NCBI GenBank assembly: GCA_903857495.1
Contig: CAIOFF010000005.1
Coordinates: 1-64,000 of the forward strand
DNA from: an uncultured Holophagaceae bacterium
Lineage (GTDB): Bacteria > Acidobacteriota > Holophagae > Holophagales > Holophagaceae
Reading direction: 5' to 3'
DNA length: 64,000 nt
Shown here: positions 1-64,000 of the stretch, in pieces
Layout of the letters: each line of letters begins with the position of its first letter
Numbering within the stretch: position 1 is the stretch's first letter
Made by a program: the position numbers and the translations under genes
Notes under the pieces: generated by a model
Seen by the model: the letters and a program-made list of their open reading frames with translations, nothing else
What the model was told of the DNA's origin: nothing
Databases searched by the model: none

Positions 1-591
1 AGCGGCCTTCTCGGCCTTGGGGGCGGCGGCGGGCTTCTCAGCCTTCTTCTCTTCGGCGGTCAGGGCCTTCTTGGCCTCGGCAGCCTTGGGCTCAGCCTTG
101 GCTTCAGCCTTCTTGGCAGCCTTCTTGGCCTTCTTCTCGGCCTTGGGGGCAGCAGCGGCCTTCTCGGCCTTGGGGGCGGCGGCGGGCTTCTCGGCCTTCT
201 TCTCTTCGGCGGTCAGGGCCTTCTTGGCCTCGGCAGCCTTGGGCTCGGCCTTGGCGGCGGCCTTCTTGGCCTTCTTGGCCTTCTTCTCAGCCTTGGGGGC
301 GGCGGCGGGCTTCTCAGCCTTGGGGGCGGCAGCAGCCTTGGGCTCAGCCTTCTTCTCTTCGGCGGTCAGGGCCTTCTTGGCCTCTTCCTTCTTGGCCTCG
401 GCCTTGGGGGCGGCTTCCTTCTTGGCCTTCTTGGCCTTCTTCTCGGCCTTGGGGGCGGCGGGAGCCTTCTCAGCCTTGGGAGCAGCCTTCTCGACCTTCT
501 CGGCCTTGGGGGCGGCAGGCTTCTTCGCCTCTTCGGCGAAAACGGGGCTGATCAGGGCGGCAGCGATGAGCAGCGCGGCAAGCTTCTTCAT
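1..591 (-). CDS. Secreted Lys/Ala-rich tandem-repeat protein (C-terminus beyond window)
   Basis: The chain starts with a clear signal peptide (MKKLAALLIAAALISPVFA) and then consists almost only of Lys, Ala, Glu and Pro. The ATG at 591 has GGAG about nine bases upstream. The segment ALTAEEKKAE recurs three times with a spacing of exactly 153 bp (51 residues; the DNA marker recurs at 51, 204 and 357), separated by blocks such as PAAAPKAEKA. The low-complexity, highly cationic chain suggests an extended periplasmic or surface polymer, or a protein binding an anionic partner; no enzymatic domain is visible. The reading frame runs off the left edge, so the full length and repeat number are unknown. 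The opposite strand is also open, but only because the codons are GCC/AAG-rich. Confidence 0.8.
   Translation of the reverse strand, partial: MKKLAALLIAAALISPVFAEEAKKPAAPKAEKVEKAAPKAEKAPAAPKAEKKAKKAKKEAAPKAEAKKEEAKKALTAEEKKAEPKAAAAPKAEKPAAAPKAEKKAKKAKKAAAKAEPKAAEAKKALTAEEKKAEKPAAAPKAEKAAAAPKAEKKAKKAAKKAEAKAEPKAAEAKKALTAEEKKAEKPAAAPKAEKAA
49..510 (-). repeat. 153-bp in-frame tandem repeats inside the Lys/Ala-rich gene
   Basis: Three copies of a unit with a period of 153 bp (51 codons) are visible; the phase marker cttcggcggt begins at 51, 204 and 357. Within units, shorter motifs encoding PKAEK and KKAKKA recur. The array continues toward or past the left edge. Such arrays usually change copy number by slippage or recombination, so the count may differ between strains. 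Confidence 0.75.
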
Positions 592-727
592 TGGGACTTC
601 TCCATTGGGTTTTCCCGACACGGCGGGAATTGAGAACCATATAAGCAGGGTTCGCGCCAATCGCTATACAAAGCAAATAATTAACTTAATAATCTTGGCG
701 ACTCCAATATCGCGTGGCAATCTGCAA

Positions 728-748
728 CCTGTCGCAACCTGCGACAGG
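728..748. terminator. Perfect 9-bp dyad after the NtrC-type gene
   Basis: CCTGTCGCA and its exact complement TGCGACAGG are separated by three bases, 20 bp beyond the stop of the minus-strand regulator. There is no long U-tract, so this is a candidate terminator or protein site rather than a certain one. Confidence 0.45.
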
Positions 749-767
749 CAAACCACGGCTAAGTCCC

Positions 768-2138
<1,371 letters not shown>

Positions 2139-2172
2139 GCACACCCCCTGGAAGAAGGTAGCTCAAAGTGAC

Positions 2173-2202
2173 CTGACAACGGGCAGGGACCAGGCGTATG
2201 CT
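2173..2202 (+). promoter_or_regulatory. Candidate sigma-70 promoter for the gene at 2229
   Basis: CTGACA at 2173-2178 and TATGCT at 2197-2202 are separated by 18 bp and would start transcription about 20 bp before the ATG at 2229. This is a visual match only. Confidence 0.4.
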
Positions 2203-2228
2203 CGGAAGCAATTCCTCGGAGATTTCCC

Positions 2229-2963
2229 ATGCGCATCCTGTTTTCAGCAGCCTTTACGTTACTTGCGACTGTTTCAAGCCTGCTTGCCAGCGACCTGACC
2301 ATCACCAGCAAGATCACCGGCAAGGGAGCCCTCGCCAAGGACGGCAGCCAGGTGCAGCTCTTCAGCCCCACCCGGATGCGGGTCAACAGCGCCGGCTCGA
2401 AGAGCGACACGCTGGTGGACTACGAGCAGGAGGTCATGTACACCATCGACCACGGCAAGAAGCTGGTCACCCGGATGGCCTTCAAGGATCTCCAGGAGGC
2501 CATGCAGGCCATGGAAGACCAGGCCGCGGGCATGCCGGAGATGATCACGAAGATGATGTTCGGCGATGTCTCCGAGGTGTCCGTCGAGCAGCTGGGACCG
2601 GACACCGTGCTGGACCGCCCCTGCCGGAAGGTCCGCATCACCCTGGGCAAGATGGTCCAGGAGCTCAGCGTGGATCCCTCCCTGCAGTTCCCGGTGAAGG
2701 ACTACGCCAAGGCCATGGGCATGTTGAACCGGATGCCGGGGCAGATGGGGGTCCTGTTCAAGCGGGTCTACCAGGAGACCGCCAGGCTCAAGGGCGTGCC
2801 CCTCCGCACCCGCGTCACCGGAATCATGGGCACGGACATGACCACGGAGGCCACGGCCATCTCCGCGGCCCCGATCCCCGCCGCCGCCTGGAGCCTGCCG
2901 GCGGACTACGCGGTGAAGGACGGGGGCAAGGAGATGAGGGATGGCCTGAAAGGGAAGCGGTAG
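2229..2963 (+). CDS. Secreted protein of unknown function, DUF4412-like
   Basis: A 244-aa protein with an N-terminal signal peptide (MRILFSAAFTLLATVSSLLA), probably cleaved near residue 20. The mature part is mostly beta-strand-like: an early segment (LTITSKITGKG), a YEQEVMYTIDHGKK strand pair, and a Met-rich central region. This layout, small secreted proteins reporting on a reacted 'film' of beta strands, is similar to DUF4412-type periplasmic proteins, but I cannot confirm membership. GGAG lies about seven bases before the ATG. It stands alone between the divergent NtrC-type regulator and the xseB operon. Confidence 0.75.
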   Translation: MRILFSAAFTLLATVSSLLASDLTITSKITGKGALAKDGSQVQLFSPTRMRVNSAGSKSDTLVDYEQEVMYTIDHGKKLVTRMAFKDLQEAMQAMEDQAAGMPEMITKMMFGDVSEVSVEQLGPDTVLDRPCRKVRITLGKMVQELSVDPSLQFPVKDYAKAMGMLNRMPGQMGVLFKRVYQETARLKGVPLRTRVTGIMGTDMTTEATAISAAPIPAAAWSLPADYAVKDGGKEMRDGLKGKR

Positions 2964-3012
2964 GGCTAGACTAATCGGGCCCCCGACGGGGCTCCCTCAC
3001 TCTGGACCCGCC

Positions 3013-3249
3013 ATGACCGCTGAACCCTCCTTCGACGATGGCCTCGATCACCTGGAGACCCTGGTCCAGCAGCTGGAGACCGGCAGCCTGAGCCTGGAGG
3101 ACGCCCTCGCCCGTTTCGAGGAGGGCGTGCAGCTGAGCCAGGTCCTGCAGAAGCAGCTGGCGGAAGCGCAGCGCAAGGTCGAGCTGCTCAAGGCGGGCCT
3201 GGGCGGCGAGTACCGCGCCGAGCCCCTGGACGAGGGCAAGGCTCGATGA
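3013..3249 (+). CDS. xseB: Exodeoxyribonuclease VII small subunit
   Basis: A 78-aa protein of the usual length for this family. It matches the coiled-coil signature: FDDGLDHLETLVQQLETG followed by LEDALARFEEGVQL and a Lys/Glu-rich helix. It assembles in several copies on the large subunit XseA, which degrades single-stranded DNA from either end; xseA is not in this window. Its stop overlaps the ispA start by ATGA, and the order xseB-ispA-dxs is the same as in many proteobacteria, which suggests one operon. Confidence 0.93.
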   Translation: MTAEPSFDDGLDHLETLVQQLETGSLSLEDALARFEEGVQLSQVLQKQLAEAQRKVELLKAGLGGEYRAEPLDEGKAR

Positions 3250-4136
3250 CCGACGCCGCCGCCCAGGTCCGGGCCGATCTGGATCGGCTGCTCCCGGTGC
3301 TCAACGCGGAGCTGACCGCCCCCTTCCAGATCGGGGAGGCGCCCCGGCTGGGCGAGGCCATCCGCTACAGCCTGGAGGCCGGCGGTAAGCGGGTGCGCCC
3401 CGTCCTGTGCCTGCTGGCCAGCGAGGCCGTGGGCGGCACCGTGGCCCAGGCGCTGCCCGGCGCCCTGGCCCTGGAATACGTCCACACCTACTCGCTGATC
3501 CACGACGACCTGCCCGCCATGGATGACGACGACCTCCGGCGCGGCCGCCCCACCAACCACAAGGTCTTCGGCGAGGGGCACGCCATCCTCGCCGGCGATG
3601 CCCTGCTGACCGAGGCCTTCGGGGTGCTGGCCTCGGCCGCCCTGGAGCCCGTGCGCCGGGCGAACGCCCTGGCGCTGCTCGCGGAGGGCGCGGGCTGGCG
3701 CGGCATGGCCGGCGGCCAGGCCCTGGACCTCGAGGGCGAGAAGCACTCGGCGCCGCCGGATCTGGAGCACCTCCGCCTCATCCACCGCCTGAAGACTGGC
3801 GCCCTGCTGCGGGCCTCGCTGGAGATCGGCGCCGTGCTGGGGGGCGCCACGCCCGCCGACCGCAGCGCCCTCCGGGCCTACGGCGCGGCCATCGGGCTGG
3901 CCTTCCAGATCCAGGACGACATCCTCGACACCACCGCCACGGAAGCCGAACTGGGCAAGCGTGCCGGAAAGGATGCCGGAAGAGGTAAGATCACCTACCC
4001 GTCACTGCTGGGCCTGGACGGCGCCCGCAAAGCCCTGCACGAGGCCACCGAGAATGCCCTATGTCAGCTAGCATCCCTTCCCATCCGGAGTTCCTTGGCG
4101 GCCTGGGCGCGTTACCTGGCCCAGCGGGCCAGCTAG
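3246..4136 (+). CDS. ispA: Polyprenyl (farnesyl/geranyl) diphosphate synthase
   Basis: A 296-aa trans-isoprenyl diphosphate synthase that condenses IPP with allylic diphosphates to make C15 (or C20) precursors of quinone side chains and undecaprenyl carriers. It shows the first aspartate-rich motif DDLPAMDDDD (from residue 87), the second DDILD near residue 225, the GGKRVRP substrate loop and the LKTGAL segment. It overlaps xseB by four bases and is followed after eight bases by dxs, so isoprenoid precursor supply and chain elongation are co-transcribed. Exact chain length cannot be told from sequence alone. Confidence 0.93.
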   Translation: MTDAAAQVRADLDRLLPVLNAELTAPFQIGEAPRLGEAIRYSLEAGGKRVRPVLCLLASEAVGGTVAQALPGALALEYVHTYSLIHDDLPAMDDDDLRRGRPTNHKVFGEGHAILAGDALLTEAFGVLASAALEPVRRANALALLAEGAGWRGMAGGQALDLEGEKHSAPPDLEHLRLIHRLKTGALLRASLEIGAVLGGATPADRSALRAYGAAIGLAFQIQDDILDTTATEAELGKRAGKDAGRGKITYPSLLGLDGARKALHEATENALCQLASLPIRSSLAAWARYLAQRAS

Positions 4137-4144
4137 GGACCGGC

Positions 4145-6070
4145 ATGCAGGCTCCCTCCAGCCCCTACCCCCTGCTCGACTCCCTGACGGCCCCCCAGCA
4201 GGTGAAGCACTTCTCCCCGGCCCAGATGGAGGAGCTCGCGGCCGAAGTGCGCGCCTTCCTCATCACCTCGGTGTCCGAGACCGGCGGCCACTTCAGCTCG
4301 AACCTCGGCACCGTCGAGCTGACCGTCGCCCTCTTCCACCACTTCGACTTCCTGCAGGACCGCATCGTCTGGGACGTGGGCCACCAGGCCTACCCGCACA
4401 AGATCCTCACGGGCCGCCGAGACCGCTTCCCCACCCTTCGCATGCACCATGGCCTGTCCGGCTTCCTCAAGCGCGACGAGAGCCCCTACGACCACTTCGG
4501 AGCGGGCCACGCCAGCACCAGCATCTCCGCCGCCCTCGGCATGGCCAAGGCCCGCGACCTGCAGAAGCAGGACCACGTCTGCATCGCCGTGATCGGCGAC
4601 GGCTCCATGACCGCCGGCATGGCCTTCGAGGCCCTCAACCAGGCCGGCTACCTGGTCACGAAGAACTTCCTGGTGATCCTCAACGACAACGACATGAGCA
4701 TCAACCCCAACGTGGGTTCGCTGCAGGGCTACCTGAACCAGATCATGTCCGGCCAGTACTACCACCGCTGGCGCGAGCGCATCGAGCACGCCATCAAGGC
4801 CATCCCCATCGGCGGCCTGAGCAAGGGCGTGGCCAAGGCCGCGAAGTGGAGCGAGGAGAGCTTCAAGCGCCTGATGGTGCCGGGCCTGCTCTTCGAGGAC
4901 CTGGGCTTCCGCTACCTGGGGCCCGTCAACGGCCATGATGTGGACGCCACCTCCAAGGCGCTGGCCGAAGCCAAGGAGAAGATGAAGGACGGCCCGGTGC
5001 TGCTGCATGTGCAGACCAAGAAGGGCTACGGCTACGAGCCCGCCATGCAGGATCCGATGAAGTGGCACGGCGTCACCGCCTTCGACGCCGAGTCCGGCGA
5101 GCTCATCAAGGTCGTGGTGGACCCATTGAAGCCCGCCCCACCCAGCTACACCAGCGTGTTCGGCAAGGCCCTGGTCGAGCTGGCCCGCACCGACGAGAAG
5201 ATCGTCGGGATCACCGCCGCCATGCTGGATGGCACGGGCATGAACTTCCTCCAGAAGGCTTTCCCGGACCGCTGCTTCGATGTGGGCATCGCCGAGCAGC
5301 ACGCGGTCACCTTTGCGGCGGGACTCGCGGCCCAGGGCATGCGGCCGGTGGTGGCCATCTACAGCACGTTCCTGCAGCGCGGCTTCGACCAGGTCGCCCA
5401 TGACGTCTGCATCCAGAACCTGCCCGTCACCTTTGTGCTGGACCGTGCCGGCATCGTGGGCGCGGACGGTCCCACCCACCACGGCCTCTACGACCTAGCC
5501 TACCTGCGCTGCCTGCCGAACATGGTGATCATGGCGCCCCGCAACGAGAACGAGCTGCGGCGGATGCTCATGACGGCCATCTACTGCGGCCACCCCGCCG
5601 CCGTGCGCTACCCCCGCGGCAACGGCCTCGGCGTGACCCTGCAGGAGCCTGTGGTCCCGCTGCCCCTGGGCAAGGGCGAGCTGCTCCGCGAAGGCGAGGA
5701 CCTCCTGCTCTGCGCCCTCGGCGCCATGGTCGAGCCCGCCCTGAAGCTGGCTGAGACTCTGGCGCAAGAAGGCCTCTCCTGCGCCGTCCTCAACGCCCGG
5801 TTTGTGAAGCCCCTGGACAGCGTCCTCATCCACGCCTGGGCCGACCGCTGCAAGGGCGTGGTCACCCTCGAGGAGGGCTGTGCGCCGGGCGGCTTCAGCA
5901 GCGCCGTGGCCGAGTCCCTGGCCGATGCGGGCCTGCTGCGTCCCCTGCTCCGCTGCGCCGTCGCCGACCACCTCGTCCAGCACGGCGACCCCAAGCGCCT
6001 GCTGGAAGAAGAAGGCCTCAGCCCCGAGCAGCTCGAGCGCCGCGTCCGCGCCTTCGCCGCCAAGCTCTAG
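4145..6070 (+). CDS. dxs: 1-deoxy-D-xylulose-5-phosphate synthase
   Basis: A 641-aa thiamine-diphosphate enzyme that makes DXP from pyruvate and glyceraldehyde-3-phosphate, the first step of the MEP isoprenoid pathway. Visible hallmarks: WDVGHQAYPHKILTGR, the TPP motif GDGSMTAGMAFEALNQAG (from about residue 150) closed by NDNDMSI, and the transketolase pyrimidine domain DRAGIVGADGPTHHGLYD. The frame is open further upstream into ispA, but the ATG at 4145 is preceded by AGGGA and its product begins with PLLDSL as in the family. Expected to be cytosolic and co-transcribed with xseB and ispA. Confidence 0.95.
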   Translation: MQAPSSPYPLLDSLTAPQQVKHFSPAQMEELAAEVRAFLITSVSETGGHFSSNLGTVELTVALFHHFDFLQDRIVWDVGHQAYPHKILTGRRDRFPTLRMHHGLSGFLKRDESPYDHFGAGHASTSISAALGMAKARDLQKQDHVCIAVIGDGSMTAGMAFEALNQAGYLVTKNFLVILNDNDMSINPNVGSLQGYLNQIMSGQYYHRWRERIEHAIKAIPIGGLSKGVAKAAKWSEESFKRLMVPGLLFEDLGFRYLGPVNGHDVDATSKALAEAKEKMKDGPVLLHVQTKKGYGYEPAMQDPMKWHGVTAFDAESGELIKVVVDPLKPAPPSYTSVFGKALVELARTDEKIVGITAAMLDGTGMNFLQKAFPDRCFDVGIAEQHAVTFAAGLAAQGMRPVVAIYSTFLQRGFDQVAHDVCIQNLPVTFVLDRAGIVGADGPTHHGLYDLAYLRCLPNMVIMAPRNENELRRMLMTAIYCGHPAAVRYPRGNGLGVTLQEPVVPLPLGKGELLREGEDLLLCALGAMVEPALKLAETLAQEGLSCAVLNARFVKPLDSVLIHAWADRCKGVVTLEEGCAPGGFSSAVAESLADAGLLRPLLRCAVADHLVQHGDPKRLLEEEGLSPEQLERRVRAFAAKL

Positions 6071-6107
6071 GGCCGAACAAGAAGACATGAAGAACGGAAT
6101 AAAGAAC

Positions 6108-6219
6108 AACCACTCTCGCAGAGGATGCGGAGTGGGCTGAGGTTCGCAGAGAACAGCGGGTAACCCGAAGTCCTCAGCGCCCCTCCGCCCCCCTCGTCTT
6201 TTCTCTGCGAGAGTGGTTG
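6108..6219. repeat. Palindromic intergenic repeat, copy 1 (CGCAGAG family)
   Basis: A perfect 17-bp inverted repeat (CAACCACTCTCGCAGAG and its complement) encloses about 78 bp that contain a second nested pairing (gctgagg with cctcagc). The whole can fold as one long hairpin. It occupies the dxs-downstream gap between convergent genes; the rest of 6071-6315 holds another cgcagag half-site near 6234 and nothing else I recognise. Related elements lie at 11223-11343 and 12895-12912. Confidence 0.7.
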
Positions 6220-6315
6220 CTTTCCCCTAGGCGCGCAGAGAAAACACGGGGGTGGGGTTGGCGTGTCTTGACTCTTCCCCTGAAATTCCGGATGAACCTT
6301 TTTTCTAGCCCAGAC

Positions 6316-7923
6316 TCACTTCGCCAGGTTCATGACGCGCTCGCGGTCGAGGTAGGGGATGGTGCGCCAGGTTCCGGTGGGCACGGGGTTGAGGGTCGGC
6401 CGGGACAGCACATGCTCGAGGAGGAGGTTCCGCTGGGAGACCCGGGTGACCTGCTCGGCCTCGCCGGTGAAGCCGATGGCGGCCATGTAGCCGCCGCCGC
6501 CCCGGAGCCGGTAGGTGGACAGGGCCAGGGTGAAGGACTGCTCCGGCGACACGGGCCGCCCCTGGTAGCTGAGGTTCCGCACGCGGCTGCCCGCGGGCTG
6601 CCCCAGGTCCAGGGCGTAGCCGACGCCCTCCACGGTGTCGAAGTCGTAGAAGGGGCTGTCCCGCTGGTAGAGCTCCGGTTCCCAGCTGTAGGCGTAGTGC
6701 CGGGCCGCGTGCTCGAGGTAGAGCTTCAACTGGGCGCCCGTGAGGCGGATCCGGGCCACGCAGCTCTCGTAGGGCGCCAGGGCGTAGAACTGGCGCACGC
6801 TGGTGGGCCCCTTGGGGATGTAGAGCTTCGTGCCCGGGCAGGCCGCCGCGGAGAGCTGGGCGCCGGTCGCCTGGCGCTGAACCTGATGCAGGAGCGCCAG
6901 GACCGGGGTGTCTTCCATGCGGGACCAGCGACTGTCCAGGTCCACCAGCAGGTTCGTGGCCGCTGTATCCAGGTAGCGGTCCGTGGCGGTCCGCAGCTCC
7001 GCCGTCAGGGCCAGCACCTCCGGGTCGCTGGCCGTCGCGTCCTCGGCCCTGAGCAGCCGCCCCGTGCTGGCCACCACGCGCCAGCGGCCCTTTTCCTGCC
7101 GCAGCACCAGATCCACGGCCGCCAGGGCCCGGCCAAAGCTCAGCGCCTGGAGGATCGGGATGCCCTTGTGCTCGGTCTGCAGCGCCTGATGGGTGTGGCC
7201 CGTGAAGATCGCGTCGAGGCCGGGAACCTGGTCCGCCAGCCGCAGGGCGGTGTTCTCGTCTCCCTCGCGCCCAGCCACGGCCCCCAGGCCCGAGTGCACC
7301 AGGGCGATGACCAGGTCCGCCTTCTCCTTCTCACGCAGGCGGGGCACCAAGGTGCGTCCCGCGGCCACGAGGTCCTGGAAGGTCAGCCCCGTGAGGTTGC
7401 CGGGCTCGGTCATGGCCGGCACCCGGGGAGTGGTAAACCCGACCAGGGCGACCCGGACCCCGGCCACCAGCACGATCGAATAGGCCGGGAAGGCGGTCTT
7501 CCCCTTGGCGCCCAGGGTGTTGGCCGACAGGAAAGGGAAGTGGGCCTGCCGCTCAGCATCGCGGAGGGCCTCCAGGCCGAAGTCGTAGTCGTGGTTGCCC
7601 ACGGCCATGGCGGCGTAGCCCAAGGCATTCATGATGGCGATGCTCGGCTCCGGGAGGTCCGGCCGCAGGACCTTCCGCACGTAGTTGACCGGCTCACCCT
7701 GGAGCGTGTCCCCGCAGTCGACCAGCAGCGTGTTGGGATTCAGGGCCCGCTGCTGGCGGATCAGGGTTGCGACCTTGGCCCAGCCCTGGTTGGCGGGCTG
7801 CAGGGTGAACGTGTCCTGGGCCAGCAGGTGGCCATGCAGGTCCGTCGTTCCAAGGATCTGAATCCGCGCCTCTTGAGCCTGGAGCCCCAGGGTGATCAAA
7901 AGGATTCCAAGCCATTGCCGCAT
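6316..7923 (-). CDS. Secreted 5'-nucleotidase/metallophosphoesterase (UshA family)
   Basis: A 535-aa periplasmic nucleotidase-type protein. After a signal peptide (MRQWLGILLITLGLQAQ) comes the calcineurin-like metallophosphatase domain with DLHGH, DCGD, GNHDYDFG, VHSG and GHTHQ, which carry the two-metal ligands. The C-terminal half matches the 5'-nucleotidase substrate domain (for example YAYSWEPELY and YDFDTVEGVGY, and the last segment LALSTYRLRGGGGY). Members hydrolyse nucleotides or related phospho-compounds for scavenging. The start at 7923 has GGGAGG upstream; the frame extends another 23 codons without a ribosome site. It is divergent from the gene at 8024. Confidence 0.88.
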   Translation of the reverse strand: MRQWLGILLITLGLQAQEARIQILGTTDLHGHLLAQDTFTLQPANQGWAKVATLIRQQRALNPNTLLVDCGDTLQGEPVNYVRKVLRPDLPEPSIAIMNALGYAAMAVGNHDYDFGLEALRDAERQAHFPFLSANTLGAKGKTAFPAYSIVLVAGVRVALVGFTTPRVPAMTEPGNLTGLTFQDLVAAGRTLVPRLREKEKADLVIALVHSGLGAVAGREGDENTALRLADQVPGLDAIFTGHTHQALQTEHKGIPILQALSFGRALAAVDLVLRQEKGRWRVVASTGRLLRAEDATASDPEVLALTAELRTATDRYLDTAATNLLVDLDSRWSRMEDTPVLALLHQVQRQATGAQLSAAACPGTKLYIPKGPTSVRQFYALAPYESCVARIRLTGAQLKLYLEHAARHYAYSWEPELYQRDSPFYDFDTVEGVGYALDLGQPAGSRVRNLSYQGRPVSPEQSFTLALSTYRLRGGGGYMAAIGFTGEAEQVTRVSQRNLLLEHVLSRPTLNPVPTGTWRTIPYLDRERVMNLAK

Positions 7924-8023
7924 GCAACCTCCCCGCCCATTCCAAACCGAGGGTTGGAAGGGGCCGCCTTCAAGGGTAAACTGACCCCTCACCCAAAGGA
8001 TGCCCCCCTCTTACGGAGTCACC

Positions 8024-8488
8024 ATGCAAGAAGTTCAGATCAAGGCCCCCAAGCACGAGTTCACGCTGCTCTGCGATGACATTCGCCAGGAAATGGGTGG
8101 CAAGACCTCGCTCATGGGCCTGTACGACCACCACATCGTGGTGCCCCAGGTGCCCTTCACCCTGCCCAAGGTGTGTTTCTACACCCGCTTCTCCCGCATG
8201 GACGGGCAGTTCAAGTTCGGCTTCTCCATCGTCAGCCCCTCCGGTGACCGCAAGGACGTGATCCGCGACAGCGACGTGCAGATCCCCGAGGGCGCCAAGG
8301 AAGGCACCTTCAACGTCATCGCCAGCCCCTTCGAGGTGAGCGGCGAGGGCGTCTACGAGGTGATCATCGCCCTGACCAAGGGCGCCGACCGCTTCGAGTA
8401 CGTCTACAAGTTCGCCATCTCCGACGCCAGCCGCCTCCAGGCCGAGTACGAGAAGGCCGTCGCCGAGGGCGGTCAGGCGGGGAACTAG
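8024..8488 (+). CDS. Small conserved protein, DUF6941-like, unknown function
   Basis: A 154-aa protein without signal peptide or membrane segment. The order of elements (FTLLCDDIRQE, then GGKTSLMGLYDHHIVV, then a beta-rich body and a final FAISDASRLQ) resembles the uncharacterised DUF6941 group, in which an early 'CDD..' strand is followed by a 'LIGiY' strand; I cannot confirm this. GGAG precedes the ATG at 8024 by six bases; the upstream in-frame ATG at 8000 has none. The gene is followed by a perfect 12-bp hairpin shared with the convergent hydrolase gene. Confidence 0.7.
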   Translation: MQEVQIKAPKHEFTLLCDDIRQEMGGKTSLMGLYDHHIVVPQVPFTLPKVCFYTRFSRMDGQFKFGFSIVSPSGDRKDVIRDSDVQIPEGAKEGTFNVIASPFEVSGEGVYEVIIALTKGADRFEYVYKFAISDASRLQAEYEKAVAEGGQAGN

Positions 8489-8534
8489 AACCGCTCCCGC
8501 AGCCTAGGAACTGGAACTGAATCAGCATTGCGGT

Positions 8535-8562
8535 CGAAGGCACCCAGATTTGGGTGCCTTCG
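8535..8562. terminator. Bidirectional terminator hairpin
   Basis: A perfect 12-bp stem (CGAAGGCACCCA and complement) with a four-base loop lies between convergent genes ending at 8488 and 8574. It is symmetrical, so it can serve both strands, although U-tracts are short. Confidence 0.7.
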
Positions 8563-8573
8563 CCTGTCTGCCC

Positions 8574-10139
8574 TCAATACGGCGCGGCCCCTGCAGCCAC
8601 CGGGCTGAGCACCAGGTCCTGGAAATCGAAGCTGAAGTCCGTGGAAGGTGACACCGCCTCCATCCGGGCCTGGCCGAGGGTCCCATCGGGCTTGAGCGAG
8701 AAGGTCAGGTAGGCGTCCGCATCCAGCGACCGGTCCTGCCACCGGACCACGAAGGTGTCGTACTGCCAGTGCTCCAGCGTGCCGGACAGGGCTGGCGTGT
8801 GCGTGAACTGGAGGGCCAGCTTGCCGTCCTGCACCGAGAGCAGGATGTCTCCATACCAGGGATCACGGTAGCGGCCCGCGTAGGAGGCCAGGGGCAGGGA
8901 GGGGGCCGACTTCAGGTTCCGGGCCGAGGTGGCCTGGGTCACGGTCGCCTTCGCCTTGGCCTTCCGCTGGTTCTGGACCTCCAGATAGGACGCGACCCAG
9001 TCCTTGGGCGGGGCACCCAGGAAGTGGTCCAGGACGGTCTTGGTGATGGCCTGGAAGGCAGCCCCGTTCTCCTGGTTGGTCAGGACGACGATGCCGAGGT
9101 TCTGCTGGGGCAGCAGGGTGACCTCCGAGACCATGCCCTGCAGCCCCCCCGTGTGGGAGACCTTGAGCTGGCCCCGGTAGTCTGTGACCCCCAGTCCCAT
9201 GGCGTAGGCCGCGAACTGGGCTTTGGCTTCCGCCAGCGCCGCCGGCGGCTCGCCCACCGAGAGGAGGGTCAGTGGCGTCGTCAGGATCTTCGACTGCTTT
9301 TCGCTGAAGAGCCGGGTACCGCCGCCGAGGTCCCCCTTGGCGAGCAGGGCCAGCACCCACTTGGACAGGTCCTCCGCGGACGAGACGATGGCCCCGCAGG
9401 GGGCGCTGTTGTCGAGGGGCATGTGCCTCATGGGCTGGAGAGCCTCCCCGACGAGGACATGGGGCGCGACCACGTCATCTCCCGGGAGCAGCTCCCGGAT
9501 GCTGGTCCGGCTGCTGCGCATGCCCAGGGGTGCGAAGAAGCGCTCCTGGATGAAGGCCGCCCAGGGCTTGCCGGAGACCTGCCTGATGACGGCCCCCGCC
9601 ACCGTGTAGAGGATGTTGTCGTAGGCGTACTCGCTGCGGAAGCTGGTGGCCAGAGGCACGAACCGCAGCCGGTAGAGGATGTCGGCCTCGGACAGGTCCG
9701 TGGCCGGGAAGAACATCAGATCCCCCGCGCCCAGGCCCAGCCCGCTGCGATGGCAGAGGAGATCCCGGATGCGCATCTCGCGGGTCACGTAGGGATCGCT
9801 CATCTGGAAGCCGGGGAGGCGGTCCACCACGCGGTCCTCCCAGGCCAGCTTGCCCTCCTCCACCAGCATGGCCAGGGCCGCCGCGGTAAAGATTTTGGTG
9901 TTGGAGGCGATGCCGAAGAGCGTCCGGGCCGTCACCGGGGCCGGGTCGCCCACCCGCCGGACACCATAGCCCTTGGCCACCACGACCTTGCCATCCTTCA
10001 CCACCGCCACGGCGATGCCGGGGACGGCAAAGGCCTTGCGGGCCCGTTCCACCGCGTCATCGAGATAGGCCTGCGCCAGGAGGGGCGTGGCCAGGACAAT
10101 CAGCAGCACTCGGCTCAGCCAACGGGACTGGGGTTGCAT
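8574..10139 (-). CDS. Beta-lactamase-fold serine hydrolase with DUF3471-like C-terminus
   Basis: A 521-aa secreted protein: signal peptide about 1-24, a class C beta-lactamase/DD-peptidase-like domain about 25-390, and a C-terminal beta-barrel-like domain of the DUF3471 type. Catalytic motifs are SNTK (residues 79-82, the nucleophile Ser and Lys), YDN near residue 163 and HTGG in VSHTGGLQGM. Such proteins include esterases, D-aminopeptidases and peptidoglycan hydrolases; substrate is not predictable here and antibiotic resistance should not be assumed. GGAGGG lies upstream of the ATG. It converges on the gene at 8024. Confidence 0.88.
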   Translation of the reverse strand: MQPQSRWLSRVLLIVLATPLLAQAYLDDAVERARKAFAVPGIAVAVVKDGKVVVAKGYGVRRVGDPAPVTARTLFGIASNTKIFTAAALAMLVEEGKLAWEDRVVDRLPGFQMSDPYVTREMRIRDLLCHRSGLGLGAGDLMFFPATDLSEADILYRLRFVPLATSFRSEYAYDNILYTVAGAVIRQVSGKPWAAFIQERFFAPLGMRSSRTSIRELLPGDDVVAPHVLVGEALQPMRHMPLDNSAPCGAIVSSAEDLSKWVLALLAKGDLGGGTRLFSEKQSKILTTPLTLLSVGEPPAALAEAKAQFAAYAMGLGVTDYRGQLKVSHTGGLQGMVSEVTLLPQQNLGIVVLTNQENGAAFQAITKTVLDHFLGAPPKDWVASYLEVQNQRKAKAKATVTQATSARNLKSAPSLPLASYAGRYRDPWYGDILLSVQDGKLALQFTHTPALSGTLEHWQYDTFVVRWQDRSLDADAYLTFSLKPDGTLGQARMEAVSPSTDFSFDFQDLVLSPVAAGAAPY

Positions 10140-10208
10140 GGGGGACCCTCCACTGCAGCCAGTATGGAGCGGGAACAGCCCGACGGCGGGGGCGGCTATC
10201 CTGGAGAG

Positions 10209-11210
10209 ATGTCCGACCGGTACTCGAAGCAGCGCATTTTTTTAGGCCGCGAGGCGGACGCGGGTCTGCGCGCGAAGCGGGTGGCGGTGCTGGGGCTGGG
10301 CGCGCTGGGCTCGGTCATCGCCCCCTGGCTGGCCCGGGCCGGCGTGGGGCACCTCACCCTCATCGACCGGGACCTGGTCGAGGAGAGCAACCTCCAGCGG
10401 CAGCTGCTCTACGGCGAGGCGGACCTGGGCCAGGCCAAGGCCGAAGTGGCCGCCCGGCGGCTGGCGGAGGCCAACTCCACGGTCGAGCTGCAGGCCGTGG
10501 TGGCCGACCTCACCAGCGGCAACGCCCGGGAGCTGCTCTCGGGCTTCGACCTCATCTGTGACGGCACCGACAACTTCGAGGCCCGGTTCCTCATCAACGA
10601 TGTCGCCATCCTCACGGGCACGCCCTGGATCTACGCGGGCGCCATCGGGGGCGAGGGCGTGGTCTGGCCCCTGCACCCGCCCCACACGCCCTGCCTCCGC
10701 TGCCTGCTGGAGGAGCCCCCCGCAGGCGGCGACGTGGACACCTGCGACAGTGCCGGCGTGCTGGGCCCCACCGTGGGCATCATCGGCAGCTGGGCGGCCC
10801 TGGAGGCCCTGAAGGTGCTCACGGGCAAGGCGCCCCACGCGGACCTCGCGCGCTTCGACTTCTGGCAGGACGAGCGGCAGTTCCTGAAGCCCCCAAAGAC
10901 CCGCTGCCGCTTCTGCAGCGACCGCGTCACCGAGTTCCTGGACGCGCGGTGGACCCTGAAGGCCAGCCTCCTCTGCGGCCTGGAGGGCGTGCAGATCCGC
11001 GTGAACCCCCCCGGGAGGCTCGACCTCGCCATGCTGAAGGGCCGGCTGGAGGCCCGCACCCACGGTCCCTGGAAGCTGGCCGGGATGATGCTGCGGGGCC
11101 GCGAGGGCGCCGACGAGATCACCCTCTTCGCCGACGGCCGCGCCCTCGTCCACGGCCCCATGACCCCCGAGCGCGCCCGCAGCTGGTACACGGAGGTCGT
11201 CGGGTGCTGA
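10209..11210 (+). CDS. ThiF/MoeB-type adenylyltransferase
   Basis: A 333-aa E1-like enzyme that adenylates the C-terminal glycine of a ubiquitin-like sulfur carrier (ThiS or MoaD type). Seen: the ATP-binding GLGALGS loop near residue 35, LIDRDLVEESNLQRQ, CDGTDNFEARFLIN, and two zinc-binding pairs CLRC and CRFC. Past the last pair there is an extra C-terminal segment of about 80 residues (from TEFLDARW) that is reminiscent of a small accessory domain; it lacks an obvious rhodanese Cys. No sulfur-carrier gene is next to it, so ThiF and MoeB cannot be told apart. The ribosome site GGAG is unusually close to the ATG. Confidence 0.88.
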   Translation: MSDRYSKQRIFLGREADAGLRAKRVAVLGLGALGSVIAPWLARAGVGHLTLIDRDLVEESNLQRQLLYGEADLGQAKAEVAARRLAEANSTVELQAVVADLTSGNARELLSGFDLICDGTDNFEARFLINDVAILTGTPWIYAGAIGGEGVVWPLHPPHTPCLRCLLEEPPAGGDVDTCDSAGVLGPTVGIIGSWAALEALKVLTGKAPHADLARFDFWQDERQFLKPPKTRCRFCSDRVTEFLDARWTLKASLLCGLEGVQIRVNPPGRLDLAMLKGRLEARTHGPWKLAGMMLRGREGADEITLFADGRALVHGPMTPERARSWYTEVVGC

Positions 11211-11222
11211 AAAAGATTTTTC

Positions 11223-11343
11223 ACCGCAGAGAACACAGAGAGCGCAGAGGAAAAGCAATCTGGGCCGATGGCAGCCGTCCAACGACATGCGCAGTTCCCG
11301 GCATCCCTTCTTCCTTCTCTGCGCCCTCTGCGTCCTCTGCGGT
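11223..11343. repeat. Palindromic intergenic repeat, copy 2 (CGCAGAG family)
   Basis: Left arm accgcagagaacacagag... and right arm ending cctctgcggt pair over about 29 bp with few mismatches, around an 62-bp centre. It fills the gap between the ThiF-like gene and rdgB. The right arm ends about 27 bp before the rdgB ATG, where no Shine-Dalgarno sequence can be seen. It shares the cgcagag core with the element at 6108-6219. Confidence 0.7.
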
Positions 11344-11370
11344 TGGCGTTTTCTTTTCTGGACGCCCCCC

Positions 11371-11957
11371 ATGCTGAAGCTGCTGCTCGCCTCCCGCAAT
11401 GCGGGCAAGCTCCGGGAGTTCGCGGAGCTGCTGCCGGGCTTCACGCTGGTGCCCTGGCCCGCGGACGCGCCGGAGCTGCCGGAGACCGGCGCCTTCTTCC
11501 AGGACAACGCCCTGCAGAAGGCCGAGGGGGCGCGGGCCTGGTGGCAGGCGCACGGCACAGAGCCCGTGGACGCGGTGCTGGCGGACGACTCGGGCCTCTG
11601 CGTGGACGCCCTCTGGGGCGGACCTGGCGTGCTGAGCGCCCGGTTCGCGCAGGACCTGGCCTCCTACACCGACCGCAACCGCCGCCTGCTGGCCATGCTG
11701 CCCGAGGGTGCGGACCGGACCGCGCGGTTCGTGTGCGTCCTGGCCTGCGTGCCCCTGCCCGGCGAGCCCTTCACCGTCAGCGGCGCCGTGGAGGGCACCC
11801 TGGCCTTCGAGCACCGGGGCAGCCAGGGCTTCGGCTACGACCCGATCTTCCTTCCCGATGGCTTCGACCGGACCTTCGGCGAGCTCTCCTCGGAGATCAA
11901 GCACACTCTCAGCCACCGGGCCCGGGCCTGTGCCGCGCTGCTGCAGAAGCTCCGCCG

Positions 11958-11961
<4 letters not shown>
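11371..11961 (+). CDS. rdgB: Non-canonical purine NTP pyrophosphatase (RdgB/HAM1)
   Basis: A 196-aa house-cleaning enzyme that hydrolyses dITP, XTP and ITP to the monophosphates and keeps deaminated purines out of DNA. Family hallmarks: LLLASRNAGKLREF at the N-terminus, ADDSGLCVDAL (catalytic Asp), the QGFGYDPIF loop and a final SHRARA. The frame is open from 11287, but that part lies inside the palindromic repeat; the ATG at 11371 gives the family N-terminus. There is no ribosome site in front of it, which is odd. Its stop overlaps the next gene's GTG. Confidence 0.93.
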
Positions 11962-12887
<926 letters not shown>

Positions 12888-12894
12888 TTACGAC

Positions 12895-12912
12895 CTCTGC
12901 GAGAGTTGTTCC
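12895..12912. repeat. Half copy of the CGCAGAG palindromic repeat
   Basis: The 18 bases ctctgcgagagttgttcc match the right arm of the element at 6203-6220 at 16 positions. No left arm is present within 200 bp. It lies between convergent genes. Confidence 0.5.
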
Positions 12913-12952
12913 TGAAGGTAATCCTTTCCCATTCCCTGCAAACAGGATGGTC

Positions 12953-13774
12953 TCAGGGCTTCCGCAGGAAGAGCCGGGGATCCACGCGGGCGTTGTTGAG
13001 GCTGAGGGACCAGTGCAGGTGAGGTCCGGTGGCGCGTCCGGTCCGGCCCACGAGGCCAAGCGGGTCGCCGGCCTTCAGCACCTGGCCCTGCTTGACGGTG
13101 ATCTTCGAGAGGTGCGCGAAGAGGCTGACCACACCCTCGCCGTGGGCCAGAAACACCGCGTTGCCGCTGAAAAAGAAGTCCCCGGTCAGCACCACCACGC
13201 CCGCCGCTGGGGCACGCACCACCTGGCCCGCGGGCGCCTTGATGTCGAGTCCCGAGTGCGGGGCCCGCGGCTCGCCGTTGAAGACCCGGCGCAGCCCGAA
13301 GGAGCCCGTGAGGCCGCCCGGCGTGGGCTGGTGGAAGCTGAGCGAGGGGACGATTCCCTCGGGCCAGGCCTTCCAGGCCGGCGCCATCAGGGCCTGCTCC
13401 CTGGCGATGCGGACCTCGTCCTCGGGGTCCGGGGTCACCAGCCGCTTGTTCTCCAGGCGCAGGCGCTGCTCGGGGTAGTGCTTGGGCTGGATCGAAAAGG
13501 TGACGGCGCGGCCATCGACTTCCACCGCGTCCGGGCCGGGCTTCGCGCTCAGCGGCAGGCCCACCACCGCCTGCCAGCCGCCGCCGCTCCGGCGCGTCAG
13601 CACCGGCTCACCGTGGTAGCTCACCTTCGGGGCCTGCGCCCCGGCCGGGAGGGCGAGGAGGGCGACGCCTCCGGGCACGGGTGAGGCCTTGAGGGTGGTG
13701 TCCTTCACGGCCCTGGCCGGGCTCGGCAGACCCGCCGCCAGGACGACCAACAGCGCCCAGCCGCGGAGGCTCAC
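12953..13774 (-). CDS. Secreted M23-family (LytM) peptidase
   Basis: A 273-aa protein with a signal peptide (MSLRGWALLVVLAAGLPSPARA), an Ig-like beta-rich middle part, and a C-terminal M23 endopeptidase domain about 150-270. Zinc ligands are visible in HSGLDIKAP, and the catalytic HLHWS is near the end. Such proteins cleave or remodel peptidoglycan cross-bridges, or activate amidases. GTG start at 13774 overlaps the stop of the cupin gene. It is the last gene of the mtnP operon. Confidence 0.9.
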   Translation of the reverse strand: MSLRGWALLVVLAAGLPSPARAVKDTTLKASPVPGGVALLALPAGAQAPKVSYHGEPVLTRRSGGGWQAVVGLPLSAKPGPDAVEVDGRAVTFSIQPKHYPEQRLRLENKRLVTPDPEDEVRIAREQALMAPAWKAWPEGIVPSLSFHQPTPGGLTGSFGLRRVFNGEPRAPHSGLDIKAPAGQVVRAPAAGVVVLTGDFFFSGNAVFLAHGEGVVSLFAHLSKITVKQGQVLKAGDPLGLVGRTGRATGPHLHWSLSLNNARVDPRLFLRKP

Positions 13775-14136
13775 TCTGGCGCTCCGGGCTCCGGAGATCG
13801 GGTGAGCACCCCGAGAAAGGTGAGCGGCGCAGCCGAGTCGTTGATCAGTCCGTGACTGCCGCCGGCCTTCACCAGGAACAGGTCTCCGGCCCCCACGGGA
13901 AAGCGCTCGCCATTGAGGACGCCCACGCCCTTGCCCGCCAGGATCAGGTAGAGGTCCTCGGTGTTGGGATGGGGGTGCTCGCCGATGGTGGCACCGGGCT
14001 CCAGCGTCGTGGTGCCGAGGCTGAGGATGCCCGCCATGTCGCCGAGCTTCAGCAGCTCCATGCCCCGGGTCACGCCCAGGCCGCCCCGGACATTGAGTTT
14101 GGTCTCCAAAGGCACTTCAGCGCTGCGTCGGATCAA
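13771..14136 (-). CDS. Single-domain cupin protein
   Basis: A 121-aa cupin. The first cupin motif is present as GEHPHPNTEDLYLILAGKG and the second as GDLFLVKAGGSHGL, giving three His and a Glu as likely metal ligands. I place the start at a TTG (14136) that overlaps the preceding stop and follows a strong GGGAGG at a five-base distance; a GTG seven codons later is less likely. Function may be a small-molecule isomerase, dioxygenase or sensor; not predictable. Confidence 0.83.
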   Translation of the reverse strand: MIRRSAEVPLETKLNVRGGLGVTRGMELLKLGDMAGILSLGTTTLEPGATIGEHPHPNTEDLYLILAGKGVGVLNGERFPVGAGDLFLVKAGGSHGLINDSAAPLTFLGVLTRSPEPGAPE

Positions 14137-14612
14137 GGTTCCCTCCCGGGGACAGGTGTGGCATCGGGGCTGGCGTCGGCTTCGCCCTCGGCGACCATCC
14201 CCTTGAGTCCGGCCTCGCGCATCTTCACCGCCTCCTGGTAGGCGGCGAGGACGGCGGTGCGGACCCGCAGGTACGAGGTCTCGGTGACCTTGGTGTTGAA
14301 GCTGAGGGTGGCCACCAGGTAGTCGCGGCCGTCCGGCATGGTCTGGGGGGCGCTCACCTGCACCTGGGGCGGCATGATGGCCGAGCTGCTGCCCTCCCGC
14401 AGACGCACGGACTGGAGGTCGCACCAGGCCTGCAGGCGGGGCGTCACGGCCAGCGCCTCCTCCGGCGAGCCCACCATCACCCGCCCGTAGAGCGTGAAGA
14501 AGAGGCGCAGCTGCGGCGGGTCGAAGGAGTGGTTGAGGTAGCCCGACATGCTGGCGATCTGCTGGAAGTCCTTCAGCAGGGCCTGCAGCTTGGGGCTGGG
14601 CGCCTGGGCCAT
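14133..14612 (-). CDS. Conserved hypothetical protein, 159 aa
   Basis: A soluble protein with no signal peptide. It begins with a helical part (LQALLKDFQQIASMSGYLNHSF), continues with alternating strands, and ends with a helix (RTAVLAAYQEAVKMREAG) and a charged tail. I do not recognise the family. The ATG at 14612 overlaps the stop of mtnP (TGATG) and its own stop overlaps the TTG of the cupin gene, so it is translationally coupled on both sides. Confidence 0.75.
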   Translation of the reverse strand: MAQAPSPKLQALLKDFQQIASMSGYLNHSFDPPQLRLFFTLYGRVMVGSPEEALAVTPRLQAWCDLQSVRLREGSSSAIMPPQVQVSAPQTMPDGRDYLVATLSFNTKVTETSYLRVRTAVLAAYQEAVKMREAGLKGMVAEGEADASPDATPVPGREP

Positions 14613-15484
14613 CAGCCCACCCCGTAGCCGTACTTCGCGACCAGCAGGGCCAGGCGCTCGCGGGTCTCCCGGGGCACCACCGCCGGGGCCGTGAAGAGGG
14701 CCGCCTTGAGGGTGTCGCCGCAGGCACAGGTGCGGGCGGCGTGGCTCAGCAGCGGCACCGCGGCGCGCAGCAGGCGCTGGGCCTTGTCCACGTTGGCGTG
14801 CATGACCTCCAGCACCGAGGCGGCGTCCACGCCCTCGGCCTCCTCGCGCCAGGCATCGTAGTCCGTCACCAGGGCGATGCAGGCGTAGCAGAGCTCCGCC
14901 TCCCGGGCCAGACGGGCCTCGGTCACCTGGGTCATGCCGATGAGATCGGCGCCCCAGCTCTGGTGCAGGCGGCTCTCGGCCTGGGTGGAGAAGGCCGGGC
15001 CCTCCATGCACACGTAGGTCGCGCCGCCCTCGATGGGCAGATCCAGCTCCCGGCCCTCGGCCAGGAGCGTCTCCGACAGGTGGAGGCAGGTGGGCTCGGC
15101 AAAGCTGACGTGGGCCACCAGGCCCTCGCCGAAGAAGGTGTCCTGACGGTGCCGGGTCTTGTCGATGAACTGCTTGGCGAGGCGGAGCTGGCCGGGCTCG
15201 TGGGCCTCCTGGAGGCTGCCCACGGCGGACACGGAGATCAGACGCTCGACGCCCAGGGACTTGAGGGCCCAGATGTTGGCGCGGTAGTTCACCTCGCTGG
15301 GGGTGAAGCGGTGCCCCTCGCCGTGGCGGGCCAGGAAGGCCACGGGCGCCCCATCCAGCTGGCCCAGGGCCACGGGGCCCGAGGGCTCCCCGAAGGGCGT
15401 GGCCACCGCCACGGACCGGTCCAGGACTAGGCCCTCCATCTGATAGAGGCCGCTGCCGCCAATGATGCCGATGGGTGCTCGCAT
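14612..15484 (-). CDS. mtnP: S-methyl-5'-thioadenosine (or purine nucleoside) phosphorylase
   Basis: A 290-aa nucleoside phosphorylase of the MTAP family, which splits 5'-methylthioadenosine into adenine and methylthioribose-1-phosphate in methionine salvage. Motifs: IGIIGGSGLY at the N-terminus, RHGEGHRFTPSEVNYRANIW for phosphate and sugar, and MEGPAFSTQAESRLHQSWGADLIGMT for the base pocket. The base-recognition Asp occurs in VTDYDAW. A few family members prefer inosine or guanosine, so the substrate is provisional. First gene of an overlapping four-gene operon, divergent from the cobalamin riboswitch. Confidence 0.9.
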   Translation of the reverse strand: MRAPIGIIGGSGLYQMEGLVLDRSVAVATPFGEPSGPVALGQLDGAPVAFLARHGEGHRFTPSEVNYRANIWALKSLGVERLISVSAVGSLQEAHEPGQLRLAKQFIDKTRHRQDTFFGEGLVAHVSFAEPTCLHLSETLLAEGRELDLPIEGGATYVCMEGPAFSTQAESRLHQSWGADLIGMTQVTEARLAREAELCYACIALVTDYDAWREEAEGVDAASVLEVMHANVDKAQRLLRAAVPLLSHAARTCACGDTLKAALFTAPAVVPRETRERLALLVAKYGYGVG

Positions 15485-15529
15485 CCGTCCATTCTACTTG
15501 CCCCGGGCCCCGGGCCGTGGTTCTCTTGG

Positions 15530-15775
15530 AGTCCTGACAATCTGTGTTGGATGTTCGGGAAGCAGGTTCGAATCCTGCGCTGCCCCGCAACGGTATGCAC
15601 CACGCGCCTTGCAGTCTGATCCGCGTGAGACCTGAGACCTTCTGGAAGCCCCCGGAGCCATGCGCGGGCAGCCTCCAGGAAGCTGAAGCCCGAGTCACTG
15701 GGAGGAATCCCGGGAAGGCCCGGGGGGAGCCTCCAAGCCCCTGTCGCGTGTGAGCCCGGAGACCGGTCCTGCACC
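15530..15775 (+). ncRNA. Cobalamin riboswitch
   Basis: The leader contains the conserved adenosylcobalamin aptamer elements in order: GAAGCAGGTTCGAATCCTGC with GCTGCCCCGCAACGGTA (15557-15596), AGTCTGATCCG, GAAGCCCGAGTCACTGG with CGGGAAGGC, and a B12-box-like GAGCCCGGAGACCGG (about 15752-15765). The outer P1 ends are approximate. The riboswitch precedes btuB by about 85 bp and, by family rule, shuts expression of the uptake operon when cobalamin is high. The GC-rich stretch at 15783-15840 may form the expression platform. Together with this, the 373-bp gap 15485-15857 is accounted for. Confidence 0.92.
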
Positions 15776-15857
15776 TCACCCCCCGTCGCGGGCACGGGCC
15801 GGGCCATGGTCCCTCGCGGATCCGCCCTGCCGCCGCGGCTTCATGCGTGGAGGCATG

Positions 15858-17894
15858 ATGGGCCATTCCCGAGCTCTCTTCATCCTGGCGGCTGTGTCCG
15901 CCCTCTCTCCCGCCGCCCGGTCCGCCGACGCCCCGGACCGGAAGCCCGGCGAGGCCACGGTCACGGTCAATGCCGAGACCCAGCCTGTGGAGGTCACCCG
16001 CACCCCGGCCCCCGTGCGCATTGTGGAGGCCGACGAGCTGGCCCGGCTGGGCAGCCGCACCCTCGCGGAGCTGCTGGAGGTGCTCCAGCCCGGGGCCGTG
16101 ATGGCCACCGGCGGCGCCGGCAGCCAGGCCTCGGCCTTCCTCAACGGCACCCTGAGCCGCAACATCGTGATCCTGCTGGACGGCCTGCGGCTCAACGACC
16201 CCACGGCCATCAGCCCGGACCTGGGCGCCCTCAGCCTGGTGGGCATCGCCCGGGTGGAGCTGATCCTGGGGCCCGCCTCGGTGCTCTACGGCAGCGACGC
16301 CATCGGGGGCGTCATCGCTCTCACCAGCCTGGGCCGCGGGGAGGCCGGGTTCCATGGCCAGACGGCCCTGAAGGTGGGCACGGACGGCCAGCGGGGCGGC
16401 TCTGCCCAGGTGCAGCTCAGCGGTGAGCGGAACTGGATCGCCGCGGGCGCCGAGGCGCAGCGGCAGGAGAGCCCCTTCCCCGGGGACGCCTTCCGGCAAG
16501 CTGGCGGCTTCCTCCGCCTGGGCGCCAGCCTCGGCGGGCTGGACCTCAGCGCCACCTACCGCAACACGGGGCAGACCGCCTCGGTGCCCTTCGCCACCAG
16601 CGGCTGGCCCGCGGCGCGCAGCTACGATCCCAGCCGCGAGACCCGCGCCCGGCAGGAGAGCTGGGGCGCGAGCCTGCGCTGGACCCTGGGCCCGGGCCTC
16701 GTGCTGGAGAACCGGCTGCAGGCCGCCTCGGGCCTCACCAGCGATCCCGACGGCTCCCACCGGCAGCAGACGGACCGGGACTTCAAGCGGGTCGAGGACC
16801 AGCTGACCCTGCACTGGACGCCCCTCAGCACCCTCCGTCTCTCGGCCCGCCTAGAGGGTCGCGAGGACACCAGCCACGCGAAGAACTACTACGACCCGGC
16901 GACCTACGCGGCGGTGCCCTACCGGGGCGAGGGCCGCGACCTCGCGGGCGCCCTCGAGATGCGCTGGACCCTGGCGCCCGGCCTGGACTGGGTCGCGGGC
17001 CTGCGCCGGGATGGCGGCCACCGGGACCTCACCCGCGCCGACACCGGTGCCCGGGAGCGGGCGGGCAGCGCCGAGGCCACCACCTGGCGCTCGGGCCTCA
17101 ACTGGGTGGTCGCCCCGGAGCTGCGCCTCTACGCCAGCGCCGGCCAGGGCTTCCGCATGCCCAACACCACGGAGTTCACCCTCAACGCCCAGGCCCAGAC
17201 CCAGGATGGCAAGGCCTACCCGCTGCAGCCGGAGCGGAGCCGCACCTTCCAGCTCGGCGCCACCGGGCTGGTCGCCGGCCACTGGGAATACCGGCTCGAA
17301 GCCCAGCGCACCCGCGTCAGCGACCTGCTGGCCTACGTCTACGACACCAGCTTCGCCTGGCCTCCGCTCTACACCTCGCACTACCTCAACAGCGGCAGCA
17401 TCCAGGCCCAGAGCCTGGAGGGCGCCCTGGGCTGGCGCGGCGGCGGCGACGTGGCCTTCGGGGCCGACCTGATGGCGCGCAGCCAGGAGACCCGGGACCT
17501 GGACCACGACACGGCCGGGCAGCGCTACGGCCAGCAGAACAGCGCCATCCTGCGGCACCCCTTCTTCACCTGCGGCGTGGCGGCCTTCGTCCAGGCCAGG
17601 GCCTGGCGGGCGGACCTGCGCCTCGACCGCGTCGGCCCCCGCTACGACCTGAGCGACACCACCTACGAGGTGCTCTCCACCGGCAGCCCCACCCGGGACC
17701 TGAGCCTGGGCCTGTCGCATGAGCCCCTGAAGGGCCTGGTCCTCGCCCTCCGCGGCGAGCACCTGCTGCAGCCCCGGCAGACGGTGCAGGACTGGCTGAC
17801 CGGACGCCAGAACCATAACGGCGACGCGGCCCTGGTCTACGGCTTCCCGGCGCCGGGACCCCGCTGGTCCCTCAGCGCCACCTGGAGGTGGTGA
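15858..17894 (+). CDS. btuB: TonB-dependent cobalamin receptor
   Basis: A 678-aa outer-membrane receptor: signal peptide (SRALFILAAVSALSPAARS), a TonB-box-like segment (GEATVTVNA), plug domain about 55-170 (LAELLEVLQPGAV, VILLDGLRLNDP, VELILGPASVLYGSDAIGGVI) and a 22-stranded barrel ending in SLSATWRW with a terminal aromatic Trp. The start at 15858 has GGAGG four bases upstream; ATGs at 15843 and 15855 are in frame but badly spaced. The B12 riboswitch and the btuFCD genes behind it fix the substrate as a corrinoid. Confidence 0.92.
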   Translation: MGHSRALFILAAVSALSPAARSADAPDRKPGEATVTVNAETQPVEVTRTPAPVRIVEADELARLGSRTLAELLEVLQPGAVMATGGAGSQASAFLNGTLSRNIVILLDGLRLNDPTAISPDLGALSLVGIARVELILGPASVLYGSDAIGGVIALTSLGRGEAGFHGQTALKVGTDGQRGGSAQVQLSGERNWIAAGAEAQRQESPFPGDAFRQAGGFLRLGASLGGLDLSATYRNTGQTASVPFATSGWPAARSYDPSRETRARQESWGASLRWTLGPGLVLENRLQAASGLTSDPDGSHRQQTDRDFKRVEDQLTLHWTPLSTLRLSARLEGREDTSHAKNYYDPATYAAVPYRGEGRDLAGALEMRWTLAPGLDWVAGLRRDGGHRDLTRADTGARERAGSAEATTWRSGLNWVVAPELRLYASAGQGFRMPNTTEFTLNAQAQTQDGKAYPLQPERSRTFQLGATGLVAGHWEYRLEAQRTRVSDLLAYVYDTSFAWPPLYTSHYLNSGSIQAQSLEGALGWRGGGDVAFGADLMARSQETRDLDHDTAGQRYGQQNSAILRHPFFTCGVAAFVQARAWRADLRLDRVGPRYDLSDTTYEVLSTGSPTRDLSLGLSHEPLKGLVLALRGEHLLQPRQTVQDWLTGRQNHNGDAALVYGFPAPGPRWSLSATWRW

Positions 17895-18721
17895 TGACGC
17901 GGCTGCTCCTCGCCCTGCTGCTGGTCCTGGCGCTGCCTCTCGGGGCGGCCCGGCCGCAGCGCGTGGTGAGCCAGGCCGTGGGCACCGATGAGCTGCTGCT
18001 GGCCCTGGCGGATCCCGGCCAGATCGCGGCCCTCAGCCACATCGCCCAGGACGCCCGGTTCAGCCCCGTGGCCGCCGAGGCCAAGCGCTTCCCCACCATC
18101 CGCGAGAGCGACGCCGAGAGCGTCCTGCGCTTCCGGCCGGATCTGGTGCTTGCCACCACCTTCACCCGGCCCGAGACCCTGAGTCTGCTCCGGCGCGCCG
18201 GGGTCCACCTCGTGGTGCTGGACCGCTTCGACACGCTGGAGGACGTCTACGCCAGCCTCCAGCTGCTGGGGCGGGAGCTGGGCCAGGAGGCGCGGGCCGA
18301 GGCCCTGATCGCCCAGTCACGGAGTCGCGCGGCAGCCCTGGCGGCGCGCCTGCGAGGCGTAAAGCCCGTGCGCGTGCTCAGCGCCACCATCTATCCCTTC
18401 ACCTCCGGCACCGGCACCACCTTCCAGGATCTCTGTGACCATGCGGGCGCCCTGAACGTCGCGGCGGAAGCGGGTCTCCGGGGCCACGCGCCCACGCCCT
18501 CGGAGCGCCTCCTCCTGTGGAACGCCGAGGTGCTGGTCGTCTCCGACGATCCGGGCATCCAGGCCCGCCTGGGCGAGATCCCGCACTACCGCGCCCTGCC
18601 CGCCTTCCGAGCCGGACGGCTGGTCCCGGTGCCCGGCGCCATGATGTCCAGCCTCTCCCACCACCGCATCGCCGCCTATGAAGTGCTGGCGCGGGCCCTG
18701 CATCCGGACCGGTTCCGGTGA
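17894..18721 (+). CDS. btuF: Cobalamin ABC transporter, periplasmic binding protein
   Basis: A 275-aa class III binding protein (BtuF/FepB-like). It has a signal peptide (MTRLLLALLLVLALPLGAA) and two lobes joined by a long helix (LEDVYASLQLLGRELGQEARAEALIAQ). The ATG overlaps the btuB stop and follows GGAGG. It hands the corrinoid from the receptor to BtuC. Conserved lobe features are RPDLVLATTF and the C-terminal SLSHHRIAAYEVLARALHP. Confidence 0.87.
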   Translation: MTRLLLALLLVLALPLGAARPQRVVSQAVGTDELLLALADPGQIAALSHIAQDARFSPVAAEAKRFPTIRESDAESVLRFRPDLVLATTFTRPETLSLLRRAGVHLVVLDRFDTLEDVYASLQLLGRELGQEARAEALIAQSRSRAAALAARLRGVKPVRVLSATIYPFTSGTGTTFQDLCDHAGALNVAAEAGLRGHAPTPSERLLLWNAEVLVVSDDPGIQARLGEIPHYRALPAFRAGRLVPVPGAMMSSLSHHRIAAYEVLARALHPDRFR

Positions 18722-19704
18722 GAGCCCGCGCCGCCATCCCCGTCCTGCTGGCCCTGCTCGCCGCCGCCTTCCTGGCCTCGCTGGCCTTCGGCGAGATGCG
18801 CCTGAGCTTCAGCCAGGTGCTGGCGGCCCTCCAGGGGGGTGGCGACGAGATCGCCCGCACGGTCGTCCGGGACTTCCGGCTGCCCCGGGCCCTGGTGGGC
18901 ATGGCCGTGGGCGCGGCGCTGGGCGCCAGCGGCGTGGTGATGCAGGCCTTCTTCCGCAACCCCCTGGCCAGTCCCGGGTTGCTCGGCGTCAGCAGCGGCG
19001 GGGCACTCGGCGCCGTGGCCGTGCTGGCCATGGGCCCCGTGCTGGGCTTCGCCTCGGCCACCCTGTGGGCGTTGCCCCTGGCCTCCGTGGCCGGGGCCTT
19101 CGCCGCCACGGGGGCGGTCCTGATGCTGGCCCAGCGGGGCGCGGGCACCGAGCGGCTGCTGCTCTCGGGCGTCGCCCTCAACGCCCTCCTGGGGGCGGGC
19201 ACCAGCTTCCTGCTCACCACCACCGCGGGCCACTTCGAGGTGAACGCGCAGATCCTCTTCTGGCTCATGGGCGGCCTGGAGAGTCGCAGCTGGGAGCACG
19301 TGTGGATGGGCGGCCCTCCGATCCTGGCCGCCTGCCTGCTGCTGCTGCCCCTGGGACGCCCCATGGACCTGCTCAGCCTGGGCGAGCAGAGCGCCCAGAG
19401 TCTCGGCGTGGACGTGCGGCGGCTCCGCTTCCAGCTGATCCTGCTGTCCACGATCCTCACCGCCCTGGCCACAGCCGTGGCGGGCATGGTGGGCTTCGTC
19501 GGCCTGGTGGTGCCCCACGTGATGCGCCTGGCCTTCGGCCCAGACCACCGGCGGCTGCTGCCCTACTCCATGCTCGGCGGAGCGACCTTCCTGCTGGCCT
19601 GCGACCTGGTCACGCGCACCTTTCCCCTGGGCCTGCGGCTGGGCGTGGTCACGGCCTTGATCGGCGGGCCGTTCTTCCTCTGGCTCCTGCGGAGGCCGCA
19701 GTGA
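18718..19704 (+). CDS. btuC: Cobalamin ABC transporter, permease
   Basis: A 328-aa FecCD-family permease with about ten transmembrane helices. Family markers: RLPRALVGMAVGAALGASGVVMQ, RNPLASPGLLGVSSGGALGAV and, near the C-terminus, GMVGFVGLVVPHVMRL with the cytoplasmic loop that docks on the ATPase. The GTG start overlaps the btuF stop (GTGA). It forms a homodimer with BtuD. Confidence 0.92.
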   Translation: MRARAAIPVLLALLAAAFLASLAFGEMRLSFSQVLAALQGGGDEIARTVVRDFRLPRALVGMAVGAALGASGVVMQAFFRNPLASPGLLGVSSGGALGAVAVLAMGPVLGFASATLWALPLASVAGAFAATGAVLMLAQRGAGTERLLLSGVALNALLGAGTSFLLTTTAGHFEVNAQILFWLMGGLESRSWEHVWMGGPPILAACLLLLPLGRPMDLLSLGEQSAQSLGVDVRRLRFQLILLSTILTALATAVAGMVGFVGLVVPHVMRLAFGPDHRRLLPYSMLGGATFLLACDLVTRTFPLGLRLGVVTALIGGPFFLWLLRRPQ

Positions 19705-20426
19705 GCGGCGCGGCGCTCCACGCCTCCAGCCTGTCCGTGCCGGGCCGACTGGAGGCGGTGTCCCTGGACCTGGGCCCCAACGAACTGGTGGCCGTGGTGG
19801 GCCCCAACGGCGCGGGGAAGTCGACGCTGATCCAGGCCCTGGCGGGGCTCCTGCCCGCCCAGGGCACCATCCACTGGGATGGACAACCGCTGTCGCGGAT
19901 CCTCATGGCGGACCGGGGCCGGCGCCTTGCCTGGGTGGGGCAGGAAGCCCACTTCGAGTTCGCCTTCCCGGTGCGGGAGGTGGTGGCCCAGGGCCGCTAT
20001 GCCTGGCAGGACGATCCCTCCGGCGTGGCCGAGGCGCTGGCGGAGCTGGACCTCACCCACCTCGCCGACCGCCCCGCCACGCGGCTCTCCGGCGGCGAGC
20101 GCCACCGCGTGGGCCTGGCTCGGGCCCTGGCGACCCGGGCGCCCATCCAGCTGTGGGACGAGCCCGTGGCGCAGCTGGACGTGCGCCATGCCCTGGAGGT
20201 CATGCGCCTGGCCCGGCGCCTCGCCAATGAGGGCGGCACCGTCCTGGTCAGCCTCCATGACCTGCGCGCGGCCTACCGCTTTGACCGGGTGCTGGTGCTG
20301 GATAAGGGATGCTTGGTGGGCAACGGTCGGCCCCACGATGTGCTGACCGCGCCCCTGATCCGGACGGTCTTCCGCGTGGAGGCCACCTTCGTGGAGTCCC
20401 TGGTGCCTGAGCTGCCGCCTGACTAG
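19701..20426 (+). CDS. btuD: Cobalamin ABC transporter, ATP-binding protein
   Basis: A 241-aa ABC ATPase: Walker A GPNGAGKST near residue 33, Q-loop VGQEAHFEF, signature LSGGERHRVGLARAL, Walker B IQLWDEPVAQLD and switch His in SLHDLR. The GTG start at 19701 overlaps the btuC stop and has GGAGG six bases before it. It ends 15 bp from the convergent response-regulator gene, with no terminator that I can see. Confidence 0.92.
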   Translation: MSGAALHASSLSVPGRLEAVSLDLGPNELVAVVGPNGAGKSTLIQALAGLLPAQGTIHWDGQPLSRILMADRGRRLAWVGQEAHFEFAFPVREVVAQGRYAWQDDPSGVAEALAELDLTHLADRPATRLSGGERHRVGLARALATRAPIQLWDEPVAQLDVRHALEVMRLARRLANEGGTVLVSLHDLRAAYRFDRVLVLDKGCLVGNGRPHDVLTAPLIRTVFRVEATFVESLVPELPPD

Positions 20427-20440
20427 GAAGCGTTCGGCCT

Positions 20441-21592
20441 TCAGATGATCCTGTTGATCATGATCGGCCCGGCCAGCGTGGTGCCGAGCGAGTAGTTCCG
20501 CAGCTTCTCGATGTGCAGCAGGTTCAGGTGGGTGCCCATGGGCAGCACCGCGACCTCGTTGTTGGTGACGTAGACGTCGTCGGCCAGGACCATGCCCGGC
20601 TGAAGCTCGTCCAGGGCCAGCAGCACATGCCGCTCGGCTTCCGTGACGGGCACGTGGATGATCTCACCCAGCGCCTTCAGCACATCCGGGTCGTATTTCG
20701 TCCCCGCGCCGGTCTCAATCTCGTTGAAGACCACCATCTTGGACTTCCGGATCTGGAGGCGGTTGACATACTCGCTCACCACCTTCAGGATTCGCGAGCC
20801 GAGGGGCAGGTCCTCCCGCTGGATGCGCTCATTGGGGTAGCCAGATCCGTCATAGTTCTTGGTGCTGTACTTGATGATCTGGGCCACGGAGTGCAGCCTG
20901 GGGATGTTGGCGATGATGTTGGAGCCAACCTCCGGCGCCCGGAGGAACATCTCGTTTTCCTGGGGGCTGAGCCGCTCGCCCCGGCTGATCTTCGCCTGGA
21001 CCTCCAGCGGGATGGCCAGCCAGCCGATGCGGGCCAGCAGCGCGGCCAGGCCGATGTCCCAGCCCACATCCAGGGAGAACTTCTCCGCGATGGCCACAGC
21101 CAGGTCCCGGATCTCCTTCGTCCGGCCGAAACCCTTGGGGTCGAAGAGGGACAGCAGCTCCACCAGCGTCTGGACGCTGCCAGTCAGGGTCTGCTCCAGG
21201 AGGGTGCGCTCGGCCATGACCAGCTCGTACTGGTTCACGGCGTCCACCAGCACCAGCCGCAGGTCATCGCCCTTGATGGGCTTGGTGAGGAAGCGGAAGA
21301 CCTGGCCCTGGTTCACCGCGTCGATGGCGGTGCCCAGCTCGGCCTGGCCCGTGAGCATGACCCGCGTGGTGTTGGGCGAGAGGAACTTCCACTGGTCCAG
21401 GAAGTGGATGCCGTCCATGCCGGGCATCATCATGTCGGCGATGACCACGGCGAAGGGCTCCGCGTCGAACAGGACCTGCAGGGCGGCCTCGCCCGACTCC
21501 GCCGTGACGACTTCGAACTCGTCCCGGAGGATCCGGCCCAGCGACCTCAGCAGCAGCACATCATCGTCGACAAGAAGGACGCGGGGTTTCAT
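20441..21592 (-). CDS. Response regulator with degenerate HD-GYP domain
   Basis: A 383-aa RpfG-like protein. The receiver (1-120) is intact: Asp53 in IADMMMPGMDG and Lys104 in LTKPIKG. The output domain (about 150-330) has the fold pattern of HD-GYP c-di-GMP phosphodiesterases, ending in YDGSGYPNERIQREDLPLGSRIL, but the catalytic HD pair is missing: the expected HDIG position reads ARIGWLAIP and the HHE position reads YSTKN. It is therefore probably a phospho-regulated binding or scaffold protein and not an enzyme. GGAGT precedes the ATG. Neighbours on the same strand are an HDOD regulator and a large sensor kinase. Confidence 0.87.
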   Translation of the reverse strand: MKPRVLLVDDDVLLLRSLGRILRDEFEVVTAESGEAALQVLFDAEPFAVVIADMMMPGMDGIHFLDQWKFLSPNTTRVMLTGQAELGTAIDAVNQGQVFRFLTKPIKGDDLRLVLVDAVNQYELVMAERTLLEQTLTGSVQTLVELLSLFDPKGFGRTKEIRDLAVAIAEKFSLDVGWDIGLAALLARIGWLAIPLEVQAKISRGERLSPQENEMFLRAPEVGSNIIANIPRLHSVAQIIKYSTKNYDGSGYPNERIQREDLPLGSRILKVVSEYVNRLQIRKSKMVVFNEIETGAGTKYDPDVLKALGEIIHVPVTEAERHVLLALDELQPGMVLADDVYVTNNEVAVLPMGTHLNLLHIEKLRNYSLGTTLAGPIMINRII

Positions 21593-21659
21593 GGTCGACT
21601 CCTGCCGTGGGAAACCTGTGGGGCGAGGGGGGAATGGTCGTTCAGATGGCCGGAAGCGG

Positions 21660-22898
21660 TCAAGGGGTGCTCCGCGGGTCTGCGCTGTCGGAGGATGGCA
21701 GCCTCGGGGGGCGACCCTCCTTCCATTTTTTCACAAGAACGTTCCACCGGGAGTCCGCACAGGCCAGATCTGCCTCGGGAAAGTCGGCAATCGCAGTGCC
21801 TTCGGTGAAGTCGCCCGGGAGAACCTGCTGGTCCAGCCAGGAGTGGGCCGCGTGCAGCGCCAGGGAGATGAGGGTCGGATGGTCGTCCAGTGAGGTCAGA
21901 TACTGCCGCTGGATGGCCGAGGCGAACGGGGCGGGCAGGCCCCACAGACTCACCAGCTGGGCGCCCACCTGGATGTGGTCGGTCCCGAAGGTCTGCCGCT
22001 CCAGCTGCGTCAGGACCTCTCCCTGGGCCAGCCCCTTCTCCAGGACCGAGTGGTAGGGACAGCCTGGGTGGATGGCCATGGCGACCAGCCCGATGTCGTG
22101 GAGCAACCCCACGGAGTAGGTCTCCTCGGCGGCCCGCCGGTCGCCGGTCTCCTTGTAGACGAGCTCCCGGGCCAGCCGACCCACCCGCACGGAGTGGGCC
22201 CAGACGTCCTCCAGGGAGAGCCCCTCGGGGCGCTCGTCCACCGCCGCGGCCAGCAGGTCCCGACTCAGGACCATCTCCTGGAGCAGGTCCACCCCGAGGA
22301 ACTCGACGGCCTGGCTCAGGCTGGTGATGGAGCGGCGGAACGGCATGTAGGCGGAGTTCACCAGCTTGAGCACCTTCGAGGCCATGCCGATGTCCTGCCC
22401 GATGATCGCGGTAAGGCGCTGCAGGTTCGGCGTGGGCTGCTCGAGCTGCTCCTTCAGGGCCACCAGGTGCCGCGACAGGCTGGGAATCCGCTCCAGGCCG
22501 GCCACGAAGGACCGGGCCATCCGGGCATCCTCCGCGGCGGGATCAAGGCAGAACGAGTCCAGGATCACGACCAGGTCATTCGGATCGACGGGCTTGACCA
22601 GGAAGCGGTGGTAGTCGCCTTCGGCCTCGAGGATGCGCCGCAGGGGGGCATGGCCCGAGAGGACCACCCGCACTGCGCCCGGCTGCAGCTGCCTGGCGTG
22701 ATGCAGCACCTGGGAGCCATCCATGCCGGGCATCTGCATGTCCGTCAGCACGATGTCGAAGCGGGATCCCGCCATCTGCCGGACGGCCTCCTCGCCGGAA
22801 TCCACGGAGACCACCTCCCACTCGGGCCGCTGAGTGTGGAAGGTCCGGTTGAGGGCCCGCAGGATCAGCGGATCATCATCGACGGTGAGCATCCTCAT
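21660..22898 (-). CDS. Response regulator with HDOD output domain
   Basis: A 412-aa protein. Receiver 1-120 with Asp53 in LTDMQMPGMDG and Lys in VKPVDPND. HDOD domain about 140-335: IGQDIGMASKVLKLVNSA, SLSQAVEFLGVDLLQEM and GLLHDIGLVAM. HDOD proteins act as non-catalytic signalling adaptors, often in c-di-GMP or motility control. The ATG at 22898 follows GGGAG and lies four bases after the stop of the sensor kinase, which makes that kinase its probable phosphodonor. Confidence 0.9.
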   Translation of the reverse strand: MRMLTVDDDPLILRALNRTFHTQRPEWEVVSVDSGEEAVRQMAGSRFDIVLTDMQMPGMDGSQVLHHARQLQPGAVRVVLSGHAPLRRILEAEGDYHRFLVKPVDPNDLVVILDSFCLDPAAEDARMARSFVAGLERIPSLSRHLVALKEQLEQPTPNLQRLTAIIGQDIGMASKVLKLVNSAYMPFRRSITSLSQAVEFLGVDLLQEMVLSRDLLAAAVDERPEGLSLEDVWAHSVRVGRLARELVYKETGDRRAAEETYSVGLLHDIGLVAMAIHPGCPYHSVLEKGLAQGEVLTQLERQTFGTDHIQVGAQLVSLWGLPAPFASAIQRQYLTSLDDHPTLISLALHAAHSWLDQQVLPGDFTEGTAIADFPEADLACADSRWNVLVKKWKEGRPPRLPSSDSADPRSTP

Positions 22899-22902
22899 GG
22901 CG

Positions 22903-25900
22903 TCACTCCCAAGGGTCGGCAGGGCTGCCCTGGGGTGTGCCCAGGGGAAGCCGGAGGATGAAGGTGGTGCCTGCGCCCAGCATGGACTGGCAGTGGATGG
23001 TGCCCCCATGCCGGTTGACGATGACCTGATAACAGACCGTGAGGCCCTGGCCGGTACCCTTCCCGACCCGCTTGGTCGTGAAGAAGGGGTCGAAGATCTT
23101 CTTCTGGATCTGCTCATCGATGCCCACGCCGTTGTCCGCGATGCGGATCTCCACGCCCAGGGCGTGGCGCCGGGTGGAGAGCGTGATCACGCCCTTGCCC
23201 GAGTCCGCGGGGACCTTCTCGCCGATGGCGTCGGCCGCGTTGACGATGAGGTTGAGGAACACCTGGTTGAGCTCGGCCGGCAGACCCTGGATGTACGGGA
23301 GGGCAGGATCCAGGTCCAGGACCAGGTCCGCGAGGTGCTTCCACTCGTTGCGGGCCACGGTCGAGGTCGTGACAAGGCACTCGTTGACGTCCACCGGGAC
23401 TTTCTCTGTGCCGCCCGGGTGGGAGAACTCCTTCATGGCCCGGACGATCTTCGTCACCCGCTGGATGCCCTCGAGCGACTCGCTGATGGCCTGGGGCACC
23501 TCTTCCAGGAGGTAGGCGAGGTTCACCTCCGTGGCCAGGGACCGGAGCTCCTCCGCCTTGGCCTCCGGGAGTTCGGCCAGGACGGACTCGTTGGCATCCG
23601 TCAGGCGACGGAGCTGGGCATAGGACTTCTTGAGGAACTCCAGGTTGTTGCCCAGGAACTGGATGGGTGTGTTGATCTCGTGGGCGATGCCCGCCGCCAG
23701 GCGGCCGATGGATTCCATCTTCCGGGACTGCTCCAGCTCGATCAGCACGTCACGGTTGGAGGCCTCGATCTCCTGACGGGCATCCATCTCCGCGATCAGG
23801 TCGAGGTTCTTCTGATCCAGCTCCCGGGTGCGCTCGACGACCAGGGCCTCCAGCTCCAGGCGCGTCTCCGACCGCTCCACCTTGGAGCCCAGAGCCCGGG
23901 CAGCGATGCGCAGGACGCCCTGTTCCGAGGTCGACCAGGACCGGCCGCCGTCGCACTCGTCGAAGCCGATGAACCCCCACCAGACGCCCCGGACGCGCAC
24001 CGGCACCACCAGGATGGACTGGACGCCGTGGGCCTCCAGGAGCGGCCGCTCCGTGTCAGGGAGGGATGCCACCTGCCCGTGAATGACGCGGTCCAGCTGC
24101 AGCTCATCGATCCACCGACCGAAGCCCGCGGCGCGCATGTTGAAGTTCAGGGCGGCGGGATCGTCCTTGAGGGCACCTGCCCCCTCCCGGAACCACTCGA
24201 ACACCAGGCCCATGCCGACCTCGTCCTCGCCCTCCGCATCGTCCCGGCGCCGGAAGATGGAGACCCGGCTGGCTTCGGAGGCGATGCCCAGGGTATAGAG
24301 GAACTCGGGGATGCCACCCTCCCAGGTCTCGGAGTTGAGGAGACCCGCGACCGCGCGGCTGACCGCTTCGAGGAGGCGATCGCGCTGCTCCAGCGCCCGC
24401 TCCATGCTCTTGCGCAGGGTGATGTTGGCGTGGGTCCCGATCATGCGGGTCGGCTTGCCGGCCGCATCGCGCTCCACCACCGAGCCACGGTCCAGGACCC
24501 AGATGTAGTTGCCCTGCCGGGTCTGAATCCGGTGCTCGCTGAGGTACCGGGGCAGGACCCCATCCAGGTGCCGCTGAAGGGCCTGGAAGGTCCGATCCCG
24601 GTCCTCCGGGTGCAGGCGGGAGTCCCACTCCGAGAGGTCCGAGCTCAACTCTTCGGGCCCATAGCCGATCATGGCCTTCCAGTTATTTGAGTAGAAGACT
24701 TTTGCCGCAGGGATGTTCCAGTCCCACAGGCCGTCGCCGCTGCCGTCGATGGCGGCGGCAAAGCGTTCCTCGCTCTCCTTCAGCGCCTGGGCGCTGCGGC
24801 GGAGCTCGGTGACATCCTGGAAGGAGACCACCGCCCCGGTCCGGCGCCCGTCCCGGATGATGGGCGTGCTCACCAGGGAGACGTGCAGGAGCTGGCCATT
24901 CTTCCGGCTGAAGATCTCGTCGTTGGAGCGGTAGACCCCACCGCCCTTCAGGACCTGGGTGACCTCGCAGTCCTCGCTGGGGATCGGGTTCCCCGCCAGA
25001 TCCTGCCGGTGGAACAGGTCATGGGCGGACTGCCCAAGCAGCTCCTGGCTGGACCAGCCCAGGATCTCTTCGACGCGCGGGTTCGCGAAGGTGATGCGCC
25101 CAGCCTCGTCAAGGACGTAGAGCCCATCGCCCATGGTGTCGGTGATCTCTGCCAGGCGCTGGTGGGCATCGGCGATGTCGCGGACCAGAGAGGCCTGCAC
25201 GTCGCGGGCGTCGGTCAGCTCGCGGATCCGGTCCCGGACCGCCCGGGACATGGCGTTGAACGCGGTTCCGAGCCGGCCGATGTCATCCTCGCCTTCCCAG
25301 ACCAGGGGCGGGGTGAGGTTTCCGTAGGCCACGGACTCGCTGGCCGTGGTCAGGGCCGTGAGGTGGCGCGTGAGCCAGAAGCTGAGAACCGTGAGCAACC
25401 CAGCGGAGAGCAGCAGCTCGCCCAGGGCGATGGCCACGCCCTGGCTGAGCAGCTGCCGGTGGGCGGCCAGGATCTGGGAGAGGTCCAGCCCGAAGTGCAC
25501 GTCCCCGAGCTTCTGCTTGGCAACCGTGATCTCCGAGACGACGTTGTAGCGGGGCGTGCCATTGGCCACGAAGAGCTTGAATCCTTGATCCGGGGGAGGC
25601 AGCGCCTTGTCCCGGGGCCAGCCACTGATAGCCACCATCCGGCCCAGGGAATCATGCACGGCCAGATAGTCGATGCCCTGGGTTCGCACACACTCGTCAA
25701 GGATCGCCTGGACCGTGGCGGAGTCCCGCTGGGCCAGGGGCGCGATGAGGGCCGCGTGCAGGACCGGGGTCATCTGCGAGGCATGCCGGGCCGCCTGCTC
25801 AGTCATCTGCCCCGAGAGCAGCCGGAGGCTGTTCACCACCAGGAGGGTGAGCATGGTCGCCTCGACCAGGATCGCCGCCAGGAGCATGCGGGAGCGGATC

Positions 25901-25926
25901 GACCGCCCCATGAAAGAAAGCTTCAT
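22903..25926 (-). CDS. Large membrane sensor histidine kinase (HAMP-PAS-PAS-GAF)
   Basis: A 1007-aa kinase. Order: TM helix about 12-35; periplasmic sensor about 36-168; TM about 170-190; HAMP about 190-250; PAS about 265-385 (YVLDEAGRITFANPRVEEILG); PAS with PAC about 390-515; GAF-like about 530-690; coiled coil; phosphoacceptor His in MESIGRLAAGIAHEINTP; ATPase domain with NAADAIGE (N-box), DNGVGID and GTGQGLTVC. Its ATG overlaps the stop of the upstream PhnD-like binding protein (ATGA). The short periplasmic domain and this coupling suggest that the binding protein presents a ligand to the kinase. Confidence 0.92.
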   Translation of the reverse strand: MKLSFMGRSIRSRMLLAAILVEATMLTLLVVNSLRLLSGQMTEQAARHASQMTPVLHAALIAPLAQRDSATVQAILDECVRTQGIDYLAVHDSLGRMVAISGWPRDKALPPPDQGFKLFVANGTPRYNVVSEITVAKQKLGDVHFGLDLSQILAAHRQLLSQGVAIALGELLLSAGLLTVLSFWLTRHLTALTTASESVAYGNLTPPLVWEGEDDIGRLGTAFNAMSRAVRDRIRELTDARDVQASLVRDIADAHQRLAEITDTMGDGLYVLDEAGRITFANPRVEEILGWSSQELLGQSAHDLFHRQDLAGNPIPSEDCEVTQVLKGGGVYRSNDEIFSRKNGQLLHVSLVSTPIIRDGRRTGAVVSFQDVTELRRSAQALKESEERFAAAIDGSGDGLWDWNIPAAKVFYSNNWKAMIGYGPEELSSDLSEWDSRLHPEDRDRTFQALQRHLDGVLPRYLSEHRIQTRQGNYIWVLDRGSVVERDAAGKPTRMIGTHANITLRKSMERALEQRDRLLEAVSRAVAGLLNSETWEGGIPEFLYTLGIASEASRVSIFRRRDDAEGEDEVGMGLVFEWFREGAGALKDDPAALNFNMRAAGFGRWIDELQLDRVIHGQVASLPDTERPLLEAHGVQSILVVPVRVRGVWWGFIGFDECDGGRSWSTSEQGVLRIAARALGSKVERSETRLELEALVVERTRELDQKNLDLIAEMDARQEIEASNRDVLIELEQSRKMESIGRLAAGIAHEINTPIQFLGNNLEFLKKSYAQLRRLTDANESVLAELPEAKAEELRSLATEVNLAYLLEEVPQAISESLEGIQRVTKIVRAMKEFSHPGGTEKVPVDVNECLVTTSTVARNEWKHLADLVLDLDPALPYIQGLPAELNQVFLNLIVNAADAIGEKVPADSGKGVITLSTRRHALGVEIRIADNGVGIDEQIQKKIFDPFFTTKRVGKGTGQGLTVCYQVIVNRHGGTIHCQSMLGAGTTFILRLPLGTPQGSPADPWE

Positions 25927-26759
25927 TTAAGCCCCAGAATCTTCCTGACTTCCACCGCATAGGGGCTCATGGCTTCCAGTTCTCCGCGCCGCAGCTTCCG
26001 GTAGCCACCCAGGTTGTTCTTCTCGAGGTACTGCAGCCCCTCGGGGGTCTTGGAGAAGGCTCCGATGGCCGCCTCGATGGCCGCCTGCCGCTTCCGCTGC
26101 CGGCCATTCAGCATGTAGACCCGGCCGGCCATGGCGGGGCTCTCGGCCAGCACCCGCAGCTTGGCCTTCACCTCCGGGGCCAGATTCTGGAAGTTCGGCA
26201 GGCTCATGAGCCCGGCGCTGCCCTCGCCCACGAGGAGCAGCTGGCCCACGCTGTCGGCGGCACTGACATAGCGCAGCGTCACATCGGTGCGGCGCATGCG
26301 GCGCAGCCAGGACTCGCCCCAGAGCGTGACCAGGGAGGAGGGGCTCAGTCCGATCACGGTCTTCCCCTTCAGGTCGGCGGCGTCCTTGATCCCCGCGTCA
26401 CTCCTGACGACGACGAGCGCCTTGAAGTCAGCCTGGTAGGTGAGCAGGGGCAGGTATGAGGCGTCCATCTGCAGCATCCGCGCCTGGTGGCCTGTGGTGA
26501 TCGCGATGTCGTATTTCTGGCCGACGGCCTGCCGCGCGAACTCCGTGAAGTCCGGTGCCGTCACGATCTCCACCTCGACGCCCAGGGCCTTGGTCAGGTA
26601 GGTCCGCAGCGGCTGGTACTGCTCGAGGATGAAGCGCGCACTGGTGTGCGGCGCGACGCCCACCTTAAATGAGTCTGCCGGTGCCTGCCCATGCAGAGAA
26701 ACGAGCGGCAGGGTCATGCCGATCAGGAGTCCAGAGAGCCAGCGGGCAATGGTTTTCAC
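25923..26759 (-). CDS. PhnD-like periplasmic binding protein, probable sensor partner
   Basis: A 278-aa protein with a signal peptide (about 1-26) and the phosphate/phosphite/phosphonate-binding fold: FKVGVAPHTSARFILEQYQPLRTYL, YDIAITTGHQARML, DLKGKTVIGLSPSSLVTLWGES. ABC permease and ATPase genes are absent; instead it overlaps a histidine kinase by four bases. In other bacteria such orphan binding proteins act as ligand receptors for kinases. The ligand could be an oxyanion or another small molecule. GTG start at 26759. Confidence 0.87.
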   Translation of the reverse strand: MKTIARWLSGLLIGMTLPLVSLHGQAPADSFKVGVAPHTSARFILEQYQPLRTYLTKALGVEVEIVTAPDFTEFARQAVGQKYDIAITTGHQARMLQMDASYLPLLTYQADFKALVVVRSDAGIKDAADLKGKTVIGLSPSSLVTLWGESWLRRMRRTDVTLRYVSAADSVGQLLLVGEGSAGLMSLPNFQNLAPEVKAKLRVLAESPAMAGRVYMLNGRQRKRQAAIEAAIGAFSKTPEGLQYLEKNNLGGYRKLRRGELEAMSPYAVEVRKILGLK

Positions 26760-26823
26760 GATCCTACCTCACGGAACTAATATCGGCCGGATCTAGACAA
26801 TCCTGAGGATGGCCCCAACCGGA

Positions 26824-26841
26824 AGCCCCCGCGAAGGGGCT
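26824..26841. terminator. Hairpin AGCCCC-N6-GGGGCT
   Basis: A short GC-rich hairpin between the LuxR-type regulator (ends at 26924) and the binding-protein gene (starts at 26759). It may end the regulator transcript or act in the leader of the downstream operon. Confidence 0.4.
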
Positions 26842-26875
26842 ACAGCTACTATCGTCCGTTTCAGCCATTCGCCTT

Positions 26876-26899
26876 ATACGCTTGATTACGTAGTTGATG
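26876..26899. promoter_or_regulatory. Conserved motif upstream of binding-protein/kinase operon
   Basis: The 24 bases begin atacgcttgat and contain the palindromic core TACGTA (26887-26892). A related 24-base sequence (19 identical positions) lies at 28713-28736 upstream of the PAS-Fis gene, and another TACGTA site at 27687-27692 precedes the LuxR-type regulator. Position in front of three genes of one signalling island suggests a shared operator, possibly for the LuxR-type regulator. Confidence 0.45.
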
Positions 26900-26923
26900 C
26901 GAACGTCCGCTGAATTGACTGGG

Positions 26924-27637
26924 TCAGACCAAGCCCGCCTTGACCGCGACCCGCACCAGGGAGGTCGAGTTGTGCAGGGTGAGCTTCTCGAGGATGTGGC
27001 TGCGGTGCACATCGACGGTCCGGGGGCTGATCCCGAGCCGCGGGCCGATCTCCTTGGAGGCGCGGCCCTGGCCGATGAGTCGGAGCACGTCCATCTCGCG
27101 GGACGTCAGCCTGGCTTCGAGCAGCTGCTGCAGCGCCGAGGCCTCCCGGCCGGGGCCGTCAGTCCGACCCAGGGCCATGGCCTGAGCCACGAGTCGATTT
27201 TCCTCGTGCCTCTGCTGGTAGGCCTCCATGGACTCGGCCACCATCTGCTGGAGGCTAGGGACATCCACGGGCTTGGTGAGAAAGCGGAAGACCTGGCCCC
27301 GATTGACCGCGTCCATGGCCACGGGAAGATCCGCCTGCCCCGTTAGCATGATCCGGACTGTATCCGGGAAGTCCTGCCGAAGACCCCGGAGCACATCGAT
27401 ACCCGACATGCCAGGCATCTGATGATCCACCACGGCCACCGCGGGCTGGGGGCCCTTGGCCAGGACGGCCAAGGCCTCCTCGCCTGACTGGGCGGTCAGC
27501 ACCAGGTAGTGGTCGCTGAACAACCGCCTCATGCTCTTAAGGATCAGTAGATCATCATCCACAAAGAGAATGCACGCCTGGAGTTCGGCGCCGTGTTTCC
27601 CTGGCGTCGAGGGTGTGGGATCAGCACTGGAGGTCAT
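26924..27637 (-). CDS. LuxR/FixJ-type response regulator
   Basis: A 237-aa regulator. The receiver spans about 22-145 with Asp71 in VVDHQMPGMSG and Lys in LTKPVDVP. The C-terminal helix-turn-helix (about 172-237) reads LTSREMDVLRLIGQGRASKE and ISPRTVDVHRSHILEKL, the standard LuxR motif. GGAGT is nine bases upstream of the ATG. It sits directly upstream of the binding-protein/kinase/HDOD/HD-GYP genes and is the only DNA-binding response regulator of the group. Confidence 0.92.
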   Translation of the reverse strand: MTSSADPTPSTPGKHGAELQACILFVDDDLLILKSMRRLFSDHYLVLTAQSGEEALAVLAKGPQPAVAVVDHQMPGMSGIDVLRGLRQDFPDTVRIMLTGQADLPVAMDAVNRGQVFRFLTKPVDVPSLQQMVAESMEAYQQRHEENRLVAQAMALGRTDGPGREASALQQLLEARLTSREMDVLRLIGQGRASKEIGPRLGISPRTVDVHRSHILEKLTLHNSTSLVRVAVKAGLV

Positions 27638-27679
27638 CCAGACTCCTTCATCGGACGACTATAACCCATATTCAGGTCC

Positions 27680-27699
27680 GCTCAATTACGTATGACACT
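27680..27699. promoter_or_regulatory. TACGTA site upstream of LuxR-type regulator
   Basis: The core ATTACGTA matches the site at 26886-26892. It lies about 45 bp upstream of the regulator's ATG, a position suited to autoregulation. Weaker than the other two sites. Confidence 0.3.
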
Positions 27700-27724
27700 G
27701 GACCCAGCTGTCCTTTTTTTCCAA

Positions 27725-28621
27725 TCAGGCCACGGCCTGGGCTTTCACCCTCCGCCCTCGGGCAGAGGAGGGAATCTTGAAGCCAGCCGTCTTGTATTCG
27801 CCGAGTTTGTTGCGGACCGTGCGCAGGGCGATGTCCAGGTGGCGGGCGCAGTCGCTGCGGTTGCCGTGGAGCGCCTGGAGGGTGCTCAGGATCCAGAAGC
27901 GCTCGAGCTTGTGGAGGCTGAGTCCCAGGGGAAGGGCCACAGGCTTGCCCACGGGCACACCCATGAGCGGACGATCCGGGTCGGCCTGCTGGACATCGGA
28001 GCGGGAGGCCTCATAGGCGATGCTGACCGACTCCCGGATGACCTCGACCTGATCCCGGATCCGGGCCAGTGCGAAGGCCTCCTGGAAGAGCTCGTCCCAC
28101 TGGTGGGACATGGCAACCTGGTCCCCGCGAATCCGGTTGGTCGCGGCGATGACCCGTTCCTGGCTCTCTTCCACGATGCCCGCCACATTCTCGTGGGCCG
28201 CGTGGATCATGCCGAGGGCCTGCCCAAGGACATCCCGGGTGTCGACGGCCGGACGGGAGGGACGCCCGGCAACCTTCTCAAGGAGGCTGATCAGGAAGAG
28301 CGGCTCCGGGTTCTCGCCGGTGCTGCAGGTCACCGCGATGGTGAACTGGCCCTCTTTGAAGCCGCCGTCGGCGGTCCTGAACGGGAGGGAGAACTCAAAG
28401 GACCGGGACTGACCCGCCGGAACCGCTGCGGCCATCTCCTGGAGCGCGGCCTTCACGATCGCCTGATTCACCGTGTCCGGGAACATCTGCTCGCACCAGT
28501 CCTCACGGCTCGCCACCTCCTCGGAGGAATAACCCGTCAGCTCAGCCGCCTCTTTGCTGTAGCGGAGCAGCGCACCGACAGCATCAAACACCAGGATGCC
28601 CAAAGGCCGGGATTCCCCCAT
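27725..28621 (-). CDS. PAS-domain regulator with Fis-type helix-turn-helix
   Basis: A 298-aa protein. N-terminal PAS domain about 1-130 (GILVFDAVGALLRYSKEAAELTGYSSEE), a helical linker about 135-235 (ALGMIHAAHENVAGIVEESQE), and a C-terminal Fis-type DNA-binding motif about 245-298 (ILSTLQALHGNRSDCARHLDIALRTVRNKL). It lacks an AAA+ domain, so it is not a classical sigma-54 activator. AGGAGG lies eight bases before the ATG at 28621; the ATG at 28627 is only two bases away from it. It is separate from but next to the LuxR-type regulator. Confidence 0.8.
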   Translation of the reverse strand: MGESRPLGILVFDAVGALLRYSKEAAELTGYSSEEVASREDWCEQMFPDTVNQAIVKAALQEMAAAVPAGQSRSFEFSLPFRTADGGFKEGQFTIAVTCSTGENPEPLFLISLLEKVAGRPSRPAVDTRDVLGQALGMIHAAHENVAGIVEESQERVIAATNRIRGDQVAMSHQWDELFQEAFALARIRDQVEVIRESVSIAYEASRSDVQQADPDRPLMGVPVGKPVALPLGLSLHKLERFWILSTLQALHGNRSDCARHLDIALRTVRNKLGEYKTAGFKIPSSARGRRVKAQAVA

Positions 28622-28694
28622 GATCATTACCTCCTCAGTTCGCGGCCCTCCGGACGGTCTTCCGGAATGCACGGCCACCTCTGAAGGCTAGAGC

Positions 28695-28711
28695 GAGCCC
28701 GGCCCGGGCTC
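28695..28711. terminator. Palindrome GAGCCCG-N3-CGGGCTC
   Basis: A perfect 7-bp stem downstream of the minus-strand antiporter gene; it may terminate that transcript. The conserved motif of 28713-28736 abuts it. Confidence 0.4.
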
Positions 28712-28712
28712 C

Positions 28713-28736
28713 ATACGCTTGATCACCTACTTGAAT
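28713..28736. promoter_or_regulatory. Second copy of the ATACGCTTGAT motif
   Basis: Begins atacgcttgat like the site at 26876 and agrees with it at 19 of 24 bases, but its core reads CACCTA instead of TACGTA. It lies about 92 bp upstream of the PAS-Fis gene start. Confidence 0.45.
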
Positions 28737-28753
28737 AAGTGTTATTACATATT

Positions 28754-30004
28754 TTAGGGGGCAGGATCCGGCCCCGGCTGGCCGCGTCGGAGCGCCCTGC
28801 CCAGCCCCACGGGCCCGGCCACGGTGGTGATCAGCAGGGCGCCGATGATGCCGGCCTGGACCTCGGGCGAGAGCAGCGGCACGCCCTGCAGGTGCAGCTG
28901 TGCACCGGCCGCCACGAAGATGAGGCCGACCTCCCCCCGGGGCACCATGCCCCAGCCGATCACCGCGGCCCGGGTGCCGCGACCCCCACCGAAACCGGCG
29001 ACGTATTTCCCCAGGATTCCAAGCACCGCAAGCACGGCGGCCAAGCCCAGGGTCGACGGCTTGAACAGGGCCACCAGATCCACCTTCGCGCCCATGAGCA
29101 CGAAGAAGAGCGGCGAGAGCACCGTCACCAGGGGATGCACCAGCTCCTCCAGCGTGTGCTGCTCCCGGCGCTCCAGGTCCTCGATGTGCGCGGGCTCCAG
29201 GATGAGGCCCGCCGCATAGGCGCCCACGATGGAGGCCAGCCCCGCGAGGCTGCCCAGCCAGGCCAGCAGGAAGGCGAAGCCGAGGCCCAGGGGCAGCAGC
29301 ACCTGCTCCCCCCGGAAGCGGCTGGCGAGCCGGAAGAGCCGGGGCGTGGCCAGGCGGCCCAGGGTGAGCGCCGCGGCCAGGAAGCCCAGGGCCAGGACCA
29401 GGGTCTTCGCCAGGCCGGAGCCGAGGCCCTCCGCAGCGGAGCCCACCATGCCCGAGACGGCCACCAGCACCAGCAGGCCCAGCACATCGTCCACCACGGC
29501 GGCACCCACGATGACGCGGCCTTCGACCGACTCCGAAGCCCCCTTCTCCCGCAGCACCTGCGCGGAGATGCCGATGCTGGTGGCGCAGAGGCAGGCGCCG
29601 ATGAAGAGGTCCAGCACGAACGGCGACCCCGTGGGCAGCAGGAGCCAGGCCCCCGCCAGGCCCGCAGCCATGGGCGCCACCACCCCGATCACCGCCACCC
29701 GCAGGGAGGCCAGCCCGACCTTCAGCATCTGTGGCACCGAGGACTCCAGGCCCACGGCGAACATGAGCACCACCACGCCCAGCCCGCCAAGCAGCTCTGC
29801 CTCCGTGGAAGCGCCCACCGCCGGGAACCAGGCCCAGCTCCGGTGCAGGGCCGTGAGGGCGAGACCCACGGCCAGCTCGCCCGTGACCGCGGGCAGCCGC
29901 AGCCGCACCGCCAGCTCGCCGCCCACCTTCGCCGAGAGCCAGAGCAGCGCCAGCAGCATGAGCGTCCCCGCCAGCGGGTCGTGGGCCAGGAAGGCCAGGA
30001 ACAT
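28754..30004 (-). CDS. CPA2-type cation/proton antiporter without regulatory domain
   Basis: A 416-aa membrane protein with about 12-13 helices, resembling the KefB/Na+-H+ exchanger domain. Conserved features: LRLPAVTGELAVGLAL, the FAVGLE segment, ATSIGISAQVLREKG, and VVDDVLGLLVL, whose paired Asp are the ion-binding residues of CPA2 carriers. The C-terminal NAD-binding RCK domain of Kef channels is absent. It probably exchanges Na+ or K+ for H+. AGGTG lies close to the ATG. Confidence 0.88.
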   Translation of the reverse strand: MFLAFLAHDPLAGTLMLLALLWLSAKVGGELAVRLRLPAVTGELAVGLALTALHRSWAWFPAVGASTEAELLGGLGVVVLMFAVGLESSVPQMLKVGLASLRVAVIGVVAPMAAGLAGAWLLLPTGSPFVLDLFIGACLCATSIGISAQVLREKGASESVEGRVIVGAAVVDDVLGLLVLVAVSGMVGSAAEGLGSGLAKTLVLALGFLAAALTLGRLATPRLFRLASRFRGEQVLLPLGLGFAFLLAWLGSLAGLASIVGAYAAGLILEPAHIEDLERREQHTLEELVHPLVTVLSPLFFVLMGAKVDLVALFKPSTLGLAAVLAVLGILGKYVAGFGGGRGTRAAVIGWGMVPRGEVGLIFVAAGAQLHLQGVPLLSPEVQAGIIGALLITTVAGPVGLGRALRRGQPGPDPAP

Positions 30005-30047
30005 CCGTCACCTCAGTCCGCCCATGATCCCACGCTAGGCTGAGATT

Positions 30048-31178
30048 ATGACGTGGCTCGAAGCAGCATCCTGGGGTTCGACCGGCGTGGTCCTGGCGGC
30101 GCTGGCCCTCCTGCGCCACCACTGGGCCCGCCTGCTGCCGCTGGCGCGGGACCTGGCCCTGCCACCCGAGCCCCCCTCGGTCTGTCTCTGCATCCCGGTG
30201 CGAGACGAGGCGGCGGAAGTGGGCCCGGCCCTCGACTCCTGGCTGGCGCAGGACTACCCCCGGCTGACGATCCTCGTGGTGGATGACGGCTCTACGGATG
30301 GCAGCACGGAGCTCCTGCAGGCCCGCGCCACGGCCCGGCCCGAGCGCCTGCGGGTGCTGCGCAACGACCACCTGCCGCCGGGCTGGCTGGGGAAGAACCA
30401 CGCCCTGGCCCTGGCCACCCGCCAGCTCGAGGCCGAGGCCGCGGAGTGGCTGCTGTTCGTGGATGCGGATGTGCAGGCCGCGCCCACGCTGCTGAGCCGG
30501 GCCGTGGCCCATGCCCTGGAGCAGGCCCCCACGGACATCCTGGCCCTGGTGCCCGCCGTGGACGCCCTGAGCCCCGGCGAGCGCATCGTCCTGCCCCTGG
30601 CGGCCTCGGCGTTCCTGCTGGCGGTGCCGCCCCACCAGGTGCCCAACCCCCGCCATCCGGCCTTCTGCGGCGTGGGCGCCTTCACCCTGGTGCGCCGCGC
30701 CGCCTACGACGCCGTCGGCGGCCATGCGGCGGTGCCGCTGGAGGCCATCGACGACATGATGCTGGCCCGCCGGGTGAAGCGCGCAGGCTTCGTGAACCGG
30801 GTGGCCCGAGGCGGCCCAGACCTGCACTTGCGGATGTACCACGGCCTCTGGGAGCTGATCCGGGCCATGCGGAAGAACGCCGCCGCCCTGCCCGCCTGGG
30901 GCCTGCTGCCACCGGCCCTACCCCTGGTGCTGCTGGTGGGCCTGGCCCCGGCCTGGCTGCCCTTCGCCGGGCATCCCGGCCTGGCCCTCCTGCTCTGGCT
31001 GCTGGTCCCGGTCCTGGCCGGGGATGCCCAGCAGCGGCTCACGAAGCGCCCCATGGACCTGCTCTGGGCCCTCTGGCCCCTGACCGCGGTGGTCTTCGCC
31101 GTCGGCACCGCCTGGGCCCTCTGGGACCGCCTGCAGGGCGTGAACCACTGGCGGGGACGGGATGTGGCGCTGCGGTGA
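30048..31178 (+). CDS. Family 2 glycosyltransferase, HpnB-like
   Basis: A 376-aa membrane-attached glycosyltransferase. It has an N-terminal hydrophobic helix, a GT-A domain (CIPVRDEAAEVGPALDSWL, VVDDGSTDGS, LPPGWLGKNHALA, FVDADV, and the acceptor motif DDMMLARRVKRAG) and three or four C-terminal hydrophobic segments. The LPPGW.GK and DAD pattern is found in hopanoid-associated HpnB and carotenoid glycosyltransferases. No squalene-hopene cyclase is nearby, so the acceptor lipid is unknown. Divergent from the antiporter, 43 bp apart. Confidence 0.85.
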   Translation: MTWLEAASWGSTGVVLAALALLRHHWARLLPLARDLALPPEPPSVCLCIPVRDEAAEVGPALDSWLAQDYPRLTILVVDDGSTDGSTELLQARATARPERLRVLRNDHLPPGWLGKNHALALATRQLEAEAAEWLLFVDADVQAAPTLLSRAVAHALEQAPTDILALVPAVDALSPGERIVLPLAASAFLLAVPPHQVPNPRHPAFCGVGAFTLVRRAAYDAVGGHAAVPLEAIDDMMLARRVKRAGFVNRVARGGPDLHLRMYHGLWELIRAMRKNAAALPAWGLLPPALPLVLLVGLAPAWLPFAGHPGLALLLWLLVPVLAGDAQQRLTKRPMDLLWALWPLTAVVFAVGTAWALWDRLQGVNHWRGRDVALR

Positions 31179-31190
31179 GGGGAGCGTGTT

Positions 31191-31344
31191 GGCTATCAGC
31201 TGTCAGCGAAAGCGCCCATCCCCGCGCTGAGGCCAGCCGGGGCCTTCTTGACCTAGAGCTTATAGCTGAGCGCTATCGGGGTTCGGCCTTCACCGCCCGA
31301 CTGGGTCGAGACCTTCTTGACCGACAGCTGATAGCTGACAGCCC
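31191..31344. repeat. AGCTGATAGCTG-type palindromic repeat
   Basis: The gap 31179-31347 is filled by one element. The left arm ggctatcagctgtcag pairs with cgacagctgatagct at 31322 onward (about 14 of 16). Inside, a direct repeat of ccttcttgacc followed by an agctnatagctga block occurs at 31243 and again at 31312, 69 bp apart. Unrelated in sequence to the CGCAGAG repeats but with the same kind of architecture. Confidence 0.65.
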
Positions 31345-31347
31345 CAC

Positions 31348-32532
31348 TCAGGTCCCCTCGAACAACCTCAGCGTGTCGTCCAGCCGGCGGAGGATGGCGA
31401 GGATCCGGAAGGGCTCCACGGCCACGTAGTCCACGGCGCCCGCGGTCAGGGCGTGATGCCGCTTCTTCGCTTCGTCCTCCTCGGTGCCGACGAGGATCAC
31501 CGGGACCGGACAGCTCTCCTCCTCCACGAGCTGCCGACAGAGCTCGAGCGGGCTGGCCAGACGCAGCTGGTTGTGGACCAGGACCATGCGCACCCGGCCC
31601 CAGGAGCCGTCCGCGCCGACGAGGCCGGGGAGCTGGGCCTTCACTGGCCCCTTGATGTGATCCAGCATGGCTAGGCCAAACTTGCGGCTCAGGGCCTCGC
31701 CGAGGCGCAGGGCGAAGTCCTCTTTTTCCGTGAGCAGCAGGATCAGGGGCTCCCGGTCCACCAGCACCTTAGCCATCGGCAGGGCCGCGGCCCGGTTGAG
31801 CCGCGCGGTGGCCTCCTGGAAGCCCCGGGGCGAGAAGTCCTCCCGGTCGTGCTGTTCCTGGAGCACCTGCTGGTCCTGGATCCAGCTGCGGTACTGCTCC
31901 AGCAGCTGCGCGTCTGCCTGCTTCGTGAAGCGCAGACCCACCAGGTTGTCGCCGAAGTAGGCCACGGTCGTGGGCGCCCGCAGCCGGAGGTTGTTGTCCA
32001 GGGGCAGGTCCAGCAGAGACTCCTCCCCCATGCGCAGCAGCTCGCGGATGTCCTGCTTGTTGTTCCGCAGCACCAGCTCCAGGCCCTCTTCGCCGAAGCT
32101 CTGGACCGTGCCGTCGATGAGGGCGTTGCGGGTGTTGGTGAAGGTGGCCTCGCGCACGGGCATGTGGGCGTGATCGGGGATGAAGTCCGCCAGGCGGTGC
32201 ATGTCCGAGCGGCGCAGCACCCGCGGAATGGTCGCGAGGCAGGTCTCCACGCCTTCCAGCGTCTCCTGCCCGGCGTGGGCCACCACGCACTCGTATTCCA
32301 GGCCCCGGTCCTTCAGCTTCAGCGCCAGGTTCTCGCCGGGCTTCAGCCCCCAGCTCTCAATGGCCTCGAAGGACATGCGGAAGGCCAGCCGCTCGCCGTC
32401 CTCCGTGAGAATCGGAAAGGCCGCCCGCTGGTCCCGGTAGGCGACTTCCAGGCGCGCGCCATCCACGCAGAGGCGCTGGAGGGCCATGCGGATGGCCGTG
32501 GCATCTTCCAGGAGGGCTGCACCTTTCGCCAT
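31348..32532 (-). CDS. PilZ-like protein with pseudo-receiver domain
   Basis: A 394-aa soluble protein. The N-terminal ~220 residues look like a YcgR-type pair of beta-barrels; the second has IDGTVQSFGEEGLEL as in PilZ, but the c-di-GMP-binding RxxxR cannot be seen. The C-terminal ~125 residues (from KVLVDREPLILLLTEKED) have receiver topology, yet the phosphoacceptor position reads VLVHNQ and the conserved Lys reads VEPF. Both signalling sites are therefore degenerate. The ATG at 32532 overlaps the end of the hybrid kinase gene, with GGGAGG upstream, so the two work together. Confidence 0.75.
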   Translation of the reverse strand: MAKGAALLEDATAIRMALQRLCVDGARLEVAYRDQRAAFPILTEDGERLAFRMSFEAIESWGLKPGENLALKLKDRGLEYECVVAHAGQETLEGVETCLATIPRVLRRSDMHRLADFIPDHAHMPVREATFTNTRNALIDGTVQSFGEEGLELVLRNNKQDIRELLRMGEESLLDLPLDNNLRLRAPTTVAYFGDNLVGLRFTKQADAQLLEQYRSWIQDQQVLQEQHDREDFSPRGFQEATARLNRAAALPMAKVLVDREPLILLLTEKEDFALRLGEALSRKFGLAMLDHIKGPVKAQLPGLVGADGSWGRVRMVLVHNQLRLASPLELCRQLVEEESCPVPVILVGTEEDEAKKRHHALTAGAVDYVAVEPFRILAILRRLDDTLRLFEGT

Positions 32533-32533
32533 C

Positions 32534-34936
<2,403 letters not shown>

Positions 34937-35000
34937 TTCCCCCTCATCGGCCAGAAGCCGCAGAACCCCAATAAAAAGATTTCTTGTTTTTTTCGCTTTT

Positions 35001-35018
35001 TGCTTCACCCTTGAAGCA
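35001..35018. promoter_or_regulatory. Dyad in the recA leader, possible LexA-type operator
   Basis: TGCTTCA and TGAAGCA form a perfect 7-bp dyad with a four-base centre, 16 bp upstream of the recA ATG. It differs from the E. coli and Bacillus SOS boxes. It may be an operator or an mRNA hairpin next to the ribosome site. Confidence 0.4.
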
Positions 35019-35034
35019 TCCCCTTGGAGGTCCC

Positions 35035-36093
<1,059 letters not shown>

Positions 36094-36165
36094 CCGACCG
36101 CCGGACGCATTCACGGGGTCCGGCATCCCAGAATCGCCCTGCGCGCCCTTGGAAGGGGTCGGCAG

Positions 36166-36207
36166 ACGGCGGCGGTCCCCACCCAGGGGTCGCCGCCGTT
36201 TGCGTTT
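36166..36207 (+). terminator. Rho-independent terminator after recA
   Basis: A 15-bp, almost perfect stem (ACGGCGGCGGTCCCC with AGGGGTCGCCGCCGT, four-base loop) is followed by TTGCGTTT. It lies 72 bp after the recA stop and ends before the convergent gene at 36226, which it may also serve. Confidence 0.8.
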
Positions 36208-36225
36208 GATGCGGGCGGGGAGGGT

Positions 36226-37458
36226 CTACTCCGCGTCCTGCACGCCCAGCCCTGCCCCGCGCAGGTGGCGCGGGAGGGGGGCGGCGCCCTGGGCGCTGAC
36301 GCCCCCGCCACCCGGCGCGGTCTGGCGTGGGGCCGCGGGCCGGGAGCCCGGCGCAGCCTGCATGGTCTTCATCTGCACGGCAGTGGCGAAGCACTCGAGC
36401 CGGGCCAGCTGTTCGGCGGTCGGGAAGCCCTCATAGCGAACGCGGCGGGGTCCCCAGATGGTCACCACCTCACCCTTGAGCTCCTGGATCCGGGGGAGCG
36501 TCTGGCGCACATAGGCGCCAAGCGGCTCGCCGGCGGCGGTGGTGAAGGCGATGAGGTCCGTCTCCGGCAGCAGCGCTGGCGCCCCGGCGGACCACGTGGC
36601 CATCGTCAGGGGCTTGCCCTGGCCGGTCTTCACCATGGCGACCGCCGTGGGGCGGCCCAGGGCGGGATCCAGGTCCCGCTCCTGCTGGCGGAGCGCCTCC
36701 AGGAGATCCAGGTGCTTCAGCTCTTTCTGCGGCGCGGACATGGGATGGGGGTCCTGCAGCCGGGCGGTCATCAGCGTGTCGTCGATGCGCTCCATGACAG
36801 CCAGCTGCAGCGCCCGGGCGCCGGACTGCATGCTGCGGCCCACCTCGTCCATGAGCTTGGGCAGCAGGATCTGCGGGGCCGCGAGCAGCGTGTCCGCCGC
36901 GGGAATGGCCAGGAAGGGATGCTGCCCCTTGAAGAGGCCATGCCACAGCTCGGGCAGGAGCAGCCGCGCGGCGTCAAGCCCATCCCGCCAGGGGCCCCGG
37001 TAGATGCCGGATGGCAGGCGCTCGAAGCCGCCCTCGCTGCGGTTGCGCAGGTGGTTCAGGGCCAGCTCCAGCACGTCGTCCGCGGGCTGGTCCCAGAGCT
37101 TCAGCCAGGCGGCGGGCAGGACAGTCTCGCCAACCCGGATGCGCTGGCTCAGGCCCTCGATGAACCCGCGGCTCCAGCGGCCTTCCCGCTCGGCCACCCA
37201 GGCGGGGACCAGCTCGGGCAGCAGGTGGTCCTGGGCATCGATCCAGGGCTGCGGCAGCGGCAGGCCCTGGGCCTGCAGCTCAGCCACGGCGTCCACCCAG
37301 GCTTCCCGCTCCTCCGCCTTGCGGTGGGCCTCGAACCCCGGGACCAGGGCCGCCAGCCCTGGCAGGTCCAGGGGCAGCCCCCGGGCCTCCAGCAGGTCGT
37401 TCAGACCCGGCAGCGGCGCCTCGTCAGCGCGGGAACGGAATCGGTCAAAAAAGCCCAT
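36226..37458 (-). CDS. Cytosolic protein of unknown function, possibly DUF1444-like
   Basis: A 410-aa protein without signal peptide. It starts MGFFDRFRSRADEAPLPGL and has a helical first half (VAELQAQGLPLPQPWIDAQ) and a mixed second half (LPELWHGLFKGQHPFLAIPAADTLLAAP, GKPLTMATWSAGAPALLPETDLIAF). The pairing of a 'preparable' loop 'aipa.D.Llaap' with a later beta sheet resembles DUF1444/YtpQ proteins, but this is a weak resemblance. The C-terminal 45 residues are Ala/Pro/Gly-rich and probably disordered. No clear ribosome site before the ATG at 37458. Divergent from moaA. Confidence 0.7.
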   Translation of the reverse strand: MGFFDRFRSRADEAPLPGLNDLLEARGLPLDLPGLAALVPGFEAHRKAEEREAWVDAVAELQAQGLPLPQPWIDAQDHLLPELVPAWVAEREGRWSRGFIEGLSQRIRVGETVLPAAWLKLWDQPADDVLELALNHLRNRSEGGFERLPSGIYRGPWRDGLDAARLLLPELWHGLFKGQHPFLAIPAADTLLAAPQILLPKLMDEVGRSMQSGARALQLAVMERIDDTLMTARLQDPHPMSAPQKELKHLDLLEALRQQERDLDPALGRPTAVAMVKTGQGKPLTMATWSAGAPALLPETDLIAFTTAAGEPLGAYVRQTLPRIQELKGEVVTIWGPRRVRYEGFPTAEQLARLECFATAVQMKTMQAAPGSRPAAPRQTAPGGGGVSAQGAAPLPRHLRGAGLGVQDAE

Positions 37459-37520
37459 AGGTTCAAGTCCACCCAAACAATTCATTGTGACCGCTCGCAA
37501 GGATTTATGCTTGGAGGATT

Positions 37521-38525
37521 ATGAAACCCCTCGACACCCTGGGTCGCCCCCTCCAGGCCCTGCGCATCTCGGTGACCGACCGCTGCAACTTTCGCTGCGG
37601 CTATTGCATGCCCCGGGAGGCCTTCGGACCGGACCATGCCTTCCTGGCCCGGGAGGCCCTGCTCAGCTTCGAGGAGATCACCCGGCTGGCCCGGATCTTC
37701 ACGGGCCTGGGTGTCGCCAAGGTCCGCCTGACCGGGGGCGAGCCCCTGCTCCGCCGGGAGCTGCCGCTGCTGGTGAAGATGCTGGCGGGAGTGCCGGGTC
37801 TCGAGGATCTGGCCCTCACCACCAACGGCGTCCTGCTGCCTGAGCTGGCCGCCGACCTGCGCGCGGCGGGCCTGCGCCGCCTGACGGTCAGCCTCGACAC
37901 CCTGCGCCCGGACCGGTTCCAGACCCTCAGCGACACGGACCTGTCCCTCTCCCGGGTGCTGGCGGGACTCGAGGCCGCCCGCGCCGCGGGCTTCACCGCC
38001 CTCAAGCTCAACTGCGTCCTGCAGCGAGGCGTCAACGAGGACGAGATCCTCGACCTCGCCGGCTTCGCCCGCGAGCAGGGCCACACTCTGCGCTTCATCG
38101 AGTTCATGGATGTGGGCACCACCAACGGCTGGCGCCTTGCGTCCGTGGTCCCCGCCACCGAGGTCTACCAGCTGCTGAGCGCCCGCTGGCCCCTGGAGCC
38201 CATGCCCAGTCCCGCTGGCTCCGTGGCCAGCGAGTGGCGCTACCGCGACGGCCGGGGCGAGGTGGGACTCATCGCCTCCGTCACCGCGCCCTTCTGCCGG
38301 GGCTGCGACCGGGCAAGGCTCTCGGCGGACGGGCACCTCTACACCTGCCTCTTCGCCAGCGACGGCCTCGACCTGAAGGGCTTCCTCCGCAGCGGTCACA
38401 GCGACGCCGACCTCACGGCCCTGCTGGCCGCCCAGTGGAAGCGCCGGGGCGACCGCTACTCGGAGCTGCGGCGCGCCGACACCCCGGGCCTGCCGAAGAT
38501 CGAGATGTCGCACATCGGGGGATAA
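37521..38525 (+). CDS. moaA: GTP 3',8-cyclase (molybdenum cofactor synthesis)
   Basis: A 334-aa radical-SAM enzyme that rearranges GTP in the first step of molybdopterin synthesis. The N-terminal cluster motif is CNFRCGYC (CxxxCxxC), followed by RLTGGEPLLRRELP. The C-terminal cluster cysteines are in CRGCDRARLSADGHLYTC. The protein ends in GG, as required for activity in this family. GGAGG lies before the ATG. The other moa genes are not in the window. The asparaginase-like gene follows after seven bases. Confidence 0.95.
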   Translation: MKPLDTLGRPLQALRISVTDRCNFRCGYCMPREAFGPDHAFLAREALLSFEEITRLARIFTGLGVAKVRLTGGEPLLRRELPLLVKMLAGVPGLEDLALTTNGVLLPELAADLRAAGLRRLTVSLDTLRPDRFQTLSDTDLSLSRVLAGLEAARAAGFTALKLNCVLQRGVNEDEILDLAGFAREQGHTLRFIEFMDVGTTNGWRLASVVPATEVYQLLSARWPLEPMPSPAGSVASEWRYRDGRGEVGLIASVTAPFCRGCDRARLSADGHLYTCLFASDGLDLKGFLRSGHSDADLTALLAAQWKRRGDRYSELRRADTPGLPKIEMSHIGG

Positions 38526-38532
38526 TCACCCC

Positions 38533-39525
38533 ATGCGACGGATCCTCTTCCTCCTGACCCTGGGCACCCTGCTGGTGGCAGCCCCGCCTGTGGCCCCCCC
38601 GGCAGCGGTGGTGCACGGCGGCGCGGGCAGCCCCCGCACCCGCCGGGATGGCACGGACCCGGCTGCGGCCAAGGCCCTGGCGGCCCTCAAGCGTGGCGCC
38701 ACCGCCCTGGAAGGGGCCTTGGCCGGTGTGGTGGTGCTGGAGGACGATCCCCGCTTCAACGCGGGCACCGGCGCCAACATCCGCCTCGATGGCAAGACCA
38801 TCCAGATGGACGCGGCCTGCATGGACGGCACCAGCGGCGCCTTCGGCGCGGTGGCCGCCATCGAACGGGTGAAGAACCCCGTGCTGGTGGCACGGAAGGT
38901 CATGGACACGCCCCACCTCCTCATCGTGGGCGAGGGCGCCACCCGCTTCGCCCGCGCCCTGGGCTTCCCGGACTACGACCCCACCTGCGCCGAGAACCGG
39001 GCCCGCTTCAAGCGGGTGCAGATCATCCTGCAGGGCACGGATCCCCGGCAGCTCGAGGCCTGGAAGCGCTATGACTGGAAGCAGGCCTGGAACTTCCCGA
39101 CCCCCCTGAAGGAGGCTCTCGGTTCCCCAGACACCGTGGGCTGCGTCACCCGGGACGCCCAGGGCCGCTTCGCCGCCGCCATCAGCACCGGCGGCACCAC
39201 CATCACCTTCTACGGCCGCGTGGGCGATGTGCCCATGTTCGGCGCGGGGATCTACGCCGGCCCCAAGGGCGCCGTGGCCTGCACCGGCAACGGCGAGGAC
39301 ATCGTCCGGCGCCTGGTTGCCAAGGCGGCCTACGAGCTGCTGGAGAAGGGCCTCTCGGCGCAGCAGGCCGTGAACCAGACCCTCGCCGCCTTCCCTCCGG
39401 CCATCGACCTGGGCCTGGTGGCCATCGGCCCCGACAGCACGGGCGGGGGGTGCAACTACTCTGCCGAGCAGAAGAAGTTCGTCACCGACTACCCGAATCA
39501 GATGGCCTGGAGCGTGGCGCAGTAG
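38533..39525 (+). CDS. Secreted isoaspartyl peptidase / L-asparaginase (Ntn hydrolase)
   Basis: A 330-aa member of the plant-type asparaginase family. It has a signal peptide (MRRILFLLTLGTLLVAAPP), then VVHGGAGSPRT, GALAGVVVLEDDPRFNAGTGA and, in the middle, the self-cleavage site PDTVGCVT, whose Thr becomes the N-terminal nucleophile. STGGTTITFYGRVGD lies in the substrate pocket. Family members remove isoaspartyl residues from peptides or hydrolyse asparagine. A periplasmic location suggests peptide scavenging. Confidence 0.88.
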   Translation: MRRILFLLTLGTLLVAAPPVAPPAAVVHGGAGSPRTRRDGTDPAAAKALAALKRGATALEGALAGVVVLEDDPRFNAGTGANIRLDGKTIQMDAACMDGTSGAFGAVAAIERVKNPVLVARKVMDTPHLLIVGEGATRFARALGFPDYDPTCAENRARFKRVQIILQGTDPRQLEAWKRYDWKQAWNFPTPLKEALGSPDTVGCVTRDAQGRFAAAISTGGTTITFYGRVGDVPMFGAGIYAGPKGAVACTGNGEDIVRRLVAKAAYELLEKGLSAQQAVNQTLAAFPPAIDLGLVAIGPDSTGGGCNYSAEQKKFVTDYPNQMAWSVAQ

Positions 39526-39579
39526 CCTCGCGGGCCATAGAGGTCGTAACAAGACCCGACGCGGCCCCGTGGAGTTTTG

Positions 39580-39870
39580 TTAGGGCCTCTTGGCCTTCTT
39601 GCGCGCCGCGAGGTCCTTGGCCATGGCCTTGTAGGTGTCCTCGCTGATGGTGCCGACCACGCCGGTGGCGCTGGGCGGGGGGGCGGCGGCCTCGTCGGAC
39701 TCCAGGGACTTCGTCGGCGACGCCGGGGCTCCCGCCTTGCCGGGCTGTGGGCTCCGCAGCTGTCCCGCGGACTCCTGGATCCAGCGGGACTGGGTGGACA
39801 GAGCCCAGGCCAGCCCCCCCAGCAGCGCTGCCCAGGCCACCCCCAGAAAGACCTTGTCCCGTCGCCGCAC
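39580..39870 (-). CDS. Small membrane-anchored protein, unknown function
   Basis: A 96-aa protein with an N-terminal TM helix (KVFLGVAWAALLGGLAWAL), a Pro/Ala/Ser-rich linker, and a short C-terminal helical segment TISEDTYKAMAKDLAARKKA. GTG start at 39870 with GAGGTAGC upstream. I do not recognise a family. It lies downstream of the outer-membrane protein gene on the same strand but is separated from it by a hairpin. Confidence 0.65.
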   Translation of the reverse strand: MRRRDKVFLGVAWAALLGGLAWALSTQSRWIQESAGQLRSPQPGKAGAPASPTKSLESDEAAAPPPSATGVVGTISEDTYKAMAKDLAARKKAKRP

Positions 39871-39938
39871 GCTGCTACCTCACATCCCTACGCGTCGGCA
39901 GGCAGGCCAAGGCCCATTACCTCAAGAGTCCTTCACGC

Positions 39939-39965
39939 CTCGGAATCGGCGCAGCCGGTTCCGAG
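39939..39965. terminator. Hairpin between outer-membrane protein gene and small membrane gene
   Basis: CTCGGAA-T-CGGC pairs with GCCG-G-TTCCGAG around a three-base loop, about 35 bp after the minus-strand stop at 40001. No U-tract. Confidence 0.5.
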
Positions 39966-40000
39966 CAGGCACAAGGCCCCAGGAAAGCCGGTAGGGTCAG

Positions 40001-40705
40001 CTAGAACTGGATGCCCGCATAGATCGACCCGGCCCAGGTAGGGGCCATGGACCGCATGGTCTGGTCATCCATCTGCGACATGGGAGGAATCACCCGCTGG
40101 TTGGTCTTGAAGCCCGCGAAGCCAGCATCGGCCCCGACCACCGTGTAGAAGGAGCCGGTCCGCAGCTTGACGTCCAGGCTCAGGCGGACCCAGGGGCGGA
40201 AATACACGGCCATGGCATCGATGTAGCCCGTGCCGCCCGCCCTCCCGGTCTGGGTGTAGGAGCCCTTGGGGTTGATGGTCTCGGCCCGACCCTCCAGGTG
40301 CAGCCCGAAGTCCACATTGTCTCCCAGGGGAAGGACATAGCCCGCCCCCACGCTCCAGTAGCTGTAGTCCACCTTGACCTTGGTGGCGTCCAAAACGTTG
40401 GCGGGGTTTTCGGTGGTATAGGGCGGCGCATTAATGACCCGGTTGGTGACCATGCGGGCCGAGCTCTGGAAGCGTCCGGCCAGCTCCCAGTTCCAGCGGG
40501 AGCCCTCGGCGAAGCGGCCCATGACGCGCAGGCCGGGCCCCGTCTGCCGGTCCGCCTTGTCCTCCACCCCCTGCCCGAGCAGGATGCCCCGGGTCTGGAT
40601 GGACTCGCCAAAGAGGATGACCCTCGCGTTCAGGTTGTTCGCAGAGTCCTGGGCACTCAGCGCGCCCGTGGCCAGGATCGCGGCAAGGATGCTGATGGAT
40701 TTCAC
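40001..40705 (-). CDS. Outer-membrane beta-barrel protein, small
   Basis: A 234-aa protein with a signal peptide (MKSISILAAILATGALSAQ) and a mature chain of alternating aromatic/hydrophobic beta strands (SRWNWELAGRFQSSARM, YSYWSVGAGYVLPLGDNVDF, VRLSLDVKLRTGSFY) that ends in Phe (YAGIQF), the usual outer-membrane signature. About eight to ten strands are likely. Function unknown; could be a small porin or OmpW-like protein. GTG start at 40705 after TAGGAGGG. Confidence 0.75.
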   Translation of the reverse strand: MKSISILAAILATGALSAQDSANNLNARVILFGESIQTRGILLGQGVEDKADRQTGPGLRVMGRFAEGSRWNWELAGRFQSSARMVTNRVINAPPYTTENPANVLDATKVKVDYSYWSVGAGYVLPLGDNVDFGLHLEGRAETINPKGSYTQTGRAGGTGYIDAMAVYFRPWVRLSLDVKLRTGSFYTVVGADAGFAGFKTNQRVIPPMSQMDDQTMRSMAPTWAGSIYAGIQF

Positions 40706-40738
40706 GGGCCCTCCTAGGGTCGAGGATCAAGGTGAGTA

Positions 40739-40758
40739 CCCCGGAAAAGCTCCCGGGG
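40739..40758. terminator. CCCCGG-N8-CCGGGG hairpin after the PKD gene
   Basis: A short GC-rich stem 20 bp beyond the stop of the minus-strand PKD lipoprotein. No U-tract; weak candidate. Confidence 0.35.
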
Positions 40759-40777
40759 CACCCGGTGAAGTATGCGT

Positions 40778-43700
40778 TCAGGGCGCCACGTAGGTGGCGG
40801 GACCGTTCACCACGACGATATCCCAGCTGTAGTTGAAGGGGATCTTGTGGGCATAGGCAAGGTCTGCGCCGCTGGCGGCGATGATCTTGATGGTGGCCGT
40901 GGCCGTCTTGATGGCGTCCATCCAGTCGGGCCGGTTCAGGGCCCGGGCGGTGGTGACAGGTTGGTTCTTCAGGATGGACTTGACACCGAAGACGGTGAGC
41001 GTGACCCCGCTGGTGCTGGTGGGGCGCAGCTCGACGGGGATGTCAAACCAGCAGTAGCCTGGTCCAATCTTGTCGCCAATGGCGGGGCCTGCGCTGGCCG
41101 CCTGACCCGAAGGCAGGTAGGTGCGGGCGTCCGTCATGATCAGATCGGTGGAGCTCTGGGTGCTGGCTGGATAGCTCCCAGGCAGCATGAAGTGGGACTT
41201 GATGGTTCCGTCCGAGAGTTCCACCACCCAGAAATCGGGGGGTACAGGATTGCCATTCCCGTCCTTGGTGGCGTTGAACCAGGTGACCCGGTAGCCCCCA
41301 AGGGAGGCGCCGTTGAGGGCGCCAGCGGCGGTGCGGCCCCGCTTGTCAACAATGGTGTCCTGGGGCGGCATGAAGCCGAAGGCGACCGAGGCATCGCCCG
41401 TGGCGGTCCCAGAGAAGCTCGTGGGCGGCTGCCCGGTGCTGTTGTTTGAAAGCCAGGTACGGCTGATCACCTGGCCCTGGCTGGCGTCACCGCTGTAGCT
41501 CGGGGTATAGGCTGTCCAGAAGAAGCGTCCGACGCCAGTGCTAGGCGCGTTGTTTTGAGGCTGAGGCGTAGGCGCGGAAGTTGACTGCTCATACACAGGC
41601 CCACGGCCATCGAAAACACCGCCGCCACTAGCCGTAAGGTCGAAGGCACTGTAGTTGGGCGAAATGTTGTAGGCCTTGGGCCACGCCGCGGGATTGCTGT
41701 AGCGGAAGTAGGGATACGCAGACAGGCTGAAGGAATCCATGAAGTAGGGGCGGGCGCTGTTGAGCACCAGGGGACGCGCCCACACCGTGGACCAGAGATA
41801 CTCGGAGAAGGCAAAGATGCTGCGAATCCCGGAGTAGGTCCGGGTTGTCGCCGAAGCCAGTGGCAGAGGCGTGCGGTTCGGGTCGTTGGGGTCGTAGGGC
41901 AGCGGCAGGCTGGCGATGCCATCCGCCAGCGGAGCGCCACTGGCTGAGACTCCGTTGACCATGTTCTCGAAGAAGGTGCTCACGCCGCCCCCGACCGGGA
42001 CGGGGTTGAGGCCACTGTGGACAGCCACGGCGGGGTTGGCCAATTCGGCGGTGGTCTGCCAGGCCGGTGACAGCTGGTAGGGATCCGTGACGCCTGCGGG
42101 GACCCGGAAAGCCTGCATGCTGAAGGCCGAGAAGGTGTCCCCATGGGTCAAGGTGCCCGCCGTGTAGGTCGGGTAGTCCAGGACAAAGCCGAGCTGGTCA
42201 TGGGTGCCCGCACTAGTGGTCGGATCAGGGGTGGATTCCGCCAGATCCTGGGTCTTGCGGGTGATCAGCAGGGTCGGCCACTCCGCAAAGAGCTGGTAGG
42301 CCGGAATGCCGGTCAAGACACCGACCGCGTTGCTGGACTGAGTCCACTGGAAGGCCCCGGTGAGGTCGGTGGTTGGCACCGACAGGCGGTCGAGCCAGCG
42401 CTCGTTGACGGGCGTGGTGCCAATGACCAGGTCGGTGTAGCCGTTCAGCTTCCGCTGGGCCGCGAGGACGGCTTCGGCGGCGAAGCCCTGCGCAGTGACG
42501 ATCTGCAGGGACGGGTTGAAGGGGGCGGCACCGTTCTGGAAGCTGAACTTGGAGTCCGCCGAAGGTGTGGCCACCAGGGAGGGATCGGCATAAATGCCCG
42601 TGGGGGCGTTGGGGATGCGCATCAGGTAGGTGGTCCCATCCGCAGCCGAGAAGCTGGGGATCTTGATGTAGAAAGGCAGGTCCGAGCGCACGGGAATGCT
42701 CACCGTGGCCTTGGCTCCCGTGAGCTGGGCCTGGTCCTGGACGTTGTAGGTGTTGCTCTGGCCGTCCTGGAAGATCTGGACCGGGGCGCCCAGGCCGTTG
42801 AGGGCCGTGATCACCGGGGTCAGGATGGTGGTTCCGTTGTTGTCGCTCTTCTGGCGGAACTGGAAGGACAGGTTGAACTGCTGGGTGTTGACACCATCCA
42901 CCAGCACCGTCTTCGACTTGCTGACCGAGCGGCCAAAGGCATCCGTGACGGTGTAGGTGACGACATTGGGCGTGATCACGCCGGTGGTGCCAGTGAAGAT
43001 CACATCACCCGTGGAATCCCCGGCGTAGGAGCTGGGAACGCCCCCGGGGATGGTCCAGGCGGTCGTGACCGCGTCCTGGCTGCCCGGCTTGGTAGGCGCG
43101 CCCACAAAGGCGAGCTTCCCATTAAGGGGGACCACCACGGTATCCGCGAGCAGGGGATTGGGCGTGTAGCCCGTGGGGGCGCTGCCGCTGTCCTGGGGAG
43201 AGGTGATGGTAGCCGTGGGCAGGGCGTTGAAGGTCACTGTGAAGGTCCGGCTCTGGGATAGTGCGTCGGCAGAGGGACCAGACCTCTTGTCGGTGGCGTC
43301 CACCTTGATCAGAGCGCTCCTGGACGTGGACGTGAAGGCGTCCGCATAGGTGTGGGCCAGCGAGACCCCAACGCCCGTGACGAAGTTCCCGGTGGGCGTG
43401 GTCTGTGGGGTGGCGGAGCCATCCCCCCAGTCCACGGTGTAGCTCACGGGGTCGTTGTCCGCATCCATGAGCGTGAAGCCGAAGCTGATGGGCTTGGAGG
43501 TGTAGGCCGAGGACGTGGGCGTGGCCGGATCCGTGATGGTGATGGTGGGCGTGTGGTTCGTGCCCAGGGTCGTGATGGTCATAAGCGGCCCGCTGGCGGC
43601 GAGGCCCTGGATGCCATAAGAGTCAGTGGCGTAGGCCGAGGGCGTCGAGGTGCGGATGCCCGCGGCAGCCGCGGAGTAGCGGACCGTAAAGGTGTAGCTG

Positions 43701-45595
43701 CCGCCGCCATTGTTGACGGGGTTGGGCAGCACCGCGGCGGCGGCATCGTTGGCGGAGAAGCTGATGTTGCCGATGGGCAGGGGATCCGTGGCGCCACTGG
43801 CTTTCTGGGGGTTCGTGACGGTGATTTCGAAGGCCTGGTCCACATAGCTGCCAGGGGGAGTGGAGTCCACGTTCTTGCTGGTGGGGCCGGGTTTCACGAA
43901 GGTCACCACCGGCAGCGAGGAGACGACGGTGACGGTCAGCGGAAGGGTCCAGTCACAGACCGAGCCATAGCTGTCTACGGCCCGCACCTTCACGGGGAAA
44001 GGACCGGTGGCGGCGAAGGTATGCTTGGCGGAGCCCGTGGTGGACGTCTGGATCGCCGTGCCGTCGCCGAAGTCCCACTGATACTGGGCAACGGAATCTC
44101 CCGCGTCGGGATCCGTGGCCGTTGCCGTGAAATCATAGGATTTGTTCTGGTACAGGTCCGAGGCAGATTTGGAAGGCAGCGTCGGAATCACCGCCAGCGG
44201 CGTCACGATGACCGGCGGCCTGTTCGCCGCTACCGCAAACGTCCTGGTCCAGAGGGTCACACCACCCTTGCCGTCGTCGGCCGTGAGCGTGACCACGGTA
44301 TTGCCCACGGCTGCAAAGGCGTGGGTGACCGGGTTCTGATCTTTGACGACGGTAGTCCCATCCCCGAAGTCCCAGGTCAGGGCGGCCACGTCCTTGTTGC
44401 TGTCGGTGACCGTGGCCGTGAAGGTGATGGGTACGCTCGCACGGGTGTTCAGGGAATTCGCAGTGCCGAGGGGATCGATCCAGGCCACGGCCACTGCAGG
44501 CGGCTCGTTGGCCAGGATGTTGAGGTTCAAGGTGATGGATTTGATGCCAGTGCTGCCTCGCCCGTCGTTGGCGGTGAAGGTCACGGGATAGATGCCGGTT
44601 GCGGCATAGGTGTGCGACTGGGCCAGGGCCGTGGTCGCCTGCGTGGCCGCCACATCCCCCTTGCCGCCATCCCCGAAGGTCCAGGTGAAGGTCAGGGTGT
44701 CGCCATCGACGTCCACGGCCGTCGCCGTGAAGGCGATGGGAACGTTCTGGTAGGTCGAGTTGGTGCCAGCCACGATCTGGGGCACGGCCGCCAGGGTGAT
44801 GACCGGTGGATTGTCCACGGCCGAGACGGTCCGCACGGTGATGGCGGGCCCCGTCACAGCGGCGCTGCTCGCACCGTTGGAATCCACGACTTTCAAGGTC
44901 GGCGTGGCGGTCCGCGAGCTGATGGCCGAGGCCGCGGGATAGGTGACGGTGATGTTCCAGTTGCCGCTACCGATGCTGGTGGGAGTGGTCTGGGTGGCCG
45001 TGGCATCGCCGGGATCCAGCTGGATGCCGCTGGCGCTGATGGTCCCGGTTCCGGTATTCACCACGTTGACCGTGAAGGTCACGGAGACACTGCCGAGAAG
45101 GATCGGATTGATGGTGACCGCCCCAGCGGGCGTCACGAAGCTGACGGTGAGCGGAGTCGGTGCCTCGGCCACGGTGAGCGTCCGGGTCGCCGCAGTCGAG
45201 AGCAGCCCGGCCGCATTCTTGGCCACGACACTCAGGGTGGGCGCGCCGCTGGCCAGGTAGGCATAGGTCGCCGTGGTGGTGGCCTTGCCGCTGGCCAGGA
45301 CGACCGGGGTCGTCTTGGTGGTGCCGTCCCCGAAGTCCCAGCGGAACTCGGTGACGGACCCGCCGATGTTGGGGTCCGTCGCGCTGGCCGAGAAGGTGTA
45401 GACCTTGTATTGGCTCAGGGCCGCGTCGTTGGGCGTCCAGCCCTCCAGCGTGGCCGTGGGCGCAATGCTCGTCTGGGGCAGCGTGCCTCCGCTGCTGGAG
45501 GACCCGCCTCCGCCGCCACAAGCGACGAGACTGAGGAGCCCCACAAAAATGCCCGCCAATAGAAGTGCGAGAGCACTGCGTTTCCCCTGATACAT
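40778..45595 (-). CDS. Giant PKD-repeat surface lipoprotein (1605 aa)
   Basis: Begins with a lipoprotein signal (YQGKRSALALLLAGIFVGLL, lipobox LVAC) and a Gly/Ser spacer. The first ~850 residues carry at least five PKD/Ig-like domains with the core W(D/T)FGDG (FRWDFGDGTT, FTWTFGDGGK, LTWDFGDGTT, YQWDFGDGTA) and a YTVDWGDGSA variant. The last ~600 residues are not repetitive and contain several Trp/Tyr-rich strands; I see no known catalytic domain there. Expected on the outer membrane or cell surface, for adhesion or polymer binding. GGAGAG precedes the ATG. An exact FNR-type box lies 92 bp upstream. Codon use is a little less extreme in GC than neighbours. Confidence 0.85.
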   Translation of the reverse strand: MYQGKRSALALLLAGIFVGLLSLVACGGGGGSSSSGGTLPQTSIAPTATLEGWTPNDAALSQYKVYTFSASATDPNIGGSVTEFRWDFGDGTTKTTPVVLASGKATTTATYAYLASGAPTLSVVAKNAAGLLSTAATRTLTVAEAPTPLTVSFVTPAGAVTINPILLGSVSVTFTVNVVNTGTGTISASGIQLDPGDATATQTTPTSIGSGNWNITVTYPAASAISSRTATPTLKVVDSNGASSAAVTGPAITVRTVSAVDNPPVITLAAVPQIVAGTNSTYQNVPIAFTATAVDVDGDTLTFTWTFGDGGKGDVAATQATTALAQSHTYAATGIYPVTFTANDGRGSTGIKSITLNLNILANEPPAVAVAWIDPLGTANSLNTRASVPITFTATVTDSNKDVAALTWDFGDGTTVVKDQNPVTHAFAAVGNTVVTLTADDGKGGVTLWTRTFAVAANRPPVIVTPLAVIPTLPSKSASDLYQNKSYDFTATATDPDAGDSVAQYQWDFGDGTAIQTSTTGSAKHTFAATGPFPVKVRAVDSYGSVCDWTLPLTVTVVSSLPVVTFVKPGPTSKNVDSTPPGSYVDQAFEITVTNPQKASGATDPLPIGNISFSANDAAAAVLPNPVNNGGGSYTFTVRYSAAAAGIRTSTPSAYATDSYGIQGLAASGPLMTITTLGTNHTPTITITDPATPTSSAYTSKPISFGFTLMDADNDPVSYTVDWGDGSATPQTTPTGNFVTGVGVSLAHTYADAFTSTSRSALIKVDATDKRSGPSADALSQSRTFTVTFNALPTATITSPQDSGSAPTGYTPNPLLADTVVVPLNGKLAFVGAPTKPGSQDAVTTAWTIPGGVPSSYAGDSTGDVIFTGTTGVITPNVVTYTVTDAFGRSVSKSKTVLVDGVNTQQFNLSFQFRQKSDNNGTTILTPVITALNGLGAPVQIFQDGQSNTYNVQDQAQLTGAKATVSIPVRSDLPFYIKIPSFSAADGTTYLMRIPNAPTGIYADPSLVATPSADSKFSFQNGAAPFNPSLQIVTAQGFAAEAVLAAQRKLNGYTDLVIGTTPVNERWLDRLSVPTTDLTGAFQWTQSSNAVGVLTGIPAYQLFAEWPTLLITRKTQDLAESTPDPTTSAGTHDQLGFVLDYPTYTAGTLTHGDTFSAFSMQAFRVPAGVTDPYQLSPAWQTTAELANPAVAVHSGLNPVPVGGGVSTFFENMVNGVSASGAPLADGIASLPLPYDPNDPNRTPLPLASATTRTYSGIRSIFAFSEYLWSTVWARPLVLNSARPYFMDSFSLSAYPYFRYSNPAAWPKAYNISPNYSAFDLTASGGGVFDGRGPVYEQSTSAPTPQPQNNAPSTGVGRFFWTAYTPSYSGDASQGQVISRTWLSNNSTGQPPTSFSGTATGDASVAFGFMPPQDTIVDKRGRTAAGALNGASLGGYRVTWFNATKDGNGNPVPPDFWVVELSDGTIKSHFMLPGSYPASTQSSTDLIMTDARTYLPSGQAASAGPAIGDKIGPGYCWFDIPVELRPTSTSGVTLTVFGVKSILKNQPVTTARALNRPDWMDAIKTATATIKIIAASGADLAYAHKIPFNYSWDIVVVNGPATYVAP

Positions 45596-45686
45596 AAACC
45601 ACTCTCCGGGAAGGGAATATCGTAAATTACCTTGAGACCACATGATGAAAATAGCCAGAGAAGACTAGCGATGCCGCAAATACGTA

Positions 45687-45700
45687 TTGATTTTGATCAA
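45687..45700. promoter_or_regulatory. Exact FNR/CRP-family box TTGAT-N4-ATCAA
   Basis: TTGATTTTGATCAA fits the FNR consensus at every position. It lies in an unusually AT-rich gap (45596-45858), 92 bp upstream of the PKD lipoprotein start and 159 bp downstream-side of aroG's stop, so it serves the lipoprotein gene. A weak -10 (TAGTCT, minus strand 45662-45667) would put the box near -39. No other gene is seen in this gap. Confidence 0.65.
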
Positions 45701-45858
45701 ATTTTCCCCATCAAATTCCATTCTTATCGGCTGATTCAGGATAAGGACACCTTCGGCTTGCCCCACCGGTTGTCGAGGTTTTTCGGCAGTTCCAGGCCGA
45801 GGGATAAGTCCCGGGTGAGGGGTCAGCTTAGAAAAAACATTCACCCAGGGAGCCATGC

Positions 45859-47178
45859 CTAGCTCTCCCGGATGATCCGGGCCAGGAGGAAGGCCATCTC
45901 GAGGCTCTGGCTCCGGTTCAGGCGGGGGTCACAGCCGCTCTTGTAAGCACGCTGGAGGTCGGCCTCGGCCAGGCCCTCGACCCCGCCGGTGCACTCCGTG
46001 ACCGGCTCGCCGGTCAGCTCAAAGTGCACGGCGCCCAGGCGGGAGCCCAGGCGGCGGTGGATCTCGGCAACCTCCTGCAGCTCCAGGAGGATGTCCCCGA
46101 AGGCGCGGGTCTTCAGGCCCGTGGGGGTCTGGGTGCCGTTGCCGTGCATGGGGTCGCTGCTCCAGAGCACGGGGTGGCCCTCGGCCCGGGCGGCCTCGAT
46201 GAGGGCCGGCAGCACGGCTTCGGCGCGACCGGCGCCGAAGCGGGTGATGAGGGTCAGGCGGCCGGACTGCCGGTGGGGATCGAGCAGGGCCAGGACTTTC
46301 TTCAGTTCCTCGGGCTTCATGGCGGCGCCGACCTTGAGGCCGATGGGGTTGGCCAGGCCGCGGATGTACTCCAGGTGGGCGCCGTCCAGCTGCCGGGTGC
46401 GCTCGCCGATCCAGAGGAAGTGGGCGCCCAGGTTGTAGAAGGCCTCCTGCTCCGGGACCCAGCGGGTCAGGGCGGTCTCGAAGGGCAGGTGCAGGGCCTC
46501 GTGGCTGGTAAACAGCTCACCGGTGCGGAGGTTCTCGGGCAGGCCGCCCAGGCGCTGCACGAAGTCCAGGGAGGCCCGCACCTGGTCCAGGGTCTCCAGG
46601 TAGTGGCCCGCGTCCTCGCGGCTCCAGGGCAGGTCCCAGTGCTCCGGGTGGTGCAGGTCCGCGAAGCCGCCGTCCACCAGGGCCCGCAGGTGGTTGAGGG
46701 TGACCGCCGAGCGGTGGTAGGCCTGCAGCAGCCGGGCGGGGTCCGCCTCCCGCTGGTCCGGGCTGAGGCTGTTGATGAGGTCGCCCCGGTAGACCGGCAC
46801 CTCGCGGCCGTCCACCACCTCGGTGTTCCCGCTGCGGGGCTTGGCGTACTGCCCCGCGATGCGACCCAGGTGCACGACCCCGGTGCGGCCGCCGTGGGTG
46901 ATCAGCACGGACATCTGCAGCAGCACCCGGAGCTTGTCCTGGATGAGCCCGCCGCGACAGTCCGCGAAGGCCTCGGCGCAGTCGCCGCCCTGCAGCAGGA
47001 AGCGCTTGCCCGAGGCCGCCTCGGCCAGCAGCACGCCCAGGTGATCGACCTCCTCGGCCACCACCAGGGGCGGCAGCTCGGCCAGCTCGGCCAGGGCGGC
47101 GCCCAGCGCCTCGGGATCGCGGTAGGTGGGCTGCTGGGCGGCGGGGCGCTGCTTCCAGGAATCGGGGGTCCAGTTCAT
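45859..47178 (-). CDS. aroG: DAHP synthase, class II
   Basis: A 439-aa plant/mycobacterial-type 3-deoxy-D-arabino-heptulosonate-7-phosphate synthase, the first step of aromatic synthesis from PEP and erythrose-4-phosphate. Class II features: FLLQGGDCAEAFADC (metal Cys), GRIAGQYAKPRS, YRGDLINSL, WIGERTRQLDGAH, KVGAAM, ITRFGAGRAE, DPMHGNGT and HFELTGEPVTECTGG. Regulation by aromatic amino acids cannot be read from sequence. It is 53 bp downstream of pheA, so the phenylalanine attenuator should control both. Confidence 0.95.
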   Translation of the reverse strand: MNWTPDSWKQRPAAQQPTYRDPEALGAALAELAELPPLVVAEEVDHLGVLLAEAASGKRFLLQGGDCAEAFADCRGGLIQDKLRVLLQMSVLITHGGRTGVVHLGRIAGQYAKPRSGNTEVVDGREVPVYRGDLINSLSPDQREADPARLLQAYHRSAVTLNHLRALVDGGFADLHHPEHWDLPWSREDAGHYLETLDQVRASLDFVQRLGGLPENLRTGELFTSHEALHLPFETALTRWVPEQEAFYNLGAHFLWIGERTRQLDGAHLEYIRGLANPIGLKVGAAMKPEELKKVLALLDPHRQSGRLTLITRFGAGRAEAVLPALIEAARAEGHPVLWSSDPMHGNGTQTPTGLKTRAFGDILLELQEVAEIHRRLGSRLGAVHFELTGEPVTECTGGVEGLAEADLQRAYKSGCDPRLNRSQSLEMAFLLARIIRES

Positions 47179-47231
47179 GGCGGGCTTCCTTGACGTGGCG
47201 GGGTGGCGGGGGCGGGGGGCGCTGCTCAGAT

Positions 47232-48326
47232 TCATAGGGATGCCTGGGGGTAGCTGCCCAGGACCTTGAGGGAGGCACAGACGCTGCGCAGCTCCACCAG
47301 GACCTCGGCCATGGCCGGGTCGGCCTCGTGGCCCTCCACATCCAGGAAGAAGGCGTATTCCCAGAGCTTCCGGCGGGTGGGTCGACTCTGGATGCGGCTC
47401 AGGTTCAGGCCGCGCCGGGCCAGGGGCTCCAGCAGGTGCAGCAGGGCACCGGGCCCGTCCTGAGCCAGGGCCAGCAGGGTGGTGCGGTCCCGACCCGTGG
47501 GCTCGGAGCCCTTGGGTCCCAGCACCACGAAGCGGGTGGCATTGGCCGCCAGGTCCTGGATCTGGGTCTCGGCGACCTTGAGGCCGAAGAGGTCCGCGGC
47601 CAGCTCTGAGGCCACGGCGGCGCCCTCGGCGTCCTCCCGGGCCAGGCGCGCGGCCTCGGAAGTCGACGGCGCCTCGATGCGGTCCGCGTGGGCGAGGTGG
47701 GTCTCCAGCCAGCCCCGGCACTGGCTCAGGGCCTGGGGATGGGAGTAGACCCGGCGAACGGCGCTCAGGTCCAGGTCGGATCGCACCAACAGGGCCTGGT
47801 CCACGGGCAGCAGGATCTCGGCGCAGATGCGGAGCGGGCTCTCCAGGAAGGCGTCCAGGGTGGACTCCACGGCGCCCTCGGTGGCGTTCTCCACGGGCAC
47901 CACGCCGTAGTCCGCCCGCTGGCGCTCCACGGCCTGGAACACAGCCCCAATGGTGCCCAGGGGCAGGGCCTGGCTGGAGCCCCCGAACTGTTGGCGCGCG
48001 GCCAGGTGGGTGAAGGTGCCCTCGGGTCCGAGGAAGGCCACCCGCAGAGGCTTCTCCAGGCTCAGGCAGGCGCTCATGACCTCCTGGAACACGTTGCGCA
48101 CCGCGGCCGAGGGGAAGGGTCCGGGGTTGGCGGCCACCATGCGGGCCAGTACCTCCCGCTCCCGGCGGGGCACATGGAAGAGCGCCTCGGGCGAGGCCGC
48201 CGTCTTGATGCGGCCCACCTCCGAAGCCAGCCTGGCCCGCTGGTTGAGGAGCGCCAGCAGCTGGTCATCGACGGCATCAATGGCCTGCCGGAGGCCGGCG
48301 AGATGGGAGGGGTCGGGCTGGGTCAT
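47232..48326 (-). CDS. pheA: Chorismate mutase / prephenate dehydratase (P-protein)
   Basis: A 364-aa bifunctional enzyme that turns chorismate through prephenate to phenylpyruvate. AroQ-type chorismate mutase about 1-90 (LRQAIDAVDDQLLALLNQRA), prephenate dehydratase about 95-275 (VAFLGPEGTFTHLAA, VPVENATEGAV, and the catalytic NATRFVVLG), and a C-terminal ACT domain about 285-364 (GALLHLLEPLARRGLNLSRI then SRPTRRKLWEY), where Phe binds as feedback inhibitor. The ATG at 48326 has GGGGA five bases upstream. It directly follows the attenuator and leader peptide at 48346-48462. Confidence 0.95.
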   Translation of the reverse strand: MTQPDPSHLAGLRQAIDAVDDQLLALLNQRARLASEVGRIKTAASPEALFHVPRREREVLARMVAANPGPFPSAAVRNVFQEVMSACLSLEKPLRVAFLGPEGTFTHLAARQQFGGSSQALPLGTIGAVFQAVERQRADYGVVPVENATEGAVESTLDAFLESPLRICAEILLPVDQALLVRSDLDLSAVRRVYSHPQALSQCRGWLETHLAHADRIEAPSTSEAARLAREDAEGAAVASELAADLFGLKVAETQIQDLAANATRFVVLGPKGSEPTGRDRTTLLALAQDGPGALLHLLEPLARRGLNLSRIQSRPTRRKLWEYAFFLDVEGHEADPAMAEVLVELRSVCASLKVLGSYPQASL

Positions 48327-48345
48327 GGGAGTCCCCAAACGAAAG

Positions 48346-48370
48346 CCCCCGAGCCGGTTGGACTCGGGGG
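48346..48370 (-). terminator. Attenuator terminator in front of pheA
   Basis: CCCCCGAG (48370-48363) pairs with CTCGGGGG (48353-48346) and is followed by CTTTCGTTT, 20 bp before the pheA ATG. The 5' arm can instead pair with CTCGGGTGCG at 48421-48412 to form an antiterminator, and that segment can pair with CGCACC at 48426-48421 right after the last Phe codon. Confidence 0.85.
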
Positions 48371-48393
48371 CGAAGGCGGAAGCGGGTTTGATT

Positions 48394-48462
48394 CTAGACG
48401 CCGCTCAGCCTCGCACCCGAGGTGCGAAAGCTAAAAAAGAAGAAGCGGCGGGAGGTGGACAT
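48394..48462 (-). CDS. pheL: Phenylalanine leader peptide (22 aa)
   Basis: Too short for ordinary gene finding. Reading from the ATG at 48462: MSTSRR, then FFFFSF, then RTSGARLSGV and a TAG stop. Five of six consecutive codons are Phe, the hallmark of a phe attenuator leader. GGAA lies seven bases before the ATG. Stalling at the Phe codons would cover the CGCACC arm and free the CTCGGGTGCG segment to pair with the terminator's 5' arm, which lets RNA polymerase enter pheA-aroG. The gene symbol is given by analogy with enteric bacteria. Confidence 0.85.
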   Translation of the reverse strand: MSTSRRFFFFSFRTSGARLSGV

Positions 48463-48507
48463 GGCGGTTCCAACAACTTTGCCGGAATCCGCGCGCTCCT
48501 GCAACCC

Positions 48508-48954
48508 TTAGGCGCCCAGGTGCTGGAAGACCTCGGCCAGACAGGCGGCCCAGGTCTCGTCCGGGGTCTCTTCCAGGAAGAACTCCACCGCATGGCCCGC
48601 GGGACGGGCCTCCAGGTGCAGAGACCAGGTCTCGAACAGGGCGTCCAGGGGGGCCGAGTCCAGGGGGTTGTGGCGGAACTTGTGGGACTTGCGGGCCCGG
48701 TCCACATCGGGGCCGCGGAGGCAGACCCCCTCCCGGCGGGTCGCTACGAAGGTGAAGGCCTGCACCCACTTGCCGTCCATGAACTGGTTGAAGTGCAGGT
48801 AGGCGCCGTGGAGGCTGCGGGAGAAGTCCAGCACCCGCTTCTTGCCGGTCCACTTCGCGGTCCAGAGGGTGAGGATCGCCTCCAGCCGCGCCCGCTCCGA
48901 AGGGTGCTTCAGGCAGCCTTGGGCATAGGGCAGAAAGTCATCGAGCTGTTCCAA
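48508..48954 (-). CDS. Conserved hypothetical protein, 148 aa
   Basis: A soluble protein starting LEQLDDFLPYAQGCLKHPSE. Features are a helical first part, a strand-rich centre (WTAKWTGKKRVLDFSRSLHG, WVQAFTFVATRREGVCL) and a C-terminal helix. I do not recognise the family. I chose the TTG at 48954 because GGAGG lies seven bases upstream; no ATG fits. It is upstream of the pheA leader on the same strand but has its own function unknown. Confidence 0.65.
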   Translation of the reverse strand: MEQLDDFLPYAQGCLKHPSERARLEAILTLWTAKWTGKKRVLDFSRSLHGAYLHFNQFMDGKWVQAFTFVATRREGVCLRGPDVDRARKSHKFRHNPLDSAPLDALFETWSLHLEARPAGHAVEFFLEETPDETWAACLAEVFQHLGA

Positions 48955-49053
48955 GGTCCGGCCTCCGGGGTGCTCCAGCCTACCGCAGCGCGGCGGGGGA
49001 CCGGGGGGCATCCAACAAAGAGTCGCTACCATGAGCGCAGCCCAGAGAACCCC

Positions 49054-51660
<2,607 letters not shown>

Positions 51661-51689
51661 TAACCATTTGGATATTTACTGATCACACC

Positions 51690-51746
51690 TAAGTCCTTGC
51701 GATAACAGCTCTCTGTGCCATGGATCACAAGTATTCCTACTTAGGT
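51690..51746. promoter_or_regulatory. Inverted repeat upstream of the hemerythrin-Nfn gene
   Basis: ACCTAAGT (51690-51697) and its exact complement ACTTAGGT (51739-51746) flank 41 bp in the AT-rich gap before the gene at 51805. The second arm runs into TTTT. It may be an operator pair or a leader hairpin. Confidence 0.4.
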
Positions 51747-51804
51747 TTTTAGACAAAGAAATCAGGACCTGAACATCTCATGCTGAATGGATCTGGAGGC
51801 ATCC

Positions 51805-54582
51805 ATGTCCAACTCTGCCCCGAAGTTGATCAGCTCTGGCAACCTGCCGACGCCCAACTGGCACGCCACACACGAAGAAGCCCTGGGCCGCCTGACCCGG
51901 ATGTCCGAAGCCCTGGTCGCCAGCGACTGGACGGGTGTGGATGCCGGCGCCAAGTGGATCTACGAGGTGCTCCGACCCCACAACGAGGCTGAGGAGCGCG
52001 AGCTCTTCCCGCTGCTGGAGGAGATCGGCGCCGAGTCCCTGCTGCAGCGCCTCTTCGAGGACCACCGGCAGATGTGGGACCTGACCCTGCAGCTGCTGGC
52101 CGAGATCAACGAGGGCCAGGTCCGCGCGCCCCGCTCGCTGACCCTGCTGGGCCAGCGGCTGGTGGACCTGATCCGCGACCACATCGAGGCCGAGGACTAC
52201 CTCATGCTGCCCCTCCTCAAGGGCAAGTCGCTCTATGCCTCCGATGCGGAGACCCAGGACGGCTACCTGATCCTGGAGAAGAAGCTCATCGCCCCGGAGA
52301 CCTGGTCCTTCATCGTCCAGGCCCCCCAGGTGGCCCGCGGCCGCAAGCCGGGCCAGTTCTTCATGGTCGCCCCCTTCCCGGAGAGTGAGCGCATTCCCCT
52401 CACCCTGGCCGGTGGCGACGCGCGCAAGGGCTACATCCACTTCATCATGCAGGAAGTCGGTGCCACCACCCAGGCCATGGGCAAGCTCAGCGCCGGCGAC
52501 CGCCTCTACGCCGTGGCCGGCCCCATGGGCACCCCCACCGAGATCGTCGAGGAAGGCACCATCGTGCTGATGGCGGGCGGCTACGGCTCTGCCGCCATCC
52601 TGCCTGCGGCCGAGGAGCTCCACGCCCAGGGCCGCCGCGTCATCACCATCCTCGGCGGCCGCAGCAAGGAGCGCGTGCTGCTGGCGGACGAGCTGGGCGC
52701 GGCCTCGGCCGAGCTCATCGTCACCACCGATGACGGCACCCTGGGCCGCCAGGGCCTGGTCACCGACGCCCTCAAGGACGTCATCGCCCGGGAGCCCGTC
52801 GCCCAGGTGGTCGCCGTGGGCCCCCTGCCCATGATGCGCGCCGTGGCCGACCTGACGAAGCCCCACGAGATCTTCACCCTGGTCAGCCTCAACGCCCTGA
52901 TGGTCGACGGCACCGGCATGTGCGGCGGCTGCCGCGTCTCCGTGGGCGGCCAGACCAAGTTCGCCTGCTTCGACGGCCCGGACTTCGACGGCCACAAGGT
53001 GGACTTCAACATGCTGCGCATGCGGCAGGACTGGTACAAGTCCGAGGAGAAGGACATCTGCAGCCCCGAGGACTGCAAGATCGGCCGCGTGGCCGCCACG
53101 GGTCCCGTGGACTACTCGCAGTACTTGAACGAGCCCGTCACTGACCTCGACTGGAAGAACCTGGACCTGAACACCATCAAGCCCAGCCAGAAGATGAAGA
53201 TCCCCCGCCAGGCCATGGCCTGCCAGCCGCCCGAGCTGCGTGTCTGCAACTTCGACGAGGTCAGCCTCGGCCTGTCGGCCGAGCAGGCCAAGCTGGAAGC
53301 CGCCCGCTGCATCATGTGCAAGCACCCCGCCTGCATCGACGGCTGCCCCGTCAGCATCGACATCCCGGCCTTCCTCATGGAGATCGTCAAGGGTGATCCC
53401 CAGGGCGCCGCCCGCGTCATCAAGCAGAGCTCGCCCCTGGGCTCGGTCTGCGGCCGGGTCTGCCCCCAGGAGAAGCAGTGCGAGATCAAGTGCGTCATCG
53501 GCATCAAGGGTGAGCCCGTCTCCATCGGCCGCCTCGAGCGCTTCGCCGCGGACTCCATGCTCGGCTCCACGGAGCTGCCGCCCGTCGAGGCCGCCACGGG
53601 CAAGAAGGTCGCCGTCATCGGCGCGGGCCCCGCGGGCCTCACCGTCGCCGGCGAGCTCATCAAGAAGGGCCACCAGGTCACGGTCTACGACGCCCTGCAC
53701 AAGCCGGGCGGCGTGATGCTCTACGGCATCCCCGAGTTCCGCCTGCCCAACAAGATCGTGGACACGGAAGTGGACACCCTCCGGCGCCTGGGCGTGAAGT
53801 TCGTCATGAACACCCTGATCGGCCGCAGCATGACCCTGGACGACCTGCGCAAGGAGAATGACGCCATCTTCATGGGCACCGGCGCCGGCCTGCCGAAGAT
53901 GATGGGGATTGCCGGCGAGGAGTTCAAGGGCGTCTACACCGCCAACGAGTTCCTCACCCGCATCAACCTCATGCGCGCCGACCTGTTCCCGGAATACAGC
54001 ACCCCGGTGACCATCGGCAAGAATGTGATCATCGTGGGCGCCGGCAACACCGCCATGGACGCCGCCCGCGCCGCCCGCCGCATGGGCGCCGAGCATGTGA
54101 CGGTGGTCTACCGCCGCACCATCAAGGAGTCCACGGCTCGCGGCGAGGAGCTCGAGCACGCCCACGAGGAGGGCGTTGAGTTCAAGTTCCTCACCACTCC
54201 CGTGCAGCTCCACGGCAGCGAGAAGGGCTGGATGACCCACGCCGAGTGCGCCGTGATGGAGCTGGGCGAGCCCGGTCCCGACGGCCGCCGCAGCCCCAAG
54301 ATGACCGACGAGCGCATCATGATCCCCTGCGAGACCCTGGTGGTCGCGCTGGGCTTTGATGTGAACCCGCTCATCGCCATGACCGAGAAGGGCCTCCGGA
54401 CCCTCAAGGGCGGCGTCGTGGTGGTCAATGAAGAGACCGGCGAGACCTCCCTGCCTGGCGTCTATGCCGGCGGCGATGTCATCACCGGCGGCGCCACCGT
54501 CATCCTGGCCATGGGCCAGGGCCGCCGGGCCGCGGGAGCCATCCATGAGCGCCTCATGGGCGCCGCGGTGTCCAGCTCCTGA
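51805..54582 (+). CDS. Hemerythrin-NfnA-NfnB fusion: O2-linked ferredoxin/NAD(P)H oxidoreductase
   Basis: A 925-aa chain with three parts. (1) Residues about 15-140: HHE hemerythrin, with His20/23, His59-x3-Glu63, His87 and His126-x3-Glu130 as likely di-iron ligands. (2) About 150-415: NfnA/SudB-like FAD and NAD subunit with GQFFMVAPFPESERIPLTLA, MAGGYGSAAILP and the [2Fe-2S] part GMCGGCRV with ACFDGPDFDGHKVDF. (3) About 450-925: NfnB/GltD-like subunit with two [4Fe-4S] motifs (Cys502/505/510/514 and Cys549/553/559/563), GAGPAG and an NADP-binding GAGNTAMDAARAARR. NfnAB couples NADH, NADPH and ferredoxin by electron bifurcation. GGAGG precedes the ATG at 51805. The three-part fusion is unusual; nifJ follows. 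Confidence 0.92.
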   Translation: MSNSAPKLISSGNLPTPNWHATHEEALGRLTRMSEALVASDWTGVDAGAKWIYEVLRPHNEAEERELFPLLEEIGAESLLQRLFEDHRQMWDLTLQLLAEINEGQVRAPRSLTLLGQRLVDLIRDHIEAEDYLMLPLLKGKSLYASDAETQDGYLILEKKLIAPETWSFIVQAPQVARGRKPGQFFMVAPFPESERIPLTLAGGDARKGYIHFIMQEVGATTQAMGKLSAGDRLYAVAGPMGTPTEIVEEGTIVLMAGGYGSAAILPAAEELHAQGRRVITILGGRSKERVLLADELGAASAELIVTTDDGTLGRQGLVTDALKDVIAREPVAQVVAVGPLPMMRAVADLTKPHEIFTLVSLNALMVDGTGMCGGCRVSVGGQTKFACFDGPDFDGHKVDFNMLRMRQDWYKSEEKDICSPEDCKIGRVAATGPVDYSQYLNEPVTDLDWKNLDLNTIKPSQKMKIPRQAMACQPPELRVCNFDEVSLGLSAEQAKLEAARCIMCKHPACIDGCPVSIDIPAFLMEIVKGDPQGAARVIKQSSPLGSVCGRVCPQEKQCEIKCVIGIKGEPVSIGRLERFAADSMLGSTELPPVEAATGKKVAVIGAGPAGLTVAGELIKKGHQVTVYDALHKPGGVMLYGIPEFRLPNKIVDTEVDTLRRLGVKFVMNTLIGRSMTLDDLRKENDAIFMGTGAGLPKMMGIAGEEFKGVYTANEFLTRINLMRADLFPEYSTPVTIGKNVIIVGAGNTAMDAARAARRMGAEHVTVVYRRTIKESTARGEELEHAHEEGVEFKFLTTPVQLHGSEKGWMTHAECAVMELGEPGPDGRRSPKMTDERIMIPCETLVVALGFDVNPLIAMTEKGLRTLKGGVVVVNEETGETSLPGVYAGGDVITGGATVILAMGQGRRAAGAIHERLMGAAVSSS

Positions 54583-54618
54583 CGCCGGAATTTCCAATGA
54601 AGACGACCGATTTATCAT

Positions 54619-54653
54619 GTATCATGGGACGGGTGAATTACCTGTCCTGATAC
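54619..54653. promoter_or_regulatory. Large dyad upstream of nifJ
   Basis: GTATCA-tg-GGACGGGT pairs with ACCTGTCC-TGATAC around GAATT; 13 of 14 positions are complementary if the two extra bases on the left are looped out. It is 43 bp upstream of the nifJ ATG, inside the 114-bp gap after the fusion gene. It can act as an operator (for instance for an Rrf2-type regulator) or as an mRNA hairpin between the two coding regions. Confidence 0.55.
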
Positions 54654-54696
54654 CTATCGCCGGAACGGTCCAGTGGACCCCCGGAAGGAGCAAAAA

Positions 54697-58257
<3,561 letters not shown>

Positions 58258-58264
58258 GGCAGCC

Positions 58265-59257
58265 ATGGATCTCAAAACCTCGTACCTCGGTCTCCAGCTG
58301 GCCCATCCCCTGATGGCCGGTGCCTCGCCCATGGTTGACGACATGGGCATGGTCAAGCGCCTCGAAGACGCCGGTGCCTCCGGCATCGTGATGCACTCCC
58401 TCTTCGAGGAGCAGATCACCCGCGAAGAGCAGGGCACGCTCATGGACATGGAGCTGCACGCCAACTCCAACGCCGAAGCCGTCTCCTACTTCCCCCAGCC
58501 CGATGACTTCCGCCTCGGGCCCGAGCGCTACCTCGAACAGCTCCGCCGCATCAAGGAGGCCGTGGCCGTTCCGGTCATCGCCTCCCTGAACGGCACCACC
58601 GCCGCGGGCTGGCTGCACTATGCCCAGCTCATGGAGCAGGCCGGCGCCGATGCGCTCGAGCTGAACGTCTACTACATCGCCACGGACGCCAAGGAGTCCT
58701 CCGCCGATGTGGAGAAGCGCACCCTCGACGTGGTCCGCACCGTGAAGGCCCAGGTGAAGATCCCCGTCGCCGTGAAGCTCTCGCCCTTCTTCTCCTCCCT
58801 GGCGCACTTCGCCGCGGAGCTGGAGGCGGCCGGTGCCGATGGTCTGGTGCTCTTCAACCGGTTCTTCCAGCCCGACATCAACGTGGAGGAGCTGCTGGCG
58901 GAACCCAGCCTGCAGCTGTCCGGTCCCTCGGACCTGCTGCTCCGCCTCCGCTGGCTCGCGGTGCTCCACGGACGCATCAAGGGCAGCCTCGCGGTCACCG
59001 GCGGTGTCCATGACGGCATCGGCGCCCTGAAGGCCGTCATGGCCGGCGCAGACGCCGTCCAGATGGTGTCCGCCCTGCTGATCCACGGACCCGAGCGGCT
59101 GGCCCAGACCCGCGCGACCCTGGCCGAGTGGCTGGAGGAGCACGAGTACGAGTCCCTGGCCCAGGCCCGGGGCAGCATGAGCCTGCTGAAGAGCCCGAAT
59201 CCCCAGGCCTTCACCCGCGCCAACTACATGCGGATCCTCAACGGGTGGAAGCCCTGA
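58265..59257 (+). CDS. Dihydroorotate dehydrogenase-like protein
   Basis: A 330-aa FMN-type TIM barrel: LGLQLAHPLMAGASPMVDD at the start, PVIASLNGTTAAGW, GADALELNVYYI, VAVKLSPFFSSL and SLAVTGGVHDGIGALKAVMAGADAVQ with the phosphate-binding loop. A Cys or Ser base at the dihydroorotate position is not evident. Proteins of this kind are often found next to nifJ and probably do not serve pyrimidine synthesis. Seven bases after the nifJ stop, so co-transcribed. Followed by a strong terminator. Confidence 0.85.
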   Translation: MDLKTSYLGLQLAHPLMAGASPMVDDMGMVKRLEDAGASGIVMHSLFEEQITREEQGTLMDMELHANSNAEAVSYFPQPDDFRLGPERYLEQLRRIKEAVAVPVIASLNGTTAAGWLHYAQLMEQAGADALELNVYYIATDAKESSADVEKRTLDVVRTVKAQVKIPVAVKLSPFFSSLAHFAAELEAAGADGLVLFNRFFQPDINVEELLAEPSLQLSGPSDLLLRLRWLAVLHGRIKGSLAVTGGVHDGIGALKAVMAGADAVQMVSALLIHGPERLAQTRATLAEWLEEHEYESLAQARGSMSLLKSPNPQAFTRANYMRILNGWKP

Positions 59258-59273
59258 GCCCCCGCCAGCCTTG

Positions 59274-59308
59274 AAAAAAATCCCCCGGCGCCACCGGGGG
59301 ATTTTTTT
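59274..59308 (+). terminator. Strong rho-independent terminator
   Basis: TCCCCCGG-cgcca-CCGGGGGA is flanked by A7 on the left and T7 on the right, 17 bp after the end of the dihydroorotate-dehydrogenase-like gene. It closes the nifJ transcription unit and separates it from the Rrf2 gene. Confidence 0.93.
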
Positions 59309-59346
59309 GCGTTGTGCAATTCATCACACGGAATCAATGTCATTGA

Positions 59347-59371
59347 CCTTAAGATCGTCTATTATCTAAGG
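59347..59371. promoter_or_regulatory. Dyad in front of the first Rrf2 regulator
   Basis: CCTTA(A)GAT and ATCTAAGG form an imperfect dyad with an eight-base centre. It overlaps TTGACC (59343-59348), a possible -35, 27 bp upstream of the ATG. A position suited to autorepression by an Rrf2-type protein. Confidence 0.45.
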
Positions 59372-59397
59372 CGACCCATCCATCTTCGTAGGTGACT

Positions 59398-59949
59398 ATG
59401 CTACCTCTTTCCCAGTCTTCTGGTTACGCGGTCCTGGCCATGAGCTGCCTCCAGGATCCCGGCGGCAAGCCCACCCTGGTGGTCGATGTGGCCGCCCGCA
59501 CGGGTTTCCCGCGCCCCTACCTGTCCAAGATGATCCACAAGCTGGCCAAGGTCGGCCTGGTGATGGCCAAGCGCGGCAACAAGGGCGGCGTCGTGCTGGC
59601 CCTCGCCGCCAAGGAGATCACCCTGGACCTCATCGCCGAGGCCGTGGACGGCTCCGAGTGGCGCAACCAGTGCCTGCTCGGCTTCAAGGACTGCTCGGAC
59701 GAGCGGGCCTGCCCCTCCCACACCTTCTGGAAGGCCGAGCGCGATCACATCCACCGCTGCCTGAAGGACATCTCCCTGGAGGAGATCCGCACCTTCGAGC
59801 AGGCCAGCCGCACCTGGCGCCTGGCCGACGCGCTGCCTGAGAAGAAGCTCAAGCCCCGCGTCAAGAAGGCTGCCAAGCCCGCCACCAAGAAGGCTCCCGC
59901 CAAGGCCGCCAAGCCCGCCGTCAAGAAGGCTGTCGCCAAGAAGGTGTGA
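59398..59949 (+). CDS. Rrf2/IscR-type regulator with histone-H1-like tail
   Basis: A 183-aa regulator. Residues 1-130 form the Rrf2 winged helix (MLPLSQSSGYAVLAMSCLQD, RTGFPRPYLSKMIHKLAKVG, KRGNKGGVVLAL) and include three cysteines, CLLGFKDCSDERAC, the ligand pattern of Fe-S-sensing IscR/NsrR. The last ~35 residues (from KKLKPRVKKAAKP) are only Lys, Ala, Pro and Val, like bacterial H1 homologues, and should bind DNA non-specifically or compact it. The ATG at 59398 has AGGTG upstream. Its position after the nifJ terminator suggests that it controls the adjacent ferredoxin enzymes. Confidence 0.9.
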   Translation: MLPLSQSSGYAVLAMSCLQDPGGKPTLVVDVAARTGFPRPYLSKMIHKLAKVGLVMAKRGNKGGVVLALAAKEITLDLIAEAVDGSEWRNQCLLGFKDCSDERACPSHTFWKAERDHIHRCLKDISLEEIRTFEQASRTWRLADALPEKKLKPRVKKAAKPATKKAPAKAAKPAVKKAVAKKV

Positions 59950-59963
59950 GGCTGCTCCGACCA

Positions 59964-59995
59964 CGAAAGAGGCCGCCCCGGGGCGGCCTCTTTCG
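59964..59995. terminator. Bidirectional terminator between the two Rrf2 genes
   Basis: A perfect palindrome with 16-bp arms (CGAAAGAGGCCGCCCC and complement) lies between the convergent regulators ending at 59949 and 60017. Both sides end in short T/A runs. Confidence 0.88.
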
Positions 59996-60016
59996 TTCGG
60001 GGCTCGGGGCCTGCGC

Positions 60017-60484
60017 TCAGGCCGACGCTGAGGTCGGGACCGTAAACCCGTGGCGGGCCCGGAATCGCTCGACGCCCGCGTCCGGCAGGGTGGCCAGGTC
60101 CGCCAGGGAGACCGACCTCAGCCGCTCCATGATCTTGTTCCGGGTCTCCTCCCAGTACTCGTGGAGGGTGCAGGGCTTCGCAGCGGTGCAGCCGATCATG
60201 CCCATGAGGCAGCGCTTCTGCCAGGCCACGCCATCGATGGCATCCGTCAGGTCCGCCACCGAGATCTCCGTGGAGGCCTTGGCCAGGACCACGCCGCCGT
60301 GGTGCCCGCGGCGGGCCACCACCAGGCCCTTCTTGGCCAGCTTGTGGATCAGCTTCGACAGGTAGGAGCGGGGAATCCCCGTGGACTCCGCAATGGCCTC
60401 GACCAGCACGGGCTGACCGCCGGGTTCCTGGAGGCATCTCAGGGCGCGCACCGCGTAACCTGTGGTCTGGGACAACGGAAGCAT
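60017..60484 (-). CDS. Rrf2/IscR-type Fe-S regulator
   Basis: A 155-aa regulator that is a paralogue of the one at 59398: both begin MLPLSQ..GYAV and share the helix-turn-helix (STGIPRSYLSKLIHKLAKKG). The three cysteines CLMGMIGCTAAKPC are conserved. It lacks the Lys/Ala-rich tail. AGGAGG is five bases before the ATG at 60484. The pair is convergent and probably arose by local duplication; the different C-termini suggest different roles. Confidence 0.92.
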   Translation of the reverse strand: MLPLSQTTGYAVRALRCLQEPGGQPVLVEAIAESTGIPRSYLSKLIHKLAKKGLVVARRGHHGGVVLAKASTEISVADLTDAIDGVAWQKRCLMGMIGCTAAKPCTLHEYWEETRNKIMERLRSVSLADLATLPDAGVERFRARHGFTVPTSASA

Positions 60485-60568
60485 GGGATCCTCCTGTGAC
60501 AAACGTATGGCATAAAACCCTGCTCAACCTTGAAGATGCGCTCGTGGCCTGCCAAATCAATTGACCCT

Positions 60569-60582
60569 GTGATCCTCATCAC
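60569..60582. promoter_or_regulatory. GTGAT-N4-ATCAC dyad (CRP/FNR-like)
   Basis: A perfect 5-4-5 palindrome with the spacing of FNR/CRP-family sites, about 85 bp upstream of the second Rrf2 gene. Just beside it, TTGACC-N4-GATC (60561-60574) also occurs at 59343-59356 in front of the first Rrf2 gene. The 310-bp gap 60485-60794 contains nothing else that I can name. Confidence 0.4.
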
Positions 60583-60794
60583 TCCATAGGCCCCCTGGAG
60601 GGACGTTGTCGAGGATTTGCGGGTTCAAGCCTCCCATCACAGGGGAACCTGGAGGGAGTGGAAGCATCCCTGCGAGGCCTTGCGGAGCCCCCCTCCAGCC
60701 CCAACGCTGACCCTGTGGCGGGGGTCACAAACGGCTGATCCCACTCGACTGAAGCGTGTAAAAATAGAGCTTCATGTCTTGATTGGAGAGACCT

Positions 60795-61115
60795 TTGCGA
60801 ACCACCCTTGCGATCCTGCTTCTCGCCGCGGCCGTGGGCTGCTCGAACCCGATGAACACCAAGCTCCCCCAGGACTTGTCCAAGATGGAGTCCATCAAGC
60901 CCTCCATCGACAAGCTCAGCCCTGAGGACAAGGAGCTGTTTGGCGCCTACATCATGCGGCACCTGGTCGCCTCCTCCCAGGGCGCCAGCCCCATCCCCGA
61001 GGGCATGACCATCGGCAAGTGCATCCAGGAGCAGAAGGCCTATGTCCAGGAGCACGGGGCCGAGGATGCTGCCCGGAAGAGCCGGACTGGCAGCCCCGCC
61101 CTGAAGAAGAAGTAG
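60795..61115 (+). CDS. Small lipoprotein, unknown function
   Basis: A 106-aa protein with a lipoprotein signal (LRTTLAILLLAAAVGC, lipobox AVGC) and a helical mature part (MESIKPSIDKLSPEDKELFGAY, then CIQEQKAYVQEHGAEDAARK). I place the start at the TTG of 60795, which follows GGAGAG; an earlier TTG at 60783 lies before that site. Not recognised; it contains one further Cys. Convergent with the cytochrome genes. Confidence 0.72.
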   Translation: MRTTLAILLLAAAVGCSNPMNTKLPQDLSKMESIKPSIDKLSPEDKELFGAYIMRHLVASSQGASPIPEGMTIGKCIQEQKAYVQEHGAEDAARKSRTGSPALKKK

Positions 61116-61127
61116 GCGCTGGCGCAA

Positions 61128-61161
61128 GCCCGACCCGGCGACAGGAGTCGCGGGGCCGGGC
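61128..61161. terminator. GC-rich hairpin between convergent genes
   Basis: GCCCGACCCGGCGAC pairs with GTCGCGGGGCCGGGC (13 of 15) around a short loop, between genes ending at 61115 and 61177. No U-tract. Confidence 0.55.
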
Positions 61162-61176
61162 CTGGCCTGACGAAGA

Positions 61177-62355
61177 TCAGCCGTGGCAGAGGGTGGCGTT
61201 GAAGCAGCCGGGCGCCGTTCCGGCCGGTGCGGGGTTGGCAGGGACACGGGAGGAGTTTGCACCCCGGGTGTGGCACTGGGCGCAGGCGGGGAGGTTGCCG
61301 GGGTTCGTCTGGTCATGACCGGCCAGAGCCAAAGCGCCGGAGTCGGCCAGCCAGGGCTTGGCCGGGTGGGGCGCCGTCTTGTGGCAGGACTTGCATGAGA
61401 TAAGCGCGATGCCGCCATCGAAGGCCGCGCCGTGGCACTTGGCACAGTGGAGCATGCCCGCCATGACGGGAACGGCCGGAGCCGTGGTGGTCACCGGTGC
61501 GAGCTGAGTGGCGATCCTGCCGTGCTGAGAGGGCGTGGCCCAGGCCGCATCGGTGGGGTGGTTCACGCCCTTGGTGTGGCAGCCGAGGCAGCTCACCTTG
61601 GAGATGCCGCCCGCCAGGGCCGGGTCGGTGGCGGAGCCATGGCAGGCGACGCACTGGGCCGGGTTCTTGACGTATTCAACGTAGTGGTCGGCGATCCAGG
61701 TCTTCGTGTGGGCCCCGGTGCTGTGGCACAGGGTGGCGTTGTAGCAGCCCGGCGCGGTGCCCGCCGGGGCGGGGGCAAGCGGCTTCAGGGTGGAGTTCAC
61801 GCCGCCCGCGTGGCACTTGGCGCACTCCGGGAGGTTCGCCTGGTTGACCTGCGTGTGGGAGGGCTTCACGCCCGAGAGATCGAACCAGGGCTTGCTGGGG
61901 TGGGGCGCGTTGACGTGGCAGGACTTGCAGGAGACAGCCGCGACGCCGCCGTCATAGGAGGCGCCGTGGCACTTGGCGCAGTGGCTGAAGCCCGCCATGA
62001 CCGGCACCGCGGGGGCCGTGGTGGCCACCGGCGCAAGCTCGGCGCCCAGGCGCCCGTGCTGCGCGGGGAGCTCCCAGCCCGCGGCGTGGATCACGCCCTT
62101 GGTGTGGCAGCCGAAGCAGCTCACCTGGGAGATGCCGCCGGCCTGGGCCGGGACGGTGGTGGACCCATGGCAGACCGTGCACTGATCCGGGGCCTTGATG
62201 TACTCGGCCCAGTGGTCCGCCAGCCAGGTCTTGGGGTGCGCCCCCGCCGTGGCGTTGAAGGGGACGGTCTTGTTCGCGGTCCCGGCACAGCCCCCGGAGA
62301 GGAGGGCGAGCACCAGGGCGAAGCAGCTTCCCAGCAGCAGTCTCGTTCGGCTCAT
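61177..62355 (-). CDS. Multiheme c-type cytochrome lipoprotein, ten CxxCH plus two CX5CH
   Basis: A 392-aa protein with a lipoprotein signal (RLLLGSCFALVLALLSGGC). It is an internal duplication of about 180 residues: each half opens with K-T-W-(L/I)-A-D-H and carries CxxCH five times (CTVCH, CFGCH, CAKCH, CKSCH, CAKCH; CVACH, CLGCH, CAKCH, CKSCH, CAQCH). Each half ends with GTAPGC(Y/F)NATLCH, a CX5CH site that may or may not bind heme. AGGGA precedes the ATG. Probably an outer-surface electron carrier; it forms a porin-cytochrome cluster with the next two genes. Confidence 0.92.
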   Translation of the reverse strand: MSRTRLLLGSCFALVLALLSGGCAGTANKTVPFNATAGAHPKTWLADHWAEYIKAPDQCTVCHGSTTVPAQAGGISQVSCFGCHTKGVIHAAGWELPAQHGRLGAELAPVATTAPAVPVMAGFSHCAKCHGASYDGGVAAVSCKSCHVNAPHPSKPWFDLSGVKPSHTQVNQANLPECAKCHAGGVNSTLKPLAPAPAGTAPGCYNATLCHSTGAHTKTWIADHYVEYVKNPAQCVACHGSATDPALAGGISKVSCLGCHTKGVNHPTDAAWATPSQHGRIATQLAPVTTTAPAVPVMAGMLHCAKCHGAAFDGGIALISCKSCHKTAPHPAKPWLADSGALALAGHDQTNPGNLPACAQCHTRGANSSRVPANPAPAGTAPGCFNATLCHG

Positions 62356-62383
62356 TGCGTTCCCTTTCGGCACTCAGGCGGGT

Positions 62384-62857
62384 CTACCGGTGGCAAGCCT
62401 GACACTTCTCGTTGTTGGCCCGGCCATGGCACTTGAAGCAGCTGGTGGGGTCCAGCTTCCCTTCAATGCGGTGGAGGGTCATGAAGTCACCCCGGTGGGG
62501 GGCTTCCCGATCGGGACGGCCACTCAGCCGGAGGGCCGGCTTCATGGGCACCTTGCCCCCGTGGCAGTCGGAGCAGAAGGACTGGGCGTGACAGGAGGCG
62601 CAGGTGTTGATGTCCTGGTTCGCCTGGAACCGGTGATCCTTCACGAAGCTGGCCGTGTGGTCGAAGGAGGCGAAGGGCTTGAGGGCGCCCTTGGCCACGT
62701 CCGTGCTGTGGCACTCGGAGCAGACCGGTCGGCCGGCGCCAAGCTCCTGGGGATGGGTCGGGGCGAAGCTGGCCTCGGGCGAGATGAGGCCGCAGGCCAT
62801 CAGCACGCCGAGACCCAGCAGAATGCCAAGCACCTTGAGCATGGGTTTCCCGATCAT
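62384..62857 (-). CDS. Five-heme c-type cytochrome lipoprotein
   Basis: A 157-aa protein with a lipoprotein signal (MLKVLGILLGLGVLMAC). It carries CSECH, CASCH, CSDCH, CFKCH and CQACH. Free His residues (DHTASFVKDHRF, HRGDFMTLHRIEG) could supply distal ligands. The ATG at 62857 overlaps the porin stop (TGATG), with GGAGG upstream, and the larger cytochrome gene follows after 28 bp. A periplasm-facing part of an electron conduit is a fair guess; heme types and topology are not shown by sequence. Confidence 0.9.
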   Translation of the reverse strand: MIGKPMLKVLGILLGLGVLMACGLISPEASFAPTHPQELGAGRPVCSECHSTDVAKGALKPFASFDHTASFVKDHRFQANQDINTCASCHAQSFCSDCHGGKVPMKPALRLSGRPDREAPHRGDFMTLHRIEGKLDPTSCFKCHGRANNEKCQACHR

Positions 62858-64000
62858 CACTGGCCTCCCTTCTTGCCTACCCCGAAGCGGTACTCGGCCT
62901 TCAGCAGCCCCCGGGTCTCGTGCTTGCTCACGGGGTTGCTGCCGTAGCTGAGGTCGCCCGAGACCTTCAGGTTCGAGGTGGCCTGATAGCCCAGGGACCC
63001 CACGGCTTCATACACGGTCCGCAGCCCCGCGACGTAGGGGTTGCTGCTGTCGTAGTACTGGACGATGCCATCCAGGCTCGCGGAGAGCTTGCCCTTGTTG
63101 ACCAGCACCCAGGCCCGGGCTTCCTTGTGGCTGAGGCTGCGGTAGGGCGTCAGGGGGTCCACGCGCTTCACGTCCCCCACGCTCACCCAGTGGGCGCCCA
63201 CACCGGCCAGGACGGCCTTCTCGAGGAAGTCCATGCGCACATCGGCGCCGGCGCGGTTGGCGTCCCCATAGGACTCGCGATGGGTGCGGCGGTAGTCCGC
63301 CACCACCTGCACCGAGGAAGCCGCCGCCCAGGTGATCTTGCCGCCCGTGGCCTTGAACAGGTCGCGCTCATCCTGCCGGAACAGCGAGGGGAGGTTGGTC
63401 CCCGCGAAGTAGGCGAAGAAGTTCCGCTCGACATAGCTGCCGGACACCGCGACCGCGCCGCCCAGCTTCACGCTGGCCGTGTAGTCGTGCTCCGCCACCT
63501 TGGAAGGCTCGGCCGTCCCTGCGGCGGGGGCCCGGTGGCTGGCCACGTCGAAGATCGTGCGGCCCCGGAAGTCAAAGACCGTGGTCGGCGTCACCGCCAG
63601 GTCCACTCCCACCTGCTTGCGGCTGTAGTCCGTCGCTGAAGGGATGGCCAGGTCCTTGGCGGCCTTGGCGCCGTCCTGCAGGTAGGAGACACCGAGTTCC
63701 AGGCCCTTGGTGGAGCGCCAGCCCAGCCGGGAGCCGTAGATGACATCCCGCTGGAACTTGTAGTCCGCCTGGGCCAAGGGCGTGACCGTCCGGTAGAGCA
63801 CCGGCAGCCCGTAGAAGCCGGATACCGTGAAGCCGCCGCGCAGGTCGGTGCGGGCGCTGACCCCATCCACCTGCTCGAAGCCCGCGCCCTGGTTGACCGC
63901 GAACCGGCCGGCCTTGACCTCGGCATTGGCCTTGTCGAACTGGTACTGCAGGTAGCCATAGGTCAGGTAGCCGCCGCTCTTGGTGCCATCCAGGACCGAG
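62857..64000 (-). CDS. Outer-membrane porin of a porin-cytochrome complex (5' end beyond window)
   Basis: 381 residues are inside the window and the frame is open to its right edge. It consists of alternating beta strands (GYLTYGYLQYQFDKANAEVKA, SLGYQATSNLKVSGDLSYG) with short turns and ends in LLKAEYRFGV, a barrel pattern. It overlaps the five-heme gene by TGATG. Its position with two lipoprotein cytochromes suggests the MtrB/OmbB-type role, a sheath that carries cytochromes across the outer membrane. MtrB-type CXXC is not visible in this portion. Another outer-membrane transporter remains possible. Confidence 0.82.
   Translation of the reverse strand, partial: SVLDGTKSGGYLTYGYLQYQFDKANAEVKAGRFAVNQGAGFEQVDGVSARTDLRGGFTVSGFYGLPVLYRTVTPLAQADYKFQRDVIYGSRLGWRSTKGLELGVSYLQDGAKAAKDLAIPSATDYSRKQVGVDLAVTPTTVFDFRGRTIFDVASHRAPAAGTAEPSKVAEHDYTASVKLGGAVAVSGSYVERNFFAYFAGTNLPSLFRQDERDLFKATGGKITWAAASSVQVVADYRRTHRESYGDANRAGADVRMDFLEKAVLAGVGAHWVSVGDVKRVDPLTPYRSLSHKEARAWVLVNKGKLSASLDGIVQYYDSSNPYVAGLRTVYEAVGSLGYQATSNLKVSGDLSYGSNPVSKHETRGLLKAEYRFGVGKKGGQ

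Follow-up and report, generated by a model that had tools for sequence, protein, structure and literature searches.

Nfn couples ferredoxin, NADH and NADP+, and pyruvate:ferredoxin oxidoreductase (PFOR) yields reduced ferredoxin; both enzymes are generally oxygen-sensitive, and bifurcating enzymes are usually discussed as tools of strict anaerobes. Geothrix and its relatives are iron-reducing soil bacteria. In a 64,000-nucleotide stretch of contig CAIOFF010000005.1 from an uncultured Holophagaceae bacterium (hereafter the window), a single gene had been predicted, from the letters alone, to join a hemerythrin to both NfnA and NfnB in one polypeptide. This raises the question of whether such a protein exists and, if so, what a hemerythrin-like domain would do on an oxygen-sensitive flavoenzyme.

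The reading of 51805–54582 as one intact open reading frame, with a predicted N-terminal hemerythrin-like (HHE) bundle followed by complete NfnA and NfnB parts, holds (Table 1). An in-frame ATG also lies at 51787, but relatives keep the start at ATG 51805, which has a GGAGG element in front of it. On the 925-residue protein, Pfam places the HHE domain (45.8 bits, curated cut-off 25.3), DHODB_Fe-S_bind at residues 364–400, Fer4_20 at 480–585 and Pyr_redox_2 at 600–906. An antisense frame of 946 amino acids (51778–54618) mirrors the high-GC coding strand, and nothing marks it as a gene.

Table 1. Features of the fusion locus, in window coordinates
Feature	Coordinates	Strand	Basis or remark
Conserved palindrome TGTGnCATGnnTCACAA (also given as TGTGnCATGnnTCACA)	51714..51730	.	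upstream of fusion gene, kept in genus
HHE-NfnA-NfnB fusion gene	51805..54582	+	925 aa plus stop, ATG start, single open frame
Hemerythrin-like HHE domain, residues 18-138	51856..52218	+	PF01814 E 1e-11
HHE-NfnA linker, residues 140-153	52222..52263	+	predicted disordered, pLDDT <50 at 140-152, full-length model
NfnA part, residues 154-420: FAD/NAD domain and [2Fe-2S] site	52264..53064	+	PRK06222, 5jca_S, 4ylf_A
DGTGMCGGCRx10C, [2Fe-2S] motif with Asp ligand (D368, C373, C376, C388)	52906..52968	+	regex match to published Nfn motif (PMC6405883)
NfnA-NfnB linker, residues 421-470	53065..53214	+	low pLDDT 417-473
NfnB part, residues 471-918: two [4Fe-4S] clusters, bifurcating FAD, NADPH site	53215..54558	+	TIGR01316, 4ylf_B
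RCx2Cx4Cx3CPV, first [4Fe-4S] motif of NfnB, residues 501-516	53305..53352	+	motif from PMC6405883
GRVCPQExQCx3Cx11Gx2ER, second [4Fe-4S] motif, residues 550-579, including E578	53452..53541	+	motif match
nifJ, pyruvate:ferredoxin oxidoreductase	54697..58257	+	POR_N, POR, EKR, PFOR_II, Fer4, TPP domains
Dihydroorotate dehydrogenase-like protein (PRK07565), third gene	58265..59257	+	NF005741 431.5 bits, cut-off 303

The flavoenzyme part resembles known Nfn throughout. NfnA scores 335.6 bits against PRK06222 (cut-off 220, NCBIfam) and matches P. furiosus NfnS (5jca_S, E 2e-74) and T. maritima NfnA (4ylf_A, E 7e-59), while NfnB reaches 560 bits against TIGR01316 (cut-off 471.75, NCBIfam) and E 4e-143 against T. 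maritima NfnB (4ylf_B), the nearest solved relatives of the core being Nfn. The published a-FAD strand motif ERxPxT of NfnA (PMC6405883) is present at E195–T200, the [2Fe-2S] motif deviates in having Phe instead of Val after the last Cys, and the Rossmann motifs of NfnB for FAD and NADPH are found as GAGPAG at 606 and GAGNTAMDAAR at 745. Two four-Cys clusters (C502/505/510/514 and C549/553/559/563) lie in the NfnB part. The x11 spacing of the second [4Fe-4S] motif, not x13, is shared with P. furiosus, and E578 aligns with NfnL E126 of that organism, a Glu cluster ligand; when it is replaced, the two electron paths become uncoupled (PMC9503767). Judged by cofactor motifs, the protein carries a full Nfn core with putative bifurcating NADPH/NADH/ferredoxin activity, and the fusion gene is the only place in its own genome that matches the NfnA part. 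Of the three other genera first compared, two showed their lowest conservation in the NfnA–NfnB linker.

The putative iron ligands of the HHE domain (H23, H59, E63, H87, H126 and E130) do not vary in any of the 55 distinct sequences that span HHE and the NfnA junction, the split-off HHE of locus L129 included (see below), and E64 is likewise identical in all of them. The original prediction had named H59xxxE63, H126xxxE130, GMCGGC, ACFDGP and eight Cys, all of which lie where it put them, and none of the 55 sequences has lost a ligand. Canonical O2-binding and most sensor hemerythrins carry the motif H-HxxxE-HxxxH-HxxxxD (PMC9388753). Residue 91, the place of the fifth His of HxxxH, is Trp in 53 of the 55 sequences, and a regular-expression search found no HxxxH anywhere in the window's protein; these ligands rule out a canonical five-His O2-carrier hemerythrin. 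Residue 131 is Glu in 51 sequences and Asp in four, the window protein among the latter, so that the last motif here is HxxxE[E/D] and the carboxylate partly meets the last canonical element (HxxxxD). The label ‘hemerythrin’ is accordingly right for a PF01814 HHE domain with its full ligand set, but not in the sense of the canonical O2-binding motif.

The predicted iron site instead matches H-HxxxE-H-HxxxE, the 4His/2Glu pattern of BRUTUS and YtfE/RIC, whose characterised members react with O2, H2O2, NO or nitrite (PMC12022348, PMC9052748). The BRUTUS domains bind di-iron, which O2 and H2O2 oxidise reversibly, and an E-to-A substitution abolishes iron binding (PMC12022348). In YtfE the ligands are H84, H129xxxE133, H160 and H204xxxE208 (PMC9268430); the protein is tied to Fe-S repair and is also reported as a nitrite reductase (PMC9052748). 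HHE identity between genera drops to 52–62% with the six ligands unchanged, so selection acts on the metal site. Median dN/dS is 0.28 for HHE and 0.15 for both NfnA and NfnB (purifying selection): the HHE domain is faster-evolving, yet constrained.

Modelled alone (residues 15–148), the HHE domain forms a confident four-helix bundle (pLDDT 90.6). In the full-length model (pTM 0.49) the HHE–NfnA linker is disordered, so the model fixes neither the place of HHE over the Nfn core nor how far the di-iron site lies from the flavin or [2Fe-2S]. With the HHE model, Foldseek returned no match at E <= 0.001. A VIA fold ranking put 3cax (PF0695, Z 14.4) and 2p0n (NMB1532, 13.2) on top, YtfE below both, and DcrH hemerythrin at 12.0 amid unrelated helical bundles at 11–12.6; the ranking thus does not separate HHE subtypes. 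YtfE was the sole hemerythrin-like protein among PDB sequence matches, at a non-significant E of 0.2–0.4.

Within the open-access literature searched (subscription papers were outside its scope), we found no paper joining hemerythrin and Nfn, and a version of NfnAB with an N-terminal HHE appears undescribed there, in line with the original prediction, for which no described triple fusion of this type was known. Its premise that NfnA and NfnB are normally separate and lack a di-iron domain needs narrowing: Nfn in one chain is precedented, as is Nfn with an iron-binding helical domain. Two-subunit Nfn (T. maritima 4YLF, P. furiosus NfnI 5JCA) has all the cofactor motifs and end-to-end homology of both subunits, but consists of two chains and lacks the extra ~140-residue N-terminal HHE. 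The published ‘Pattern B’ of Clostridium autoethanogenum, Bacteroidetes and Fusobacteria (PMC6405883; NCBIfam PRK12778) has the NfnA–NfnB order in one polypeptide but no HHE, and the fusion scores 945 bits against it, below the cut-off of 1103. The curated family NF009413/PRK12775 (NfnA–NfnB–ferritin) likewise combines NfnAB with an iron-binding helical domain; the fusion matches it through the NfnAB part only (765.6 bits), far below the cut-off of 1895 and so outside the class. The ferritin domain, known by name, presumably lies in the C-terminal quarter of that profile, which the fusion leaves unmatched, whereas the HHE of the fusion is N-terminal.

Other parallels come from the di-iron side. 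BRUTUS and YtfE/RIC, and similarly MsmHr, share the ligand pattern and the four-helix bundle but are not joined to an electron-bifurcating flavoenzyme. The [FeFe] hydrogenase-rubrerythrin of C. perfringens (HydR), in which H2 electrons reduce H2O2 (PMC11926857), also holds a low-potential Fe-S oxidoreductase and a di-iron module in one chain; it differs in its H2 donor, rubrerythrin-type di-iron site and rubredoxin relays, and its function was measured, whereas the fusion is known from sequence. A Trichomonas flavodiiron-rubredoxin-reductase fusion is described as a self-sufficient oxidase (PMC9364112).

The arrangement is a family trait. Of 77 sampled genomes from the window's family (Holophagaceae), 57, in seven genera, have HHE in frame with NfnA: 44/47 in the window's genus, g4 1/1, g3 1/2, g146 3/5, g144 2/4, g143 1/1 and g2 5/6, several of these loci being cut by contig ends. 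In two sister families it was found in none of 16 genomes, and in a 247-genome draw across the phylum the HHE-reaching matches, among the matches listed, came from the window's family alone. The frame was intact in 21/21 first-sampled carrier genomes (genus and family), in keeping with the predicted single polypeptide and not with a frameshift artefact. Named carriers are Geothrix fermentans DSM 14018 (L082), G. rubra, G. limicola and other Holophagaceae, cultured strains included. A scan of the collection for two short peptide patterns, which could miss divergent fusions, gave no HHE–Nfn fusion in other phyla. Two MAG records labelled Bacillota (L086) and Deltaproteobacteria (L090) contain Holophagaceae-type sequence; both labels are probably wrong, since L086 and the family genome G250 encode identical proteins here.

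Two exceptions offer natural comparisons. Genus g141 (G247, G253, also present as L099 in a named MAG, and G261) has an orthologous Nfn without HHE that starts ~20–40 residues before the NfnA domain. Its genomes hold 0–1 hemerythrin domains, a heme-copper oxidase in 0/4 and cytochrome bd in 3/4, while in nearly all fusion genomes the heme-copper oxidase family genes number one to five, accompanied by several hemerythrins. This co-absence is supportive but weak evidence for oxidant protection, g141 being a single lineage with two genomes <70% complete. In the tree the HHE-bearing rows, taken as one side, have a support of 53/87, which does not separate a single gain of HHE from its loss in g141, and the absence could be primitive. 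The second exception is G272 (L129/L146). Its nfnA and nfnB are split and more distantly related (49%), and a free-standing HHE gene (L129 3817–4317, contig C16) lies ~50 bp behind them. The HHE protein ends in GAGYLMLPA, like the NfnA start, with no further Nfn behind, an apparent fission that left HHE beside the nfnAB operon and suggests that the HHE–Nfn tie outlasts the fusion; the locus comes from one metagenome assembly, 8% contaminated, the HHE gene lying 127 bp from the contig end.

Most family genomes are rich in hemerythrin domains: G000 has 11 matches, and the number rises to 23 in G198. At 36–39% identity, the closest relatives that we found for the fused HHE are stand-alone HHE proteins of ~270 amino acids whose N-terminal part has no Pfam match (L096 7611–8423, L097 7117–8417), two HHE genes being adjacent in L097. 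G262 has a second, diverged HHE-NfnAB copy beside the usual one (L150 5358–8150), with Trp91 changed and with neighbours that by eye resemble fatty-acid/CoA genes.

Gene order ties the fusion to PFOR. The succession of fusion gene, nifJ and dihydroorotate dehydrogenase-like gene is kept in the window's genus, and in Geothrix the fusion gene probably heads an operon with nifJ. In L085 the order is nifJ, dihydroorotate dehydrogenase-like gene, HHE-Nfn; since the genes are still together, the linkage holds despite the rearrangement. Other organisms, too, are known to have PFOR near nfn (PMC6405883). In L077 the next gene encodes a thiol peroxidase-like redoxin, with a rubrerythrin adjoining; other genera have differing neighbours, with typA often close by.

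The palindrome upstream of the fusion gene is a candidate regulator site resembling the CRP/FNR-family or Rex type; it is the only 0-mismatch match in the genome, the others genome-wide being weak. Crp/Fnr-type regulators adjoin nfn genes in other genera (L149 9634–10341, L130 3959–4822), which fits the CRP-like character of the palindrome in front of the Geothrix gene. Directly behind the operon lies an Rrf2-family transcription regulator (59392–59949), which reaches the cut-off of neither IscR nor NsrR; over 150 aligned residues, its identity between Geothrix loci is 88–100%. A second palindrome, TGTGN8CACA at 59313, precedes the Rrf2 gene.

The reading we favour, tentatively and as somewhat short of probable, is that HHE is a flexibly tethered, oxidant-reactive di-iron module that protects the O2-sensitive Nfn/PFOR pair and is probably re-reduced by Nfn electrons. 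Nfn would use PFOR-derived reduced ferredoxin for NADPH; the 4His/2Glu site of HHE, holding di-iron, would in its reduced form react with O2, H2O2 or NO near Nfn and PFOR and be re-reduced by electrons from the Nfn flavin/Fe-S centres or by NAD(P)H. HHE would then serve the enzyme as its own oxidant sink and, in second place, as a redox brake, and O2 sensing, as originally proposed, is one option among several. This reading draws on the complete Nfn core with Nfn as its closest solved relatives and a single NfnA match in the genome, on the six invariant ligands in an otherwise diverging domain, on the oxidation of the same ligand type by O2 and H2O2 in BRUTUS, and on HydR and the Trichomonas protein as precedents for electron and di-iron modules in one chain. 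The oxidases and hemerythrins of fusion genomes compared with g141, the redoxin and rubrerythrin neighbours in L077 and the free HHE behind nfnA-nfnB in G272 point the same way. It is weakened by the absence from the fusion of the rubredoxin-like relay of rubrerythrin chimeras, by the cytochrome bd that g141 keeps, by neighbours that vary between genera, by the single assembly behind L129 and by the unstructured linker of the model.

The redox state of HHE might alternatively gate or signal to Nfn, with no turnover. Hemerythrin domains fused to enzymes do serve as redox switches (PMC9388753), an N-terminal position and flexible linker suit a regulatory module, and the existence of HHE-less Nfn in the family indicates that HHE is dispensable for the core. 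Yet the five-His motif of most characterised sensors is missing and no conserved docking surface emerged; we regard such a gate as rather unlikely.

Less likely again is a YtfE/RIC-like role in which HHE handles NO or nitrite, or gives iron to rebuild the Fe-S clusters of Nfn and PFOR. The ligand pattern equals that of YtfE (PMC9268430), YtfE is the one hemerythrin-like sequence match despite its lack of significance, COX1-family frames of 746–903 amino acids in fusion genomes are by length probably NO reductases, and an Rrf2-family regulator follows the operon; but PF0695 and NMB1532 are closer folds than YtfE, and the Rrf2 protein falls below both the IscR and the NsrR cut-off. We consider it improbable that the fusion serves stability, dimerisation or iron sensing without a redox link to Nfn: HHE domains with this motif have been proposed to act as iron sensors in BRUTUS (PMC12022348) and the modelled linker offers no defined interface, but the six ligands are strictly invariant across seven genera in a fusion to a redox enzyme. 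That mis-assembly or frame read-through united unrelated genes is next to inconceivable, the identical frame in 57 independent genomes of seven genera, cultured strains among them, refuting it with no point found in its favour.

Returning to the oxidant-reactive module, a stronger form, possible but doubtful, is a self-contained enzyme in which a bifurcating Nfn feeds its own non-canonical di-iron domain; it would couple the NAD(P)H/ferredoxin balance to O2, H2O2 or NO reduction and may enable PFOR-based anaerobic metabolism at oxic–anoxic boundaries. The cultured G. fermentans DSM 14018 carries the fusion, and the HHE-less Nfn of g141 and one apparent split-off HHE provide natural comparisons. 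A family-wide, ligand-perfect predicted di-iron domain on Nfn in oxidase-bearing bacteria gives a handle on how Nfn copes with oxidants.
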